Source of the DNA: Adineta ricciae
Lineage: Eukaryota; Rotifera; Eurotatoria; Adinetida; Adinetidae
NCBI GenBank assembly: GCA_905250025.1
Contig: CAJNOJ010000162.1
Location: 178,110-242,109, forward strand
Length of the DNA stretch: 64,000 nt
Direction of reading: 5' to 3'
How positions within the stretch are numbered: position 1 is the stretch's first letter; each line of letters starts with the position of its first letter. Position numbers and translations under genes: made by a program. Shown one piece after another: positions 1-64,000 of this stretch. A model generated the notes under the pieces. That model searched no databases and had not been told where the DNA came from. It saw only the letters and a list, made by a program, of their open reading frames with translations.

Positions 1-47
1 GTCATCTTTAATTGTATCTTTTTCTGACTGACACAACAGAAGCGAAT

Positions 48-1028
48 ATGACGAGCAGCTCTTCGACAACAGCGACTATAAACGCTATATCACGTTGGCT
101 CAATTATATTTTGGCTATTCCAATGATTGTTGTAGGTATTCTTGGTGCAACATTAACGATCTTCATCTTTACACGAAAAAGTTCATTTCAACGGAATCCA
201 ACGATCATCTATCTCCTAGCCGGAGCGACTATGACAGCGATACATTTACCGACTGTCTACCTTCAAAGTATTCTTGTTGATGGTTTCGGCCTAGGAATCT
301 TCAACACAAATAATCTTGCTTGTCGAGAACATAATTATTTGCTTTACGTGACTACTGTCGTTGCTATATCATTTCCGTGTTGGGCGGCGTTTGATCAATA
401 CGCGAGTACATCTCGCGATGCTAATTTTCGTCATCGGTGGAGTTCGATCCGAGTTGTTCGATCTGCAATAATCGGTACAAATCTCTTCTGGTCGATTGTT
501 TATCTTCCAATGCTCGTTTACAGTGGAGTCGAAAATCGAACATGTATCTTGATGAATGTCACCTATCGAAAGTTCAACGATTTTCTTTTAACACCTCTCA
601 TTTACACAATCGGTCCATTAACGTTGATAACACTTTTTACTCGAGGAATTTTACTGAACCTCAATAGAACAACTGTACAATCACATCGAGATCATTTGAC
701 GCGACAAATCCGCCGTATGCTCATTCCGCAATTGATTTTACTCGCAATGTCAGGAATACCATTTGGTTTACAAAACATGTATTTTAATCTCACAAGTAAC
801 GTGGTAAAAAGTAGTTTACATCGAGCGATTGAACATTTGTGCATCCAAATCATTCGTTTATTTTACCATTTTAATTTTGTTTTCACATTCTATATCTACT
901 TGTATATGTCGAGTGAGGTGAGAAAACTTTTTCGACGAATGACGACGAAATTCTCCACTATGGACAGTTCAATTCAAGAAGGAATGGTAATGGAAACGTG
1001 TAAAGTCGAGGATTCTACTTACATATGA
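48..1028 (+). CDS. Rhodopsin-like seven-transmembrane receptor, divergent orphan type
   Basis: Single-exon gene of about 326 residues. I take the ATG at 48 (MTSSSSTTAT) rather than an in-frame ATG at 12, because the short Ser/Thr stretch with an N-glycosylation site gives a normal extracellular N-terminus. About seven hydrophobic segments are visible: the first (IPMIVVGILGATLTIFIF) carries the G-x-x-x-T-x-x-x-F pattern of TM1 with a KSSFQRNP loop, and TM3 follows a cysteine in 'ACREHNY'. The usual DRY is replaced by 'DQYAST'. TM5, TM6 and TM7 follow, then a basic tail. This resembles the many FMRFamide-receptor-like orphan GPCRs of bdelloids; the ligand is unknown. It lies left of the duplicated block and has no second copy here. 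Confidence 0.8.
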   Translation: MTSSSSTTATINAISRWLNYILAIPMIVVGILGATLTIFIFTRKSSFQRNPTIIYLLAGATMTAIHLPTVYLQSILVDGFGLGIFNTNNLACREHNYLLYVTTVVAISFPCWAAFDQYASTSRDANFRHRWSSIRVVRSAIIGTNLFWSIVYLPMLVYSGVENRTCILMNVTYRKFNDFLLTPLIYTIGPLTLITLFTRGILLNLNRTTVQSHRDHLTRQIRRMLIPQLILLAMSGIPFGLQNMYFNLTSNVVKSSLHRAIEHLCIQIIRLFYHFNFVFTFYIYLYMSSEVRKLFRRMTTKFSTMDSSIQEGMVMETCKVEDSTYI

Positions 1029-1263
1029 TCGTGTTTCGTCAAGTATCAGAGAAAAGAAATGTTCTTCAAACTAGAATGTACTCGTCCCAGTTGAAAACCA
1101 CTGTACTATATTATTAGAAACTTTTTTAAAGACTTTTTATATATGCTGGACATAATCTGGATTATTTATTTTTTTTCTTTGTAAAATAATAGACTCACGC
1201 AACACACAACATAATACTATTGGTGACAAGTATAAAAGAGAGATAAGAAAACGAATGAGAAAT

Positions 1264-1759
1264 TCAATTCATGAATACGAAAAACATTGCAAGACTTATT
1301 GAGAATATTCCTGACAGAATATTGCCCTTCCCAATCGAACCTTTGTTACAATAATCTGTTGTGCAACAATATTGATAAGAATTCGTTCCATCATCGTTGT
1401 TTGCGCCTTCAGTACAAGTTCCTGTTTTGCCGACATATGAACGTAAAATACTGTTCGAGTTAACTGTCGATACGATTTTCTATTTGAAAATAAACTGTAG
1501 AATACATCTCTACAAATAGATCGTTTGTTCACCTACCGTACAAGCAACCGCATTGGTAACAGCAGATGTAGCTACTCCACTACCCCAACTTCGAAAGGAA
1601 GTACCGCATCCTTCTGAACCTCGACCACATACATAACAACTAATCGCATCGATTTGTTGTTGTAAATCTGAGTATGATCAAACGATAGAATTCGAATTAA
1701 CCAAGATTAGTCTTACCGAACAAAACTAAACCAAACAGAACAATTGAGACGAGATGCAT
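1264..1759 (-). CDS. Small Ly6/uPAR-like secreted or GPI-anchored protein (three exons)
   Basis: Reassembled from three short exons. Exon 1 starts at 1759 and encodes a signal peptide (MHLVSIVLFGLVLF). After a roughly 50 bp GT-AG intron comes 'DAISCYVCGRGSEGCGTSF', the first half of a three-finger LU domain. The second intron is best placed with donor GTGAAC in phase 1, which opens the frame ending 'YQYCCTTDYCNKG', the CC-x-x-x-x-CN signature that closes LU domains. The last ~20 residues are hydrophobic (ILSGIFSISLAMFFVFMN), as expected for a GPI-attachment signal. Total about 124 residues. The longest open frame here (1296-1532) is a different frame and not the product. Ligand and role unknown. 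Confidence 0.72.
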
Positions 1760-2474
1760 AACTGTTTTTGGTTCTTGCAAGAACACGACTTTCTAACGAT
1801 GATGATGATCAAAAGTCAAATGACAGCGTTAGAGAATGTCTGACGTTAATTTATAGTCAGTTATGTTACTAAACGATTGCTGACACGAGACATGATCGGA
1901 AAAGTTTGTTGCGTCATATAGACATATTGATTTTTTTTCTTCTATCAATATTTCATTTCAATCCATTAGATTACGATGTCAATCATTGGACATGAAATGT
2001 AAAAGAATATCCTTGATGCTGATCAACCGTGCTCTGTTGTGTTTGTATCGCCATCTTTGATATTCCGTATATTATTCGTTATGTGTTAAAGTAAAGGGTC
2101 AACATACGGTCATTTTTCACTTTTTTATTTCAACTAAATCGCCAAGAAAGTCAAATATTTCCTCAGCATTTTTAGTGTGTATAAGATTCAAACTTGCAAC
2201 TCGTACAAATTTTCTGACAGTGCCGTTCTTTGTCTTTAATCATACGAGTTGTTCATGTTGTCAAGGTAAAGATAAAAAAACGACGCACATCATTATTGAC
2301 CTATCGAACATTTCTTTTCTCGTCAATGAAATTGAGCAGAACGAAAAAAGAAAAGACGCTTCATTGAATATAACATGTTTTATACTCACCCATGTTCATC
2401 AACAACTTCGAACGCGTTTTTTTTCTACATTGTCAATTCGAAACTACCGTATGATTGCGCTTTATTAAACCAAC
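1760..2474. other. Intergenic, no gene recognised
   Basis: AT-rich sequence between the Ly6-like gene, which reads left, and the transposase-like gene, which reads right. It should hold both promoters. An open frame at 2175-2468 (+) has no recognisable domain and low-complexity composition, so I do not call it. Confidence 0.5.
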
Positions 2475-5400
2475 ATGACAAGCAAACCATCTCCGTTTGG
2501 TTTATACAAAACGTTCATTGATGTTTACATGAAAAGTCACCCCGAAGTGGCGAAATTTGTACGCATAAACTCCTGCTGCTTGGTCACTTCTTTCTCTTTT
2601 TTTTTGTTACTCTATAGCTGTGTCATTACAATGCACTGGTTGAATGGGATCGAATCAAGCATGATCACGAACTGATTAAATCAAAAATCGAAAGTTATGT
2701 GGAAATCTCGAACAAGATTCATGCAGTTCAAAACGAAACTTCAACGAACACTGCTCGAAAACGAACAATTTCATCCGATGATGAAACAGATATTCACGAT
2801 CCGTTGTACGATCCGAACGCTGTCGTGCCTGTCGAACCAACATTTTCCAAACGTACCGTAACCAAACCTTCAACAGAAGAAGAAGAAGATCCAAGCAAAC
2901 CGTGGGTGATTCGCGGCCTGGAAAAGGCGAAAGCTCGTATCGACGCTCACCTTGCCAAAATTGAAGCGAAACGTCTCGCCAAACAAAATCGAGTGAAAGC
3001 ACCTGTTCAAGAAGCACTTGTTGAAGAAATCAAACAAATCTCTGACAATATAGCGAATCTAATTCAAGTGAAAAACATGGGCTTATCAACGGAGGAAACC
3101 AATCATACATTGAAGAAATTAATTCGACAGAAAAAAGAACGTTCGACTGAGTTGAGTCTTCTACGTTCGAAACAAAGAGCTGGCTTACGTTATCGTCAAC
3201 GGCGAAAGAAACGTCTGGAGAGTTTATGTAATACCGATCCTGAAGTGGCAACTGAGCTTTTGAAACTCTATAAAGCATCGACGATCTCAGTGCATTCGAT
3301 TGATAACGTTTCATCGGACTTATTACAAACTTTGGAAGAAATCGCGCGAATCGGTGGAGTATCAGATCAAACTCCTGGTAATACACCTCAACTGTGCACA
3401 ACACTAGACGAGTTACGAGATAAGATTCGAACACGAAGTTATGAAATTCGACGATCGTCAACTTATTATCGGTAAGAGGAAACATTCGAACAGTATCTGT
3501 TAGGTTTCTATGGATGTAACATTTTCTAGTTTGATTCCCTCTGGTGCTTTTTCCGAAGATGGAAAAAAACATGTTATTTCAACTGCTGTTCGTCTACGAC
3601 AACTCGAAGGCATCGAATTAACGAAACATCCAGGTAACGAAATCCACTACATTTCCTCAATTTCATCTTCTTCTTCAGATTATCATTTTGTTTGTGCAAC
3701 ATTGAAGCATATCAAAGATCTAGCAGCAACATTTGGAAATGATTGCGTGTTTTATCTTATTCAAGACAACAAAGCATCTGTACGAATCGGTCGACCGGCA
3801 GCAAGAGGGCAATCGCCGTTGATCTTGCATTTAGATTATCAGATGAGTACAGTTAATTCAACACCAATACCGCATACAATTCCACATCAATTAAAACCCA
3901 CGTATGTACGAATAGGAAATTTTGTTCAAGTTGAATTTTCTTGTTTAGAGTTTACGCTTCGTGTATTATCGATGAAGTCGGTGTTGTCACTGATGCTGGT
4001 CCTACTTATGTGTCAATTCGTTCAGCTAAACATGATCGAATGAGCATCAATTGTGAAGAAGTCGATTTCGAACAGGTCGTCAAACTGAAAGAATTCGAAA
4101 AAACAGCTCGAAATCATATCGGTGAAGTGAAACCAATTATCATCATGAACGTGGACAACATTGATCCGATGAATTACACACGTTTTTCCAGAACTCTTTA
4201 TTCATCAATACAAAAGTTCAAAAAGTACAACTTAGATGTATTCATCCTTGTTACACAAACACCAGGTCAGGCTATATTCGCTGGTTGCGAACGACGTCTA
4301 GCACTTCTGTCACACGATTTATCAGGTTTAGTTTTACCGCACAACCATTATGGTACACATTTGAATATTAGCGGTATAACGGTCGATGCTGAACTGGAAA
4401 AGATGAACTTTAAACGAACCGGTGACGTTCTTGCTGAAATTTGGAATATGAATATGATCGACCAACATCCTGTAGTCGCAGAATACGTGGATCCACCATC
4501 AACAGCGGATGATATGGTTCGATTTATTGATGCACAATTCACTCTAGATTGCATCATTAATCAGTATGTTTCACCTAGAGAAGAAGTTCTGTATTTCTTT
4601 TTTCTATTTCTTAAAGAATCTGTGATGAAGACGAAGAAGTTCCACTACATCAGCGTATTACACGTTCGCGACCAGCTGTTTACCCTGAGACAATTGCAGA
4701 TACCAAACCTAATCCAATCTACAATATTGACGAGTAAGTTCCATTGACGATATGTGAAATTGTATTGATGGTTGACTTTATTTAGATATTGGTGTGCCAC
4801 GCATGTTTTTCAAACGCAATATACGATTCAAATCATTCGTTGTACCAAACCAGAATGTTGTGGTCCATGGCGTTCGAATTACATTGAAGTATTTCCTCAT
4901 CGATTTCTTCCACCGCCTGTACCGTTTCATCGTTCATCACGTGGCGTTCGTTTAGCTGGAATCGAAACATCGTTTGCTGATCAAAAATGTACATCACCTT
5001 ATTACGGAACGTTATTTCAACGCATACAATTTCATGGTATCGTCGTTCGAGGAACAGAAAAACCTCTGTTACCATTCGATGCTTTCTGTCCATCGATTCA
5101 AACTAAACTTCAATCGCGTACGTGTACGATTTGCAAACAATACATTCCGTCAGTAATACGTTTACGCAATCATTATCGTGTACATCAACAACGTTACGGA
5201 TTGAAGTATACGGATTTGAAGAGTAAAGACGACGAACTTTTCGATACTGATGACGATATTGTTGATCCAAATGATTTGCCAATCGCACAAATGAATATGA
5301 GTCTGAATGGCGTTTGTCTTTTTCCGGATATGAAAGATTGGTTACGATCCGATTTTGAAGAAAATCCAGTCGTCGAACCGAAACCAAAATCGACCGCGGC

Positions 5401-5674
5401 GAATGCCTCGGCGGCGATTCGTAGAGAAAAACAACTAGAAGCTGAAGCGGCAGCAGCTATTGCAGATAGTTCATCAATTGTCGAAAAGTATAAAAATGAC
5501 TCAAAAACGACAATTTTAGTTGAAAATACTCTTCCGACCAACGATAATGAAGCTGTAACAGAAATAAAAGTTGAGAGTGAAGATGTTTCTGATGCAATTC
5601 AACAATTAAATATGATTGATGACAACATTAGTGATAGTTACGACGATCTTAGTGATCTTATTGAAAAAATTTAA
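2475..5674 (+). CDS. Transposase-derived, C2H2 zinc-finger protein of a conserved invertebrate family (multi-exon)
   Basis: About seven exons. Exon 1 is 2475-2558, spliced in phase 0 to 2618 (LCHYNALVEWDRIKHD). Later junctions are near 3471, 3632, 3900, 4563 and 4733, all GT-AG and frame-consistent. The middle part (about 3670-4560) matches, by recall, a widespread uncharacterised arthropod/rotifer family: 'LIQDNKASVRIGRPAARGQS', 'LHLDYQM', 'GPTYVSIRSAKHD', 'IIIMNVDNID', then 'CERRLALLSHDLSGLVLPH' and 'HYGTHLN'. The spaced D, D and E in these blocks suggest an RNase-H-like DDE transposase fold, which is inference. 'CTICKQYIPSVIRLRNHYRVH' near 5122-5184 is one C2H2 finger. The C-terminus is acidic with an Ala-rich helix. 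A poly(A) signal (AATAAA) lies near 5747. The intact introns argue for a host gene rather than a live element. Its last ~150 codons recur after the N at 41686. Confidence 0.62.
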
Positions 5675-5939
5675 TTCTCTTTTCATTTTTAGCCTTCGTA
5701 GTCGATTGTTATTCAGTGTGAATGAACATGTTTTTAGCAATATATAAATAAAATAATGAAAATCGTGATCACAGATTGAAATTACACATCGTAATTGTAT
5801 TTAGCGAAGAGCGGTGTGGAATATTATTCCAAATAGTTTCTTTTGGTTACTTCTTTTTATTGTTATTGATTTGAGTGTCGATAGATAAACGAAGTTTGCA
5901 AATCGATTCCTGAAGATGCAGTGAAACCAGTACTTGGAC

Positions 5940-6600
5940 CATAGACGAAAACGGTGCATTTGGAACAGAAGCAAACCGAGCAGGTGGTGCATTAGGAGTA
6001 TAAAAGTCTCAAATGTGCCTGGAGCGAAGAGAGATGAGACTAGATTTTGTTTTGGATTTTCATGAGTCAATTTTTTGTGACGACGTCATGATCAATTTGA
6101 TTGTATTTCAGGTTTGTTTTCTGCTGATGATTGTGTCAAACTTGATGGACTGACATTCGATTGTTTAGTTGATCGTGTTCCTAGAACGCAAGAAGAATCA
6201 TTACTCTGCGATGCATCTTTTATTTATAATAAGAGAAATTTTTATTTCTATAAAATAGAAAATTTCAACTGACTTTTGTTCAACGATGTGGATACTGTGG
6301 CAAGTTCTTTGACGGACAGTGGTGCGTTAAGGATAATAAAGGTCTTCGTAAATAAATTCAGACTTGTGTTTCTATATTAGTTAGTCGTTTTTTCAATAGT
6401 CTATCCTAGTTTGTTCTTTTTGATAATCAACGAATTGCTATTTATTTTCTTCGACTAATTTATTGATTTCTTGGCTCTTATTCACATAGACATCGTCAAT
6501 TAATGTATACATGCCAAATTTCCATCGTTCAAGTTCATCAAGTGACAGTTTGATGAAGTTTTTCCAGCAATGTATTCGTTTCATTCGTTAGGAGGTCAAT
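5940..6600 (-). pseudogene. Broken coiled-coil (TRIM-like?) gene, block A copy
   Basis: Fragments on the minus strand read as a coiled-coil protein ('LERWKFGMYTLIDDVY', 'NKSQEINKLVEENK', then 'QFVDYQKEQ') but are interrupted. There is an in-frame TAG after LVEENK, a frameshift just before LERWK, and about 70 bp present in the other copy (near 42850-42920) is missing. A Pro/Ala/Phe-rich C-terminal piece near 6000-6060 ('NLVSSLFAPGTFE') has a 2-base insertion relative to block B that shifts the frame. The family is not certain; the heptad pattern and layout recall B-box/coiled-coil genes. Comparison with 42385-43110 shows the two copies carry different lesions. Confidence 0.5.
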
Positions 6601-8019
6601 CCGCGTCTTAACAGTTTCAATATGTTCACTAAGACAACGAATACACCTGCTGATATTGCAGTAAAAGCAGGACCTTCATAGTAACATTGATAAGACTGTA
6701 CTAGGGGAGATAAAAATTTTACATTTCACATTCTGTCAATCAACAACATTGACTCTTGGAGTATTTGTATCAAACTAGAAAATGTATTAGAAAAAGATTC
6801 CAAGCAATTAACTTATCGCATTTTCTTATTCGTTTCCAAGTGTAGTCATGGTAATTTCTATTTCGATGAGTTTCTCGATGCTTCCACAAAAGTAATCTTC
6901 GAACAATCAGACATACTTCTGGTGATGCGTACCACTTGATATGACACGCAATAATATAGTTTGTGACGATTTCTGGCGGAAGAGAGAAAAATAAGCGGAT
7001 GGAAATACGCCTTCGTTTATTTCTTTCTCGCGAAGACCGCATCGGTTCTACAATACATCAGATTAGTGTGAGATAAAAAAGGATTCCCAGATCAAATAAC
7101 AATCGAAAGGTTATACAAGGACAAACTAGAATGTATTTGTCAGGATTGTCGTATAGTTTAGATAGAGAATCAAACGAACAATTTATCAGTCAAACTTTCA
7201 AAAGTCGTATGCAGTGCATTTTCTGACGGCATGTATATCTAATTTGTAACGAATGTAATTCTTGCTGGGAATGACATGAATCGGTTAATCAGAAAATGAA
7301 TAATTTCAATTATTACAGTCGTTCATTTACTGAGAATCATTCTTTTGGCCTTTGCACTATGTTTTTGTCTAATCTATTTGATCATCATCACAATATATAC
7401 TTTTTATTTTGTAAGAAGAATAATTGTTGTAACATAGATGATTGAATTATACTTCATATGAATTCGTCTACTATTGTTACATTCTAGCACAACATTAATC
7501 ATTCTTGGTGTTCTTTGTATAGTCAGACAAAGGTTTATAACGACGAAAAAATAGGCTTTTTATTAAGTGAATATATACGCATACGAAATACGAAATGCAA
7601 GTCAATTTTCACGGGTTAAAGAGAGAACACAGACAAGATTGTCATCAGTTAGTTATTTGTCTTCTCACCTGCTGGATGAATAAATTGAGAAACATTTCAG
7701 ACATCAACTATCCACAATAATTTAAGATACAACACGAGAAGAAGAAGAAGAAGAAGAGAGAGAAAAAAGGCACTAAATCGACAAAATTAAAAAATATATA
7801 TATATCGAGTTTTTCACGAGCAAAACCATTGATTGCCATCTTGCGCAGTTTATTATTGAGAATAGGTTCATATCTGACACTACGCAAAGTGCATACTCAT
7901 TCATTTTTTCTACTTGATTCTACACTGAGAAAGTTTTTTGTTGGGAATGTCAATGTTAGCGACGATGCTAAAAATAGAATTTATTGGTAAATTTCATACG
8001 AATGGAAAATCCTGATTTT
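6601..8019. other. Non-coding or relic sequence left of PKD
   Basis: No gene could be supported. A minus-strand frame at 6770-7042 ('LPPEIVTNYIIACHIKWYAS') has a recognisable but frame-shifted counterpart at 43320-43570, so if it was coding it is no longer so in both copies. A plus-strand frame around 7095-7230 also aligns with 43634-43858 but is broken here. The stretch at 7735-7800 holds an AGA/GAA repeat and an AT microsatellite. The end nearest 8020 should contain the PKD 3' UTR. Confidence 0.4.
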
Positions 8020-11000
8020 TCAACCTGTTGATGATTTTTTAGTGAAACCATTCTCTTTTGCATATTGTTCCCATTTTTCATCGTCTTCAGCTAATGTTAA
8101 CCAACGTTCACAAGAACTCGATTCTTCCAATTTACGTAAATCACAATACAGTTGATAATCCTACGGAAAATCAAAGAAGAAAACATTCAGTTCACTGTCT
8201 TCTATTAGTGCACACACTTCAAAAAACGCATGCCGTAATGTATTAGCAGCTGCAAGTCGGTGTCCGGCATTAACTTGAAGCAAATGATGTGAGATAAGAT
8301 CAATAGCTAAAACCAAAATGCCGTGCTTATTAAACATGCAAGTTAAAAGATCAAAGGATAAAAAAAGAAGGGAATATGTCTCTCTCTCTATCTGTGTGTC
8401 ATGCAAAAGATGTTCACCTGAAGCCAAGGTTGAAGGAAAACCTTATTTATCACTATTCGTCTTCTTCGATCAATTTCTAATAGACTTTGTAAGAAATTTA
8501 ACGCTAGAAGAGATTGTTCTGACAAACGAGAGTGATGAGATCGATGATTTCGTACCTTCTTTCGAAATTTCCTGCCAAGGATTGACTGGAAACATAAAAT
8601 TCGCATTACGAATTTGCTAAAACGAGAAGGAAATGTTTAGAAAATCAAAACACAAACAACCATTACATCTTCGATTTCTTCGTCTTCATTGAACGGAAAT
8701 GTTCCACTGAGACTAAACAAAGACCTTCAATCGACTTCCTTCTAGAAACAAAAAAACTCACGATACGTAAATTATGACGCCACATGACCACATATCTAAC
8801 GACCGATTGTATCCTCTTTCCAAGCGTATTTCTGGCTTTAACGCTTCTGGTGCTGAAAAATGAACGTACTAGTTATGATATGCATTTGAACATGATGAGA
8901 AACTCATACGTAAATAAGCTGGTGTGCCAACAATCGATCGTCGGAAGGATTTCTCTCCGATAATACGTGCAAAACCAAAATCACATAATTTCGTCTGAGG
9001 AAAGTCTTGTACTTGTGCAAGAAGAACTAGAAAATAAGAATATTGCCCATGGAAAACTTCAATTCCATTTCCAACGAACCATTTTCAGGTTTTAAATCAC
9101 AATGGACTATTGATTTACTATGTAAATATCTCAGAGCAACAAGCACCTAGAAATATTCAATGGATGCAAACAGATCAAAAGAAGAAAGTCAGAATTTACT
9201 TGATAAATTAGAAATTTTGTTTGACGTTCATTAAGACGTTTTATTGGTTGACTTAAGATCATTTCCAACATATCCGAATGTAATTTTTCCATCACTAAAT
9301 AAAACTAGCACATCCGAAGAAGTTTCCTGTGAAAGTATTCTCATATTTGTTTTACTTTTCCAGGTGTGTCAAACATTGCGTGCAATTTGATCACACCAGG
9401 GTGAGCGATCTCATGTAAAATATCGACCTCGCGTTGAATCTTTTCTTCTTGTTCACTAAATCGTGTTTTATCAATAACTTTGATCGCGACTTGTTCATTT
9501 GTTTCGATTGAGTGACCTAACAAAGATATTTCGAGTCTTTTCTTCCGGTAAAATCACACCAACGTACCTCCATAGACAGTTCCGAATTGTCCACTGCCAA
9601 GTACTTCAATCGGATTAATTTTAAACAGTTCACTTATATCTCGATTTTGTGATTTCGATGTCAATATTGTAAACGCACTTTTCACATCATTACCCTCGTT
9701 GCTGTAAGCTAATAACGCTTGACGAATTTGTGTATATGCATTTCTGGCTTGCTGCGATGAATGTGAAATATCGTATTTCTATTTAAAAAAATACAGGAAA
9801 ATCTTTTATGGATCAATATGACCTAGATGATGAACTTTACTCGACTGCGCGTACGTTTGTATCCACATAAGTAAATATTTTGATCGGTACGGAGTTCAAA
9901 GTAATGAAACCTTTCCTGGCTGGTATTCAATTGTAACACAATTTTTTCTAGCGGAATCTCTCGAGAGAATTTATTAGTCGTTTCATTTTGATACATCGTT
10001 ATTGATCTAAAGAAGAAAGTAAGAAATGGCTCGATCAAACCTGTCGATTTCGACATACGATGCATCAACGCGCCAGTAATATCGTTTTTCTGTTAATGGC
10101 TCTTTCTCGATCGTATACACCATCCATCCTTCCCAAAACAAAGCTTCGCCGCTGGCTTTTTTCACGCGTTTGATACTTTGAATAAGACGTTGAGCACGAA
10201 TATTTCCATGACGAGAAAATAACGACGACGTTGTCGAGGTACATTCAATATCATCATCATCATTGTCAGCAATATTCATCGGTAATGGCGACAAATCACG
10301 ATACCGTCCGCTGATCGCCAGATCATCCGTTGTTTCGCGTGAAACATTATCATCGTCATCATCTAGTTCGATGTATCGCGAATAAAACATTCTTTCTCTT
10401 TCTCCTTTTCATCTTACCTCCCGACGTATGATGCATTAACATGCCTGGACAGTTTTTTGTCGCTTTCGGGATGCATTTTTTATGCACACTCATTTTACAA
10501 TCTAAAAATGACTTGTCTGTCGGAATCAAGAACAAGATGACTAGTCGTACCTTTACAACGATAACCTTGTTTAACTAGACCTTTCAATAATCGCTTGCAT
10601 ATATGACATTTTGTTGGTGAGCGATAACTGTGGACGTAAAAACAATGCGGCAAGACGGCTGGTAGATCGGCACCGCTTAATGTTAATCGTTTCCGGAAAT
10701 CGTTCGAATCCTATTAGACATAGAAAAAGAATTCGATTAGTTAGGCGAGAAAGACGAGAGAAGAGGAGAAAAGGCACAGACAACAATTCAGGTAAACTCT
10801 TGTTGACAGTAATAGAAAGAGAAATATGTATTAAAGGTTGATGTTTTGTAAATGTCATCTTCCGGAACTGATTATCTCTTCATCGAGCGTATGCATATCT
10901 CGCAATTGTCTGATTAACTTAGATTATTTCGAGTGAATCTACGTCTGAGAAATGTGAGAGTATGAAGTTGACAGTTGTCGACTCTAATAGAGATGAAGAG

Positions 11001-12970
11001 TAATTTGAAGAAATTAACATGAAACGGATCGCAAGGAAACCTAACAAATTCGAAGTACTATAGGCAGTGTCGTCAATTTTTCAAAAGCTTCTTCGCATAC
11101 ATCATCGTGTGTCAATGCAATATCGGACATTTTTCTTGCCATCGAGGAACAGTTGTCTCGAAGATCAGATACGCATCGTTTGTGAAAATTTCGACCACAA
11201 CCTATCACAAAATCCGAATACCAGAAAATAATTTCATACAAACAAAAAAGAGCAACTTACCTTCACATTTCATTCCTTGTTTGTACAGACCGAACAGGAA
11301 TTGTCCACATAGGTCACAGAATGTCGGTGACAAATATGTGTGTAAACTAAGCACATGAGGTACTGGATGTGGATAGTCATTCATGATATACGCTAAAAAA
11401 AAAGAAAGAATCAGTTGATCTATCAATGTTTTTCTATTCTATTCAGATGAAGATGGATCACTCGGTTAATCAAATTTGACTTAGAAAAGAAAAGAAAACA
11501 AAAGCATGAAGTTGGGCGAAAAAAAATCTGAAGTTGATTATTAAGCACGTAATCAGCACATTGAATAAACGAACAGAATCATCAACAGTCAGAAGAAACA
11601 CTTACAAAAGAAAGCTGATCTGTAGTTTTTTTTTCTTCTCCTCTCTCTTTCTCGTTTTCTATCGTTCGTCGAACGAGAAAGTCGCCTGAAATCAACACAT
11701 CAAAGAATGGTTCGCTTGCTCTATTCGACAAATGCGCGCTTATCAAATTGTTGATCTGTACTCTCGTCGTACCCATAAACGAGCGACGAGCGTTTATAGT
11801 TCTTTTTTCCGTCTATTATTTGTTGTTAGTCAATACTGTTGATAATACTAAAGCAGAAGATAGTTGTCGAAATGCCAACAAATACGTAAATACACGTTTT
11901 TCTTCTGTTACTTATTATGCTTTCGGCTCTCCTGGATGACGGATAGTCGACAGCAAGTGCGTTCTCGTTGTCATTGCCGACATCAGTTATATTAGCACGT
12001 GCATAGATGTAAGACGAGAGAAGAACGTGCGAAAAGCATCCGTTATGATTATTAGCGGCATTGAATGACAGAGAACAAAACATAAATCACATTAATTCAT
12101 CAACGAACACATTTCAATCAATTCAGATTGAAAGGAAAACAGTGCTCTATTACCTTACAATGAAGACGTTTCTTTCTCGAGACCACCTCCCTGCGGAATA
12201 TGACTTCACACAATATCGACTAGTGATGATTAAAAAAAAAAGTAAAAAAGAAAGAGAAAAAAAAAGCAAACTTTAGTTTATTAATGTAATATCAATAATG
12301 AGCAGTCATGCGCATACTAGTATTAGATGTTTCGCCAGAAAAAAAGTAAAATAGGTGCCTTCGTCAAGTAGGTCGTATACTCATTTGTTTAGCATCCGTT
12401 TTTTCCAAATAAGAAAAAGAGAATGCGAAGCATATAAACTATTTGTATTAATTTCATCGAAGGGAAGAAAAAAAAAAAAGAAATCTACTATTCCTAAACT
12501 ATGAAATTTCTCTGGAGAATAATATTCTTAGTTTATTATTCGCCAAATGATAATAACAACAATGTTTCTCTCCTGGGTTGTTAACTTGATTAGATTAGTT
12601 TGCTTGAAGTTTGTCTTGTTTTACTTACGAGATATGATGACTTCGACAATCGTATTTGCAAGACGAATATCGTTCAGATTTAGCGGAATCAACATCTGAT
12701 ACGATAACGGTTCGTATCGATAGAGTAAAATTCGATTGTGAAACAGTCTGATGTCTTGATCTGGACACTTGAAATACACGGAAGAGATGCGAACAAATAG
12801 ACAAACAAAAACGAGATGATTACCATAGTTTGAATGAATCGAATGGCTACTACATGTAGTGTTTTCATCGAAAGATTCTGTTCAGATGTTGTCAGTGTGA
12901 CTTTTTGGTGAAAAACACCGAATTTTATTTGGAATGAATAGATTTTCGTATGTGATTCGGATGATGACAT
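8020..12970 (-). CDS. PRKD: Serine/threonine-protein kinase D (PKD), block A copy
   Basis: Multi-exon gene read right to left from ATG 12970 ([13 protein letters not shown]) to TGA at 8020. Domains in order: ubiquitin-like N-terminal domain ('[14 protein letters not shown]', '[18 protein letters not shown]'); C1a zinc finger ('[19 protein letters not shown]', '[12 protein letters not shown]'); C1b ('[20 protein letters not shown]', '[14 protein letters not shown]'); PH domain ('[11 protein letters not shown]', '[13 protein letters not shown]'); kinase domain with G-loop '[11 protein letters not shown]', 'VAIKVIDK', catalytic loop 'HCDLKPEN', 'LCDFGFAR', activation segment '[14 protein letters not shown]' holding the two PKD activation serines, and 'APEALKP'. 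In other animals PKD is a diacylglycerol/PKC-activated kinase of Golgi, membrane and stress signalling. The last coding part uses alternative exons described separately. Head-to-head with ELAC1, 295 bp between start codons. Confidence 0.92.
8218..8306 (-). other. PRKD: PKD alternative exon B (kinase subdomain X-XI), block A
   Basis: 89 nt exon entered in phase 1 after TTTTAG and left in phase 0 at GAA|GTGTGTG. It continues the kinase as '[18 protein letters not shown]', '[12 protein letters not shown]', which aligns with the end of a PKD kinase domain and runs in frame into the last exon (8020-8160, '[13 protein letters not shown]'). It keeps the conserved Arg of subdomain XI. It is interchangeable in phase with exon A at 8418-8518. 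Confidence 0.75.
8418..8518 (-). other. PRKD: PKD alternative exon A (kinase subdomain X-XI), block A
   Basis: 101 nt exon preceded by an intron of only 37 nt (8519-8555) and followed by CAG|GTGAAC. It enters in phase 1 and leaves in phase 0, exactly like exon B, and encodes the same segment with a different sequence: '[20 protein letters not shown]', '[14 protein letters not shown]'. The upstream exon 8556-8616 ends '...PWQEISKE' plus one base, so either A or B completes the codon. Confidence 0.75.
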
Positions 12971-13265
12971 GCCATGGAAATGTTTACATTTGTATGCAGG
13001 TTGATTAACCCAAACGGAAATCCGTCTATGATTAGATAAATCTTCTTTGGCTTGTTTATTGTTCAATAGAAAAAATTTTTCGCACAAAACTTCGGATTGA
13101 CGTCTGTTGAGAGAAAAATGGAATTTTGTCCGCGAAATTTTTGAAATTAATTCAGCTATTTAGCGACATCTTTGTTTTTCTGTAGGATTGGTCGTTCGAC
13201 TTGTATTGACTGGAATTACAAACTCTTGCACAAGTCGTCGTCATTTCCTACTGTCATTTCGTCGA
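12971..13265. promoter_or_regulatory. Divergent promoter region between PKD and ELAC1
   Basis: The 295 bp between the PKD start codon (minus) and the ELAC1 start codon (plus) must hold both 5' ends. I see no clear TATA motif. The arrangement is kept in block B (49512-49806) with scattered substitutions and small indels. Confidence 0.5.
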
Positions 13266-14504
13266 ATGGAGCTGATTTTTCTCGGTACAGGCTCGAATAA
13301 TCCAAGTCCACATCGGGGCGCATCGAGTCTTGGTAAGGAAAATATTCATTCATTATTTTATCTCATTAAAAATTGAGCATTTTTTAGCTTTACGTCTGAG
13401 TGGCACAAGTAATATTTACCTATTCGATTGCGGTGAAGGTACACAAATACAAATTCAACGTTCCTCATTACGAGCATCGCGTATAACAAAAATCTTCCTC
13501 ACGCATTTGCACGGTGATCATCTCTTTGGCTTACCGGGGTTCTTATGTACACTCTCATCAGTTGCACTGCCAGCAACTGTGATGATCTACGGTCCACTCG
13601 GTTTGCGAGAGTTCATTGAAACTACTTTAAGATTATCTCACTCTTGGTTATCGTTTAAATATGAAATCGTTGAACTGATTCCGAATTCATATGACGGTGT
13701 TGATGAAAACCTAATCAAGGCAACATTGGATAAGCAGGTGAAGGACGAACGATGTCGAACAGTAACCATCAGTGAAGATGGAAGATATCATCTAGCAAGT
13801 GATGAAGATAACTGTTCCGTTTATGCCGTTTCCATCAAACATCGAGTACCGACTTACGGGTATGATTGAAATGTGCGCATTCGATACAATGTTGAACGAG
13901 TCGATTGAAATTTAGATATGTCATTGTAGAAAATGATCTTCCAGGAAAGTTCGATATTCAAAAACTACAGCAGTCAGGTATTAAACCAGGCCCATTCTGT
14001 TCTCGTTTGAAAGCCGGTGAAACGGTTACACTTGATGATGGCCGAGTACTTTCACCCTTGGATTACGTTGGCCCGTCACGACCTGGTCGTCGTTTAGTTA
14101 TTCTTGGTGATTGCTGCGATGCATCGAATGTCATTCCATTTGCACAAAACTGTGATGTTCTTGTTCATGAATGTACACATGATAATACTTTACAGGAAAA
14201 AGCAATTGAATTCGGCCATTCGACGCCTTCCATGGCGACATCCATTGCCGAGAAATGCAAAGCGAAATGCTTGTTGCTGAACCATTTTAGTCAACGTTAC
14301 AGACCGAAATCGTTAGAAGATAAAGAAAACGTCGTGAAAAAGCCGAAAAAAGAAAGAAACGATGAGAAGGAAAAAGAAGAGGATGATGATGATGACGAAG
14401 ACGTAACTGTGGATCTCCTATTGGAACAAGCGAAACAGTCGACAAGCAAACCTGTTTTTGTGGCTGATGATTTTTTCACTTATACTATTCCGACTGCGAA
14501 ATAA
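13266..14504 (+). CDS. ELAC1: tRNase Z short form (zinc phosphodiesterase ELAC1), block A copy
   Basis: Three exons: 13266-13332, 13388-13859 and 13916-14504, with GT-AG introns of 55-56 bp. The start 'MELIFLGTGSNNPSPHRGA' matches the ELAC1/RNase Z N-terminus. Catalytic motifs of the metallo-beta-lactamase fold are present: 'LFDCGEGTQIQIQ', zinc motif 'THLHGDH', 'GLPGFLCTLSS', 'ILGDCCDA', 'LVHECTHDN' and C-terminal 'LLLNHFSQRY'. The enzyme trims 3' trailers from tRNA precursors. A lysine-rich then acidic tail (residues after about 310) ends 'FVADDFFTYTIPTAK'; this tail is longer than in vertebrate ELAC1. First gene of a tight + strand cluster: the next ATG is 30 bp after its stop. Confidence 0.92.
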
Positions 14505-14534
14505 ATCGATTTTCAGGACATTTTTCTATTCTAG
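14505..14534 (+). promoter_or_regulatory. Intercistronic spacer with probable trans-splice acceptor
   Basis: Only 30 bp separate the ELAC1 stop from the next ATG, and they end in a pyrimidine-rich TTTTTCTATTCTAG directly against that ATG. There is no room for a promoter. A spliced-leader acceptor would explain it; bdelloids are known to trans-splice. Block B has the same layout in 31 bp (51049-51079). Confidence 0.6.
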
Positions 14535-15031
14535 ATGGATACTGATGGTACACTACCGTTTGTTGTCAATCTGCCTCCTAAAGACCGGTTCGAACCGACG
14601 ACTGTCATCGGAAAACTTGAACCGAATCAACGTCAGATAAGCTTGGTAGTTATTGTTCTACGTATTCAAGCAAATCCGCAAAAAACGCGTGAAGGACATG
14701 AAATTCATTCATTCAAAGTGGCAGATCGCACGGGCTCTGTGACACTTAATGTTTGGAATACAGCCGGACAATTGATATCACCAGGAGACATTCTCCGCTT
14801 ACAAAATTGCATCACACAAGTCTTCAAAAATGAATTATGCGTCAAGCCAGGACGAAGTAAGATAAGTTATTACTTCTAACTTAGACGTCTTCTCTTCTTT
14901 CAGGTGGAATCATTACAAAAATCGATGAATTTACTATGGATTTCAAAGAAGACCCTGATATGAGCGTATTCACTCCATCTATGGAACCAATGAACAACAC
15001 GAATAAACGACCAGTGCAATTAATGTCTTGA
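14535..15031 (+). CDS. NABP: SOSS complex subunit B / single-stranded DNA-binding OB-fold protein, block A copy
   Basis: Two exons, 14535-14856 and 14904-15031, joined in phase 1. The product is about 149 residues with one OB fold: 'NLVVIVLRIQANPQ'-type strand (here ISLVVIVLRIQANPQ), 'SFKVADRTGSVTLNVW', 'GQLISPGDILRLQNCIT', 'GIITKIDEFTMDFKEDPDMS'. This is the layout of NABP1/NABP2 (hSSB1/2), which bind ssDNA at double-strand breaks and in snRNA 3' end processing. The Ser/Pro-rich C-terminal tail of vertebrate NABP is nearly absent. An AATAAA lies about 30 bp after the stop. DNA-break repair is of special interest in desiccation-tolerant rotifers, but no such role is shown here. Confidence 0.85.
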
Positions 15032-15143
15032 TCTTTCTCTTCATTTTTGTACAAATCTTTGAATAAAAGTTTCTGTTAGAATATGAATTTCTCTTTGCCA
15101 GTCAATTAAAAAATGTTATAGATAATGTATAGAACTGAAAAGA

Positions 15144-15630
15144 ATGTTAATCAGCTTGTATAATCACGTTTTCCGTTCGAAACTTCTTCCGAAAGCATCT
15201 GAAGTCCTTCGTTGTCACATTCAACAACGCAACTATCCGCCATGGACATCTTATTTTATCTCTCAATTCGATTGTCTTAACGATCAGTTCGGTCAAACTC
15301 ATTTCGAATTTGATATCGACGGACACAATTATCATATCTTAAGAACCGGTAATTATTTCTCTTTTCTTTCGTTTCACAAAGACTTCTGTCATTTCAGGTT
15401 GTTTTCCTTATATTAAATATCATTGCACTCAACGGCCCAAAGCGTTCGATTTGTCCTCGGAAAATCGTCTTTATACGTTTTTCAAGGTACTTAATTTAGG
15501 TTTGCCAACATTGATGTACGGTTTGGCAGCTATATTTCTTATTCGTCATTATGAAATAGTTAATACAAAACAACATGGTTCTGTAAAAATCTATTTTCTT
15601 CTCAAAGAAGATTCTGGTGCTTCGTTTTGA
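15144..15630 (+). CDS. C15orf61-like mitochondrial/membrane protein, block A copy
   Basis: Two exons (15144-15348 and 15398-15630). The product has the blocks I recall from human C15orf61: 'ASEVLRCHIQQRNYPPWTSY', 'NDQFGQTHF', 'YHILRTGCFPYIKYHC', 'KVLNLGLPTLMYGLAA', 'KIYFLLKEDSGASF'. One hydrophobic segment (LGLPTLMYGLAAIFLI) could span a membrane. Molecular function of the family is unknown. It follows SOSS-B by 112 bp on the same strand and ends at 15630, the base before the last codon of the opposite-strand RNF41 gene, so the two stop codons touch. Confidence 0.8.
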
Positions 15631-17084
15631 TTATTTGACACCATGAGAGAAGATCACAATGATTCCTGGTTCAACGACTAGAAAAGAAAAATAAAAGTTA
15701 GTTTCAACAAACGAATCGAATTTCTTGTTACGCATAATGTCATCCATATGCCGATTGTCACAACTGAGAACAACAACTGCTTGCTGACCAACGATACGCC
15801 GACACACGTAACTTTCGTAATGTCGTCGATTTAACTGACGAGTTTCTAGAAACGACAAATTCTATTCGAAATTTCGCCATTTTTCGATTGAGATTTACCG
15901 AGTGTTGAAAGTCCTTCGGGCCAATGACGTTCATGTGCATTCTCCATCAATTCGTTTGTTACATCAAGTGGACAGCCACTTTCAAGTAATGCATGTTTGA
16001 TTGTATCTTGTAAGACGATGTCAGGAGTTGATATCATTCCACCCCAATGGGTTACACGGGCTAATTCTAACCTACCAGACCAACTAAAATCAAATAATGT
16101 ATCCGCGTTTCCGTATGCATGCTTGTATTTCATACCGTAAGATTTCGTTGTTTTCCACACGTTCTAAACAACATGCTATTGATGGATTCGTTGTACAGAT
16201 GGTACGAATAAACTCCTGAAAGTATGAACGAAGAGTTAGCAAGCAGCGCGAAGCGAATGAATTACTTGGAGTGTTCGGACTTCGTTCTTGTAAAATTCAA
16301 CGTCACTTTTATATTTCTGTAAATCATATTTGGCATTGTTCAATTCATTTCGTAACACCTGAATACAATTGTGATTCTATTTGATACAGAAACTAAGTCG
16401 ATATCCTCTGAAGCAAAACAGAAATCAAATCTCACGATGTGATCATCTTTGAGTAACATGATTCCACAACCATTTTCACAAGAAATTAACTTTTTTGGAC
16501 TATATTCACATTGATTTAGATGATTAGTTAGATGATCTAATTTAATTTTTCTTGAGCAACCTTCATTTTCACATGTAATATCCAAACTAAAATTATCGGA
16601 GAAGAGAACAAGCTTTCGATCTAATCACGCCTGTGTCATCTGTTTTTCGTAGATAAATATTCTCAACTCGCGATAAGATAAAGATAGTCAGATGAGTGTC
16701 CGTAATCACCAAGTACTTTGATCCTCAATGAGAAACTAACCGATTGAGTAAAGTTTTCAGTATACGCGGCACAGGCTTTAACTGATCGAGCTCTAACGGT
16801 GTTCGATCGATGGGACAGGTTTCTGATCTTGATAACCATTCTTGAATACAAACCTAAAACGAACACAGAGATTCAGGACGGAAATAAGCTTTTCTTGCGT
16901 ATCATACTTGACAAAACGTATGTTCACACGAGGGTGCTTGAAGCGGATCTTGTAAAACACCACCACATATCGAACCTGAAGAGATGCGAATCAAGAGAAT
17001 GTTTGCGTGTGAATGAAAACGGGAAATTTTACAAATCAATTCTTCATCGATACCATTGGAAAATCGTTGTATATCGAAGCCCAT
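15631..17084 (-). CDS. RNF41: E3 ubiquitin ligase NRDP1 (RNF41), block A copy
   Basis: Read from 17084 (MGFDIQRFSNGIDEELI, as in human NRDP1) to TAA 15631. The RING is split by introns: 'ELI-CSICGGVLQDPLQAP', 'CEHTFC', then 'CIQEWLSRSETCPIDRTPL', an NRDP1-type RING ending in Asp. Next is the SIAH/TRAF-type zinc finger 'CENEGCSRKIKLDHL' ... 'CENGCGIML', a short coiled coil, and the C-terminal USP8-interacting domain 'ARVTHWGGMISTPD', 'ESGCPLDVTNELMENAHERH', 'ETRQLNRRHYESYV', 'GQQAVVV', 'IFSHGVK'. In other animals it ubiquitinates ErbB3, Parkin and BRUCE/BIRC6. An upstream in-frame ATG exists but is not conserved in position between copies. Confidence 0.9.
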
Positions 17085-18517
17085 CGATGATTTCCAAAAT
17101 CGATGTGGAAAATATATCAGCACATTTCTAATAAACTGAAACAAACGTAGATTAAGGGGAGTAAAGCGCGCTATTGTCCTTGCAACGATTGATAAGCTTT
17201 CGTATGAGAATATTTTCTTTCTGTTTGAGACACTGAGTATATATTCACTCGTCGATCAACTTTATCGTATGGTGGAGAAAAATGACCAGTTATATCGAAT
17301 ACATCGACATCTATATGCAACGTTTCAATGATGAATAATAAGGCAAACGAAATCAGACAATTAGATGAGCTGAAGGAAAATATTGACTTTGTAAGCAAAA
17401 TAATAAAAAAAAACGTATCCACTATTTGACATAGCTAGCGTATCCACTAGACGTGAGTTAACAATATTCATTCGTCTCAAAATCATGTGAAAATTGAACG
17501 TGCTATTCATTGATTTACTATTCCTAGAGAGTTGATATACGAATTCGACACCTGACTATCGATTTACTCAACGTGCTCATCATTAGCAGAAAACGAATAT
17601 ACACGTGCGAAGAAATCAGATGAATTCTTATGTCGCTAAACAAGATGTCATCCATTATTGATATTGTAATTGAAGTATTTCTCTTTAGCTTGAGTCAGAA
17701 AACGAATGCAGAATGTTAATTATCTTTGTACTTTCTTTTCGGTGTCATTCTGACGCCGTGAATAAGATAAGCTTAGCTCGAGGCATCAAATCGTGTCGTG
17801 TGTCTCGCAATATCTTTTTTGAAGTGGAATGGTGAGTATGGCATTCAGGTGGGAAGAAGAGGAAAGAATCTATGAGAAAAGAAACTATCGGCTTAAAGAC
17901 CACCTAGCGATTGTTACTGTTTGCATTATTCAAAAAAGAGGGGAAAATGTAATCTAACTCATTCTCGATCGAAGATCAGAATCCCGACTAATCGGCTTAT
18001 GATACAAACTAGAATATAGAAGCAGCAACGTTCTTTACTGGTGCAATCAGCAGGAAGAAAAAGAACGTTTTTCTTCTTCTCCTTTACTCTACATTGAAGA
18101 TATGATCTGATCTTTTGTGTACCCATGAATAAATAGATTGTGATGTGTGCTTTTCCTTGAAACACGAATAATAGCATCCAATGTGATCTTCTCTCGAGCA
18201 GTATGTTGCTAGAAGAGCAATATTCAGTCTCAGACTTGAGCTAATCCATTCCATTCTCTTTTGCTTTAATAATATACACAAAAGACGAACTAATTGATGT
18301 CAAGAAAGAGAGAAGCAAGAATGACAAAATGAAGCTTTTTCCTTGATTGACTTTTCATATAGTTCCATATGATTTTATTGACAAATAGGCTAAGCTTTCT
18401 ACCAACGAGTATATGTCAACATCATTACATCCAATTAAATACCTTTTTTTCTCATTTATTTAACAGCTTTTTCTCTCGCTCTTTTTTTTTCTACACTGTT
18501 CGCTTACAAACACAACA
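17085..18517. other. Intergenic between RNF41 and Otx
   Basis: About 1.4 kb that holds the Otx 3' UTR and the RNF41 promoter. A minus frame at 17171-17422 ('ITGHFSPPYDKVDRRVNIYS') is also open in block B, but nearly every difference between copies changes the amino acid and the N-terminus is not shared, so I treat it as non-coding. Other frames at 17959-18281 are also unsupported. Confidence 0.45.
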
Positions 18518-19411
18518 TTAATTGAAAATTTTAAAGTTTTGATGATGATGATGATGATGATGAGCGTTGGTCCATCCATTGATAAATTCTTCACTTGGGC
18601 GGCCATACATTCCTGTTGGTTGAAGAAAATCCATTTCTTGACTTCGATAACTACTGCCGTACATTGCCGGGTTGGCTGCTGCTGGATCATTACTATAAAA
18701 AAGGGCTTGGTTTGGACTATACGATGTCGGATAAATATGATGATGATAAGCAGCAGCTTGTGATGACCAAGCTGCTAAAGATGCGGCTGCAGCTGCAGAT
18801 GCTGTTGAATTATCTGAACTTGTTCCACCGTTAGTTGACGGTGATGAGTGACGATTGAGACGAAGCGACGGACTTTTCGCCTCTCGTTTGCAAGGTGAGA
18901 TATCATTTTTGTCATGTAGACTACTATTAGACGATGACGACGGTTTCTTGGTAGCCTTGTCTTGTTGCCGGCATTTAGCACGACGATTTTTAAACCAAAC
19001 CTACAAAAGAAACCTGTATGAATGGTCGTGAAAAGGTGAACGAGGACTGTTTTACTTGTATTCTCGATTCGGGTAAATTGATTTTCATTGCAACTTCTTC
19101 GCGCATGAATATGTCGGGATACCGTGTTCGGTCGAAGAGGGTTTCTAACTGATCGAGTTGGGCACGAGAGAATGTCGTTCGTTCACGCCGTTGTTTTCGT
19201 TGTGATGAACCATTGTATGCTAAACTTGAATGTTGACTAAAACCAAAGGAGAATGGATCTGTATATCCAAATTTCAGTGTCGACGGTTCGTTGGTCATTG
19301 AGGCATAGTTCGTATAGTAATCACCTAATGGTGACGAGGTATATTTGGTTGGACTATTTACAGAAGCCACTTTTTGAAGAATCAGTTCGAATTTGAAATA
19401 GATTAGAATTG
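18518..19411 (-). CDS. OTX: Otx/orthodenticle K50 homeobox protein, block A copy (5' end unresolved)
   Basis: Two exons seen: 19056-19411 (5' limit approximate) and 18518-19000. The homeodomain starts '[20 protein letters not shown]', continues '[20 protein letters not shown]', crosses an intron after Gln of 'ESRIQ', and resumes '[13 protein letters not shown]'. Lys at homeodomain position 50 (WFK) and the [10 protein letters not shown] lead are Otx hallmarks. Downstream are Ser/Lys-rich, poly-Ala and poly-His tracts and the end 'NFKIFN', comparable with the Otx tail. In other animals Otx specifies head and anterior brain. No convincing start Met lies in the first exon, so a 5' exon probably lies to the right. 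The His run has 7 residues here and 5 in block B. Confidence 0.88.
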
Positions 19412-19991
19412 CTGATGAAAAAAATTCATCGAACACCAAGCAAAAAGAGAAATGAGTACGTCACGCGATGATCGTTAGTCGATGTTGATTGACAACCGGT
19501 ATGTATATGAGAATAGGATGACTTTTTTTCTCTTCTTCTTCTTCTTCTTTTTCTTCGCGGTTCTCTCTATCCAATGAGATTTTTCAGAGAGAAAGAAAAA
19601 GAAGATGAGAAGATGTGAACCAATTGAAATAAAGGATTAGAAGCAAACCAATGAGATTGAGAAGACGAGTGCATGATTTTGTTCGGGAAGTGTGAAAAGA
19701 ACAGAATTCTGGAAAAGAAAAGAGTCTGTTTACACCTTAATCTACCTCGATGTTACATTGACTGCCTATTAAAAAAAACTAAATCCACACTTGTTTCTAA
19801 TAGTCTCTTTCCTTTCTCTCAATTGATAGCTTGAGATGACGGATTAGTGTACAGTGTGAAGTTATGCACGAATATGTAACTTGTTATGACGCCAGCATCA
19901 TCATTAAACGAAAAATTGAAAAGCATTGCTTGAGGCAGTTTGTTTTTGCTTGAAATTGAAAAAATATTCAATCCTTTGGTCATCGTCGTCG

Positions 19992-20293
19992 TCTTCTTCT
20001 TCTTCGTTCTATTTGATTTTACTCATCAAATGAGATGCACAAAAGAAGAAAGATAATCTGCAGACATTCTCACATACCACGAATATAAATACGTTTGATC
20101 ATCTCGAGACATATGTTGTTTACTCGCATTTCTAATATGCTTTACTTTCTCGATTTTAATCATATATGCGTACAGATTGATGAAGAAAGAAGAAAAATGG
20201 CAATTAATTAATGTTCCGTTTTTCTTGAAAATGTGCGTGACAATCGCATACACACGTCAATCATATACTTGTCATCGACATGAACGTCTCTCA
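19992..20293. promoter_or_regulatory. 302-bp tract upstream of Otx identical in both blocks
   Basis: Every base of 19992-20293 matches 56646-56947, while neighbouring non-coding DNA differs by several percent. It contains CAATTAATTAATG, a homeodomain-type core, and ATCA/TGAT motifs. An open frame (20026-20253, -) lies in it but looks accidental. It may be an Otx enhancer or promoter under constraint, or a gene-conversion tract. Confidence 0.45.
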
Positions 20294-20570
20294 ACGCTCA
20301 TTAATGAACATCAATTGCATAGTTAAAAATAACATATCCTCTCTCTTTGGGATTAAAATCTGCTACCACTATCTAATCGGTTTCAAGTACGGACACCGAC
20401 TTTTTCTCATGAACTAAGCAGGTTCGACAACTACGAAATCGTGCGAAAGGAAAGATTCAGATGATTTGAAAACTAGCCGAGTAAATTGCATGTCTTAACT
20501 GACATGTTTGGCGGTTTATTTCACGAAAACATATTTGAGAAAAAAAACGAGCCAACAACATGAAGTTTGT

Positions 20571-21063
20571 TCATGTGAACAATTTTTCAATATTTTGTTT
20601 TAAACTTTGTATTTGTGGTTTTAATTGTGAACCTTCATTAACTGTAATACTTGCACTAATAACTGGCCGCGTCACCCCACAGGCACGACCAAGAGCTTGT
20701 TTACTACGTACGAATACGTATGGAACGTTTTTATCTTCACATAACAATGGCAGATGCATCAAGATTTCGATCGGAGTTGTATCAGCGGCCATGACTGAAA
20801 GAAAAAATTTTGATGGAGATGGCTAAGTTATACGGATGATACTTACTGATCAGTTCAGATTTTCCACGGTTGAGAGTTTTCGTTGCTTCATTTGCACCCT
20901 TACGTAATTGTCGCTAGAGAGATAAATATAAATTTGAGAGCTGGAATGAGAAGAAACCTCTTACGTAATTATGTGCTTGATGAACTAATTCGAGAATGTC
21001 CTTAGTAAGCTTCGCATCTGCTAATGGATAAGCTTTTGGATTAACATCACCTTCAGCTGACAT
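20571..21063 (-). CDS. SNU13: SNU13 / NHP2-like protein 1 (15.5K), block A copy
   Basis: Three exons: 20965-21063 (33 codons, [17 protein letters not shown]), 20847-20913 and 20571-20794. The joined product is about 129 residues, the usual family length. It carries the L7Ae RNA-binding core: '[20 protein letters not shown]', '[12 protein letters not shown]', '[19 protein letters not shown]', '[16 protein letters not shown]'. SNU13 binds kink-turns in U4 snRNA and box C/D snoRNAs. The ATG is only 54 bp after the stop of the NOPCHAP1-like gene on the same strand, with a pyrimidine-rich AG 15-16 bp before it, suggesting it is the second gene of an operon. Confidence 0.95.
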
Positions 21064-21117
21064 GATTTTTCGAAAATCTAGAAAGAAAAGAAAAGAAGCT
21101 GTATTTTTTTAAAAATT
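21064..21117 (-). promoter_or_regulatory. Operon-type spacer: poly(A) signal plus trans-splice acceptor
   Basis: Read on the minus strand, the upstream stop lies inside CAATAAAA, so the AATAAA overlaps the TAA. About 40 bp later comes TTTTCTTTTCTTTCTAG, then 15-16 bases to the SNU13 ATG. Block B keeps all three elements (57720-57773). Confidence 0.6.
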
Positions 21118-21579
21118 TTATTGAGATGATAAATCTTGATTGTTTTTAGGGGTATCTGTGTCATTAGGTTTTAGTTTTTTTTTCTTTTTCTTTTTCTTCT
21201 TTTTTCGTTTTTTCTTCACAATTTCTTCATCGGTTGAAGATGAAGCTTCACCGCTTTCTTTTGCACTTTTCTCAGATTCTGAATCGTCATCGTCAACAGG
21301 TAAATGGAATTCCTCTTCGGCCTTTTCATTCGATTGGTCTTTGTCCGTCGTAATGGCATTTGTATCTGATAATAATGGAATTAGATTTTGACAGCGTGAT
21401 ATTAAATCACTTCCATCCATGCGAACTGTTGAGGAGACTGGTCGTTCGATGATTTTCTGCTGTGTCGATGTATTTTCATCGTTATTTTCATGGTGGTCTT
21501 CATCGAAGTAAATGTGTTTGGCGACTGTCAATGAAGGCTTTGATTCACTTGATAGTTCATCCGGAGAATCATCAGTCAT
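21118..21579 (-). CDS. NOPCHAP1-like (C12orf45-like) nucleolar protein, block A copy
   Basis: Single exon, 153 residues, start MTDDSPDELSS. Most of it is acidic or low-complexity. The one conserved-looking block is 'VRMDGSDLISRCQNLIPLLS', which resembles the core of NOPCHAP1 (human 'VRIERSPLLDQVQTFLPQM' from memory). The C-terminus has an acidic Ser stretch followed by a long Lys/Arg run, a likely nucleolar localisation signal. NOPCHAP1 helps load NOP58 during box C/D snoRNP assembly. Its position just upstream of SNU13, a box C/D core protein, supports the call. Without a profile search this stays moderate; any short nucleolar protein could look similar. Confidence 0.5.
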   Translation of the reverse strand: MTDDSPDELSSESKPSLTVAKHIYFDEDHHENNDENTSTQQKIIERPVSSTVRMDGSDLISRCQNLIPLLSDTNAITTDKDQSNEKAEEEFHLPVDDDDSESEKSAKESGEASSSTDEEIVKKKRKKKKKKKKKKLKPNDTDTPKNNQDLSSQ

Positions 21580-21972
21580 TGGAATTGACGATTAGTTTCG
21601 AAATAATCTATTTCGTAAAACAAAGAAAAGTTAAGATTTTAAAGGTACTTATAGATGAACCAATCTGAATGTAGAGGAAGAACATAATGCATTAATGCAT
21701 TAAAAATCAATTTGTGCATTTCGCTCTACATACGCTATTGTAATTGAGTGAATGAACGTCTTTTAGTTATGCTGTTCGCCAAGTAGATGCATTTCACAAG
21801 TTAGTTCTTCTATTAGAATATGTTATTCTATAAATATTGACCTACAAGTCATTCATATGGAATTCTTCACAAGATGAATCCTGATTTTATGTACTGTTTT
21901 GTCAATGAGAATATCAGACGAAGGCGTCTTTTCACTTGAAGAATGGTTTCACCGATATAGTGAAATGAACTA

Positions 21973-22596
21973 TCACGGAACGACATGCCCTATCCATTTG
22001 ACACATTCGAGAAACGTTTTCGATGCGGAAATAATGAATGTATCAATCGCTAGTTGATCTGTTGATTTCGATAATGTACTTGTCAAATACGAATAAAGAG
22101 AAAGGATTGTTGATATCATTGCCAAAATAACATAGAAAATCATTTGAAGAAATGAGATTTTCATCAGCTGGAATCCAGGTCGACGATGATTGGTGTTCAA
22201 CGGAAGAGCTCGACTACTCACTGTTGTTGATACGACACTATTCAGCGTAGTTATTTGTATACGTCGATAATTACGAATGTTGTGAATAGTTAAACTAGTA
22301 AATACACTAATGATGATAAATGGCATAATGGATGAAACAGTGGTTTGAATAACATAAAATTGTGCGTAAGCAGAATCAATCGGCGCTATACAAGCATGTA
22401 TTTGCAATTGTTTCATGTCCAGCAAGATCAACGCTCGTGTTAAGCCGACAGTATTGAAGAGAAGAATTTGGACAATTGGCGTTTCAATAAAATAACGTAA
22501 ACAAATGTTGGAATGTAATACTCGACGAGAGAAAACTACAATATTGATGATATTGCCTAAGATATCAATAACATAAATAGATGTCATGAAATACAC
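21973..22596 (-). pseudogene. Truncated GPCR, block A copy
   Basis: A receptor-like frame with TM1 ('IDILGNIINIVVFSRRVL'), TM5 ('VIQTTVSSIMPFIIISVFTS') followed by 'IHNIRNYRRIQ', and TM6 ('MKISFLQMIFYVILAMIST'). Only about 40 residues separate the first intracellular loop from the TM4-5 loop, so TM2-TM4 are largely missing, and the frame ends early in TM7 (GHVVP). No start Met precedes TM1 in a normal extracellular N-terminus. The block B copy (58490-58930) has lost still more. Confidence 0.6.
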
Positions 22597-23712
22597 CTTG
22601 AGTATCTAAAAAGATATTGTGCAAAAGGTTTTCTTAATTAACATGAGCCAAAATATATTTTTTGTCATGTTAATAATGAAATGTAATAGCTTCTCGAGCA
22701 TGAAATTTTGCCCATTAATATATTTTGATGTTAGCAAAAAGTAAGTGTTATGATTTTGATGAATTATTTATGGTAATGGAAGACATATACGCAGGAATAA
22801 GTACTTGATACTATTTGTGAGAACATCTTTAATTAAAATGAACTAAGATTTCGCTAAGGACTGTTTACATAGCTCATCAGGAAAACTGATTCGTGTATGA
22901 AAACAACGTCTATTCCTGACGGATTTCATTGTATACTACTTCGTTTCCAATGGTTCAAAACAACCTCACGGAAAGTTTTCATAAAAGTCAAATTCAGGGT
23001 GTGGGTGTGACTGCTCCGATATAACGTATTTCTTGACACTAGCTAATTATTTTCATATCAAAAACGAACTATTGCTTTTATTCTACTGAATATCACCAGG
23101 TCTATCTTGTTGCTTGTTAATAAATAATGCACGAATGCATAGGCCTTTTAAATACTGTTATAATATTTGTTTGCTGTGATACACTGATTTGAGATAGAAT
23201 CGTAGAAATTCTTTATCAACACGACTTGAGAAACGTACGTATAAATGTTATTTTTCACAAGGATTACCATTGAAATGCCACGAGATCCGCTAATCTACTT
23301 ATAAATTCATCAACTATTCCTTTTACACAAGGAAATATATCGTATTAAGGTCACCCTATAGGTTCACTTCAGAACTATTTTGCAATGTTTTGAAACAAAA
23401 TAATTGACAAGCACATTTTTTTTTGGTTATTTCTCTACTACTCGATACACTTCTACTGCTTCAGTCATAATTTGAACCTATATGCATAAAAATGCGAACT
23501 TATTGACATTTTAGTATACGTAGAAAACAAGCGATGAGTGTCAACGAATATATATTGATGCTTAGGGATGAAAAATAAGCAGTGTAAAGGTCTCTTAGCT
23601 AGTATTTATTTTGACTACTTTATAGTTAACGACAGCAAGAGCTCATACCAATTCGATGTTCCTCTATGGATATAATCTTCTTTCTTTTTACTAAGTAGAT
23701 CGATTTGAATCG
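22597..23712. other. Intergenic, no gene seen
   Basis: About 1.1 kb, AT-rich, holding the promoter of the 5'-nucleotidase gene at its right end. The block B counterpart is recognisable but carries many indels, as expected for unconstrained DNA. No open frame, RNA or repeat could be supported. Confidence 0.5.
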
Positions 23713-25329
23713 ATGGTTTCGATTAATATCGATCGATGGAAAGCGATATTTATTCCACACGGTGTTGCATATGTTCTCCTATCAGCAGTTATATTCTGTC
23801 TGCTAGTTTTGACTTCTATTTATGGAACATTATGGCGACACAAAAGAGATTCGTCACAAATTACGTCATCAAATCATCTGAACACAATTATCGGTTTTCC
23901 GCCGCGTTTACCTAATGACAGAGATTATGTTCAATGGACGTTTTTACATATGAACGATGTTTATGAGTTGTTGCCACTGGACAATGGACACAAAGGTGGT
24001 TTAGCTCGTGTTGCATATTTACGACAAATATTACTGGAAGAAAATCCTTCAACATATACCATTCTTGCTGGTGATTTTGTTTCGCCCTCCGCATTGAGTA
24101 CAGCAAAAGTCAATGGAAGACCTTTGAATGGTAGACAGATGATTGCAACAATGAATTCTCTTGGGATAGACTATGTTACATTTGGTAACCATGAGTTCGA
24201 TATTACCGAAAACGAGTTATTGTCAAGGATGAACGAATCTAATTTTTCATGGATTAGTTCGAATGTTTTTAAAATTAATAGTAATCAACCAATCGGATCT
24301 AGTTTAACTTATAAAATTCTCACGATCAGCGGCGTTCGGATACTTCTCATTGGTTTAACACTCGCTACTCCATCGACCTATGCTCGTTTTACAAACGATT
24401 CATCGTTGGTCAACTATACTCGACAATTTCTAGCACAATTTCCTAATGAATCGTATGATGTTCTTGTCGCACTTACTCATTTAGACATCGCTCGCGATAT
24501 CGAACTCGCTTCAAATATTCCTCAAATCGACTTGATACTCGGCGGACATGAGCATGAAGATGTGTCATATTTACGAGGTCCAAAGTACACACCTATTCAT
24601 AAAGCAGATGCCAATGCATACACAGTGTTTATTCACCGATGCGTCTACAATATCGATACAAAAAGGTTTCGCGTTTACAGCACACTGGCAAGAGTAACGG
24701 ATGACATAGCTGAAGAGAAGAAAACTGCAAATGTGGCTAAATATTGGTATAATTTAGGTATTCAAGCATTCACTCGACTGGGATATGTGCCACAAGAAAC
24801 TATTTCCTGTTTACCAGCAGGTGTTAACCTCGATGGGAGATCAGGAGCTGTTCGATCTTCACAAACTCTTCTATCTGATACAATTTGTGAAAGTATGATG
24901 TATGCGATATCGATGAATCGACCAACGATAAGTATATTTAATAGCGGAGCAATACGTATCGATGATATCCTTCGCGATACGATCATCGGCTATGATGTGT
25001 TACGTGTATTACCTTTTGTTAATTATCTTTCAATTCTTTCTGTTCCAGGCACAATTCTTTCTGAAGTTTTAAGGTTGTCAATGACGTTGAAAGGAAACGG
25101 AATGTTTCTTTCGTACAACGGAATACAGACATCGGATGGGGGTACAACGTGGCTGGTTGATGGCGTCAACGTTGCAACAAGTGGTGTGAATTATACAATT
25201 GTAACTATCGACTATGCAAGAGTGAATACTGGATTGAATCATTCAAATGTTTCAGTTGTAAAAACGTTAAATATCACTCAAACAAATGCTTTAATGACTT
25301 ATTTGAAAATAAAATATCCGCCTTGTTAA
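23713..25329 (+). CDS. Membrane-anchored 5'-nucleotidase / metallophosphoesterase, block A copy
   Basis: Intronless, 538 residues. A basic N-terminus is followed by one hydrophobic segment (about residues 17-39, AYVLLSAVIFCLLVLTSIYG), giving a type II anchor rather than a cleaved signal. The metallophosphatase domain has all five motifs: 'LHMNDVYEL', 'LAGDFVSPS', 'GNHEFD', 'ALTHLD' and 'GGHEHED'. The C-terminal 5'-nucleotidase domain has 'ISIFNSGAIRIDD' and 'YNGIQTSDGGTTW'. Several N-x-S/T sites fit an extracellular enzyme that dephosphorylates nucleotides. There is no hydrophobic C-terminal GPI signal (it ends YLKIKYPPC), unlike CD73. Lack of introns in a multi-exon neighbourhood may mean retroposition or bacterial/fungal origin, which is untested. 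Confidence 0.88.
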   Translation: MVSINIDRWKAIFIPHGVAYVLLSAVIFCLLVLTSIYGTLWRHKRDSSQITSSNHLNTIIGFPPRLPNDRDYVQWTFLHMNDVYELLPLDNGHKGGLARVAYLRQILLEENPSTYTILAGDFVSPSALSTAKVNGRPLNGRQMIATMNSLGIDYVTFGNHEFDITENELLSRMNESNFSWISSNVFKINSNQPIGSSLTYKILTISGVRILLIGLTLATPSTYARFTNDSSLVNYTRQFLAQFPNESYDVLVALTHLDIARDIELASNIPQIDLILGGHEHEDVSYLRGPKYTPIHKADANAYTVFIHRCVYNIDTKRFRVYSTLARVTDDIAEEKKTANVAKYWYNLGIQAFTRLGYVPQETISCLPAGVNLDGRSGAVRSSQTLLSDTICESMMYAISMNRPTISIFNSGAIRIDDILRDTIIGYDVLRVLPFVNYLSILSVPGTILSEVLRLSMTLKGNGMFLSYNGIQTSDGGTTWLVDGVNVATSGVNYTIVTIDYARVNTGLNHSNVSVVKTLNITQTNALMTYLKIKYPPC

Positions 25330-26572
25330 AGAAAATGTACAAAATGTTAGTAGTTAGAATTGATTCCCAGTTTTCCAGAAGAAACTACGTCCTTATTACT
25401 AATGCTCATTAATAGTTAAAAAAACGGAAAAAGAGAGAAAAATAGCTTGCACTAATGAAGTATTTTTCTCCGACATCAACTTGTTTTTTTTGACTGCGAA
25501 ACTAATTTATACTATTTATAACCTAGACAATCGTTACAGCTGCGTACATATGAAGAAAGTTTCTGAAACTTTTCTTCTTGAAATAGTACTTCATGATCAC
25601 ATACTATAACGATGAAAATATCAACGATCCAATAGAATACAAGGGTTTCGCGAAGTGAAAAAGGATGTACATGTTTCTATGTTAACCTATGCGTCTGACC
25701 TTGATTGAACGAGACAGTAGTCTGTTACAGTTTGATTTTCGCAATTAGATATTATTTTTCTAAAAACTCTCAAAAGATGAGTGAGATACTATAGCCCAGT
25801 CCCTCCATGACAGGCATTGCTTAAACTACCAGAACGAATGCGGCGCGTCCTTCAGGTTAAATCTCTACTTGACTAGTTATTGAAATACACGTTTCAGCTA
25901 ACAAGTATAAATCTCACAAAAAGAGAATATGATATTTTCAATTGATACCAAAACGTATATGTACATCGAAAGGAAATTCATGAAAACAACTAATTATCAT
26001 TCTCGCCACACTCATGGCACTTTGTTTGTTACACTATTTGCATGATTAGCATATATAGATTGTTCCAGGAATAGTTTCATTCCGTAGAAGACTTGTTGAT
26101 GGTACACACAATAATACTGAGACGAAAGTTGAGTCAGTTCGTTTGAAATTGCCGGTGAGATCTACATTTCACAATAAGTCTTGAATTATGAAGGTAAAAT
26201 ACGAAAGAGTTGACTGTGATATAGAACCAAAGCATTTATTAATAAGAAATCGTTCATTCGATAAAATCGAGAAGGATCATTGTCTATCCTTCTACTGTGG
26301 AAAGAGAGAAGGTAATACCAATGTACAATCTGAGATGAGAACATTTGCTTATTCTCATGAAGAAAAACAACTTAATCACGCGACAAGAGAAGAAGAAAAA
26401 TGAGAAAAAAAAACCGAGAGTGCTCGTTAGGTACTAATATAGTCCGGAGCTAAAATAGTTCATAGAACGAGGCTAATTATGCAGGTAATCATCTTGTCGA
26501 AGGGAAATAATCGAAAGGAACGAATTGAAAAGTTTGGTCAATGAAGTTCAACAGGTATGCATTCATCCTACC
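25330..26572. other. Intergenic with one doubtful small open frame
   Basis: A plus frame at 26188-26403 (71 codons, 'KHLLIRNRSFDKIEKDHCLS') is the only candidate. In block B a 4-base insertion near its start (about 62188) breaks it, so it is either a pseudogene or never coding. Block B also lacks several short stretches of this region. Confidence 0.45.
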
Positions 26573-26908
26573 CTAAAAAGACAAGAAGAAAATCTTGTGC
26601 GAATAGTTCGAAGAGTCACTCGACTTACTATCGTGATACTGGCGAAGTCGATGTCGACCAGTTTCCTCAGGAGATCTGGTTTGACTGTCACAAATCAGGC
26701 GACAAGTAGAAAAAGAATGAGAACTATTATTCAAACAGCGTTGGCATGATGCTGCTTGACGGTGTTTGCTCTTTGATCGGTCAAGTAAATCTTGAATAAA
26801 TGTCTTGGGTTTGTAGAGATCAATCTCAGACGTGGGTTGCTCAGCACTTGGACGAGCTAAGGAGAAGTTGATCCATAGAATCAGGATTACGAAGAGAATC
26901 TTCCACAT
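26573..26908 (-). CDS. Small secreted four-cysteine peptide precursor, block A copy
   Basis: 111 codons starting MWKILFVILILWINFSLA, a clear signal peptide with cleavage likely after Ala18. The mature part contains 'SCQRCLNNSSHSFSTCRLIC', a C-x2-C-x9-C-x3-C arrangement, and a basic Ser-rich tail with possible dibasic sites. I do not recognise a family. Both copies keep the signal peptide and all four cysteines, yet they differ at about 17 residues, far more than other genes here. A peptide hormone, defence peptide or matrix peptide are all possible. A small spliced exon cannot be excluded. Confidence 0.5.
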   Translation of the reverse strand: MWKILFVILILWINFSLARPSAEQPTSEIDLYKPKTFIQDLLDRSKSKHRQAASCQRCLNNSSHSFSTCRLICDSQTRSPEETGRHRLRQYHDSKSSDSSNYSHKIFFLSF

Positions 26909-27262
26909 TCGTTAACCGAATATGCGACGAAAGTTGTGTTTGAATAAATGTGGAAATGATCGATTTCTCTTCTGTTTTTATACACACGAACAAGTTTCAA
27001 ACATACATCTGTGAAGGTAATTACTAATTAGAGTTCTTTCGATGATGCGAACACATATGTTTAATAAGCGTGAATGAGAACGAGAGGAAAGCAAAAGTTG
27101 TTATGTTATTTATACTTCATTGTATTTGATAGACTAAGAAAATGAATAAACAAAAGTTGTCTTTGATCAATATCACTGATATGTAGTGTAGAAAACAAAA
27201 GATGGCCATCAAGATCGAATTTCGGGTAGTTATTTATACGGTTCCAATGTTATAGTTAACAA

Positions 27263-29667
27263 TCAAGTACAAGTGACATTTGAGGCGGTTATTGTTAATC
27301 GACCTGTGCCAACATCCGCTGACATTTGACAGTTTACTATTATCGACAATAGATCACCATGAAAAACATGCATTTGCACTATTTCATTGGGTACACCTTG
27401 AAGTGAGACGATAACTGTACTATTGACTGGCTTGATTTCGGTAATACGTTGTCGACTGATGGCTGTCCATTTATTCCATTCACCAAGAACAGCATAATAT
27501 GTCCGGTCTGGATCGCTCAATTGCATTAAAGGTGACACATACCAAAGGCATATTGATAGATCGCCACAATCGAAAACTGAAACATCTAAAGTATTAACAT
27601 CTGAAAATGTGTCAACAACATCAGCATTGTCATATGACCAGATGACTCCAGCTTCTGCGCCGATCATCGATGGAGATATCATATAATCTAGCTGCATTGC
27701 CGATGCGAATATCGTATGAAATGTTTGGTTACTTCTGAAAATTCAAAAGGGAATCGAATCATAAACACAAGAAAAAGATTTCTATTTACATTGTTGTCCT
27801 TGTTGAATAAAGTTCACCCTGTGCAACACCATTGTAGTATGCCCACTCAGATACTAAAGTGTTGATCATTGTCAACGGTCGATCTGGTTTTAATATTAAA
27901 CCATCTTGTCGACAACATTTCATGATACGCGAACTGTTTGTATAATTAATAGCATCGCCAGGTCCGACAGGTCCTGTAGAGAGCGTGGAGATGAGTATTT
28001 CTCAGTCGGGAAGGACTTCTTGCGGTGAATATGGATAGGGCGCACCTGGCTGATCTTTTGTTGACCATAGAACATCTTTAAATGGTGCTAAACCAACCGC
28101 ATCAGCAAACATACTCGATATTCCAATAGCCCATTGTTGTGCATTTCGAGTCTGTTCCAGATGAAATGCATAATCCGTCGACACTCGTGCATGTGTTACA
28201 CGTTGAACTTCGAGGGCGGTTAAAGTATGCCGCGGTAAACTCATACAGTATTGAATATTCACTCCGACTTTTTCGGCTGCGTCACCCATCGATGTTAACC
28301 ATTGATGTCCGAGATGAATATCCGTGAATAATGGAGTAAAATTATACGTTTGCTGATCAAGCCAATCTTGCTCATAAAGAATCAAACCCCAATCGTGTGT
28401 TTGAGTAAATAAGTCAAACCAAAATGAATCATTTCCAATTGGTAACGCGATGCCATGAACTTCATCGAGAGCGAAGGAATAATTTTGCTTATAAACCGTA
28501 TCAAATGCCCAATATCGATTATGTGCGGCGAATGGCATGTTTCCTACTCGACGATGAAGTGCTTGTAGACCATCAGGGAATATCGTTGGCATCGGTGTAA
28601 ACTGAGTTACGCCACCACCAATATCCTTGTAGTACCACCAAGAATCCAATTGTAGATAATGAAACGGTAGACGAATTTGCTGATAAACATCGATTATCGT
28701 TTGTTCATAATTGAGTCCTTTTTCCGTATTGTAGTAATAATAACCGCCATTATCTGTATAATAACCCAGATAGTTAATAGTTAGATCGTTGAGACGATGT
28801 TCAGCGGTTCGATTATGTGCCTTTCGCATCATTGTGCCCCATTCGCGGACGCCTTCGTTGATACCATTTGGAGAATAGAAGATGATCATCGAATGATTAT
28901 AGTTAGCTGGAATAGTCAGCATTGAACCCATAACCCCGTATTCAAGGATACTATCTGTTTGACTCAACGATGTTGCCATAAATCGAGAAAAGGGTGAAAG
29001 AACAATCATGTCATTTTCTCCATGTTGAGTAAGATCAAAAAGAACAACTGGTCCACCAGTCATCCCTCCGGTTATAACTTGGCTAGATGAATTCCACCAG
29101 CCAGCATGTTTGGATACATCGCCACACATGTCTCCTTAAAAATATATAAATATAAAACCGACCTTCATGCTACTCTTTCTCTCTCTCTCTCTATTTACCG
29201 GCAAAGGTAAAAAAGCCCAGTTGGTCATATTCATGCAGTTGCTTTATATGAAATGATGGAAATACCGTGCGAACACTGTCCATATCCAAGGGCATCGAAT
29301 TACTTAGTATTTGATCACCAGTATCCAAGTGAAATGTGATTGCTGAATTAGTTTGCCACTGTCGTATATGTCCAACAATTTTCGTATGTATTCCACCGCG
29401 AATAAGATCATAATTCAATTGTGTTTCATTCCAGCTCCCTAGATTTACATCCGAACCCTGTGCAAACGATATACCCGTTAATGGAAGCGAATCATCATCC
29501 GATGAGTACCATTTATCATCCACATACAGAGCAGTATGGGATGAGTAAAGCCATGTGAAATCACCAATCTTAATCTTATATCCACCCTCTTGGTCAACTA
29601 ACACTCGCATATCACACGAACATCCAAGGATCAGAAAAGGCAAGATAAACAGATGCATTTTTAACAT
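27263..29667 (-). CDS. Secreted glycoside-hydrolase-like TIM-barrel protein, complete copy
   Basis: Four exons: 29199-29667, 28046-29134, 27790-27973 and 27263-27734, all joins frame-consistent. It starts with a signal peptide (MLKMHLFILPFLILGCSC). An N-terminal beta-rich region is followed by a barrel-like domain: 'INYLGYYTDNGGYYYYNT', 'YLQLDSWWYYKDIGGG', 'FPDGLQALHRRVGNMPFAAH', 'LILYEQDWLDQ', 'NIQYCMSLPRHTL', 'ARVSTDYAFH', and a C-terminal beta domain. The spacing of aromatic-Asp motifs recalls alpha-galactosidase/raffinose-synthase-like (clan GH-D) enzymes, with the Asp of EQDWLDQ and of STDYAF as candidate catalytic residues. That assignment is inference. The 3' part is repeated at 63280-64000. 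Confidence 0.6.
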
Positions 29668-29870
29668 TTAAACTAACCTTAAACACAAGATAATAAGATC
29701 TTATATACATTTACTCAATAGATATGATAAGACAAATACATCAGAGGCTATGAAAGATAATTTTCTATTTATTTTTAACACACCCCATATCCAAGACGTT
29801 TGTGCTTGGTACATATTTATTTGATATCATCAGCGTTCTTTTTTTCGAATGAAAAAAGCAAAAAAAATGT

Positions 29871-32800
29871 TTAATGTGTTCGATAATAACTAATAATTTC
29901 CATGACATGTTCAGGGAAGTTGATATCATCATTAAGTTGTTGTCCTTTTCGTAAATATTCCTCTTTCGTTAACGAATCCGTGCCGAGCATTTGTTTACCC
30001 CATTCGACTTTGTTCTGTTCAAGTTTTGTACTAATCTCTTCTTTCGTTATCTCGTTATGTACCTGTGCAAATTGCAGTACTTTCAATGTTGTTAAAGTTT
30101 GATTTTCTTTCAACGCATCTTTCAATTGCATCAAACCACGTTGTGAAATACCGTTGAATGTCAAATCAATGGACCGAATATGATGATTCAATCGAATCAA
30201 TCGGCTAATTTCTGTTGCTCCTTCATCGCCAAGAACGTTATCTAATCCACCAAGTAAAATAGTTGCTTTCATGTAACCGAGATTTAATTGTTGGAGTGAT
30301 GGATGTGAAATTAAAGCATCCACTAGCGCACGCGCACCATCAACGCCAATACAATTCGATGCAAGACCCAATCGTTTCAAACGTTGATCATGTTTAAGAC
30401 CAAGAGCAATTTCGCACGCACCTGCGTCACCTAATGCATTGCACGACATATACAACGATTCTAAATGGTTGTCATGTTGTTCGAAATGTAAACGAATAAC
30501 ACGTCCGCTTTTAACTGTCAAGCCATTTGTGTCAATATATAAATGCTTCAATGTTCGATTGGATTGAAAGGCATTGAATAAGATTTCACAGCCTTCATCG
30601 AGTAAACCAGTGTTGAGTAGATCTAATGTTTGTAAATAGTGATTTGTTGTTAACATGTGAGCAATATGAACAACACCAGATGATAATATCGGATTACGTT
30701 TTAGCCAAAGTGCTTTGACTTTGGTATCTGTTGCTAATGCATCACATATTAACGACATACAATCACCATCGAAATTATTTCCAGCAATATACCATGTATC
30801 GATGTTGGAATCTGTGTTATAACGAATATATGCTGAAATTGCTTCAGCACCTGGACGACCAACGATATTATTTCCTGTAAAAGAGTAACAATCCTATTTT
30901 AAATTTTCTTTTTTTATTCGCGACAACTCACCCAATAATAATCGATTAACAACGGAACTACATTTCATTGCCTCGAGCAATGGTTGTATGCCTTTTGGAC
31001 CAACAACTTGTTTACATAAATCTAATCGTCCACCCGTCATGATAGCACCACGTGAGAAGACAATCGATTGATTGTCTTCGCCTGGTCCTGGTTTATTCAT
31101 TACCAAATGTTCTAGCAGCGGTTGTAAGTCTTCCAAAGAACATGGGACAACTAAAACGGAGAAAATCGTTCGAAACATGTTTCCTAAGCAATCAACACGA
31201 ACCAGGTTCCGGCTCCGGATTCGCAATGTATGATGATGGCGGAGCATTCAATAGTTGTTCTCGTTGTTCTTTCGTATATCGAAAAGCGCGATCTTTTCGA
31301 CTTCGTGAACGGACTTGTTCATTTACGAAATTAGGTGATGCTTTTTCCAGCACATGGCATACCGACGATATCAATCGTTTATAAATTTGATAGCAAAAAC
31401 CTTTATCCGCCTGTTGTTGTTTTTCACTTTTAGTGCCTGTAGTATCGATCGGATTCATATACTTAGCTATTTCCTTTGCCATAACTAAACAATATGTATG
31501 CCATTCGAAGCTTGTCTGTCATAGAAGAAAACGAACTTACTTGTACTTGGATTTGTAGGATTATTCGCAATGCGTGGTGCTTCTTTTGCACAATTGCTAA
31601 TCCATTGTTGATTTTTAGTCATCATTTGTTCTTCTTGCTCATTAGCTAATTCATCTGGTTGATTTAGTACTGCTCGGGAATCACGTTTCAATTGTTCACC
31701 AAATATCTTCACACATGCATATTTCAGGTTATCCAGCGATGTCTTTTCAGCAGAAAATTCTTTTTCCATTTCCAGAACGGACAAATACAAATTCTTCAAA
31801 TCCGACCAACTGCCATATTTCGGCACGAGATCTATATACGACGAAAGAACTTGCGCCGGTTTTTTCAAGTAAAGCAATGTCCAATATCGAAAGAACGGCG
31901 CGATGGTACCTTGCACATCTTTCGATTCACTATTGTGGAATGTCGTTCGTTGACACCAGACAAGTAACATCACATCATCGAGAAGATAAGTATCAACATG
32001 TTCGATAAGTTCTTGGAGAGGTTTCGAAGAATCGATCGAAGCCGGTAGACCGATTGGTACAATAGGCAATTTATTCTGTTTTCGTTCTATTGCGGGTAAT
32101 GCGGAAACTTGTTTCTGATGATATGAAATAGTCGCTTCCAGCTTTTCTTCGAACGTTCTCAACATTTGAGTTTGCTGTGTGCTAGGGTTGTCCCGCGTCT
32201 CGATCTTATTGGACAGACGACTTTGTTGTTCAAGTAGAAACTGTCGAATGTCGTTGTTCGGCCAGGTGTTTGGCGTGAAATGACCACCCGAATGAGATTT
32301 AATCAATGGATTTTCAAAAGCCTCTGCTAATTTCAATGATCGATCGTTATTAATCAAAACATCATTAATTCCATAGATATGTAACGATGCAACATTTTTT
32401 ATCGCCTGTGATTTCATCAGTTGTTCGTGACTCTCCGCGCGTGATGCAAATCCAGAAATCAATATGGCGAATTCGAATGAAACGTTTCCAAACGGTTGTA
32501 AACCAGATAAGATTCCACCAAGCGACGCACCTTGCTACACAAGAGAAAAGGCGAGAATTTCAGTATAGACTATGCTCGAGTGTAATACATACCGCAAAAC
32601 CCAAAACACCATCGAAAGGCCCTTCTGATTTGAATAATTGATCGATATAATGTAAGGAAACATCTAGATGATGATAAAATTTGCTATCTTTCGATGCATT
32701 CCACCATTGTCGTTGGTAGCCAATGTCAGGCATGTTTCCGTCGCCGAAGGCGGCTAATAATTGTTCTTTAACTTCACCACTTGGGTTGTAAGGTAATGGA

Positions 32801-33711
32801 GCATTGGCGAAATAGAACGTGGCAACATCTTTCAGTTGTTTGAATAGTTTTTTTGCACTTCGTTTCAAACTGTTCGAATTCTGATGAAAACCGTGAAGAA
32901 CAAGAATCTTTAATAGTGGACCTGTCGATGGTATCAAACATGGAACTTCATGTGTAACGGTACAATTCTGTGAATTCGGTTTCGTTTGTGCTATTTGAAC
33001 GGATTGTACAAATCCATTTCGTGCAACTTTCAAATATTTTTCTTCATCAGCGGTTGTTTTTCGATCGAGTAATTGATTTCGATGGGGATAACGGCCGAAT
33101 GATTCAATGACTTGCTGATGATTTCGAGCTGCACGTGCATTGGCAGCATATCGTCGACGTAGATCACGTTGAGTAACTTCGGTGACGAGATCATTCATGA
33201 GATCAGCACCTTTTGTCGTATGAACAAGTTCTTCAGAGTGTACTAATGGTAAATAGATGAACATTCGTTCAGGTAAACTGTAAATTGTGACATGCTTTGA
33301 ATCTTGAATGATATCAAGAGTCAATTGTAGTGCTAATCGATCGAATTCAAACATTTTTGCTGTACCACGATAGATATTTCGAGGAAATTGATCTAATAAA
33401 ATGATCAATGCGAGTTTACCACGATGAGTTGTTTGCCAACGTTGATAAAGAGCGCTATCGGGTATTGTAGCACTGGCTAAATATTGTTCAAATTTATCCT
33501 TGATTTCTTGATCAACTTTTTCATCGACTCTAAACCATAATTTTGTATTTAATGGATACGTTTTCGACCATGTATTAATATTTTCACCAAACCAATACGA
33601 ATAGATCGATTCTATTGCTCGTAGATCTTCATCGATCAGAACATCAACTCGATTATTTAACGGTTGAATGTTGTTGATAGGAGAAAAATGAGTATCAACG
33701 ATTGCAGTCAT
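29871..33711 (-). CDS. Four-module fusion: DUF924, FSH1-like pseudo-hydrolase, DUF2828-like, leucine-rich repeats
   Basis: Five exons: 32593-33711, 31541-32534, 31203-31484, 30932-31150, 29871-30874. Their lengths sum to 3618 nt, giving 1205 residues without an internal stop. Residues ~25-240 are DUF924 ('SYWFGENINTW', 'LALIILLDQFPRNIYRGTAK', 'LPLVHSEEL', 'SFGRYPHRNQLLDR'). Next is an FSH1/OVCA2-type alpha/beta hydrolase ('KILVLHGFHQN', 'DGVLGFAQGASLGGIL', 'IYGINDVLINNDRS', 'SHSGGHF'); the nucleophile Ser of GFSQGA is Ala. Then a DUF2828/TROVE-like part ('LVPKYGSWSDLKNLY', 'CAKEAPRIANN', 'YQIYKRLISSVCHVLEK'), then RNI-type leucine-rich repeats ('LWLKRNPILSSGV', 'LDLTFNGISQRG'). The first two joins are inside single exons; the link to the LRRs rests on predicted introns. 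Function unknown. Confidence 0.72.
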
Positions 33712-34289
33712 GTCTCTATGGCGAATAGACTAAGAAAACTATGTGTATTCATTCGTATGTTGCAATGCATTGCATCACATGGTCATTGCACAACTCATGG
33801 TAAATATTGCAATCAGATGAATAACAACTCTGTATTTTCTTGTGTGAAAGAAAATACTTAGAGAGGGTGTGGGTATGAGTGAGGGTGAGAGTTAATAGAT
33901 AATACTTATACCCCCACTACATGTCTATAGGTTGAATATCACGAATACATGGAAAATACCAAGAGAGAAAAGCGGATTCTAGGGTCTACATTTCCTCTCT
34001 TAAGAAAAACATTTTTTAGAAAAATGAAAAAAAAAACGCATGATTACACGTCTAATAAAGAAATCATTGATTATGTTTCACGAAAAGAATAAATTACAGT
34101 ACAATATCGAAAACATGCGAACAAGATCTTGAAATACACATTCGTCCATTTACAAAGAAGTTTGACAATTCCATACCGTTGTCATTTCTTTCTAAACAAA
34201 ACATATCGTCCATGCTGTATTGTAAATATCTATTCATTTGGTATATTACTAACGTAAGATTAACTTTTACTTACTAGACTTTATTGAAT
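33712..34289. other. Intergenic, promoter of the fusion gene
   Basis: AT-rich. It has a short GT-rich patch at 33865-33895 (GGGTGTGGGTATGAGTGAGG) and nothing else that I can name. Confidence 0.4.
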
Positions 34290-35080
34290 AAAATGAAAAA
34301 TATTCCGGTTTTGATTGAAAACCATTACAAAATTATTTCGATTCAAATCGGAAACATAAATGTTATTTGGAAATAAACATCGATTCTATTTGTTTAATCA
34401 TTGGATCATCTTATATTAATCTCGATCTCACCGATTGAATAAATCAAACTGAAATGTATAAACCACGAACTTTAACATACTTGTTTACATATTCGATCAA
34501 TATAACTGAAGATTATTTGAATTTACGTCGAATAATATCTTATTGTTTAACCGAATGGTCATTAGAATGAAATATAACAGAGAATAGTTTCGATTATAAA
34601 TTCACTTTTGTTAATCTTTAAAATCAATCTGTTCCTAATAAACAATTGTATGATTATTCAGCATCAATCGATCTTATTGAACGTTAACAGTTTTATAATG
34701 ATCAACGTTCAATGTCCAATATATTTCAATCAAATGTAATAAACGTAGTTTATAAGTGTACACTGCTAAGACTTGATTCTCAATGTCAATATTCATCAAT
34801 ACTATAAATTTGATTATGAACCCAGAAGTTTAACATGTTATGTTTTATTTCGAATGTGACGGACATGTTGATTGTTTGAACAATGAAATCGATGAAAAAT
34901 ATTGTTGGGAACTTGAAATAAATGAATATAACGAGAATGAATACAGATTTAATGATGATTAATGTATTTCTATGAAATTTTATGCTGATAATCAACATAC
35001 AGACGATTGTTTCGATGAATGTAATCACGCTTTGTATACAAATTTTCTGGTATTTTTTATAAGTATTAAAGAACCATGAA
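34290..35080 (+). pseudogene. Decayed LDL-receptor class A repeat gene
   Basis: Reading through stops and small shifts on the plus strand gives pieces of the LDLa-rich surface proteins common in bdelloids: 'QLYDYSASIDLIER', 'YKCTLLRLDSQCQYSS', 'PRSLTCYVLFR', 'FECDGHVDCLNNEIDEKYC', 'WELEINEYNENEYRFNDD', then after a stop 'CISMKFYADNQHTDDC'. The Cys of the usual NECEENEYRC motif is lost (NEYNENEYRF). At least four in-frame stops are present. No introns or promoter were assigned. Clearly a dead gene. Confidence 0.55.
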
Positions 35081-35590
35081 TTCACCTCGATATAAACAAT
35101 GTGAGAATTACCAGTTCGTGATTACATTCATGTGGAAATTTATTATGAGATATGATCTTGCCTTAAACATAAAATTCCATTTCGGTTGATTGTTGGTCAG
35201 TATTACGATGTGCTTTTCACATATTCGATACATATGATCATCAAGGATGAGTATGGATACTTTATCGTTTGTCATTGCGCCCATAGATTCTATTGCATTA
35301 ACGTAAACGAATCGCTGATTAAATAGTTGATTTTTTTTTCTACTCGTCAAGTTCGATTAAGAACAAAATAATAATTAAGGATATTCACAATAATAACAAA
35401 TATAATGCAACACCTACCATTGCTCTTGAGGGTGATGATAGCGTATGTATACGTCAATTTTATCCTCATTCCCATTCTTAACTCATATGACAAGATATGA
35501 ATGATTGGATAGATATTATAGTTATAGATCAGAAAATTATTATATTTCTATTTCGTGTTTTTAAATAAATCAGTTTATGCTTTATTGGAA

Positions 35591-35681
35591 TACAGTAAAA
35601 CTTTCCATAGTGAACACCTCTACATAGTGAACATGTTTTGAACAGTCCCGTTAGTGCTCACTGTAGGAAGGTTTTACTATA
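35591..35681. mobile_element. Short MITE-like element with terminal inverted repeats
   Basis: About 90 bp bounded by TA. The left end reads CAGTAAAACTTTCCATAGTG. The right end, in reverse complement, reads TAGTAAAACCTTCCTACAGTG, so roughly 22 bases are inverted with few mismatches. Internal copies of AGTGAAC follow. The CAGTA-A-AAC start and TA flanks fit a pogo/Tigger-type miniature element. No coding capacity. Confidence 0.5.
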
Positions 35682-35772
35682 TTTTGTTAAAGAGAATTTT
35701 CTTGAATAATATCAAATAAATGTTCAGAATATAGTGATAGATATGTTTACGTAGAAAAATAGAATCAGTGTT

Positions 35773-37183
35773 TTAAGATAATTGTAATAATGATGGAAAA
35801 TATTGCTTTGTCAAATCAAACATCATTTCAGGTATCCAATGAATATTTTCATTTCTGTCCTGATCTAATTCGTTTAGCATTGGCAAGTATTTCGATAATT
35901 GATGATAGAAACGTATCGGTGTCATTGCGAATTGTCCTAATTGATGATTATAAATATTCGCAAAGCAACTTGCTAATACGTTATTGGGCATTATTGTACC
36001 TTTAAAGAAAATAAAAGAGCGAATAGAATTATAAGCGATGGTATGTGTTTCGCAAACGTACCGGATGTAGTTAATGGTCCATAAAAACCTATTTTGTGTT
36101 CGATTTCAATTCGAATGATTTTTGATTGAGTTAGCTTTTTGTCAGAAGACACCACGAAAAGATAATCCCCAACAATTACCTTTTTAGCTGGAATGTATTC
36201 GAAAATACCTTTTATAGAAACAACTGCAATTAGGTGTAAAGCAGTCAAACTAATCGAGTGATTTGATTCTGTGTGCAGAGTGTAGAACATCGCTTTAATA
36301 AAGAAAGCAAAGCAATTAAATGTAATAGATTAACTTATAGAAATTACTTTTAGTATAGTTATTTTTATCAAGCATCATAATCACTTCCGTTTTGATTAGA
36401 TTTATCCCATCAGAAGTAATGAGAGCATCATAGCTATGTAATTCATCGATTCTCTTTTTTTGTCCATCGTATAATTCGATCCAACTGTCAGCCGCAAAAC
36501 ATGGAGGAGGTGTCGTTGTCGCTGTCGTTGCATTTGTTGTTGTCATTGTTGCTCTTGTCGCCGTCGTTGTTGTTGATGTTATTGTTGTTGTTGACGTTGT
36601 CGACGTTGATAATGTTGATGTTGACGTTGATTTCGTTGTTGTCGATGTTGTTGACGTTGATGTTGATGTTGATGTTGATGTTGATTTCGTTGTTGTCGAT
36701 GTTGATGTTGTTGTTGACGTTGATGATGTTGACGCGGTCGATGATGTTGATGTTGATGTTGATGTCGATTTCGTTGTTGTCGATGTTGATGTTGTTGTTG
36801 ACGTTGATGATGTTGACGCGGTCGATGATGTTGATGTTGATGTTGATGTCGATTTCGTTGTTGTCGATGTTGATGTTGTTGTTGACGTTGATGATGTTGA
36901 CGCGGTCGATGATGTTGATGTTGATTTCGTTGTTGTCGATGTCGATGTTGTTGTTGATGTTGACGTGGATGATGTCGATGTTGATTTCGTTGTTGTCGAT
37001 GTTGATGTTGTTGTTGATGTTGACGTGGATGATGTTGACGTGGATGATGTTGACGTGGATGATGTTGACGTGGATGATGTTGATGTTGATTTCGTTGTTG
37101 TCGATGTTGATGTTGTTGTTGTTGTTGACGTTGATGATGTTGACGCGGATGATGTTGATGTTGATGTTGATTTCGTTGTTGTC

Positions 37184-37214
<31 letters not shown>

Positions 37215-37321
37215 ATGATGTTGATGTTGATGTTGATGTCGATCTCGTTGTTGTCGGTGTTGTTGTTGTTGATGTTGACGTTGATGATGTTGACGTGGAT
37301 GATGTTGATTTCGTTGTTGTC

Positions 37322-37352
<31 letters not shown>

Positions 37353-39684
37353 ATGTTGTTGTTACAGCTAGAATGAAACGGTGGTAATATTTGTCGTTAG
37401 ATTATTTGTCATTGAATATGTAACACTTGATAATTAAAAGTCTGTAGTACAGTGATAAAAGTCGCTTTTCGGGTTTATCAATCTCAGTTATGTTTAACGA
37501 GTTAAAAAATTCCTAATTCTCACATACTCTATATCGGCGAACTGTTCATGACATTACATTATCTGACTTAAACGCCGTTGTGCTCGTATATAAAGGCATC
37601 ATAGATCGTCTTTCATTCTATTTATTGTGTTACGCGTATCATCTTCAAGAAAATTGATTCATTCATACGTGTAGTCCTGCTATTTGTGAATAATAAAATC
37701 ATTTGTATATACAAACAAACATTCACAGTTCTCTTCTAACACTATCAATCACATAAGCGAACTCATCAATATCAATGAGCATTTACATTCATAATGCAAA
37801 CTGTTGATTTTTATCATGTGTAAATAGAATACAATAAGCTACATCAGATTATACTTTAATAGCTTTCATATTCATAATATATCTATGTATATAATAAACG
37901 CACTTACTGGTTGCAGGGAAAATTTGTTGAATATTAACACTATTTAATCCAGATGCTATTAACGTATAATTTCCAATCTCATTTGAATTATATGTTGACA
38001 CAATAATATAATATTGTGTTAATGCTTGAAGATTCATTTGAATTTTAAATTGATTATTACCAGCACTATTATCGTCATAAGAGATTAGAAAATAATATAA
38101 ATAGCCTGGTCTAGGACCATAAAATTGAGCGTATGTATTTATTGAACCACTGCTCATAAATACATACGAACCAGTGGCAGGAACATTGATTGAATATTGA
38201 TCATAATAATAGTTCGATCCTGAACCATTAAAACGTGTAAATGTTGGATTATTTCTTGTTAATGACGACGAAACTGTTGTGTTTCTCACGTATAAATTAG
38301 CTATTTAATAAAATTCGATTAAGCTATGCTACGGTAACAGAAAAAAAAACTCAGTTACCTGTTGTTGTTGTTGGAATTGGTGGCAGTGTAACACCACGTG
38401 CCGAACAATTGTAGAATAATCGTACCTCTTCGATATCAATGGTACTCATATTATCTCGTTGTCCAATTGATATGTTTGCTACAAGTGTTTGTATTGTAGG
38501 AAGACCATTTTTAGAGAATGCATCTGTTTCATAATGCATTACAGATTTATAATCATAGGGAGTATTTTGAGTATCTACAACTGCATTCGAGTATTTATCA
38601 AAATTGGATTCCATGCCTTTATAACGAATGAAAAATGAGTAAAGATGCTTTTATAAATTATCTTTTTTTTTACCGGATTGAATATTTGCATAATTTATGC
38701 TGACATAATTATCACGATCTGGTCGTGATTGTTCATGATAAAAACCTAAGAAGAAAAACATTCACTTTATTTTTTAGTACTATGAGACATTACCCAAAGT
38801 ATGTAATAGCTCGTGCATAACTCTTCCTTCATCAATACATCCAGGATGTTGTAGTGTAACAGTACGTATCATGTTAACACCCGTATTTTGTCCAACCTGA
38901 GAGAGAAATGAATGAGAAAACTATTTTATTTTAAAACATTCTTCTTACATAAGACGAACATCCAATTCCATTGACAATAGTTATATAATATATATCAGAA
39001 GCAGTTTTTGGTCGAAATTGAATACATTTATAATTATTGACTGCTATCAATCGTTCCATTTTTTGCATTGTTGCGATAATAAATGATTCTTCTGTTGATG
39101 CTACAATGATATACTTTTACTTTCATACATGTACGTATTTGTAGTTAGTATAGAATTCTAGAGTTGAACTAATTCAGAAGGAGAATTCGGAGTCAAGTAG
39201 ATCTTCTGTTGAGAGTTATAAATAGTAATATTTATCTAAAAGTCACTTTTGTGACGATCAAAGATATTTACCATATCCAGGCGAAATTGTATAGGGTACA
39301 ATTCCATTTGTCCATGGTACAGAAGCTCCACGAAGTGCAACTCCACGCTAAAGTATAGAAATGAATTAATCAGCTTAAGTGTATTGTATAAAACTTACAC
39401 CTTCTAATCCCGACCCACTAGGAAACAACATGTCACCTTCAAATAATTTCGCTAAAATAAAGATTAACAAATTGCACATTTCGATCAGTTCTTTGAATAA
39501 AGTCATTTCGATTAACTTACGATTTTCATATGGTTTTGTTCGATTTTGTGTTAGCTGGTCCGTCTTAAATATAATATATGAACATTTTCTGTAATTCAAA
39601 GTAAATACATACCCTTGATATTGGAGTTCCATTGATTTCATTATGAAGAAAACAAATAAACAATATCTTGACCAATAAATTCAT
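35773..39684 (-). CDS. Secreted astacin metalloprotease fused to PPC-like domain, mucin stalk and Hint domain
   Basis: About twelve exons with GT-AG borders: 39613-39684, 39521-39563, 39399-39451, 39272-39347, 38949-39100, 38794-38896, 38674-38745, 38359-38616, 37908-38300, 36348-37367, 36062-36292, 35773-35999. A signal peptide (MNLLVKILFICFL) and a short pro-part (NPKLFEGDM) lead to an astacin domain: 'GIVPYTISPGY', zinc site 'HELLHTLGFYHEQSRPDRD', Met-turn 'YDYKSVMHY'. Then a PPC-like beta domain ('SINVPATGSYVFMSSG'), a ~290-residue Thr/Ser repeat, and a Hedgehog-type Hint domain beginning with catalytic Cys 'CFAADSWIEL', with 'SLTALHLIAV' (T-x-x-H) and ending 'NNVLASCFA'. The stalk exon is 1020 nt, phase 1 in and out, so the frame is kept. 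Hint domains self-cleave; this suggests release or tethering of an extracellular protease. Confidence 0.8.
36548..37366 (-). repeat. Minisatellite encoding the Thr/Ser mucin stalk
   Basis: Nested tandem repeats built from GTTGATG/GTTGTTGAC words. In the left half three near-identical units of about 84 bp (each with GACGCGGTCGATGATG) follow one another; in the right half GTTGACGTGGATGAT units of 15 bp repeat about four times. On the coding (minus) strand they read Thr, Ser and occasional Lys. The two long plus-strand frames over it (Leu-rich and Asp/Val-rich) are shadows. Confidence 0.85.
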
Positions 39685-41569
39685 TTTCTTTTTTTTCGCA
39701 GAAAAAATCTAATATAGTCGAGATTGAGAAGCAATGAGAATAATGCTGAAGGCAGTATTTCTAATCAGAATCTAAAACAGGATTCACAATAAGTTTCAAT
39801 TGTAGTTTATAAGGAAAAAATCTTGTATTACACATATGTCTTCCATTCGAACTTTCTTACTGAACCTTCCGTTTACAATTCGCTATGACACCTTCCTTTT
39901 CTAATGTACCGAAATGCGACGATGATGAATACGAGCACTTACTTCCTGTAGATCAAATCTTACTGACATCTTTTATTACTACAATGTCAAAACTTAATCG
40001 TTCGATATTTAAATGAATGCTACCTGCTGCTATGCTTGCTTTTATATACTGTGTGCAGTTCCTGATTTTGTTCTGCGAGGTAGTAGTTTTCTTTTGTAGA
40101 GCGAAGATAATCGAATGCATGATTTAAAGTCTTTATTATTATTTTTTAATTCTTGCCAGTTGAATACATAATTACATGTTTACTCGCTTCTTTGGATATC
40201 GAAGATACTTTCCAACTAAAAACGTCACACTCAAGATTAGTAATATTTTAGTAGAACGCAAGAAAATATCGAGATCGAAAGGGTTAATGAAAAACCAACA
40301 ATAAGTTCGCCATTTCGTCTTAGTGTTTTCTTTCATCGTCAAATTTAAGGTATTAAATCATTAAAACTTGATAACAATAATTTTATTTCATCATTTGTAT
40401 ATATCAATAAGAAAAGTTCAACACTGTACACTTCTATAAATTCAATAAAGAATCTGTTATCTACGATGGGAGTGAGAATGTTGATCAAGGGAATGACGAC
40501 ATCCTCATCGGATAACAATAATTCAAAGCACTCATAGCGACTGAATGATGGGTTGGTCATCTTGCCCAATATTCATTGTGTGAAAGAATAAAATATTGAC
40601 TTTCTTGTAAACAATTCTGCTTCATATTACAAACAGTTTCTCAAATAAATATCAACAAAGCCAATACTTCAGACATTAAAGATTTTGTATAACAAAAAGT
40701 TCACGCATATACCACATCCAAAAGTGTATTCTGTTTTTCAAATAATTATTATGTTGCATCTTCAAAAGGAGACACAAGTGGTTCCATTTTTAACTTGACT
40801 CATAACAGATTGTCATATGCTGTTTTGAAGTCCATTGTACACATTGAGAGTAACTTCTTGAGATTCGCTAACAAATGAAACCTTTCTTTTACGACAAAAG
40901 ACTTAATTCCTGCGCTTTGCTTTGATATTCAGATATTATCGAAACAATAATGATGAATTCCTCAGTCACATCGTTACGAAAAGATTGTAATTTAAGTTTT
41001 TTCTATCATTTTAAACTGGCTTTCTGAGCGGTATTTTCAATATTATCACCGTCAACTCATAGCTACTTTTGTTTTATACAATCACAGAGAAATTCCTGGG
41101 AAATGTTTTCGATGTAATAGGGATCCAGCTAAGTTCCGCAGTTACATGCACTATATTCGATAATTTGAAAGGTGAAAATACTTTTCTGAACATGTAAACA
41201 ATGCAGTTTAGTGAGTTCGTATCAAGTGAAGAGCATATTTTGACTTTCTTGGATGAATAGAAGCTGTTATAAAAGAATTTTTTATCATAAGAAAGTCCAC
41301 AAAAGCTCTACTAACTACATCTATACAGTATTTTAACCGAAAGTGAAAATAGCGGATACAGGTCTAGGGCGACGTCATGTCAAAAATGTCACAACACTAC
41401 GCTTGGACATGGCATATATTTATTGAAACATGAATACAGACTTACAAGATGAAAAAGTCAGATTATGTGTATCAACTATAGACTCTGTCTTTTGAACTGA
41501 TGAGTAAATTCAATAAAAAGATGAATTTGTATTTGAAAAATTTTCTTTCGAAGTTTCTTTTGTAATCAT
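39685..41569. other. Intergenic, no gene supported
   Basis: About 1.9 kb. A minus frame at 40345-40569 ('FELLLSDEDVVIPLINIL') lacks any recognisable domain or splice context. No RNA gene or repeat seen. The left end should contain the astacin-Hint promoter. Confidence 0.4.
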
Positions 41570-41685
41570 TTAATCAGTATAAATGATATAGTTCATCGTC
41601 TGATAAGGCTGCATAATGCTGAATTGTTCACCGTTTCCGACGGGCCCAGTATATCCAGACAATGTGTGACTATGATCACCAGCAT
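41570..41685 (-). CDS. 3' fragment of a phage-tail-collar-like protein, cut by the assembly gap
   Basis: The last 38 codons of a minus-strand gene read 'AGDHSHTLSGYTGPVGNGEQ' then 'FSIMQPYQTMNYIIYTD' and stop. The GxHxHT... plus NMQPYxTLNYIIY-type ending is the conserved C-terminus of phage tail-collar/microcystin-dependent proteins. Upstream sequence is lost at the N (41686); any frame that reads across the N into block B is an artefact. Such genes in bdelloids are plausible horizontal acquisitions, which this fragment cannot prove. Confidence 0.55.
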
Positions 41686-41686
41686 N
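41686..41686. other. Single N: assembly join
   Basis: The only ambiguous base in the window. It separates an interrupted gene on the left from an interrupted gene on the right, and homology between blocks A and B begins within a few bases of it. This is what a scaffold join looks like. Confidence 0.85.
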
Positions 41687-42140
41687 GAGAAAAGATGACG
41701 AACTTTTCGATACTGATGACGATATTATTGATCCAAATGATTTGCCAATCGCACAAATGAATATGAGTCTGAATGGCGTTTGTCTTTTTCCGGATATGAA
41801 AGATTGGTTACGATCCGATTTTGAAGAAGATCCAGTCGTCGAGCCAAAACCAAAATCGACTGCGGCGAATGCCTCGGCAGCAATTCGTAGAGAAAAACAA
41901 CTTGAAGCTGAAGCGGCAGCAGCTATTGCAGATAGTTCATCAATTATCGAAAAGTATAAAAATGACTCAAATACCACAATTTTAATCGAAGATACTCTTC
42001 CGATCGACGATAATGAAGCTGTAACAGAAATAAAAGTTGAGAGTGAAGATGTTTCCGATGCAATTCAACAATTAAAAATGATTGATGACAACATTAGTGA
42101 TAGTTACGACGATCTTAGTGATCTTATTGAAAAAATGTAA
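41687..42140 (+). CDS. 3' end of the transposase-derived zinc-finger gene, block B copy
   Basis: Begins mid-gene right after the N and matches the last exon of the gene at 2475-5674 from about 5220 onward: 'KDDELFDTDDDIIDPNDL', 'MKDWLRSDFEEDPVVEPKP', Ala-rich helix, then 'SDSYDDLSDLIEKM' and stop (the other copy ends KI). The frame is intact, with about 9 substitutions in 145 residues. The zinc finger and the transposase-like core are missing only because the sequence is cut. Confidence 0.75.
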
Positions 42141-42384
42141 TTCTCTTTTCATTTTTAGCCTTTGTAGTCGATTGTTATTCAGTATGAATGAAGATGTTTT
42201 TAGCAATATATAAATAAAATAATGAAAATAGTGATCACTGATAGAAATTACACATCGTAATTGCATTTAGCGAAGAACAATGTGGAATATTATTCAAAAT
42301 AGTTTCTTTTTATTGTTATTGATTTGAATGCCGATAGGTAAATGAAGTTTGCAAACCGACTCCTGAAGATGCAGTGAAACCAGC

Positions 42385-43110
42385 ACTTGTTTTAGATTAA
42401 AACGGTGCATTGGAAACAGATGCAAACAGAGCAGGTGGTGCACTAGGAGTATAAGCTTCAAACGTGCCTGGAGCGAAGGTAGATGAGACGAGATTTCGTC
42501 TTGGATTATCATGAGTGAATTTGTTGCGACGACGTCATGACCTGTTTGATTGTATTTCCGGTGTGTTCTCTGATGGTGATTGTGTCAAACTCGATGGACT
42601 GACGTTCGATTGTTTAGTTGATCGTGTTTCTAGAGCACAAGAAAAAGCACCACTCTACGTTGCATCTTTTATTTATAATAAGAGAAGTTTTTATTCCAAT
42701 AAAATAGAAAATGTCAACTCACTTTTATTCAACGATGTGGATACTGTGACAAGTTCTTTGAAGGACAGTGACGGATTAAAGACAATAAAGATTTTCGTAA
42801 ATAAATTCAGACTTATTTCTATATCAGTTAGTCGTTTGTTCAATACGTGAATTTCTTCAGCTGTTGCATCACTTTCTTCTACAAGTTGTTTCACATCGTC
42901 TTGAATTTTCACAACATATCCTAGTTGTTCCTTTTGATAATCAACGAATTGCTGTTTATTTTCTTCGGCTAATTCCTAGATTTCTAGGCTCTTATTCACG
43001 TAGACGTCGTCGATTAATTTATACATGCCAACTTTCCATCGTTCAAGTTGACCAAGTGACAGTTCGATGAAGTTTTTCCAGCAATGTATTCGTTTCATTA
43101 GCTATGTTGG
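42385..43110 (-). pseudogene. Broken coiled-coil gene, block B copy
   Basis: Counterpart of 5940-6600. Here the helix is longer ('QLVEESDATAEEIHVLNKRL', 'TDIEISLNLFTKI') because a segment deleted in block A is kept. It has an in-frame TAG after 'YVNKSLEI' where block A reads Asn, and a sense Gln codon where block A has its own TAG. The 3' piece is intact here as 'STFAPGTFEAYTPSAPPALF'. Both copies share the frameshift before LERWK. Confidence 0.5.
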
Positions 43111-44559
43111 ACAAAGTCTACCCAATTTCAACATTCGAATATCAATTCTGAAAACTGCTTTGACGTTCAAATAAAGGAGAAACACTAGCAAGAAAGACCT
43201 TTACACTAGCCTTGATAAGATTTTACTAGGAGAGATAAGTTTTACATTTCGCAAACTGTCATTCAACGACATTGGCTCTTGGAGTGTTTGTATCAAACTA
43301 GAAAATGTATTAGAAAAAAATTCCATGTAACTCATTGTGTTTTCTTATTCGTCTCAAAGTGTAGCCATGGTATAGTCTCTATTTGGATGAGTTTCTCGAT
43401 GCTTCCATAGAAGTAATCTTCGAACAATCAGACATACTTCTGGTGATGCGTACCACTTGATATGACACGCAATAATATAGTTCGTGACGATTTCTGGCGG
43501 AAGAAAGAAAAATAAGCGGATGGAACGATGCCTTCATTTTATTTCTTCCTTACGAAGACTGCATCAGTTCTTCAGTACATCAGATTAGTGTGAGATAAAA
43601 AGGTCTCCGAGATTAAATAACAATCGAAAGGTTATGCAAGAACAAACTAGAATGTATTTGACAGAATTGTCACATAGTTTGGATAGAGAATTAAACGAAC
43701 GATTTGTCAGTAAAACTTTCAAAAGTCGTATGCAATGCATTTTCTGCTATTTTTGCAAGGAACGACATGAGTCGGTTAATCAGAAAATTAATAGTTGCAA
43801 TTACTGGAGTCATTCATTTGCATTCAGAAGTATAAAATTTCGATTGCTCATTTGCTGAGAATTGTTCGTTTGGTCTTTGCACTATGTTTTGTCTAATCTA
43901 TTTGATCATCATCACGATATCTACTTTTTACTTTGTAAGAAGAATAATTGCTGTAACATAGATTATTGAATTATGCTCCATATGAATTCGTCTACTATTG
44001 TTGCATCTTAGCAATGAACACATAACAACCAACGCCGATCATTCTTGGTGTTCTTCGTATAGTCAGAGAAAGGTTTATAACGACGGAAAAATAGATTTTT
44101 ATTAAATAAGTATATATGCATACGAAATACGAAATGCAAGTCAATTTTCACGGGTTAAAGAGAGAACACAGACAAGATTGTCATCAGTTAGTTATTTGTC
44201 TTCTCACCTGGATTAATAAATTGAGAAACATTTCAGACATCAGCCATCCACAATAATTTGAGATACAACACAAGAAGAAGAAGAAGAAGAAGAAGAGAGA
44301 GAAAAACGCACTAAATCGACGAAATGAGAAAATATATATATATATCGAGTTTTTCACGAGCAGAACCATTGATTGCCATCTTGCGTAGTTTATTATTGAG
44401 AATAGGTTCATATCTGACACTACGCAAAGTGCATACTCATTCATTTTTTCTACTTGATTCTACAGTGAGAAAGTTTTTTGTTGGGAATGTCAATGTTAGC
44501 GACGATGCTAAAAATAAAGTTTATTGACAGATTTCATAAGAATGGAAAATCCTGATTTT
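43111..44559. other. Non-coding or relic sequence left of PKD, block B
   Basis: Aligned with 6601-8019 with many small indels. The AGA/GAA microsatellite is longer here (44272-44305). A plus frame at 43634-43858 is open here but broken in block A. No gene supported. Confidence 0.4.
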
Positions 44560-47500
44560 TCAACCTGTTGATGATTTTTCAGTGAAGCCATTCTCTTTTG
44601 CATATTGTTCCCACTTTTCATCGTCTTCAGCTAATGTTAACCAACGTTCACAAGAACTCGATTCTTCCAATTTACGTAAATCACAATACAGTTGATAATC
44701 CTACGGAAAAACCAAGGAAGAAAATATTCAATTTGTTCTATTCTATTAGTGCACACACTTCAAAAAACGCATGCCGTAATGTATTAGCAGCTGCAAGTCG
44801 GTGTCCGGCATTAACTTGAAGCAAATGATGTGAGATAAGATCAATAGCTAAAACCAAAATGCCGTGCTTATTAATCATGCAAGATAAAAGATCAAAGGGT
44901 GAAAAAAGAAGAAGGGAACATGTCGCTCTCTCTCTCTTTCTGTATGACGTGCATAAGATGTTCACCTGAAGCCAAGGTTGAAGGAAAACCTTATTTATCA
45001 CTATTCGTCTTCTTCTATCAATTTCTAATAGGCTTTGTAAGAAATTTAACGCTAGAAAAGATTGTTCTGATAATCGAGAGTGGTGAGATCCATGGTTTTG
45101 TACCTTCTTTCGAAATTTCCTGCCAAGGATTGACTGGAAACATAAAATTCGCATTACGAATTTGCTAAAACGAAAAGGAAATGTTTGGAAAATCAAAACA
45201 CAAACAACCATTACATCTTCGATTTCTTCGTCTTCATTGAACGGAAATGTTCCACTGAGACTAAACAAAGACCTTCAATCGACTGCCTTGTAAAAACAAA
45301 AAACTTACGAGACGTAAATTATGACGCCACATGACCACATATCTAACGACCGATTGTAACCTCTTTCCAAGCGTATTTCTGGCTTTAACGCTTCTGGTGC
45401 TGAAAAAATGAACGTGCTGGATATGATATGTATCGAACATGATGAGAAATTCGTACGTAAATAAGCTGGTGTACCAACAATCGATCGTCGGAAGGATTTC
45501 TCTCCGATAATACGTGCAAAACCAAAATCACATAATTTCGTCTGAGGAAAGTCTTGTACTTGTGCAAGAAGAACTAGAAAATAAGAATATCGCCTATGGA
45601 AAACTTTAATTTCATTTCCAACGAACCATTTTCAGGTTTTAAATCACAATGAACTATTGATTTGCTATGTAAATATCTCAGAGCCACAAGCACCTAGAAA
45701 AATTCAATGGATGCAACAGATCAAAAGAAGAAAGTCGGATTTTACTTGATAAATTAGAAATTTTGTTTGACGTTCATTGAGACGTTTTATCGGTTGACTT
45801 AAGATCATTTCCAACATATCCGAATGTAATTTTTCCATAACTAAATAAAACTATCACATCCAAAGAAGTTTCCTGCGAAAGTATTCTCATATTTGTTTTA
45901 CTTTTCCAGGCGTGTCAAACATTGCGTGTAATTTGATCACGCCAGGATGAGTGATCTCATGTAAAATGTCGACCTCGCGTTGAATTTTTTCTTCTTGTTC
46001 ACTAAAACGTGTTTTATCAATAACTTTAATCGCGACTTGTTCATTTGTTTCGATTGAGTGACCTAACAAAGATATTTCGAGTCTTCCCTTCCGATAAAGT
46101 CACACCAACGTACCTCCATAGACGGTCCCGAATTGTCCACTGCCAAGTACTTCAATCGGATTAATTTTAAACAGTTCACTTATATCTCGATTTTGCGATT
46201 TCGACGTCAATATTGTAAATGCACTTTTCACATCATTACCCTCGTTGCTGTAAGCTAATAACGCTTGACGAATTTGTGTATATGCGTTTCTGGCTTGCTG
46301 CGATGAATGCGAAATATCGTATTTCTATGTAAAAAAAGAATATCTTCAATGGATCAATGTAGCCTAGATGATGAACTTTACTCGATTGCGTGTACGCTTG
46401 TATCCACAGAAGTAAATATTTTGATCGGTACGGAGTTCAAAATAATGAAACCTCTCCTGGCTGGTATTCAATTGTAACACAATTTTTTCTAACGGAATCT
46501 CTCGAGAGAATTTATTAGTCGTTTCATTTTGATACATCGTTATTGATCTATAGAAGAAAGTAAGAAGTGGCTCGATCGAAGCTGTCGATTTCGACATACG
46601 ATGCATCAACGCGCCAGTAATATCGTTTTTCCGTTAATGGCTCTTTCTCGATCGTATAAACCATCCATCCTTCCCAAAACAAAGCTTCGCCACTGGCTTT
46701 TTTCACACGTTTGATACTTTGAATAAGACGTTGAGCACGAATATTTCCATGTCGAGAAAATAACGACGATGTTGTTGAGGTACACTCAACATCATCATCG
46801 TCATTGTCAGCAATATTCATCGGCAATGGCGACAGATCACGATATCGTCCGCTGATTGTCAAATCATCCGTCGTTTCTCGTGAAATATTATCATCGTCAT
46901 CATCTAGTTTGGTGCATCACGAATAATACATTCTTTCTCTTTCTCCTTTTCATCTTACCTCCCGACGTGCGATGCATTAACATGCCTGGACAGTTTTTTG
47001 TCGCTTTCGGGATGCACTTTTTATGCACACTCATTTTACAATCTAAAAATGACTTGTCTGTTGGAATCAAGGAGAAGATGACTAGTCGTACCTTTACAAC
47101 GATAGCCCTGTTTCACTAGACCTTTCAGTAATCGCTTGCATATATGACATTTTGTTGGTGAACGATAACTGTGGACGTAAAAACAATGCGGCAAGACGGC
47201 TGGTAGATCGGCACCGCTTAATGTTAATCGTTTCCGGAAATCGTTCGAATCCTATTAGACATAGAAAAAGAATTCGATTAGTTAGGCGAGAAAGACGAGA
47301 GAAGAGGAAAAAAGGCACAGACAGCGATTCAGGTAAACTCCTGTTGACAGTAATAGAAAGAGAAATATGCATTTAAAGGTTGATGTTTTGTAAATGTCAT
47401 CTTCCGGAACTGATTATCTCTTCATCGAGCGTATGCATATCTCGCAATCGTCTGATTAACTTATATTATTTCGAGTTAATCTTCGTCTGAGGAAAAGTGA

Positions 47501-49511
47501 GAGTATGAAGTTGACAGTTATGTCGGCTCTAATAGAGAAGAAGGGTAATTCGAAGAAATTAACATGAAACGGATCGCAAGGAAACCTAACAAATTCGAAG
47601 TGTTATAGGCAGTGTCTTCAACTTTTCAAAAGCTTCTTCTCATACATCATCGTGTGTCAATGCAATATCGGACATTTTTCTTGCCATCGAGGAACAGTTG
47701 TCTCGAAGATCAGATACGCATCGTTTGTGAAAATTCCGACCACAACCTATCACAAAATTCGGATACCAGAAAACAATTTCATACAGACAAAAAAGAGCAA
47801 CCTACCTTCACATTTCATTCCTTGTTTGTACAGACCGAACAGGAATTGTCCACATAGGTCACAGAATGTCGGTGACAAATATGTGTGCAAACTAAGCACA
47901 TGAGGCACTGGATGTGGATAGTCATTCATGATATACGCTAAAAAAGAAAGAATCAGTTGATCTATCGATGCTTTTCTATTCTATTGAGATGAAGATGGAT
48001 CACTCGGTTAATCAAATTTGATTGAGAAAAGAAAAGAAAACAAAAGCATGAAGTTTGGCGAAAAAATATCTGATGCTGATTATTAAGCACGTAATCAGCA
48101 CATTAAGTAAACGAACAGAATCATCAACAGTCAGAAGAAACACTTACGAAAGAAAGCTGATCTGTAGTTTTTTTTTTCTTCTCCTCTCTCTTTCTCGTTT
48201 CCTATCGTTCGTCGAACGAGAAAGTCGCCTGAAATCAACACATCAAAGAATGGTTCGCTTGTTCTCTTCGACACAAATGCGCGCTTATCAAATTGTTGAT
48301 CTGTACTCTCGTCGTACCCATAAACGAGCGACGAGCGTTTATGGTTCTTTTTTTTTCGTCTATTATTTGTTGTTAGTCAATACTGTTGATAATACTAAAG
48401 CAGAAGATAGTTGTCGAAATGCCAACAAATACGTAAATACACGTTTTTCTTCTGTTACTTATTATGCTTTCGGCTCCCCTGGATGACGGATAGTCGACAG
48501 CAAGTGCGTTCTCGTTGTCATTGCCGACATCAGTAATATTAGCATGTGCATAGATGTAAGACGAGAGAAGAACGTGCGAAAAGCATCCGTTATGATTATT
48601 AGCGGCATTGAATGACAGAGAACAAAACATAAATCACATTAATTCATCAACGAACGCATTTCAATCAATTCAGATTGAAAGGAAAACAGTGCTCTATTAC
48701 CTTACAATGAAGACGTTTCTTTCTCGAGACCGCCTCCCTACGGAATATGACTTCACACAATATCGACTAGTAATGATAAAAAAAAAGTGAAAAAGAAAGA
48801 GAGAAAAAAAGCAAACTTTAGTTTATTAATGTAATATCAATAATGAGCAGTCATGCGCATACCAGTATTAGATGTTTCACCAGAAAAAAAATAAAATAGG
48901 CGCTTTCGTCAAGTAGGTCGTATACTCATTTGTTTGGCATCCGTTTTTCCAAATAAGAAAAAGAAAATGCGGAGCATATAAACTATTTGTATTAATTTCA
49001 TCGAAGAGAAGAAAAAAAAAGAAATCTACTATTCCTAAACTATGGAATTTCTCTGGAGAATAATATTCTTAGTTTATTATTCGTCAAATGATAATAACAA
49101 CGATGTTTCTCTCCTGGGTTGTTAACTTGATTAGATTAGTTTGCTTGAAGTTTGTCTTGTTTTACTTACGAGATATGATGACTTCGACAATCGTATTCGC
49201 AAGACGAATATCGTTCAGATTTAGCGGAATCAACATCTGATACGATAGCGGTTCGTAGCGATAGAGTAAAATTCGATTGTGAAACAGTCTGATGTCTTGG
49301 TCCGGACACTTGAAATACACGGAAGGGATGCGAACAAATAGACAAACAAAAACGGGATGATTACCATTGTTTGAATGAATCGAGTGGCCACTACATGTAG
49401 TGTTTTCATCGAAAGATTCTGTTCAGATGTTGTTAGTGTGACTTTTTGGTGAAAAACACCGAATTTTATTTGGAATGAATAGATTTTCGTATATGATTCG
49501 GGTGATGACAT
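44560..49511 (-). CDS. PRKD: Serine/threonine-protein kinase D, block B copy
   Basis: Same exon plan and domains as the block A copy, from ATG 49511 ([13 protein letters not shown]) to TGA at 44560. The ubiquitin-like domain, both C1 fingers, the PH domain, G-loop, '[11 protein letters not shown]', 'CDFGFAR' and activation segment are all readable with no stop or frameshift. The open frame upstream of ATG 49511 is not shared with block A, which supports this start. Both alternative exons are kept, and the 37-nt intron before exon A is the same length (45067-45103). Confidence 0.9.
44759..44847 (-). other. PRKD: PKD alternative exon B, block B
   Basis: 89 nt, identical in sequence to exon B of block A over the exon itself, with the same splice borders and phases (1 in, 0 out), although the intron to its left differs at many positions. 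Confidence 0.75.
44966..45066 (-). other. PRKD: PKD alternative exon A, block B
   Basis: 101 nt with the same borders and phases as exon A of block A. It encodes '[20 protein letters not shown]' and '[14 protein letters not shown]', one residue different from block A. Confidence 0.75.
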
Positions 49512-49806
49512 GCCATGGAAATGTTTACCATTTGTATGCAGGTTGATTAACTCAAACGGAAATCCGCCTATGATTAGATAAATATTCTTTGGCTTGTTTA
49601 TTATTCAATAGAAATTTTTTTGGCACAAAACTTCGGATTGACGTCCGTTGAGGAAAAAATGGAATTTTGTCCGCGAACTTTTCAAAATTAATTCAGCTAT
49701 TTAGCGACATCTTTGTTTTTCTGTGGGATTGGTCGTTCGACTTGTATTGACTGAAATTACAAACTCTTGCACAAGTCGTCGTCATTTCCTACTGTCATTT
49801 CGTTGA

Positions 49807-51048
49807 ATGGAACTGATTTTTCTCGGTACAGGCTCGAATAATCCAAGTCCACATCGGGGCGCATCGAGTCTCGGTAAAGAAAATGTTCACTCATTATTTT
49901 GTCTCATTAAAAATTGAGCATTTTTTAGCTTTACGTGTTAGTGGAACAAGTAATATTTACTTATTCGATTGCGGTGAAGGTACACAAATACAAATTCAAC
50001 GTTCCTCGTTACGAGCATCACGTATAACAAAAATCTTCCTCACGCATTTGCATGGTGATCATCTCTTTGGCTTACCGGGATTTTTATGTACGCTCTCATC
50101 AAGTGTACTGCCGTCAACGGTGATGATCTACGGTCCACTCGGTTTGCGAGAGTTCATTGAAACTACTTTAAGATTATCTCATTCTTGGTTATCGTTTAAA
50201 TATGAAATTGTTGAACTAATTCCGAATTCATATGACGGTGTCGATGAAAATCTAATCAAAGCAACATTGGATAAGCAGACGAAGGACGAACGATGTCGAA
50301 CAGTAACCATCAGTGAAGATGGAAGATATCATCTAGCAAGCGATGAAGATAACTGTTCCGTTTATGCCGTTTCCATTAAACATCGAGTACCGACTTATGG
50401 GTATGATTGAAATGTGCGCATTCGATACAGCGTTAAACGAGTCGATTGAAATTTAGATATATCATTGTAGAAAATGATCTTCCAGGAAAGTTCGACATTC
50501 AAAAACTACAGCAGTCAGGTATTAAACCAGGTCCATTCTGTTCTCGTTTGAAAGCCGGTGAAACGGTTACACTTGATGATGGCCGAGTACTTTCACCCTT
50601 GGATTACGTTGGTCCATCACGATCTGGTCGTCGTTTAGTTATTCTTGGTGATTGCTGCGATGCATCGAATGTCATTCCGTTTGCACAAAACTGTGATGTT
50701 CTTGTTCATGAATGCACACATGATAATACTTTACAGGAAAAAGCGATTGAATTCGGCCATTCGACGCCTTCCATGGCGACATCCATTGCCGAGAAATGCA
50801 AAGCGAAATGCTTACTGTTGAATCATTTTAGTCAACGTTACAGACCGAAATCGTTAGAAGATAAGGAAAATGTCGTGAAAAAGCCGAAAAAAGAAGGAAA
50901 CGATAAGAAGGAAGAAGGAGAAGAGAATGATGATGATGACGACGACGTGACTGTGGATCTCCTACTGGAACAAGCGAAACAGTCGACAAGCAAACCTGTT
51001 TTTGTCGCCGATGATTTTTTCACTTATACTATCCCGACTGCGAAATAA
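49807..51048 (+). CDS. ELAC1: tRNase Z short form (ELAC1), block B copy
   Basis: Exons 49807-49873, 49929-50400 and 50457-51048, in register with block A. All zinc-binding motifs are kept ('THLHGDH', 'LGDCCDA', 'HECTHDN', 'NHFSQRY'). Differences concentrate in the charged C-terminal tail, which is one residue longer here, with Gly and Asn replacing some acidic positions. The next ATG follows the stop after 31 bp. Confidence 0.92.
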
Positions 51049-51079
51049 ATCGATTTTTCAGGATATGTTTCTATTCTAG

Positions 51080-51576
51080 ATGGATACTGATGGTGTACTA
51101 CCGTTTGTTGTCAATCTGCCTCCTAAAGATCGGTTCGAACCGACTACTGTCGTCGGAAAACTTGAACCGAATCAACGTCAGATAAACTTAGTAGTCATTG
51201 TTCTACGTATTCAAGCAAATCCACAAAAAACGCGTGAAGGACATGAAATTCATTCATTCAAAGTGGCAGATCGCACAGGTTCAGTGACACTAAACGTTTG
51301 GAATACAGCCGGACAATTAATATCACCAGGAGACATTCTTCGCTTACAAAATTGCATCACGCAAGTCTTCAAAAATGAATTATGCGTCAAGCCAGGACGA
51401 AGTAAGATAAGCGATTACTTCTCACTTAAACTTCTTCTCCTCTTTCAGGTGGAATCATTACAAAAATCGACGAATTTACTATGGATTTCAAAGAAGACCC
51501 TGATATGAGCGTATTCACTCCGTCCATGGAACCAATGAACAACACGAATAAACGACCAGTGCAATTAATGTCTTGA
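51080..51576 (+). CDS. NABP: SOSS-B-like ssDNA-binding protein, block B copy
   Basis: Exons 51080-51401 and 51449-51576. OB-fold residues are the same as in block A apart from a few conservative changes (MDTDGV for MDTDGT, VVGKL for VIGKL, QINLVV for QISLVV). A read-through frame across the intron to 51508 should not be taken as the product; the GT-AG intron gives the conserved 'GIITKIDEFTMDF'. Confidence 0.85.
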
Positions 51577-51688
51577 TCTTTCTCTTCATTTTTGTACAAA
51601 TCTATGAATAAAAGTTTCTGTTAGAATATGAATTTCTCTTTGCTAGTCAATTGAACAATGTTATAGATAATGTGTAGCACTGAAAAGG

Positions 51689-52175
51689 ATGTTAATCAGT
51701 TTGTACAATCACGTTTTCCGTTCTAAACTTCTTCCGAAAGCATCTGAAGTCCTTCGTTGTCACATTCAACAACGCAACTATCCGCCATGGACATCTTATT
51801 TTATCTCTCAATTCGATTGTCTTAACGATCAGTTCGGTCAAACTCATTTCGAATTTGACATCGACGGACACAATTATCATATCTTAAGAACCGGTAATTA
51901 CTTCTCTTTCCTTTCGTTTTGCAAAGGTTTCTGTCATTTCAGGTTGTTTTCCTTATATTAAATATCATTGCACTCAACGGCCAAAAGCGTTCGATTTGTC
52001 CTCGGAAAATCGTCTTTATACGTTTTTCAAGGTACTTAATTTAGGTTTGCCAACATTAATGTACGGTTTGGCAGCTATATTTCTTATTCGTCATTATGAA
52101 ATAGTCAATACAAAACAATATGGTTCTGTAAAAATCTATTTTCTTCTCAAAGAAGATTCTGGTGCTTCGTTTTGA
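51689..52175 (+). CDS. C15orf61-like protein, block B copy
   Basis: Exons 51689-51893 and 51943-52175. Sequence is almost unchanged from block A ('YHILRTGCFPYIKYHC', 'KVLNLGLPTLMYGLAA'). It again ends at the base immediately before the terminal codon of the opposing RNF41 gene, so the stop-to-stop contact is conserved. Confidence 0.8.
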
Positions 52176-53629
52176 TTATTTGACACCATGAGAGAAGATC
52201 ATAATGATCCCTGGTTCAACGACTAGAAAAGAAAAATAAAAGTTAGTTTCAGCAAACAAATCGAGTTTCTTGTTACGCATAATGTCGTCCATATGTCGAT
52301 TGTCAGAACTGAGAACAACAACTGCTTGCTGACCGATGATACGTCGGCACACGTAGCTTTCGTAATGTCGCCGATTTAACTGACGAGTTTCTAGAAGCGA
52401 CAAATTCTATTCGAAATTTCGCCATTTTTCGATTGAGATTTACCGAGCGTTGAAAGTCCTTCGGGCCAATGACGTTCATGTGCATTTTCCATCAATTCGT
52501 TTGTTACATCAAGTGGACAGCCACTTTCAAGTAATGCATGTTTGATTGTATCTTGTAAGGCGATGTCAGGAGTTGATATCATTCCACCCCAATGGGTGAC
52601 ACGGGCTAATTCTAACCTACCAGACCAACTAAAATCAAAAAATGTATCCGCGTTTCTGTTGCATGCTTGTGTTTCATACCGTAAGATTTCGTTGTTTTCC
52701 ACACGTTCTAAACAACATGCTATTGATGGATTCGTTGCACAGATGGTACGAATAAACTCCTGAAAATATGAACGAAGAGTTGGCAAGCAGCGCGAAGCGA
52801 ATGAATTACTTGGAGTGTTCGGACTTCGTTCTTGTAAAATTCAACGTCACTTTTATATTTCTGTAAATCATATTTGGCATTATTCAATTCATTTCGTAAC
52901 ACCTGAACACAATTGTGATTCTATTTCATACAGAAACTAGTCGATATCCTCTGAAGCAAAACAGAAATCAAATCTCACGATGTGATCATCTTTGAGTAAC
53001 ATGATTCCACAACCATTTTCACAAGAAATTAACTTTTTTGGACTATATTCACATTGATTTAGATGATTAGTTAGATGATCTAATTTAATTTTTCTTGAGC
53101 AACCTTCATTTTCACATGTAATATCCAAACTAAAATTATCGGAGAAGAGAACAAGCTTTCGATCTAATCACGCCTGTGTCATCTGTTTTTCGTAGATAAA
53201 TATTCTCAACTCGCGATAAGATAAAGATAGTCAGATGAGTGTCCGTAATCACCAAGTACTTTGATCCTCAATGAGAAACTAACCGATTGAGTAAAGTTTT
53301 CAATATCCGCGGCACAGGTTTTAACTGATCGAGCTCGAGCGGTGTTCGATCGATGGGACAGGTTTCTGATCTTGATAACCATTCTTGAATACAAACCTAA
53401 AACGAACACAGAGATTCGAGACGGAAATGAGCTTTTCTTGCGGTTCATACTTGACAGAACGTATGTTCACACGAGGGTGCTTGAAGCGGATCTTGTAAAA
53501 CACCACCACATATCGAACCTGAAGAAATGCACGAATCAAGAGAAGATGTGTGTATGAATGAAAGCGCGAAATTTTACAAATCAATTCTTCATCGATACCA
53601 TTGGAAAATCGTTGTATATCGAAGCCCAT
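52176..53629 (-). CDS. RNF41: E3 ubiquitin ligase NRDP1 (RNF41), block B copy
   Basis: From MGFDIQRFSNGIDEELI at 53629 to TAA 52176, same exon plan as block A. RING, zinc finger, coiled coil ('LRNELNNAKYDLQKYKSD') and USP8-binding domain all readable. The intron that splits the first RING cysteine codon differs in length from block A by a few bases but keeps its borders. A 364-bp stretch covering zinc-finger exon and adjoining intron (52939-53302) is identical to block A. Confidence 0.9.
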
Positions 53630-55073
53630 CGATAATTTCCAAAATCGATGTGGAAAATATATCAGCACATTTCTAATAAACTAAAACAAACGTAGCAGAA
53701 GGGGAATAAAGCGCGTTATTGTCCTTGCAACGATCGATAAGCTTTCGTATGAGAATATTTTCTTTCTGTTTGAGACGCTGAGTATATATTCACTCGTCGA
53801 TCAACTTTATCGTATGGTGGAGAAAAATGACCAGTTATATCGAATACATCGACATCTATATGCAACGTTTCAATGGTGAACAATAGGGCAAACGAAATCA
53901 AACAATTAGATGAGCGGGAGGAAAATATTGACTTTGTAAGCAAAATAAAAAAAAAAACGTATCCACTATTTGACATAGCTAGCGTATCCACTAGACGTGA
54001 GTTAACAATATTCATTCGTCTCAAAATCATGTGAAAATTGAACGTGCTATTCATTGATTTACTATTCCTACAGTTGATATACGAATTCGACACCTGACTA
54101 TCGATTTACTCAACGTGCTCATCATTAGCAGAAAACGAATACACGCGTGTGAAGAAATCAAATGAATTCTTATGTCGCTAAACAAGATGTCATCCATTAT
54201 TGATATTGTAATTGAAGTATTTCTCTTTAGTTTGAGTCAGAAAACGAATGCAGAATGTTAATTATCTTTGTACTTTCTTTTCGGTGTCATTCTGACGCCG
54301 TGAATAAGATAAGCTTGGCTCGAGGCATCGAATCGTGTCGTGTGTCTCGCGATATCTTTTTTGAAGTGGAATGGTGAGTATGGCATTCAGGTGGGAAGAA
54401 GAGGAAAGAATCTATGAGAAAAGAAACTATCGGCTTAGAGACCACCTAGCGATTGTTACTGTTTGCATTATTCAAAAAAAGAGGGAAAAATGTAATCTAA
54501 CTCATTCTCGATCGAAGATCAAAATCCCGACTAATCGGCTTATGATACAAACTAGAATATAGAAGCAGCGACGTTCTTTACTGGTGCAATCAGCAGGAAG
54601 AAAAAGAACGTTTTTCTTTTTTTTCTTCTTCTTCTTCTTTACTCTACATTGAAGATATGATCTGATCTTTTGTGTACCCATGAATAAATAGATTGAGATG
54701 TGTGCTTTTCCTTGAAACACGAATAATACCATCCAATGTGATCTTCTCTCGAGCAGTATGTTGCTAGAAGTGCAATATTCATTCTCAGACTTGACCTAAT
54801 CCATTCCATTCTCTTTTGCTTTAATAATATACACAAAAGACGAACTAATTGATGTCAAGAAAGAGAGAAGCAAGGATGACAAAATGAAGCTTTTTCCTTG
54901 ATTGACTTTTCATATAGTTCCATATGATTTTATTGACAAATAGGCTAAGCTTTCTACCAACGAGTATATGTCAACATCATTACATCCAATTAAATACCTT
55001 TTTTTTCTCATTTATTTAACAGCTTTCTCTCTCTCTCGTTTTTTTTCTACACTGTTCGCTTACAAACACAACA
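53630..55073. other. Intergenic between RNF41 and Otx, block B
   Basis: Matches 17085-18517 with a few percent substitutions and small indels, including a longer CTT run near 54620-54640. Nothing coding is supported. Confidence 0.45.
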
Positions 55074-55961
55074 TTAATTGAAAATTTTAAAGTTTTGATG
55101 ATGATGATGATGAACGTTGGTCCATCCATTGATAAATTCTTCACTTGGGCGTCCGTATATTCCTGTTGGTTGAAGAAAATCCATTTCTTGACTTCGATAG
55201 CCACTGCCGTACATTGCCGGGTTGGCTGCTGCTGGATCATTACTATAAAAAAGGGCTTGGTTTGGACTGTATGATGTCGGATAAATATGATGATGATAGG
55301 CGGCCGCTTGTGATGACCAAGCTGCTAAAGATGCGGCTGCAGCTGCAGATGCTGTTGAATTATCTGAACTTGTTCCACCGTTAGTTGACGGTGATGAGTG
55401 ACGGTTGAGACGAAGCGACGGACTTTTCGCCTCTCGTTTACAAGGTGAGATATCATTTTTGTCATGTAGACTACTATTGGACGATGACGACGGTTTCTTG
55501 GTAGCCTTGTCTTGTTGCCGGCATTTAGCACGGCGATTTTTAAACCAAACCTACAAGAGAAACCTGTATGAATAGTCGTGAAAAGGTTGACGAGGACTGT
55601 TTTACTTGTATTCTCGATTCGGGTAAATTGATTTTCATCGCAACTTCTTCGCGCATGAATATGTCGGGATACCGTGTTCGATCGAAGAGGGTTTCTAACT
55701 GATCGAGTTGGGCACGAGAGAATGTCGTTCGTTCACGCCGTTGTTTTCGTTGTGATGAACCATTGTATGCCAAACTTGAATGTTGACTAAAACCAAAGGA
55801 GAACGGATCTGTATATCCGAATTTCAGTGTCGACGGGTCGTTGGTCATTGAGGCATAGTTCGTATAGTAATCACCTAATGGTGACGCGGCGTATTTGGTT
55901 GGACTATTTACAGAAGCCACTTTTTGAAGAATCAGTTCGAATTTGAAATAGATTAGAATTG
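55074..55961 (-). CDS. OTX: Otx K50 homeobox protein, block B copy (5' end unresolved)
   Basis: Same two exons as block A. The homeodomain is unchanged in protein sequence across the parts I compared ('[20 protein letters not shown]', '[13 protein letters not shown]'). The N-terminal flank has a few changes (KYAASPL for KYTSSPL, TNDPS for TNEPS). The His run before the conserved NFKIFN end is 5 long rather than 7. Confidence 0.88.
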
Positions 55962-56645
55962 CTGATGAAAAAAATTCATCGAACACGAAGAAAAAGGAGA
56001 AATGAGTACGTCACGCGATGATCGTTTGTCGGTGTTGATTGACAGCCGGTATGTATATGAGAATAGGATGACTTTTTTCTCTTCTTCTTCTTCTTCTTCT
56101 TCTCTTCGGTTCCCTCTATCCAATGAGATTTTTCAGAGAGAAAGAAAAAGAAGATGAGAAGATGTGAACCAATTGAAATAAAGGATTAGAAGCAAACCAA
56201 TGAGATTCAGAAGACGAGTGCATGATTTTGTTCGGAAAGTGTGAAAAGAACAGGGTTCTGGAAAAGAAATTATTCGCAAATTACAATATTTCTCTCTTCT
56301 GCAGACTTTATTGCAATTATTAGGAAACCGCGCGAAAGTGTCGGTGTGATTTTCGAATATGAAGGAAAAAAGAGTCTGTTTACACCTTAATCTACCTCGA
56401 TGTTGCATTGACTGCCTATTAAAAAAACTAAATCCACACTTGTTTCTAATAGACTCTTTCCTTTCTCTCAATTGATAGCTTGAGATGACGGATTAGTGTA
56501 CAGTGTGAAGTTATGTACGAATATGTAACTTGTTATGACGCCAGCATCATCATTAAACGAAAATTGAAAAGCATCGCTTGAGGCAGTTTGTTTTTGCTTG
56601 AAATTGAAAAAATATTCAATCCTTTGGTCGTCGTCGTCGTCATCA

Positions 56646-56947
56646 TCTTCTTCTTCTTCGTTCTATTTGATTTTACTCATCAAATGAGATGCACAAAAGA
56701 AGAAAGATAATCTGCAGACATTCTCACATACCACGAATATAAATACGTTTGATCATCTCGAGACATATGTTGTTTACTCGCATTTCTAATATGCTTTACT
56801 TTCTCGATTTTAATCATATATGCGTACAGATTGATGAAGAAAGAAGAAAAATGGCAATTAATTAATGTTCCGTTTTTCTTGAAAATGTGCGTGACAATCG
56901 CATACACACGTCAATCATATACTTGTCATCGACATGAACGTCTCTCA
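56646..56947. promoter_or_regulatory. 302-bp identical tract upstream of Otx, block B
   Basis: Base-for-base the same as 19992-20293. Between it and Otx, block B has about 100 bp (near 56270-56370) that block A lacks, so the flanks are not specially conserved. Confidence 0.45.
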
Positions 56948-57224
56948 GCGCTCATTAATGAACATCAATTGCTTAGTTAAAAATAACGTATCCTCTCTCT
57001 TCGGGATTAAAATCTACTACCACCATCTAATCGGTTTCAAGTACGGACGCCGACTTTTTCTCATGAACTAGGCAGGTTCGACAACTACGAAATCGTGCGA
57101 AGGAAAATGTTCAGATGATTTGAAAACTAGCCGAGTAAATTTCATGTCTTAACTGACATGTTTGGCGGTTTATTTCACGAAAACACATTAGAGAGAAAAA
57201 ACGAGCCAACAACATGAAGTTTGT

Positions 57225-57719
57225 TCATGTGAACAATTTTTCAATATTTTGTTTTAAACTTTGTATTTGCGGTTTTAATTGTGAACCTTCATTAATTGTA
57301 ATACTTGCACTAATAACTGGTCGTGTTACCCCACAAGCACGACCGAGAGCTTGTTTACTACGTACGAATACGTATGGAACGTTTTTATCTTCACATAACA
57401 ATGGCAGATGCATCAAGATTTCGATCGGAGTTGTATCAGCGGCCATGACTGAAAGAGAAAGTTTCGATGGAGACGGCGAAGCTATTACGGATGACACTTA
57501 CTGATCAGTTCAGATTTTCCACGATTGAGAGTTTTCGTTGCTTCATTTGCACCCTTGCGTAATTGTCGCTAGAGAGATAAATATAAATTTTGAGAGCTGG
57601 AATGAGAAGAAACCTCTTACGTAATTATGTGCTTGATGAACTAATTCGAGAATGTCCTTAGTAAGCTTCGCATCTGCTAATGGATAAGCTTTTGGATTAA
57701 CATCACCTTCAGCTGACAT
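57225..57719 (-). CDS. SNU13: SNU13 (15.5K), block B copy
   Basis: Exons 57621-57719, 57502-57568 and 57225-57448. The protein differs from block A at only about one position (SASITIN for SASITVN), the strongest protein conservation between blocks, fitting a spliceosome/snoRNP core component. Operon-like spacing to the upstream gene is preserved. Confidence 0.95.
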
Positions 57720-57773
57720 AATTTTTCGAAAATCTAGAAAGAAAAGAAGACAAGCTGTACTTTTTAAAAATTT

Positions 57774-58235
57774 TTATTGAGATGGTAAATCTGGATTGTT
57801 TTTAGGAATATCTGTGTCATTGGGTTTTAGCTTTTTTTTCTTTTTCTTTTTCTTCTTTTTTCGTTTTTTCTTCACAACTTCTTCATCGGTTGAAGATGAA
57901 GCTTCGCCACTTTCTTTTGCACTTTTCTCAGATTTTGAATCATCATCGTCAACAGGTAAATGGAATTCCTCTTCGTCCTTTTCATTCGATTGGTCTTTGT
58001 CCGTCGTTATGGCATTTGTATCTGATAATAATGGAATTAGATTTTGACAGCGTGATATTAAATCACTTCCATCCATGCGAACTGTTGAGGAGACTGGTCG
58101 TTCGATGATTTTCTGTTGTGTCGATGTATTTTCATCGTTAGTTTCATGGTGATCTTCATCGAAGTAAATGTGCTTGGCGACCGTCACTGAAGGCTTTGAT
58201 GGACTTGATAGTTCATCCGGAGAATCATCAGTCAT
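57774..58235 (-). CDS. NOPCHAP1-like nucleolar protein, block B copy
   Basis: 153 codons as in block A. The block 'VRMDGSDLISRCQNLIPLLS' is unchanged, while the flanking low-complexity parts carry nearly all the substitutions (for example SPSKPSVTV, HHETND, NEKDEEE). That pattern supports the block as the functional core. The stop again overlaps AATAAA. Confidence 0.5.
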   Translation of the reverse strand: MTDDSPDELSSPSKPSVTVAKHIYFDEDHHETNDENTSTQQKIIERPVSSTVRMDGSDLISRCQNLIPLLSDTNAITTDKDQSNEKDEEEFHLPVDDDDSKSEKSAKESGEASSSTDEEVVKKKRKKKKKKKKKKLKPNDTDIPKNNPDLPSQ

Positions 58236-58489
58236 TGGAATTGACGATTACTTTCGAAATAATCTATTTCGTAAAACAAAGAAAAGTTAAGGTTTTAAAG
58301 TTACTTATAGATGAACCAATCTGAATGTAGAGGAAAAATGTAATGCATTAATGCATTAAAAATCAAATTATGCATTTCGCTCTACGCATACACCATTGTA
58401 ATTGCGTGAATGAACGGCTTTCATTCATATGGAATTCCTCACAAGACGAATTCTGATTTTAGGTAACGTTTTGCCAATGGGAACATCAG

Positions 58490-58930
58490 GCGAAGTAGTT
58501 AATCTGTTGATTCCGATAATGTACTTGTTAAATACGAATAAAGAGAATAACATAGAAAATCACTTGAAGAAATGAGATTTTCATCAGCTAGAATTCACGT
58601 CGACTACGATTTTTATTGAACAGAAGAGCTCGATTACTCACTACTGTTGATGTGACACCATTCGGCGTAGTTATTTGTATATGTCGAACAGTTAAAATAG
58701 TAAATACACTAATGATGATAAACGGTACAGTGGCTGAAACAGTGGTTTGAATAGCATAAAATTGTGTGTAAGTGTGGAATCAACCGGTTCTATACTGGGC
58801 ATGTATTGCAGCTGTTTCATATCCAGCAAGATCAACATCGGTTCGAGAGATGATCACTCATGTTAAGCCGAGAGTATTGAAGAGAAGAATTTGGACAGTT
58901 GAGATTTCAATAAAATAACATAAACACATC
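58490..58930 (-). pseudogene. GPCR relic, block B copy
   Basis: Fragments homologous to 21973-22596 (TM5, TM6 and parts of the first half) with further deletions and frameshifts; no open frame remains. It confirms that the receptor is under no constraint in this block. Confidence 0.55.
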
Positions 58931-59802
58931 CTCAAAATGGCCTAAAATTTCCTTCTCAGATCTGTTTATATAGCTCACCAGGAAACTGATTCATGTATGA
59001 AAACAACGTCTATTTTCTGGCGGATTTCATTGCGTACCACTTCGTTTTCAATGGTTCAAAACAACCCCATGGAAAGTTTTCATAAATGTTAAATTCAGGA
59101 CTTGTATAAGACTGTTTCGGTATGATGTATTTCCTTGCACGAGCGAATTGTTTCCATATAAAAAACGAACTCTTGTCTTTATCCTACTGAATTCTATGTT
59201 GTTGCTTGCTAATAAGTGATGCACGAATACATAGGCCTTTCAAATACTATTATAATATTTGTTTCCTGTGGTACACTGATTTGAGATATAGTCGTAGAAA
59301 TTCTTTATCAACATGACTTGAGAAATGTACGTATAAATGTTATTTTTCACAAGGATTACCATTGAAATGTCGCGAGATCCGCTAATCTACTTATAAATTC
59401 ATCAACTATTCCTTTTATACAAGGAAATATATCGTATTAAGGTCACCCAACGGGTTTACTTCATGACTATTTTGCAATGTTTTGAAACAAAATAATTGAC
59501 AAGCACATTTGTTTTTGATTATTCCTCTACTACTTGGTACATTTCTACTGTTTGAGTCATAATTTGAACCTATACGCATAAAAATGCGCATTCGTTGACA
59601 TTTTAGTATGCGTAGAAAACAAGTGATGAGTGTCAATGAATATATATTGATGCTTAGCGATGAAAAATAAGCAGTGTAAAGGTCTCTTAGCTAGTATCGA
59701 TTTTGAGTACTTTACTTAACGATAGCAAGAGCGCATGCCAATTCGATGTTTCCCTATGCATAGAATCTTCTTTCTTTTTACCAAGTAGATCGAGTTGAAT
59801 CG
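58931..59802. other. Intergenic upstream of the 5'-nucleotidase, block B
   Basis: Aligned with 22840-23712 and similarly AT-rich. A minus frame at 59415-59636 has no counterpart in block A. Nothing else supported. Confidence 0.45.
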
Positions 59803-61419
59803 ATGGTTTTTGTTGATATCGATCGATGGAAAGCGATGCTCATTCCACACGGTGCTGCATACGTTTTCCTATCAGCAGTTATATTCTGTCTGCTAGTTTT
59901 GACTTCTATTTATGGAACATTATGGCGACACAAAAGAGATTCGTCACAAATTACGTCACCAAATAATCTGAACACTATTATTGGTTTTCCGCCACGTTTA
60001 CCTAATGACAGAGATTATGTTCAATGGACGTTTTTACATATGAACGATGTTTATGAATTGTTGCCACAGGACAATGGACACAAAGGTGGTTTAGCTCGTG
60101 TTGCATATTTACGACAGCTATTACTGGAAGAAAATCCTTCAACATATACCATTCTTGCTGGCGATTTTGTCTCGCCCTCCGCATTGAGTACAGCAAAAGT
60201 CAATGGAAGACCTTTGAATGGTAGACAGATGATTGCAACAATGAATTCTCTTGGACTAGATTATGTCACATTTGGTAACCATGAGTTCGATATTACCGAA
60301 AACGAGTTATTGTCAAGGATGAACGAATCTAATTTTTCATGGATTAGTTCGAATGTTTTTAAAATCAATAGTAATCAACCAATCGGATCTAGTTTAACCT
60401 ATAAAATTCTCACGATCAGCCGCGTTCGGATACTTCTCATTGGTTTAACACTCGCTACTCCATCGACCTATGCTCGTTTTACAAACGATTCATCGTTGGT
60501 CAACTATACTCGACAATTTCTAGCACAATTTCCTAATGAATCGTATGATGTTCTTGTCGCACTTACTCATTTAGACATCGCTCGCGATATCGAACTCGCT
60601 TCGAATATTCCTCAAATCGACTTGATCCTCGGCGGACATGAGCATGAAGATGTGTCATATTTACGAGGTCCAAAGTACACACCAATTCATAAAGCAGATG
60701 CCAATGCCTACACAGTGTTTATTCACCGATGTGTGTACAATATCGATACAAAAGAGTTTCGCGTTTACAGTACACTGACAAGAGTAACGGAAGACATAGC
60801 CGAAGAGGAGAAAACTGCAAACGTGGCTAAGCATTGGTATAATTTAGGTATTCAAGCATTCACTCGACTGGGATATGTACCACAAGAAACTATTTCCTGT
60901 TTACCAGCAGGTGTTAATCTTGATGGAAGATCAGAAGCTATTCGATCTTCACAAACTCTCCTATCTGATACAGTTTGTAAAAGTATGATGTATGCGACAT
61001 CGATGTATCGATCAACGATAAGTATATTTAACAGCGGAGCAATACGTATCGATGACATCCTTCGCGATACGATCATCGGCTATGATGTGTTACGTGTATT
61101 ACCTTTTGTTAATTATCTTTCAATTCTTTCTGTTCCGGGCACAATTCTCTCTGAAGTTTTAAGGTCGTCGATGATGTTGAAAGGAAACGGAATGTTTCTT
61201 TCGTACAACGGAATACAGACATCGGATGGAGGAACAACGTGGCTGGCCGATGGCGTCAACGTTGCAACAAGTGGTATGAATTATACAATTGTAACTATCG
61301 ACTATGCAAGAGTGAATACTGGATTGAATCATTCAAATGTTTCAGTTGTAAAAACGTTAAATATCACTCAAACAAATGCTTTAATGACTTATTTGAAAAT
61401 AAAATATCCACCTTGTTAA
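59803..61419 (+). CDS. Membrane-anchored 5'-nucleotidase, block B copy
   Basis: 538 codons, intronless, intact. About 31 residues differ from block A (roughly 94% identity). Changes cluster in the N-terminal anchor region and the linker around 'VAKHWYNLG'; all metal-site motifs ('HMNDVYEL', 'AGDFVSPS', 'GNHEFD', 'LTHLD', 'GGHEHED') and 'FNSGAIRIDD' are unchanged. Both copies therefore look functional. Confidence 0.88.
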   Translation: MVFVDIDRWKAMLIPHGAAYVFLSAVIFCLLVLTSIYGTLWRHKRDSSQITSPNNLNTIIGFPPRLPNDRDYVQWTFLHMNDVYELLPQDNGHKGGLARVAYLRQLLLEENPSTYTILAGDFVSPSALSTAKVNGRPLNGRQMIATMNSLGLDYVTFGNHEFDITENELLSRMNESNFSWISSNVFKINSNQPIGSSLTYKILTISRVRILLIGLTLATPSTYARFTNDSSLVNYTRQFLAQFPNESYDVLVALTHLDIARDIELASNIPQIDLILGGHEHEDVSYLRGPKYTPIHKADANAYTVFIHRCVYNIDTKEFRVYSTLTRVTEDIAEEEKTANVAKHWYNLGIQAFTRLGYVPQETISCLPAGVNLDGRSEAIRSSQTLLSDTVCKSMMYATSMYRSTISIFNSGAIRIDDILRDTIIGYDVLRVLPFVNYLSILSVPGTILSEVLRSSMMLKGNGMFLSYNGIQTSDGGTTWLADGVNVATSGMNYTIVTIDYARVNTGLNHSNVSVVKTLNITQTNALMTYLKIKYPPC

Positions 61420-62542
61420 AGATAATGTACAAAATATTATTAGCCAGGATTGATTTCCAGTTTTCCAGAAGAAACTACGTCCTTATTAATAATGCTCATT
61501 GATAGTTTTAAAAAAATGGAAAAAAAGAGAAAAATAGCTTGCACTGATGAAGTATTTTTCTCCGACACCAACTTGTTTTTCCTGACTACGAAACTAATTT
61601 ACTATTTATAACCTAGACAATCATATAACAATGTAAATATCAACGATCCAGTCGAACACGAGGGCCTCCGGAAGTAAAAAAAATATGTACATGTTTCTAT
61701 GTTAACCTACGCGTCTGGCCTTGATTGAACGAGACAATCTGTTACAGTTTGATTTTCGCAATTAGATACTATTTTTCTAGAAACTCGAAAAGATGAGAGA
61801 GAGAGACTAGTCCAGTCCATTCCCTTCCATGACAAGCACTGCTTAAACTACCAGAACGAATGCGGCGCGTCCTTCAGATCAAATCTTTAGTTGACTAGCG
61901 ACTGGAAAACACGTTTCAACTAACAAGTGTAAATCTCACAAACGAAAAATATGATATTTTCAATTGATACTAAAACGTATATTTAGCATATATAGATTGT
62001 TCCAGGAATAGTTTCATTTAGTAGAAGACTTGTTGATGATATACACAACAATACTAAGACAAAAATTGAGTCAGTTCGTTTGAAATTGCCGGCGAGATCT
62101 ACATTTCACAAGAAAGTCAAATGAGCGAAACACATTTTACAATGATTCTTGAATTATGAAGGTAAAATACGAAAGAATTGACTGCGTGTGATATAGAACC
62201 AAAGCATTTATTAATAAGAAATCGTTCATTCGATAAAATCGAGAAGGATCATTGTCTATCCTTCTACTGCGGAAAGAGGGAAAGTAATGTCAATGTACAA
62301 TCTGAGATGAGAACATTTGCTTATTCTCATGAAGAAAAAAAACTCAATGACGTGACAAGAGAAGAAGAAAAATAAGGAAAAAAGTCGAGAATGCTCGTTG
62401 GGTACTAATATAGTCCGGAGCTAAAATAGTTCATAGAACGAGGTTAATTATGTAGGCATTCATCTTGTCGAAGGGAATAATCGAAAGGAACGAATTTAAA
62501 AGTTTGGTCAATGTAATTCAATAGGCGTGCATTCGTGCTATC
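61420..62542. other. Intergenic, block B
   Basis: Shorter than the block A counterpart through several deletions. The small frame seen at 26188 in block A is shifted by a 4-base insertion here. No gene supported. Confidence 0.45.
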
Positions 62543-62878
62543 CTAAATAGACAAGAAGAAAATCTCGTGCAAATAGTTCGAAGAGTCATTCGACTTACTA
62601 TCGTGATACCGGCGGAGTCGATGTCGACTAGTTTCCTGAGGAGATCCAGTTTGGCTGTCGCAAATCAGGCGACAAGAAGAAGAAGAATGAGAACTATCAT
62701 TCAAACAGCGTTGACATGATGCTGCTTGACGGTGTTTGTTCGTTGATCGGTCAAGTAAATCTTGAATAAAGGTCTTGGCTTTGTAGAGATCAATCTCAGA
62801 CGCGGACTGCTCAGCACTTGGACGAGCTAAGGAGAAGTTGATCCATAGAGTCAGGATTACGAAGAGAATCTTCCACAT
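62543..62878 (-). CDS. Small secreted four-cysteine peptide precursor, block B copy
   Basis: 111 codons; signal peptide MWKILFVILTLWINFSLA, then 'SCQRCLNDSSHSSSSCRLIC' with all four cysteines at the same spacing. Most of the ~23 base differences from block A change the residue (for example PKT to AKT, SKSKH to STNKH). Either the peptide evolves very fast outside its cysteines or the frame is only weakly constrained. Confidence 0.5.
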   Translation of the reverse strand: MWKILFVILTLWINFSLARPSAEQSASEIDLYKAKTFIQDLLDRSTNKHRQAASCQRCLNDSSHSSSSCRLICDSQTGSPQETSRHRLRRYHDSKSNDSSNYLHEIFFLSI

Positions 62879-63279
62879 TCGTTAACCGAATATGCGACGA
62901 AAGTTATGTTTGAATAAATGAGGAAATGATCGATTTCTCTTCTGTTTTTATACACACGAACAAGTTTCGAACATACATCTGTGAAGGTAATTATTAATTA
63001 GAGTTCTTTCGATGATACGAACACATATGTCTAATAGGCGTGAATGAGAACGAAAGAAAAGCAAAAGTTGTTATGTTATTTGTATTTCATTGTATTTGAT
63101 AGACTAAGAAAATGAATAAACAAAAGTTGTCTTTGATCAATATCACTGATATGTAGTGTAGAAAACAAAAGATGGCCATCAAGAATGACGAAACCTTGCA
63201 GACGAAAATTCAGATATATTTTAGAACTTCGATCAAATTTCGAGTAGTTATTATACGGTCTCAATGATATAGTTAGCAA

Positions 63280-64000
63280 TCAAGTACAAGTGACATTTGA
63301 GGCGGTTATTGTTAATCGACCTGTGCCAACATCCGCTGACATTTGACAGTTTACTATTACCGACAATAAATCACCATGAAAAACATGCATTTGCACTATT
63401 TCATTGGGTACACCTTGAAGTGAGACAATAACTGTACTATTGACTGGCTTAATTTCGGTAATACGTTGTCGACTGATGGCTGTCCATTTATTCCATTCAC
63501 CAAGAACAGCATAATATGTTTGATCTGGATCGCTCAATTGCATTAAAGGTGACACATACCAAAGACATATTGATAGATCGCCACAATCGGAAGCTGAAAC
63601 ATCTAACGTATTAACATCTGAAAATGTGTCAACAGCATCAGGATCGTCATATGACCAGATGACTCCAGCTTCTGCGCCGATCATCGATGGAGATATCATA
63701 TAATCTAGTTGCATTGCCGATGCGAATATCGTATGAAATGTTTGGTTACTTCTGAAAATTCCAAAAAAAAATCGAATCATAAACACAAGAAAAAGATTTC
63801 TATTTACATTGTTGTCCTTGTTGAATAAAGTTCACCCTGTGAAACACCATTGTAGTATGCCCACTCAGATACTAAAGTATTGATCATTGTCAACGGTCGA
63901 TCTGGTTTTAATATTAAACCATCTTGTCGACAACATTTCATGATACGCGAACTGTTTGTATAATTAATAGCATCGCCAGGTCCGACAGGTCCTGTAGAGA
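63280..64000 (-). CDS. 3' part of the glycoside-hydrolase-like gene, block B copy (cut by window end)
   Basis: Exon 4 is 63280-63751 and exon 3 is 63808-63991, matching exons 4 and 3 of the complete gene at 27263-29667; the window ends inside the next intron. The sequence is intact and close to block A ('QLDYMISPSMIGAEAGVIWS', 'GEWNKWTAISRQRITEIKP'). Longer upstream frames that run through the intron (starting near 63786) are not real. Confidence 0.7.

Follow-up and report, generated by a model that had tools for sequence, protein, structure and literature searches.

A predicted rotifer gene in which a threonine- and serine-rich stalk links a secreted astacin protease to a Hedgehog-type Hog domain

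Structure of the locus

We analysed a stretch of 64,000 nucleotides (the window) from the genome of the rotifer Adineta ricciae, which covers positions 178,110 to 242,109 of contig CAJNOJ010000162.1 (C162). On its minus strand, 12 exons between 39684 and 35773 are joined by splicing into a single open frame of 900 codons, the stop codon counted, and encode a predicted protein of 899 amino acids; the ATG lies at 39684 and the stop codon ends at 35773. The gene is a model built from genomic sequence rather than from a transcript. All 11 introns have GT–AG borders and measure 48–171 nt, except intron 9, which is 540 nt long. A single frame-consistent gene, as the original prediction had proposed, was therefore recovered at these coordinates. 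The predicted protein comprises, in order, a signal peptide, a propeptide with an FEGD motif, an astacin domain, a module of about 130 amino acids, a Thr/Ser stalk and a Hedgehog-type Hog domain. The parts of the gene are as follows.

39613–39684, minus strand: exon 1, start codon and signal peptide MNLLVKILFICFLHNEINGTPISR, with the hydrophobic run LLVKILFICFL
39399–39563, minus strand: exons 2 and 3 (39563–39521 and 39451–39399), propeptide with FEGD (the FXGD(I) motif of PMC9848320)
38402–39314, minus strand: exons 4–8, astacin (M12A) catalytic domain, residues 68–262 (PF01400), with HELLHTLGFYHEQSRPDRD, SVMHY and four cysteines
37908–38300, minus strand: exon 9, module of about 130 amino acids, a symmetric phase 1–1 exon in the spliced gene model
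37368–37907, minus strand: intron 9, 540 nt, the longest in the gene, with ATTAAA (37860) and AATAAA (37626)
36511–37367, minus strand: first part of exon 10, Thr/Ser stalk of 286 amino acids, a degenerate 84-nt tandem repeat
36348–36501, minus strand: last part of exon 10, start of the Hog domain with the catalytic Cys697 (36501–36499) and the Asp46 equivalent in MLDKNN
36062–36292, minus strand: exon 11, Hog domain with TxxH as TALH
35773–35999, minus strand: exon 12, SCFA (Cys143 equivalent), sterol recognition region (SRR; TPIR ... IHWIP) and stop codon

The signal peptide, which had also been called in the original prediction, was judged by eye from its hydrophobic run.

The astacin domain, the module and the stalk

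The spliced protein matches the Pfam astacin family (PF01400) over residues 68–262 with an E value of 2.6e-55. Among PDB sequences, 17 distinct entries match the astacin part at E ≤ 1e-10; the best is 3lqb (2.1e-35), and crayfish astacin (1ast) is found at 3.7e-34. The zinc motif HEXXHXXGXXH, followed by EXXRXDRD, corresponds to HELLHTLGFYHEQSRPDRD; the Met-turn SIMHY appears as SVMHY (I to V), and the aspartate switch of the propeptide, FXGD(I), appears as FEGDM in exon 3 (I to M). Both the FXGDI propeptide motif and the extended zinc motif are given as hallmarks of astacins in PMC9848320. The proposal of a complete astacin active site is thus borne out by the zinc motif, the Met-turn and the Pfam match, and we conclude that the window gene encodes a secreted astacin, which is predicted to be a zinc-dependent peptidase. 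Animal astacins such as crayfish astacin, the meprins and BMP1/tolloid, as described in PMC9848320, share the FXGD motif, HEXXHXXGXXH with EXXRXDRD, S-x-MHY and the four cysteines; relative to these, the rotifer protein adds a C-terminal module, a Thr/Ser stalk and a Hog domain.

The module is a real unit: it has 150 scored matches across the genome when the window's own is counted. It had been labelled PPC-like, but none of our searches supported that label. The window module has no Pfam match, and the PPC family (PF04151) matched none of the nine modules scanned with Pfam at E ≤ 1. A profile search of the window module against the PDB returned nothing better than E = 0.71. Single-sequence AlphaFold produced a poor model (mean pLDDT 51), for which Foldseek found no structure at E ≤ 0.001 and ranked the PPC chain 5sv5 43rd, with an E value of 5.9. 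The identification of the module as a PPC domain is therefore unconfirmed. A weak match to GLEYA (0.019) was seen in one of the nine modules.

The stalk contains 156 Thr and 105 Ser among its 286 residues (91% T+S), in agreement with the Thr/Ser-rich stalk first proposed. It is mucin-like in composition and is probably O-glycosylated.

A second copy argues for one gene

A second copy of the gene lies on contig C783 (locus L061), with the same domain order but without the stalk, and shares 72–73% DNA identity with the window copy over the module–astacin and Hog stretches. The intron between its module and its Hog domain is 87 nt long, a multiple of three, free of stop codons and in frame, so that module and Hog form one open frame even if this intron is left unspliced. 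The C783 copy argues strongly for one gene. It also bears on the idea that an error of assembly or gene prediction has joined unrelated exons: C162 does contain a large direct duplication, and the contig stops where the window stops, but the recurrence of the same order, at this level of identity, on an independent contig makes such an artefact extremely improbable.

A reading with two adjacent genes, one for the astacin and module and a separate one for the stalk and Hog, perhaps in a trans-spliced operon, was weighed against the same copy. Two features could speak for it. The long intron 9 holds one ATTAAA and one AATAAA, which resemble poly(A) signals, and rotifers trans-splice (PMC3795323). 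Using the spliced-leader consensus of that paper, we found 44 copies of the leader in this genome with at most two mismatches (41 with one and 3 with two, against 0 for a reversed control), and 0 exact copies. However, intron 9 is in phase 1 on both sides, no exon coding for a signal peptide was found within its 540 nt, and Met682, the sole methionine between residue 365 and the start of the Hog domain, is not followed by a signal peptide. Together with the in-frame open intron of C783, these observations led us to reject the two-gene and operon models, which we consider very unlikely. Under these models a gene would end between the module exon (37908) and the stalk exon (37367), a possibility that the original prediction had itself raised; the open frame of C783, rather than a transcript, answers against it. 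Given the length of intron 9 and its two hexamers, a shorter, astacin-only transcript from the window gene is possible.

Divergence between the two copies is similar in all parts that were compared: dS is 0.843 in the astacin domain (234 codons), 0.852 in the module (128 codons) and 0.861 in the Hog domain (201 codons), and ω is 0.162, 0.245 and 0.242, respectively (Nei–Gojobori, leaving out exons 1 and 2, the stalk or linker, split codons and the frameshift site). Because dS is alike and ω is low throughout, the parts are of one age and have been under purifying selection. This selection has acted unevenly: the second part of the module has an ω of 0.57, and the last exon, where the SRR lies, has one of 0.41. 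The C783 copy has a 1-nt insertion that shifts the frame in its module exon (exon 9 is 394 nt long, compared with 393 nt in the window), a GC splice donor after its first Hog exon and the substitutions D46H and C143S in its Hog domain, and two N occur within 10 kb of its sequence. The copy may be in decay, or it may contain a sequencing error, and its low ω may mostly reflect past selection.

Hint and astacin loci across the genome

To place the two copies among their relatives, we surveyed the genome (130 Mb in 1,033 contigs), which yielded, after merging, at least 54 Hint loci that pass the Pfam cut-off and at least 50 astacin loci; both counts are lower bounds. Astacin and Hint adjoin on only two contigs, C162 and C783. 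For these locus numbers and this genome size, we estimate that chance alone would place an astacin within 2 kb upstream of a Hint on the same strand about 0.02 times; two such pairs were observed, which are paralogues of each other.

The N-terminal parts of the Hog proteins vary, as judged from open frames read by eye in a subset of the Hint loci rather than from gene models. A transmembrane segment with poly-Thr precedes the Hog domain at, for example, L051, L052, L053, L055, L056, L060, L067 and L068, and EGF arrays precede it at L031, L032, L059, L065 and L066, two of which (L032 and L065) were confirmed by Pfam. Other N-terminal parts are short, Cys-rich and secreted, or consist of a signal peptide and a few residues. 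The Hedge domain (HH_signal) was not matched in the window protein at E ≤ 1, nor in the genome, in a search run without a positive control.

The astacins vary at their other end. Sibling astacins with the same module are found on contigs C272, C470, C344, C447, C345, C380 and C107, none of which has a Hint match. On C272, astacin and module are followed by a second module and a Thr linker; on C470, they are followed by a Thr linker, a Mucin2_WxxW match and a trypsin domain. The astacin–module–Thr scaffold thus seems to have received different C-terminal domains, Hog among them. With varied N-terminal parts on the Hog side and varied C-terminal parts on the astacin side, the astacin–Hog gene appears to be one product of Hog domain shuffling.

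A tree of Hog domains makes the two astacin-Hogs each other's sister (100/97) and places C475 next to that pair (100/98); read by eye, C475 encodes a signal peptide, a short N-terminal part and a Hog domain. Given this arrangement and the siblings on C470 and C272, with module and Thr linker and no Hint, the gene may have arisen by fusion. Scans for a Hog pattern, a method that detects close relatives only, found no match in viral contigs and 18 matching stretches in prokaryote genomes, of which 0 were confirmed.

Active-site residues of the Hog domain

Pfam matches the Hint family (PF01079) to residues 696–888 of the window protein with an E value of 7.9e-41. The closest solved structure is Drosophila Hedgehog (3.5e-15; 1at0, 3.4e-10), and the alignment to it continues beyond the Hint fold and covers the first part of the SRR. 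The catalytic cysteine is Cys697, in PPPCFAADSW, and the TxxH motif reads TALH; the Hedgehog-type Hint domain of the original prediction, with its catalytic Cys in CFAADSW and its T-x-x-H, was therefore confirmed. The domain keeps Cys1, Asp46, Thr69, His72 and Cys143, the equivalents of C258, D303, T326, H329 and C400 of Hedgehog (Drosophila Hh, Shh), as well as the HW of HWY. The two Hedgehog-specific residues among these, Asp303 and Cys400 (SCYA), fall in MLDKNN and ASCFA, respectively.

The TxxH Thr and His are reported to serve the N–S acyl shift, and Asp303 (D46) to couple this shift to attack by the sterol (PMC4695875, PMC9163320). For a wider comparison we used the near-complete Hogs of the genome, 37 in all (the window copy plus 36 loci), which remained after 13 of 50 rows that were partial, duplicate or double had been dropped. 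Cys1 and His72 are present in all 37, and residue 69 is Thr in 29 and Ser in 8. Position 46 is more variable, with Asp in 10, His in 17 and other residues in 10. In the published work drawn on here, His at this general-base position occurs only as the D303H variant, which is reported to keep its activity and to accept more substrates. The Hog domain of Hedgehog also processes foreign N-terminal parts, such as a fluorescent protein or a His-tag (PMC7242414). Given the conserved catalytic residues and this tolerance of the Hedgehog Hog, we infer that autocleavage at Pro696–Cys697 is likely.

Attachment of cholesterol to the astacin–stalk part is uncertain. In the SRR, the window protein keeps P379, R381, H433 and W434 and departs from human SHH by H374Q, F377M and Y435I; helix-1 positions were placed by alignment to SHH and the HWY position by motif alone. 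In the mutagenesis of human SHH reported in PMC7242414, Ala at H374, F377, R381, H433 or Y435 abolished cholesterolysis, and of the Y435 mutants A, D and F only Y435F kept it. The F377 equivalent is Leu in the aligned Drosophila Hh, so the F377M change may be harmless. Among the 25 Hogs here that cover the Y435 position, 15 have Phe or Tyr and 5, the window included, have Ile. These three substitutions, together with the proline discussed below, count against cholesterol attachment.

The same substitutions lend weight to a release switch that works without cholesterol, in which the Hog domain cleaves by hydrolysis, by thiolysis or with a non-cholesterol adduct, a special case of the resolution step proposed below. 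The frequent loss of the D46 general base among the Hogs of this genome points the same way, as does the report that D303 mutants still cleave with thiols (PMC9163320). The window copy itself, however, retains D46, C143, P379, R381, H433 and W434, and the Pfam Hint model is matched through residue 888. On this evidence we regard such a switch as a serious contender, at slightly less than an even chance.

The residue before the catalytic cysteine is Pro in both the window and C783 copies. A proline at this position is poor for the N–S shift of inteins, and to our mind it is the strongest point against efficient cleavage. Hedgehog has Gly instead (PMC4695875). The substitution raises the alternative that the Hog domain has no catalytic activity in practice and that the protease stays uncleaved, with Hog as a structural domain at its C-terminus. 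Proline at −1 is found in 5 of the 37 Hogs, namely the two copies and L053, L055 and L056, but these last three also keep C1, T69 and H72, the active-site Cys, Thr and His are kept in the window, and ω of the Hog domain is 0.24. A dead Hog is thus unlikely in our view.

A model for a self-processing pro-astacin

We consider it fairly probable that the product of this single rotifer gene is a secreted pro-astacin that processes itself, and that the gene arose by fusion. The signal peptide would take the precursor into the secretory pathway, where the Hog domain would fold and, judging by its conserved residues, undergo an N–S acyl shift at Pro696–Cys697 with the help of TxxH. The resulting thioester would be resolved by a sterol, another small nucleophile or water, freeing the Hog domain and leaving a product made of astacin, module and the 286-residue Thr/Ser stalk. 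If the nucleophile were a sterol, which is the least certain part of the model, a long and probably O-glycosylated stalk would tether the protease to a membrane. By analogy with the astacin family, the FEGD propeptide would hold the enzyme latent until it is clipped. As to origin, the tree and the dS values suggest that an astacin–module–Thr-linker gene was placed before a short secreted Hog gene prior to the duplication that gave the C162 and C783 copies.

A broader proposal can be made only tentatively, and we lean against it as it stands: that in rotifers Hog serves extracellular proteins, among them enzymes, as a general tag at the C-terminus that cleaves itself and adds a lipid, perhaps with no Hedgehog ligand involved, and that the case described here is a sterol-esterified, lipid-tethered astacin ectoprotease on a mucin stalk. 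If true, an astacin would be cut from its own C-terminal part and esterified with a sterol to become a lipid-tethered ectoprotease. A Hog-tailed enzyme would allow a direct test that is simple to read, with the protease either shed or bound to the membrane. The genome as a whole, with at least 54 Hint loci, several kinds of N-terminal part, natural variants of the general base and no Hedge domain detected in the search described above, is a ready set of Hogs for asking which nucleophile each one uses.

Relation to known proteins

The original prediction knew of no described astacin–Hint protein, and we likewise found none in the open-access literature searched. Our searches of that literature also returned no account of a Hog domain or hedgehog-related protein of rotifers, and among the matches listed for bdelloids and hedgehog none concerned an astacin–Hog. 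In a term search of the available text of a 2023 astacin review (PMC9848320), neither hedgehog nor intein occurred, and the three instances of 'hint' came from the author name Hintze. A protease as the N-terminal part of a Hog protein was not found in this literature and may be new, whereas Hog domains with varied N-terminal parts are already known.

Compared with Hedgehog, the rotifer protein has an astacin protease in place of the Hedge ligand, carries Y435I, H374Q and F377M in its SRR, and replaces the Gly before the catalytic Cys with Pro. Hog domains with changing N-terminal parts were described by Burglin (2008; PMC2362128); for lower eukaryotes, that paper gives GmGIN1 and Hoglet as the only cases in which a distinct domain of another kind is fused to Hog. 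The nematode Warthog, Groundhog and Quahog proteins, Thog and Shog of Xiphinema, the choanoflagellate Hoglet and GmGIN1 of Glomus all combine an N-terminal part, often secreted, with a Hog domain, as the rotifer gene does (PMC2362128). The N-terminal parts described in the sections of that paper on these proteins include no protease, and that of Hoglet is cellulose-binding-like. Thog and Hoglet also have Thr-rich stretches (PMC2362128), as does the rotifer gene.

General-base position of the Hog domains

Across 37 near-complete Hog domains in this genome (36 loci and the astacin-Hog gene of the window, which keeps Asp), the general-base position 46, equivalent to D303 of fly Hedgehog, is naturally His in 17 aligned domains, including the second astacin-Hog copy (L061); columns are less sure in distant rows of the alignment. 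A passage of PMC9163320 describes D303H as an exchange of the general base after which activity is retained and the range of substrates broadens. Other domains carry Arg, Tyr, Thr or Phe here.

Residues at position 46, from the Hog alignment
His: L031-L035, L038, L043-L045, L048, L049, L059, L061, L065-L068
R, Y, T or F: L050-L053, L055-L057, L060

Several loci of this second group encode a transmembrane segment and poly-Thr upstream of Hog, and the group may perhaps cleave without sterol, because an anchor is already present. Yet L067 and L068 combine transmembrane segment and poly-Thr with His, which disfavours a simple rule.

Exon 9 module and sibling astacins

Genome-wide, at least 150 matches to the ~130-aa module coded by exon 9 were scored, and several loci carry it in tandem (examples on contigs C257, C284 and C345). 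A Pfam scan of nine exon 9-type modules returned no credible family match. A sibling astacin extends beyond the module:

L076 (C470:11400-15000), L025, open frames: astacin, module, Thr linker, Mucin2_WxxW (3.7e-06), trypsin domain (3.2e-39)

Judged from open frames only, this would appear to be one gene encoding proteases of two different classes, astacin and trypsin.

Stalk repeat and genomic surroundings

The stalk is a degenerate 84-nt tandem repeat (window 36566-37363) of 9.3 copies with 77% match, and the long opposite-strand open frames at 36423-37373 and 36434-37384 look like by-products of this repeat. The gene itself lies in unrepeated DNA between two copies of a ~22.5-kb block, in direct orientation.

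5221-27982: first block copy
41687-64000: second block copy, reaching the contig end

Pieces of the copies are 84.5-96.4% identical (main piece, 12.4 kb, 95.2%); the repeat is either an allelic-like tandem or an assembly join. Adjoining the gene is an apparent DUF924-FSH1 fusion (31488-33729, minus strand), in which neighbouring frames matched DUF924 at 4.5e-53 and the FSH1 serine hydrolase in two pieces.
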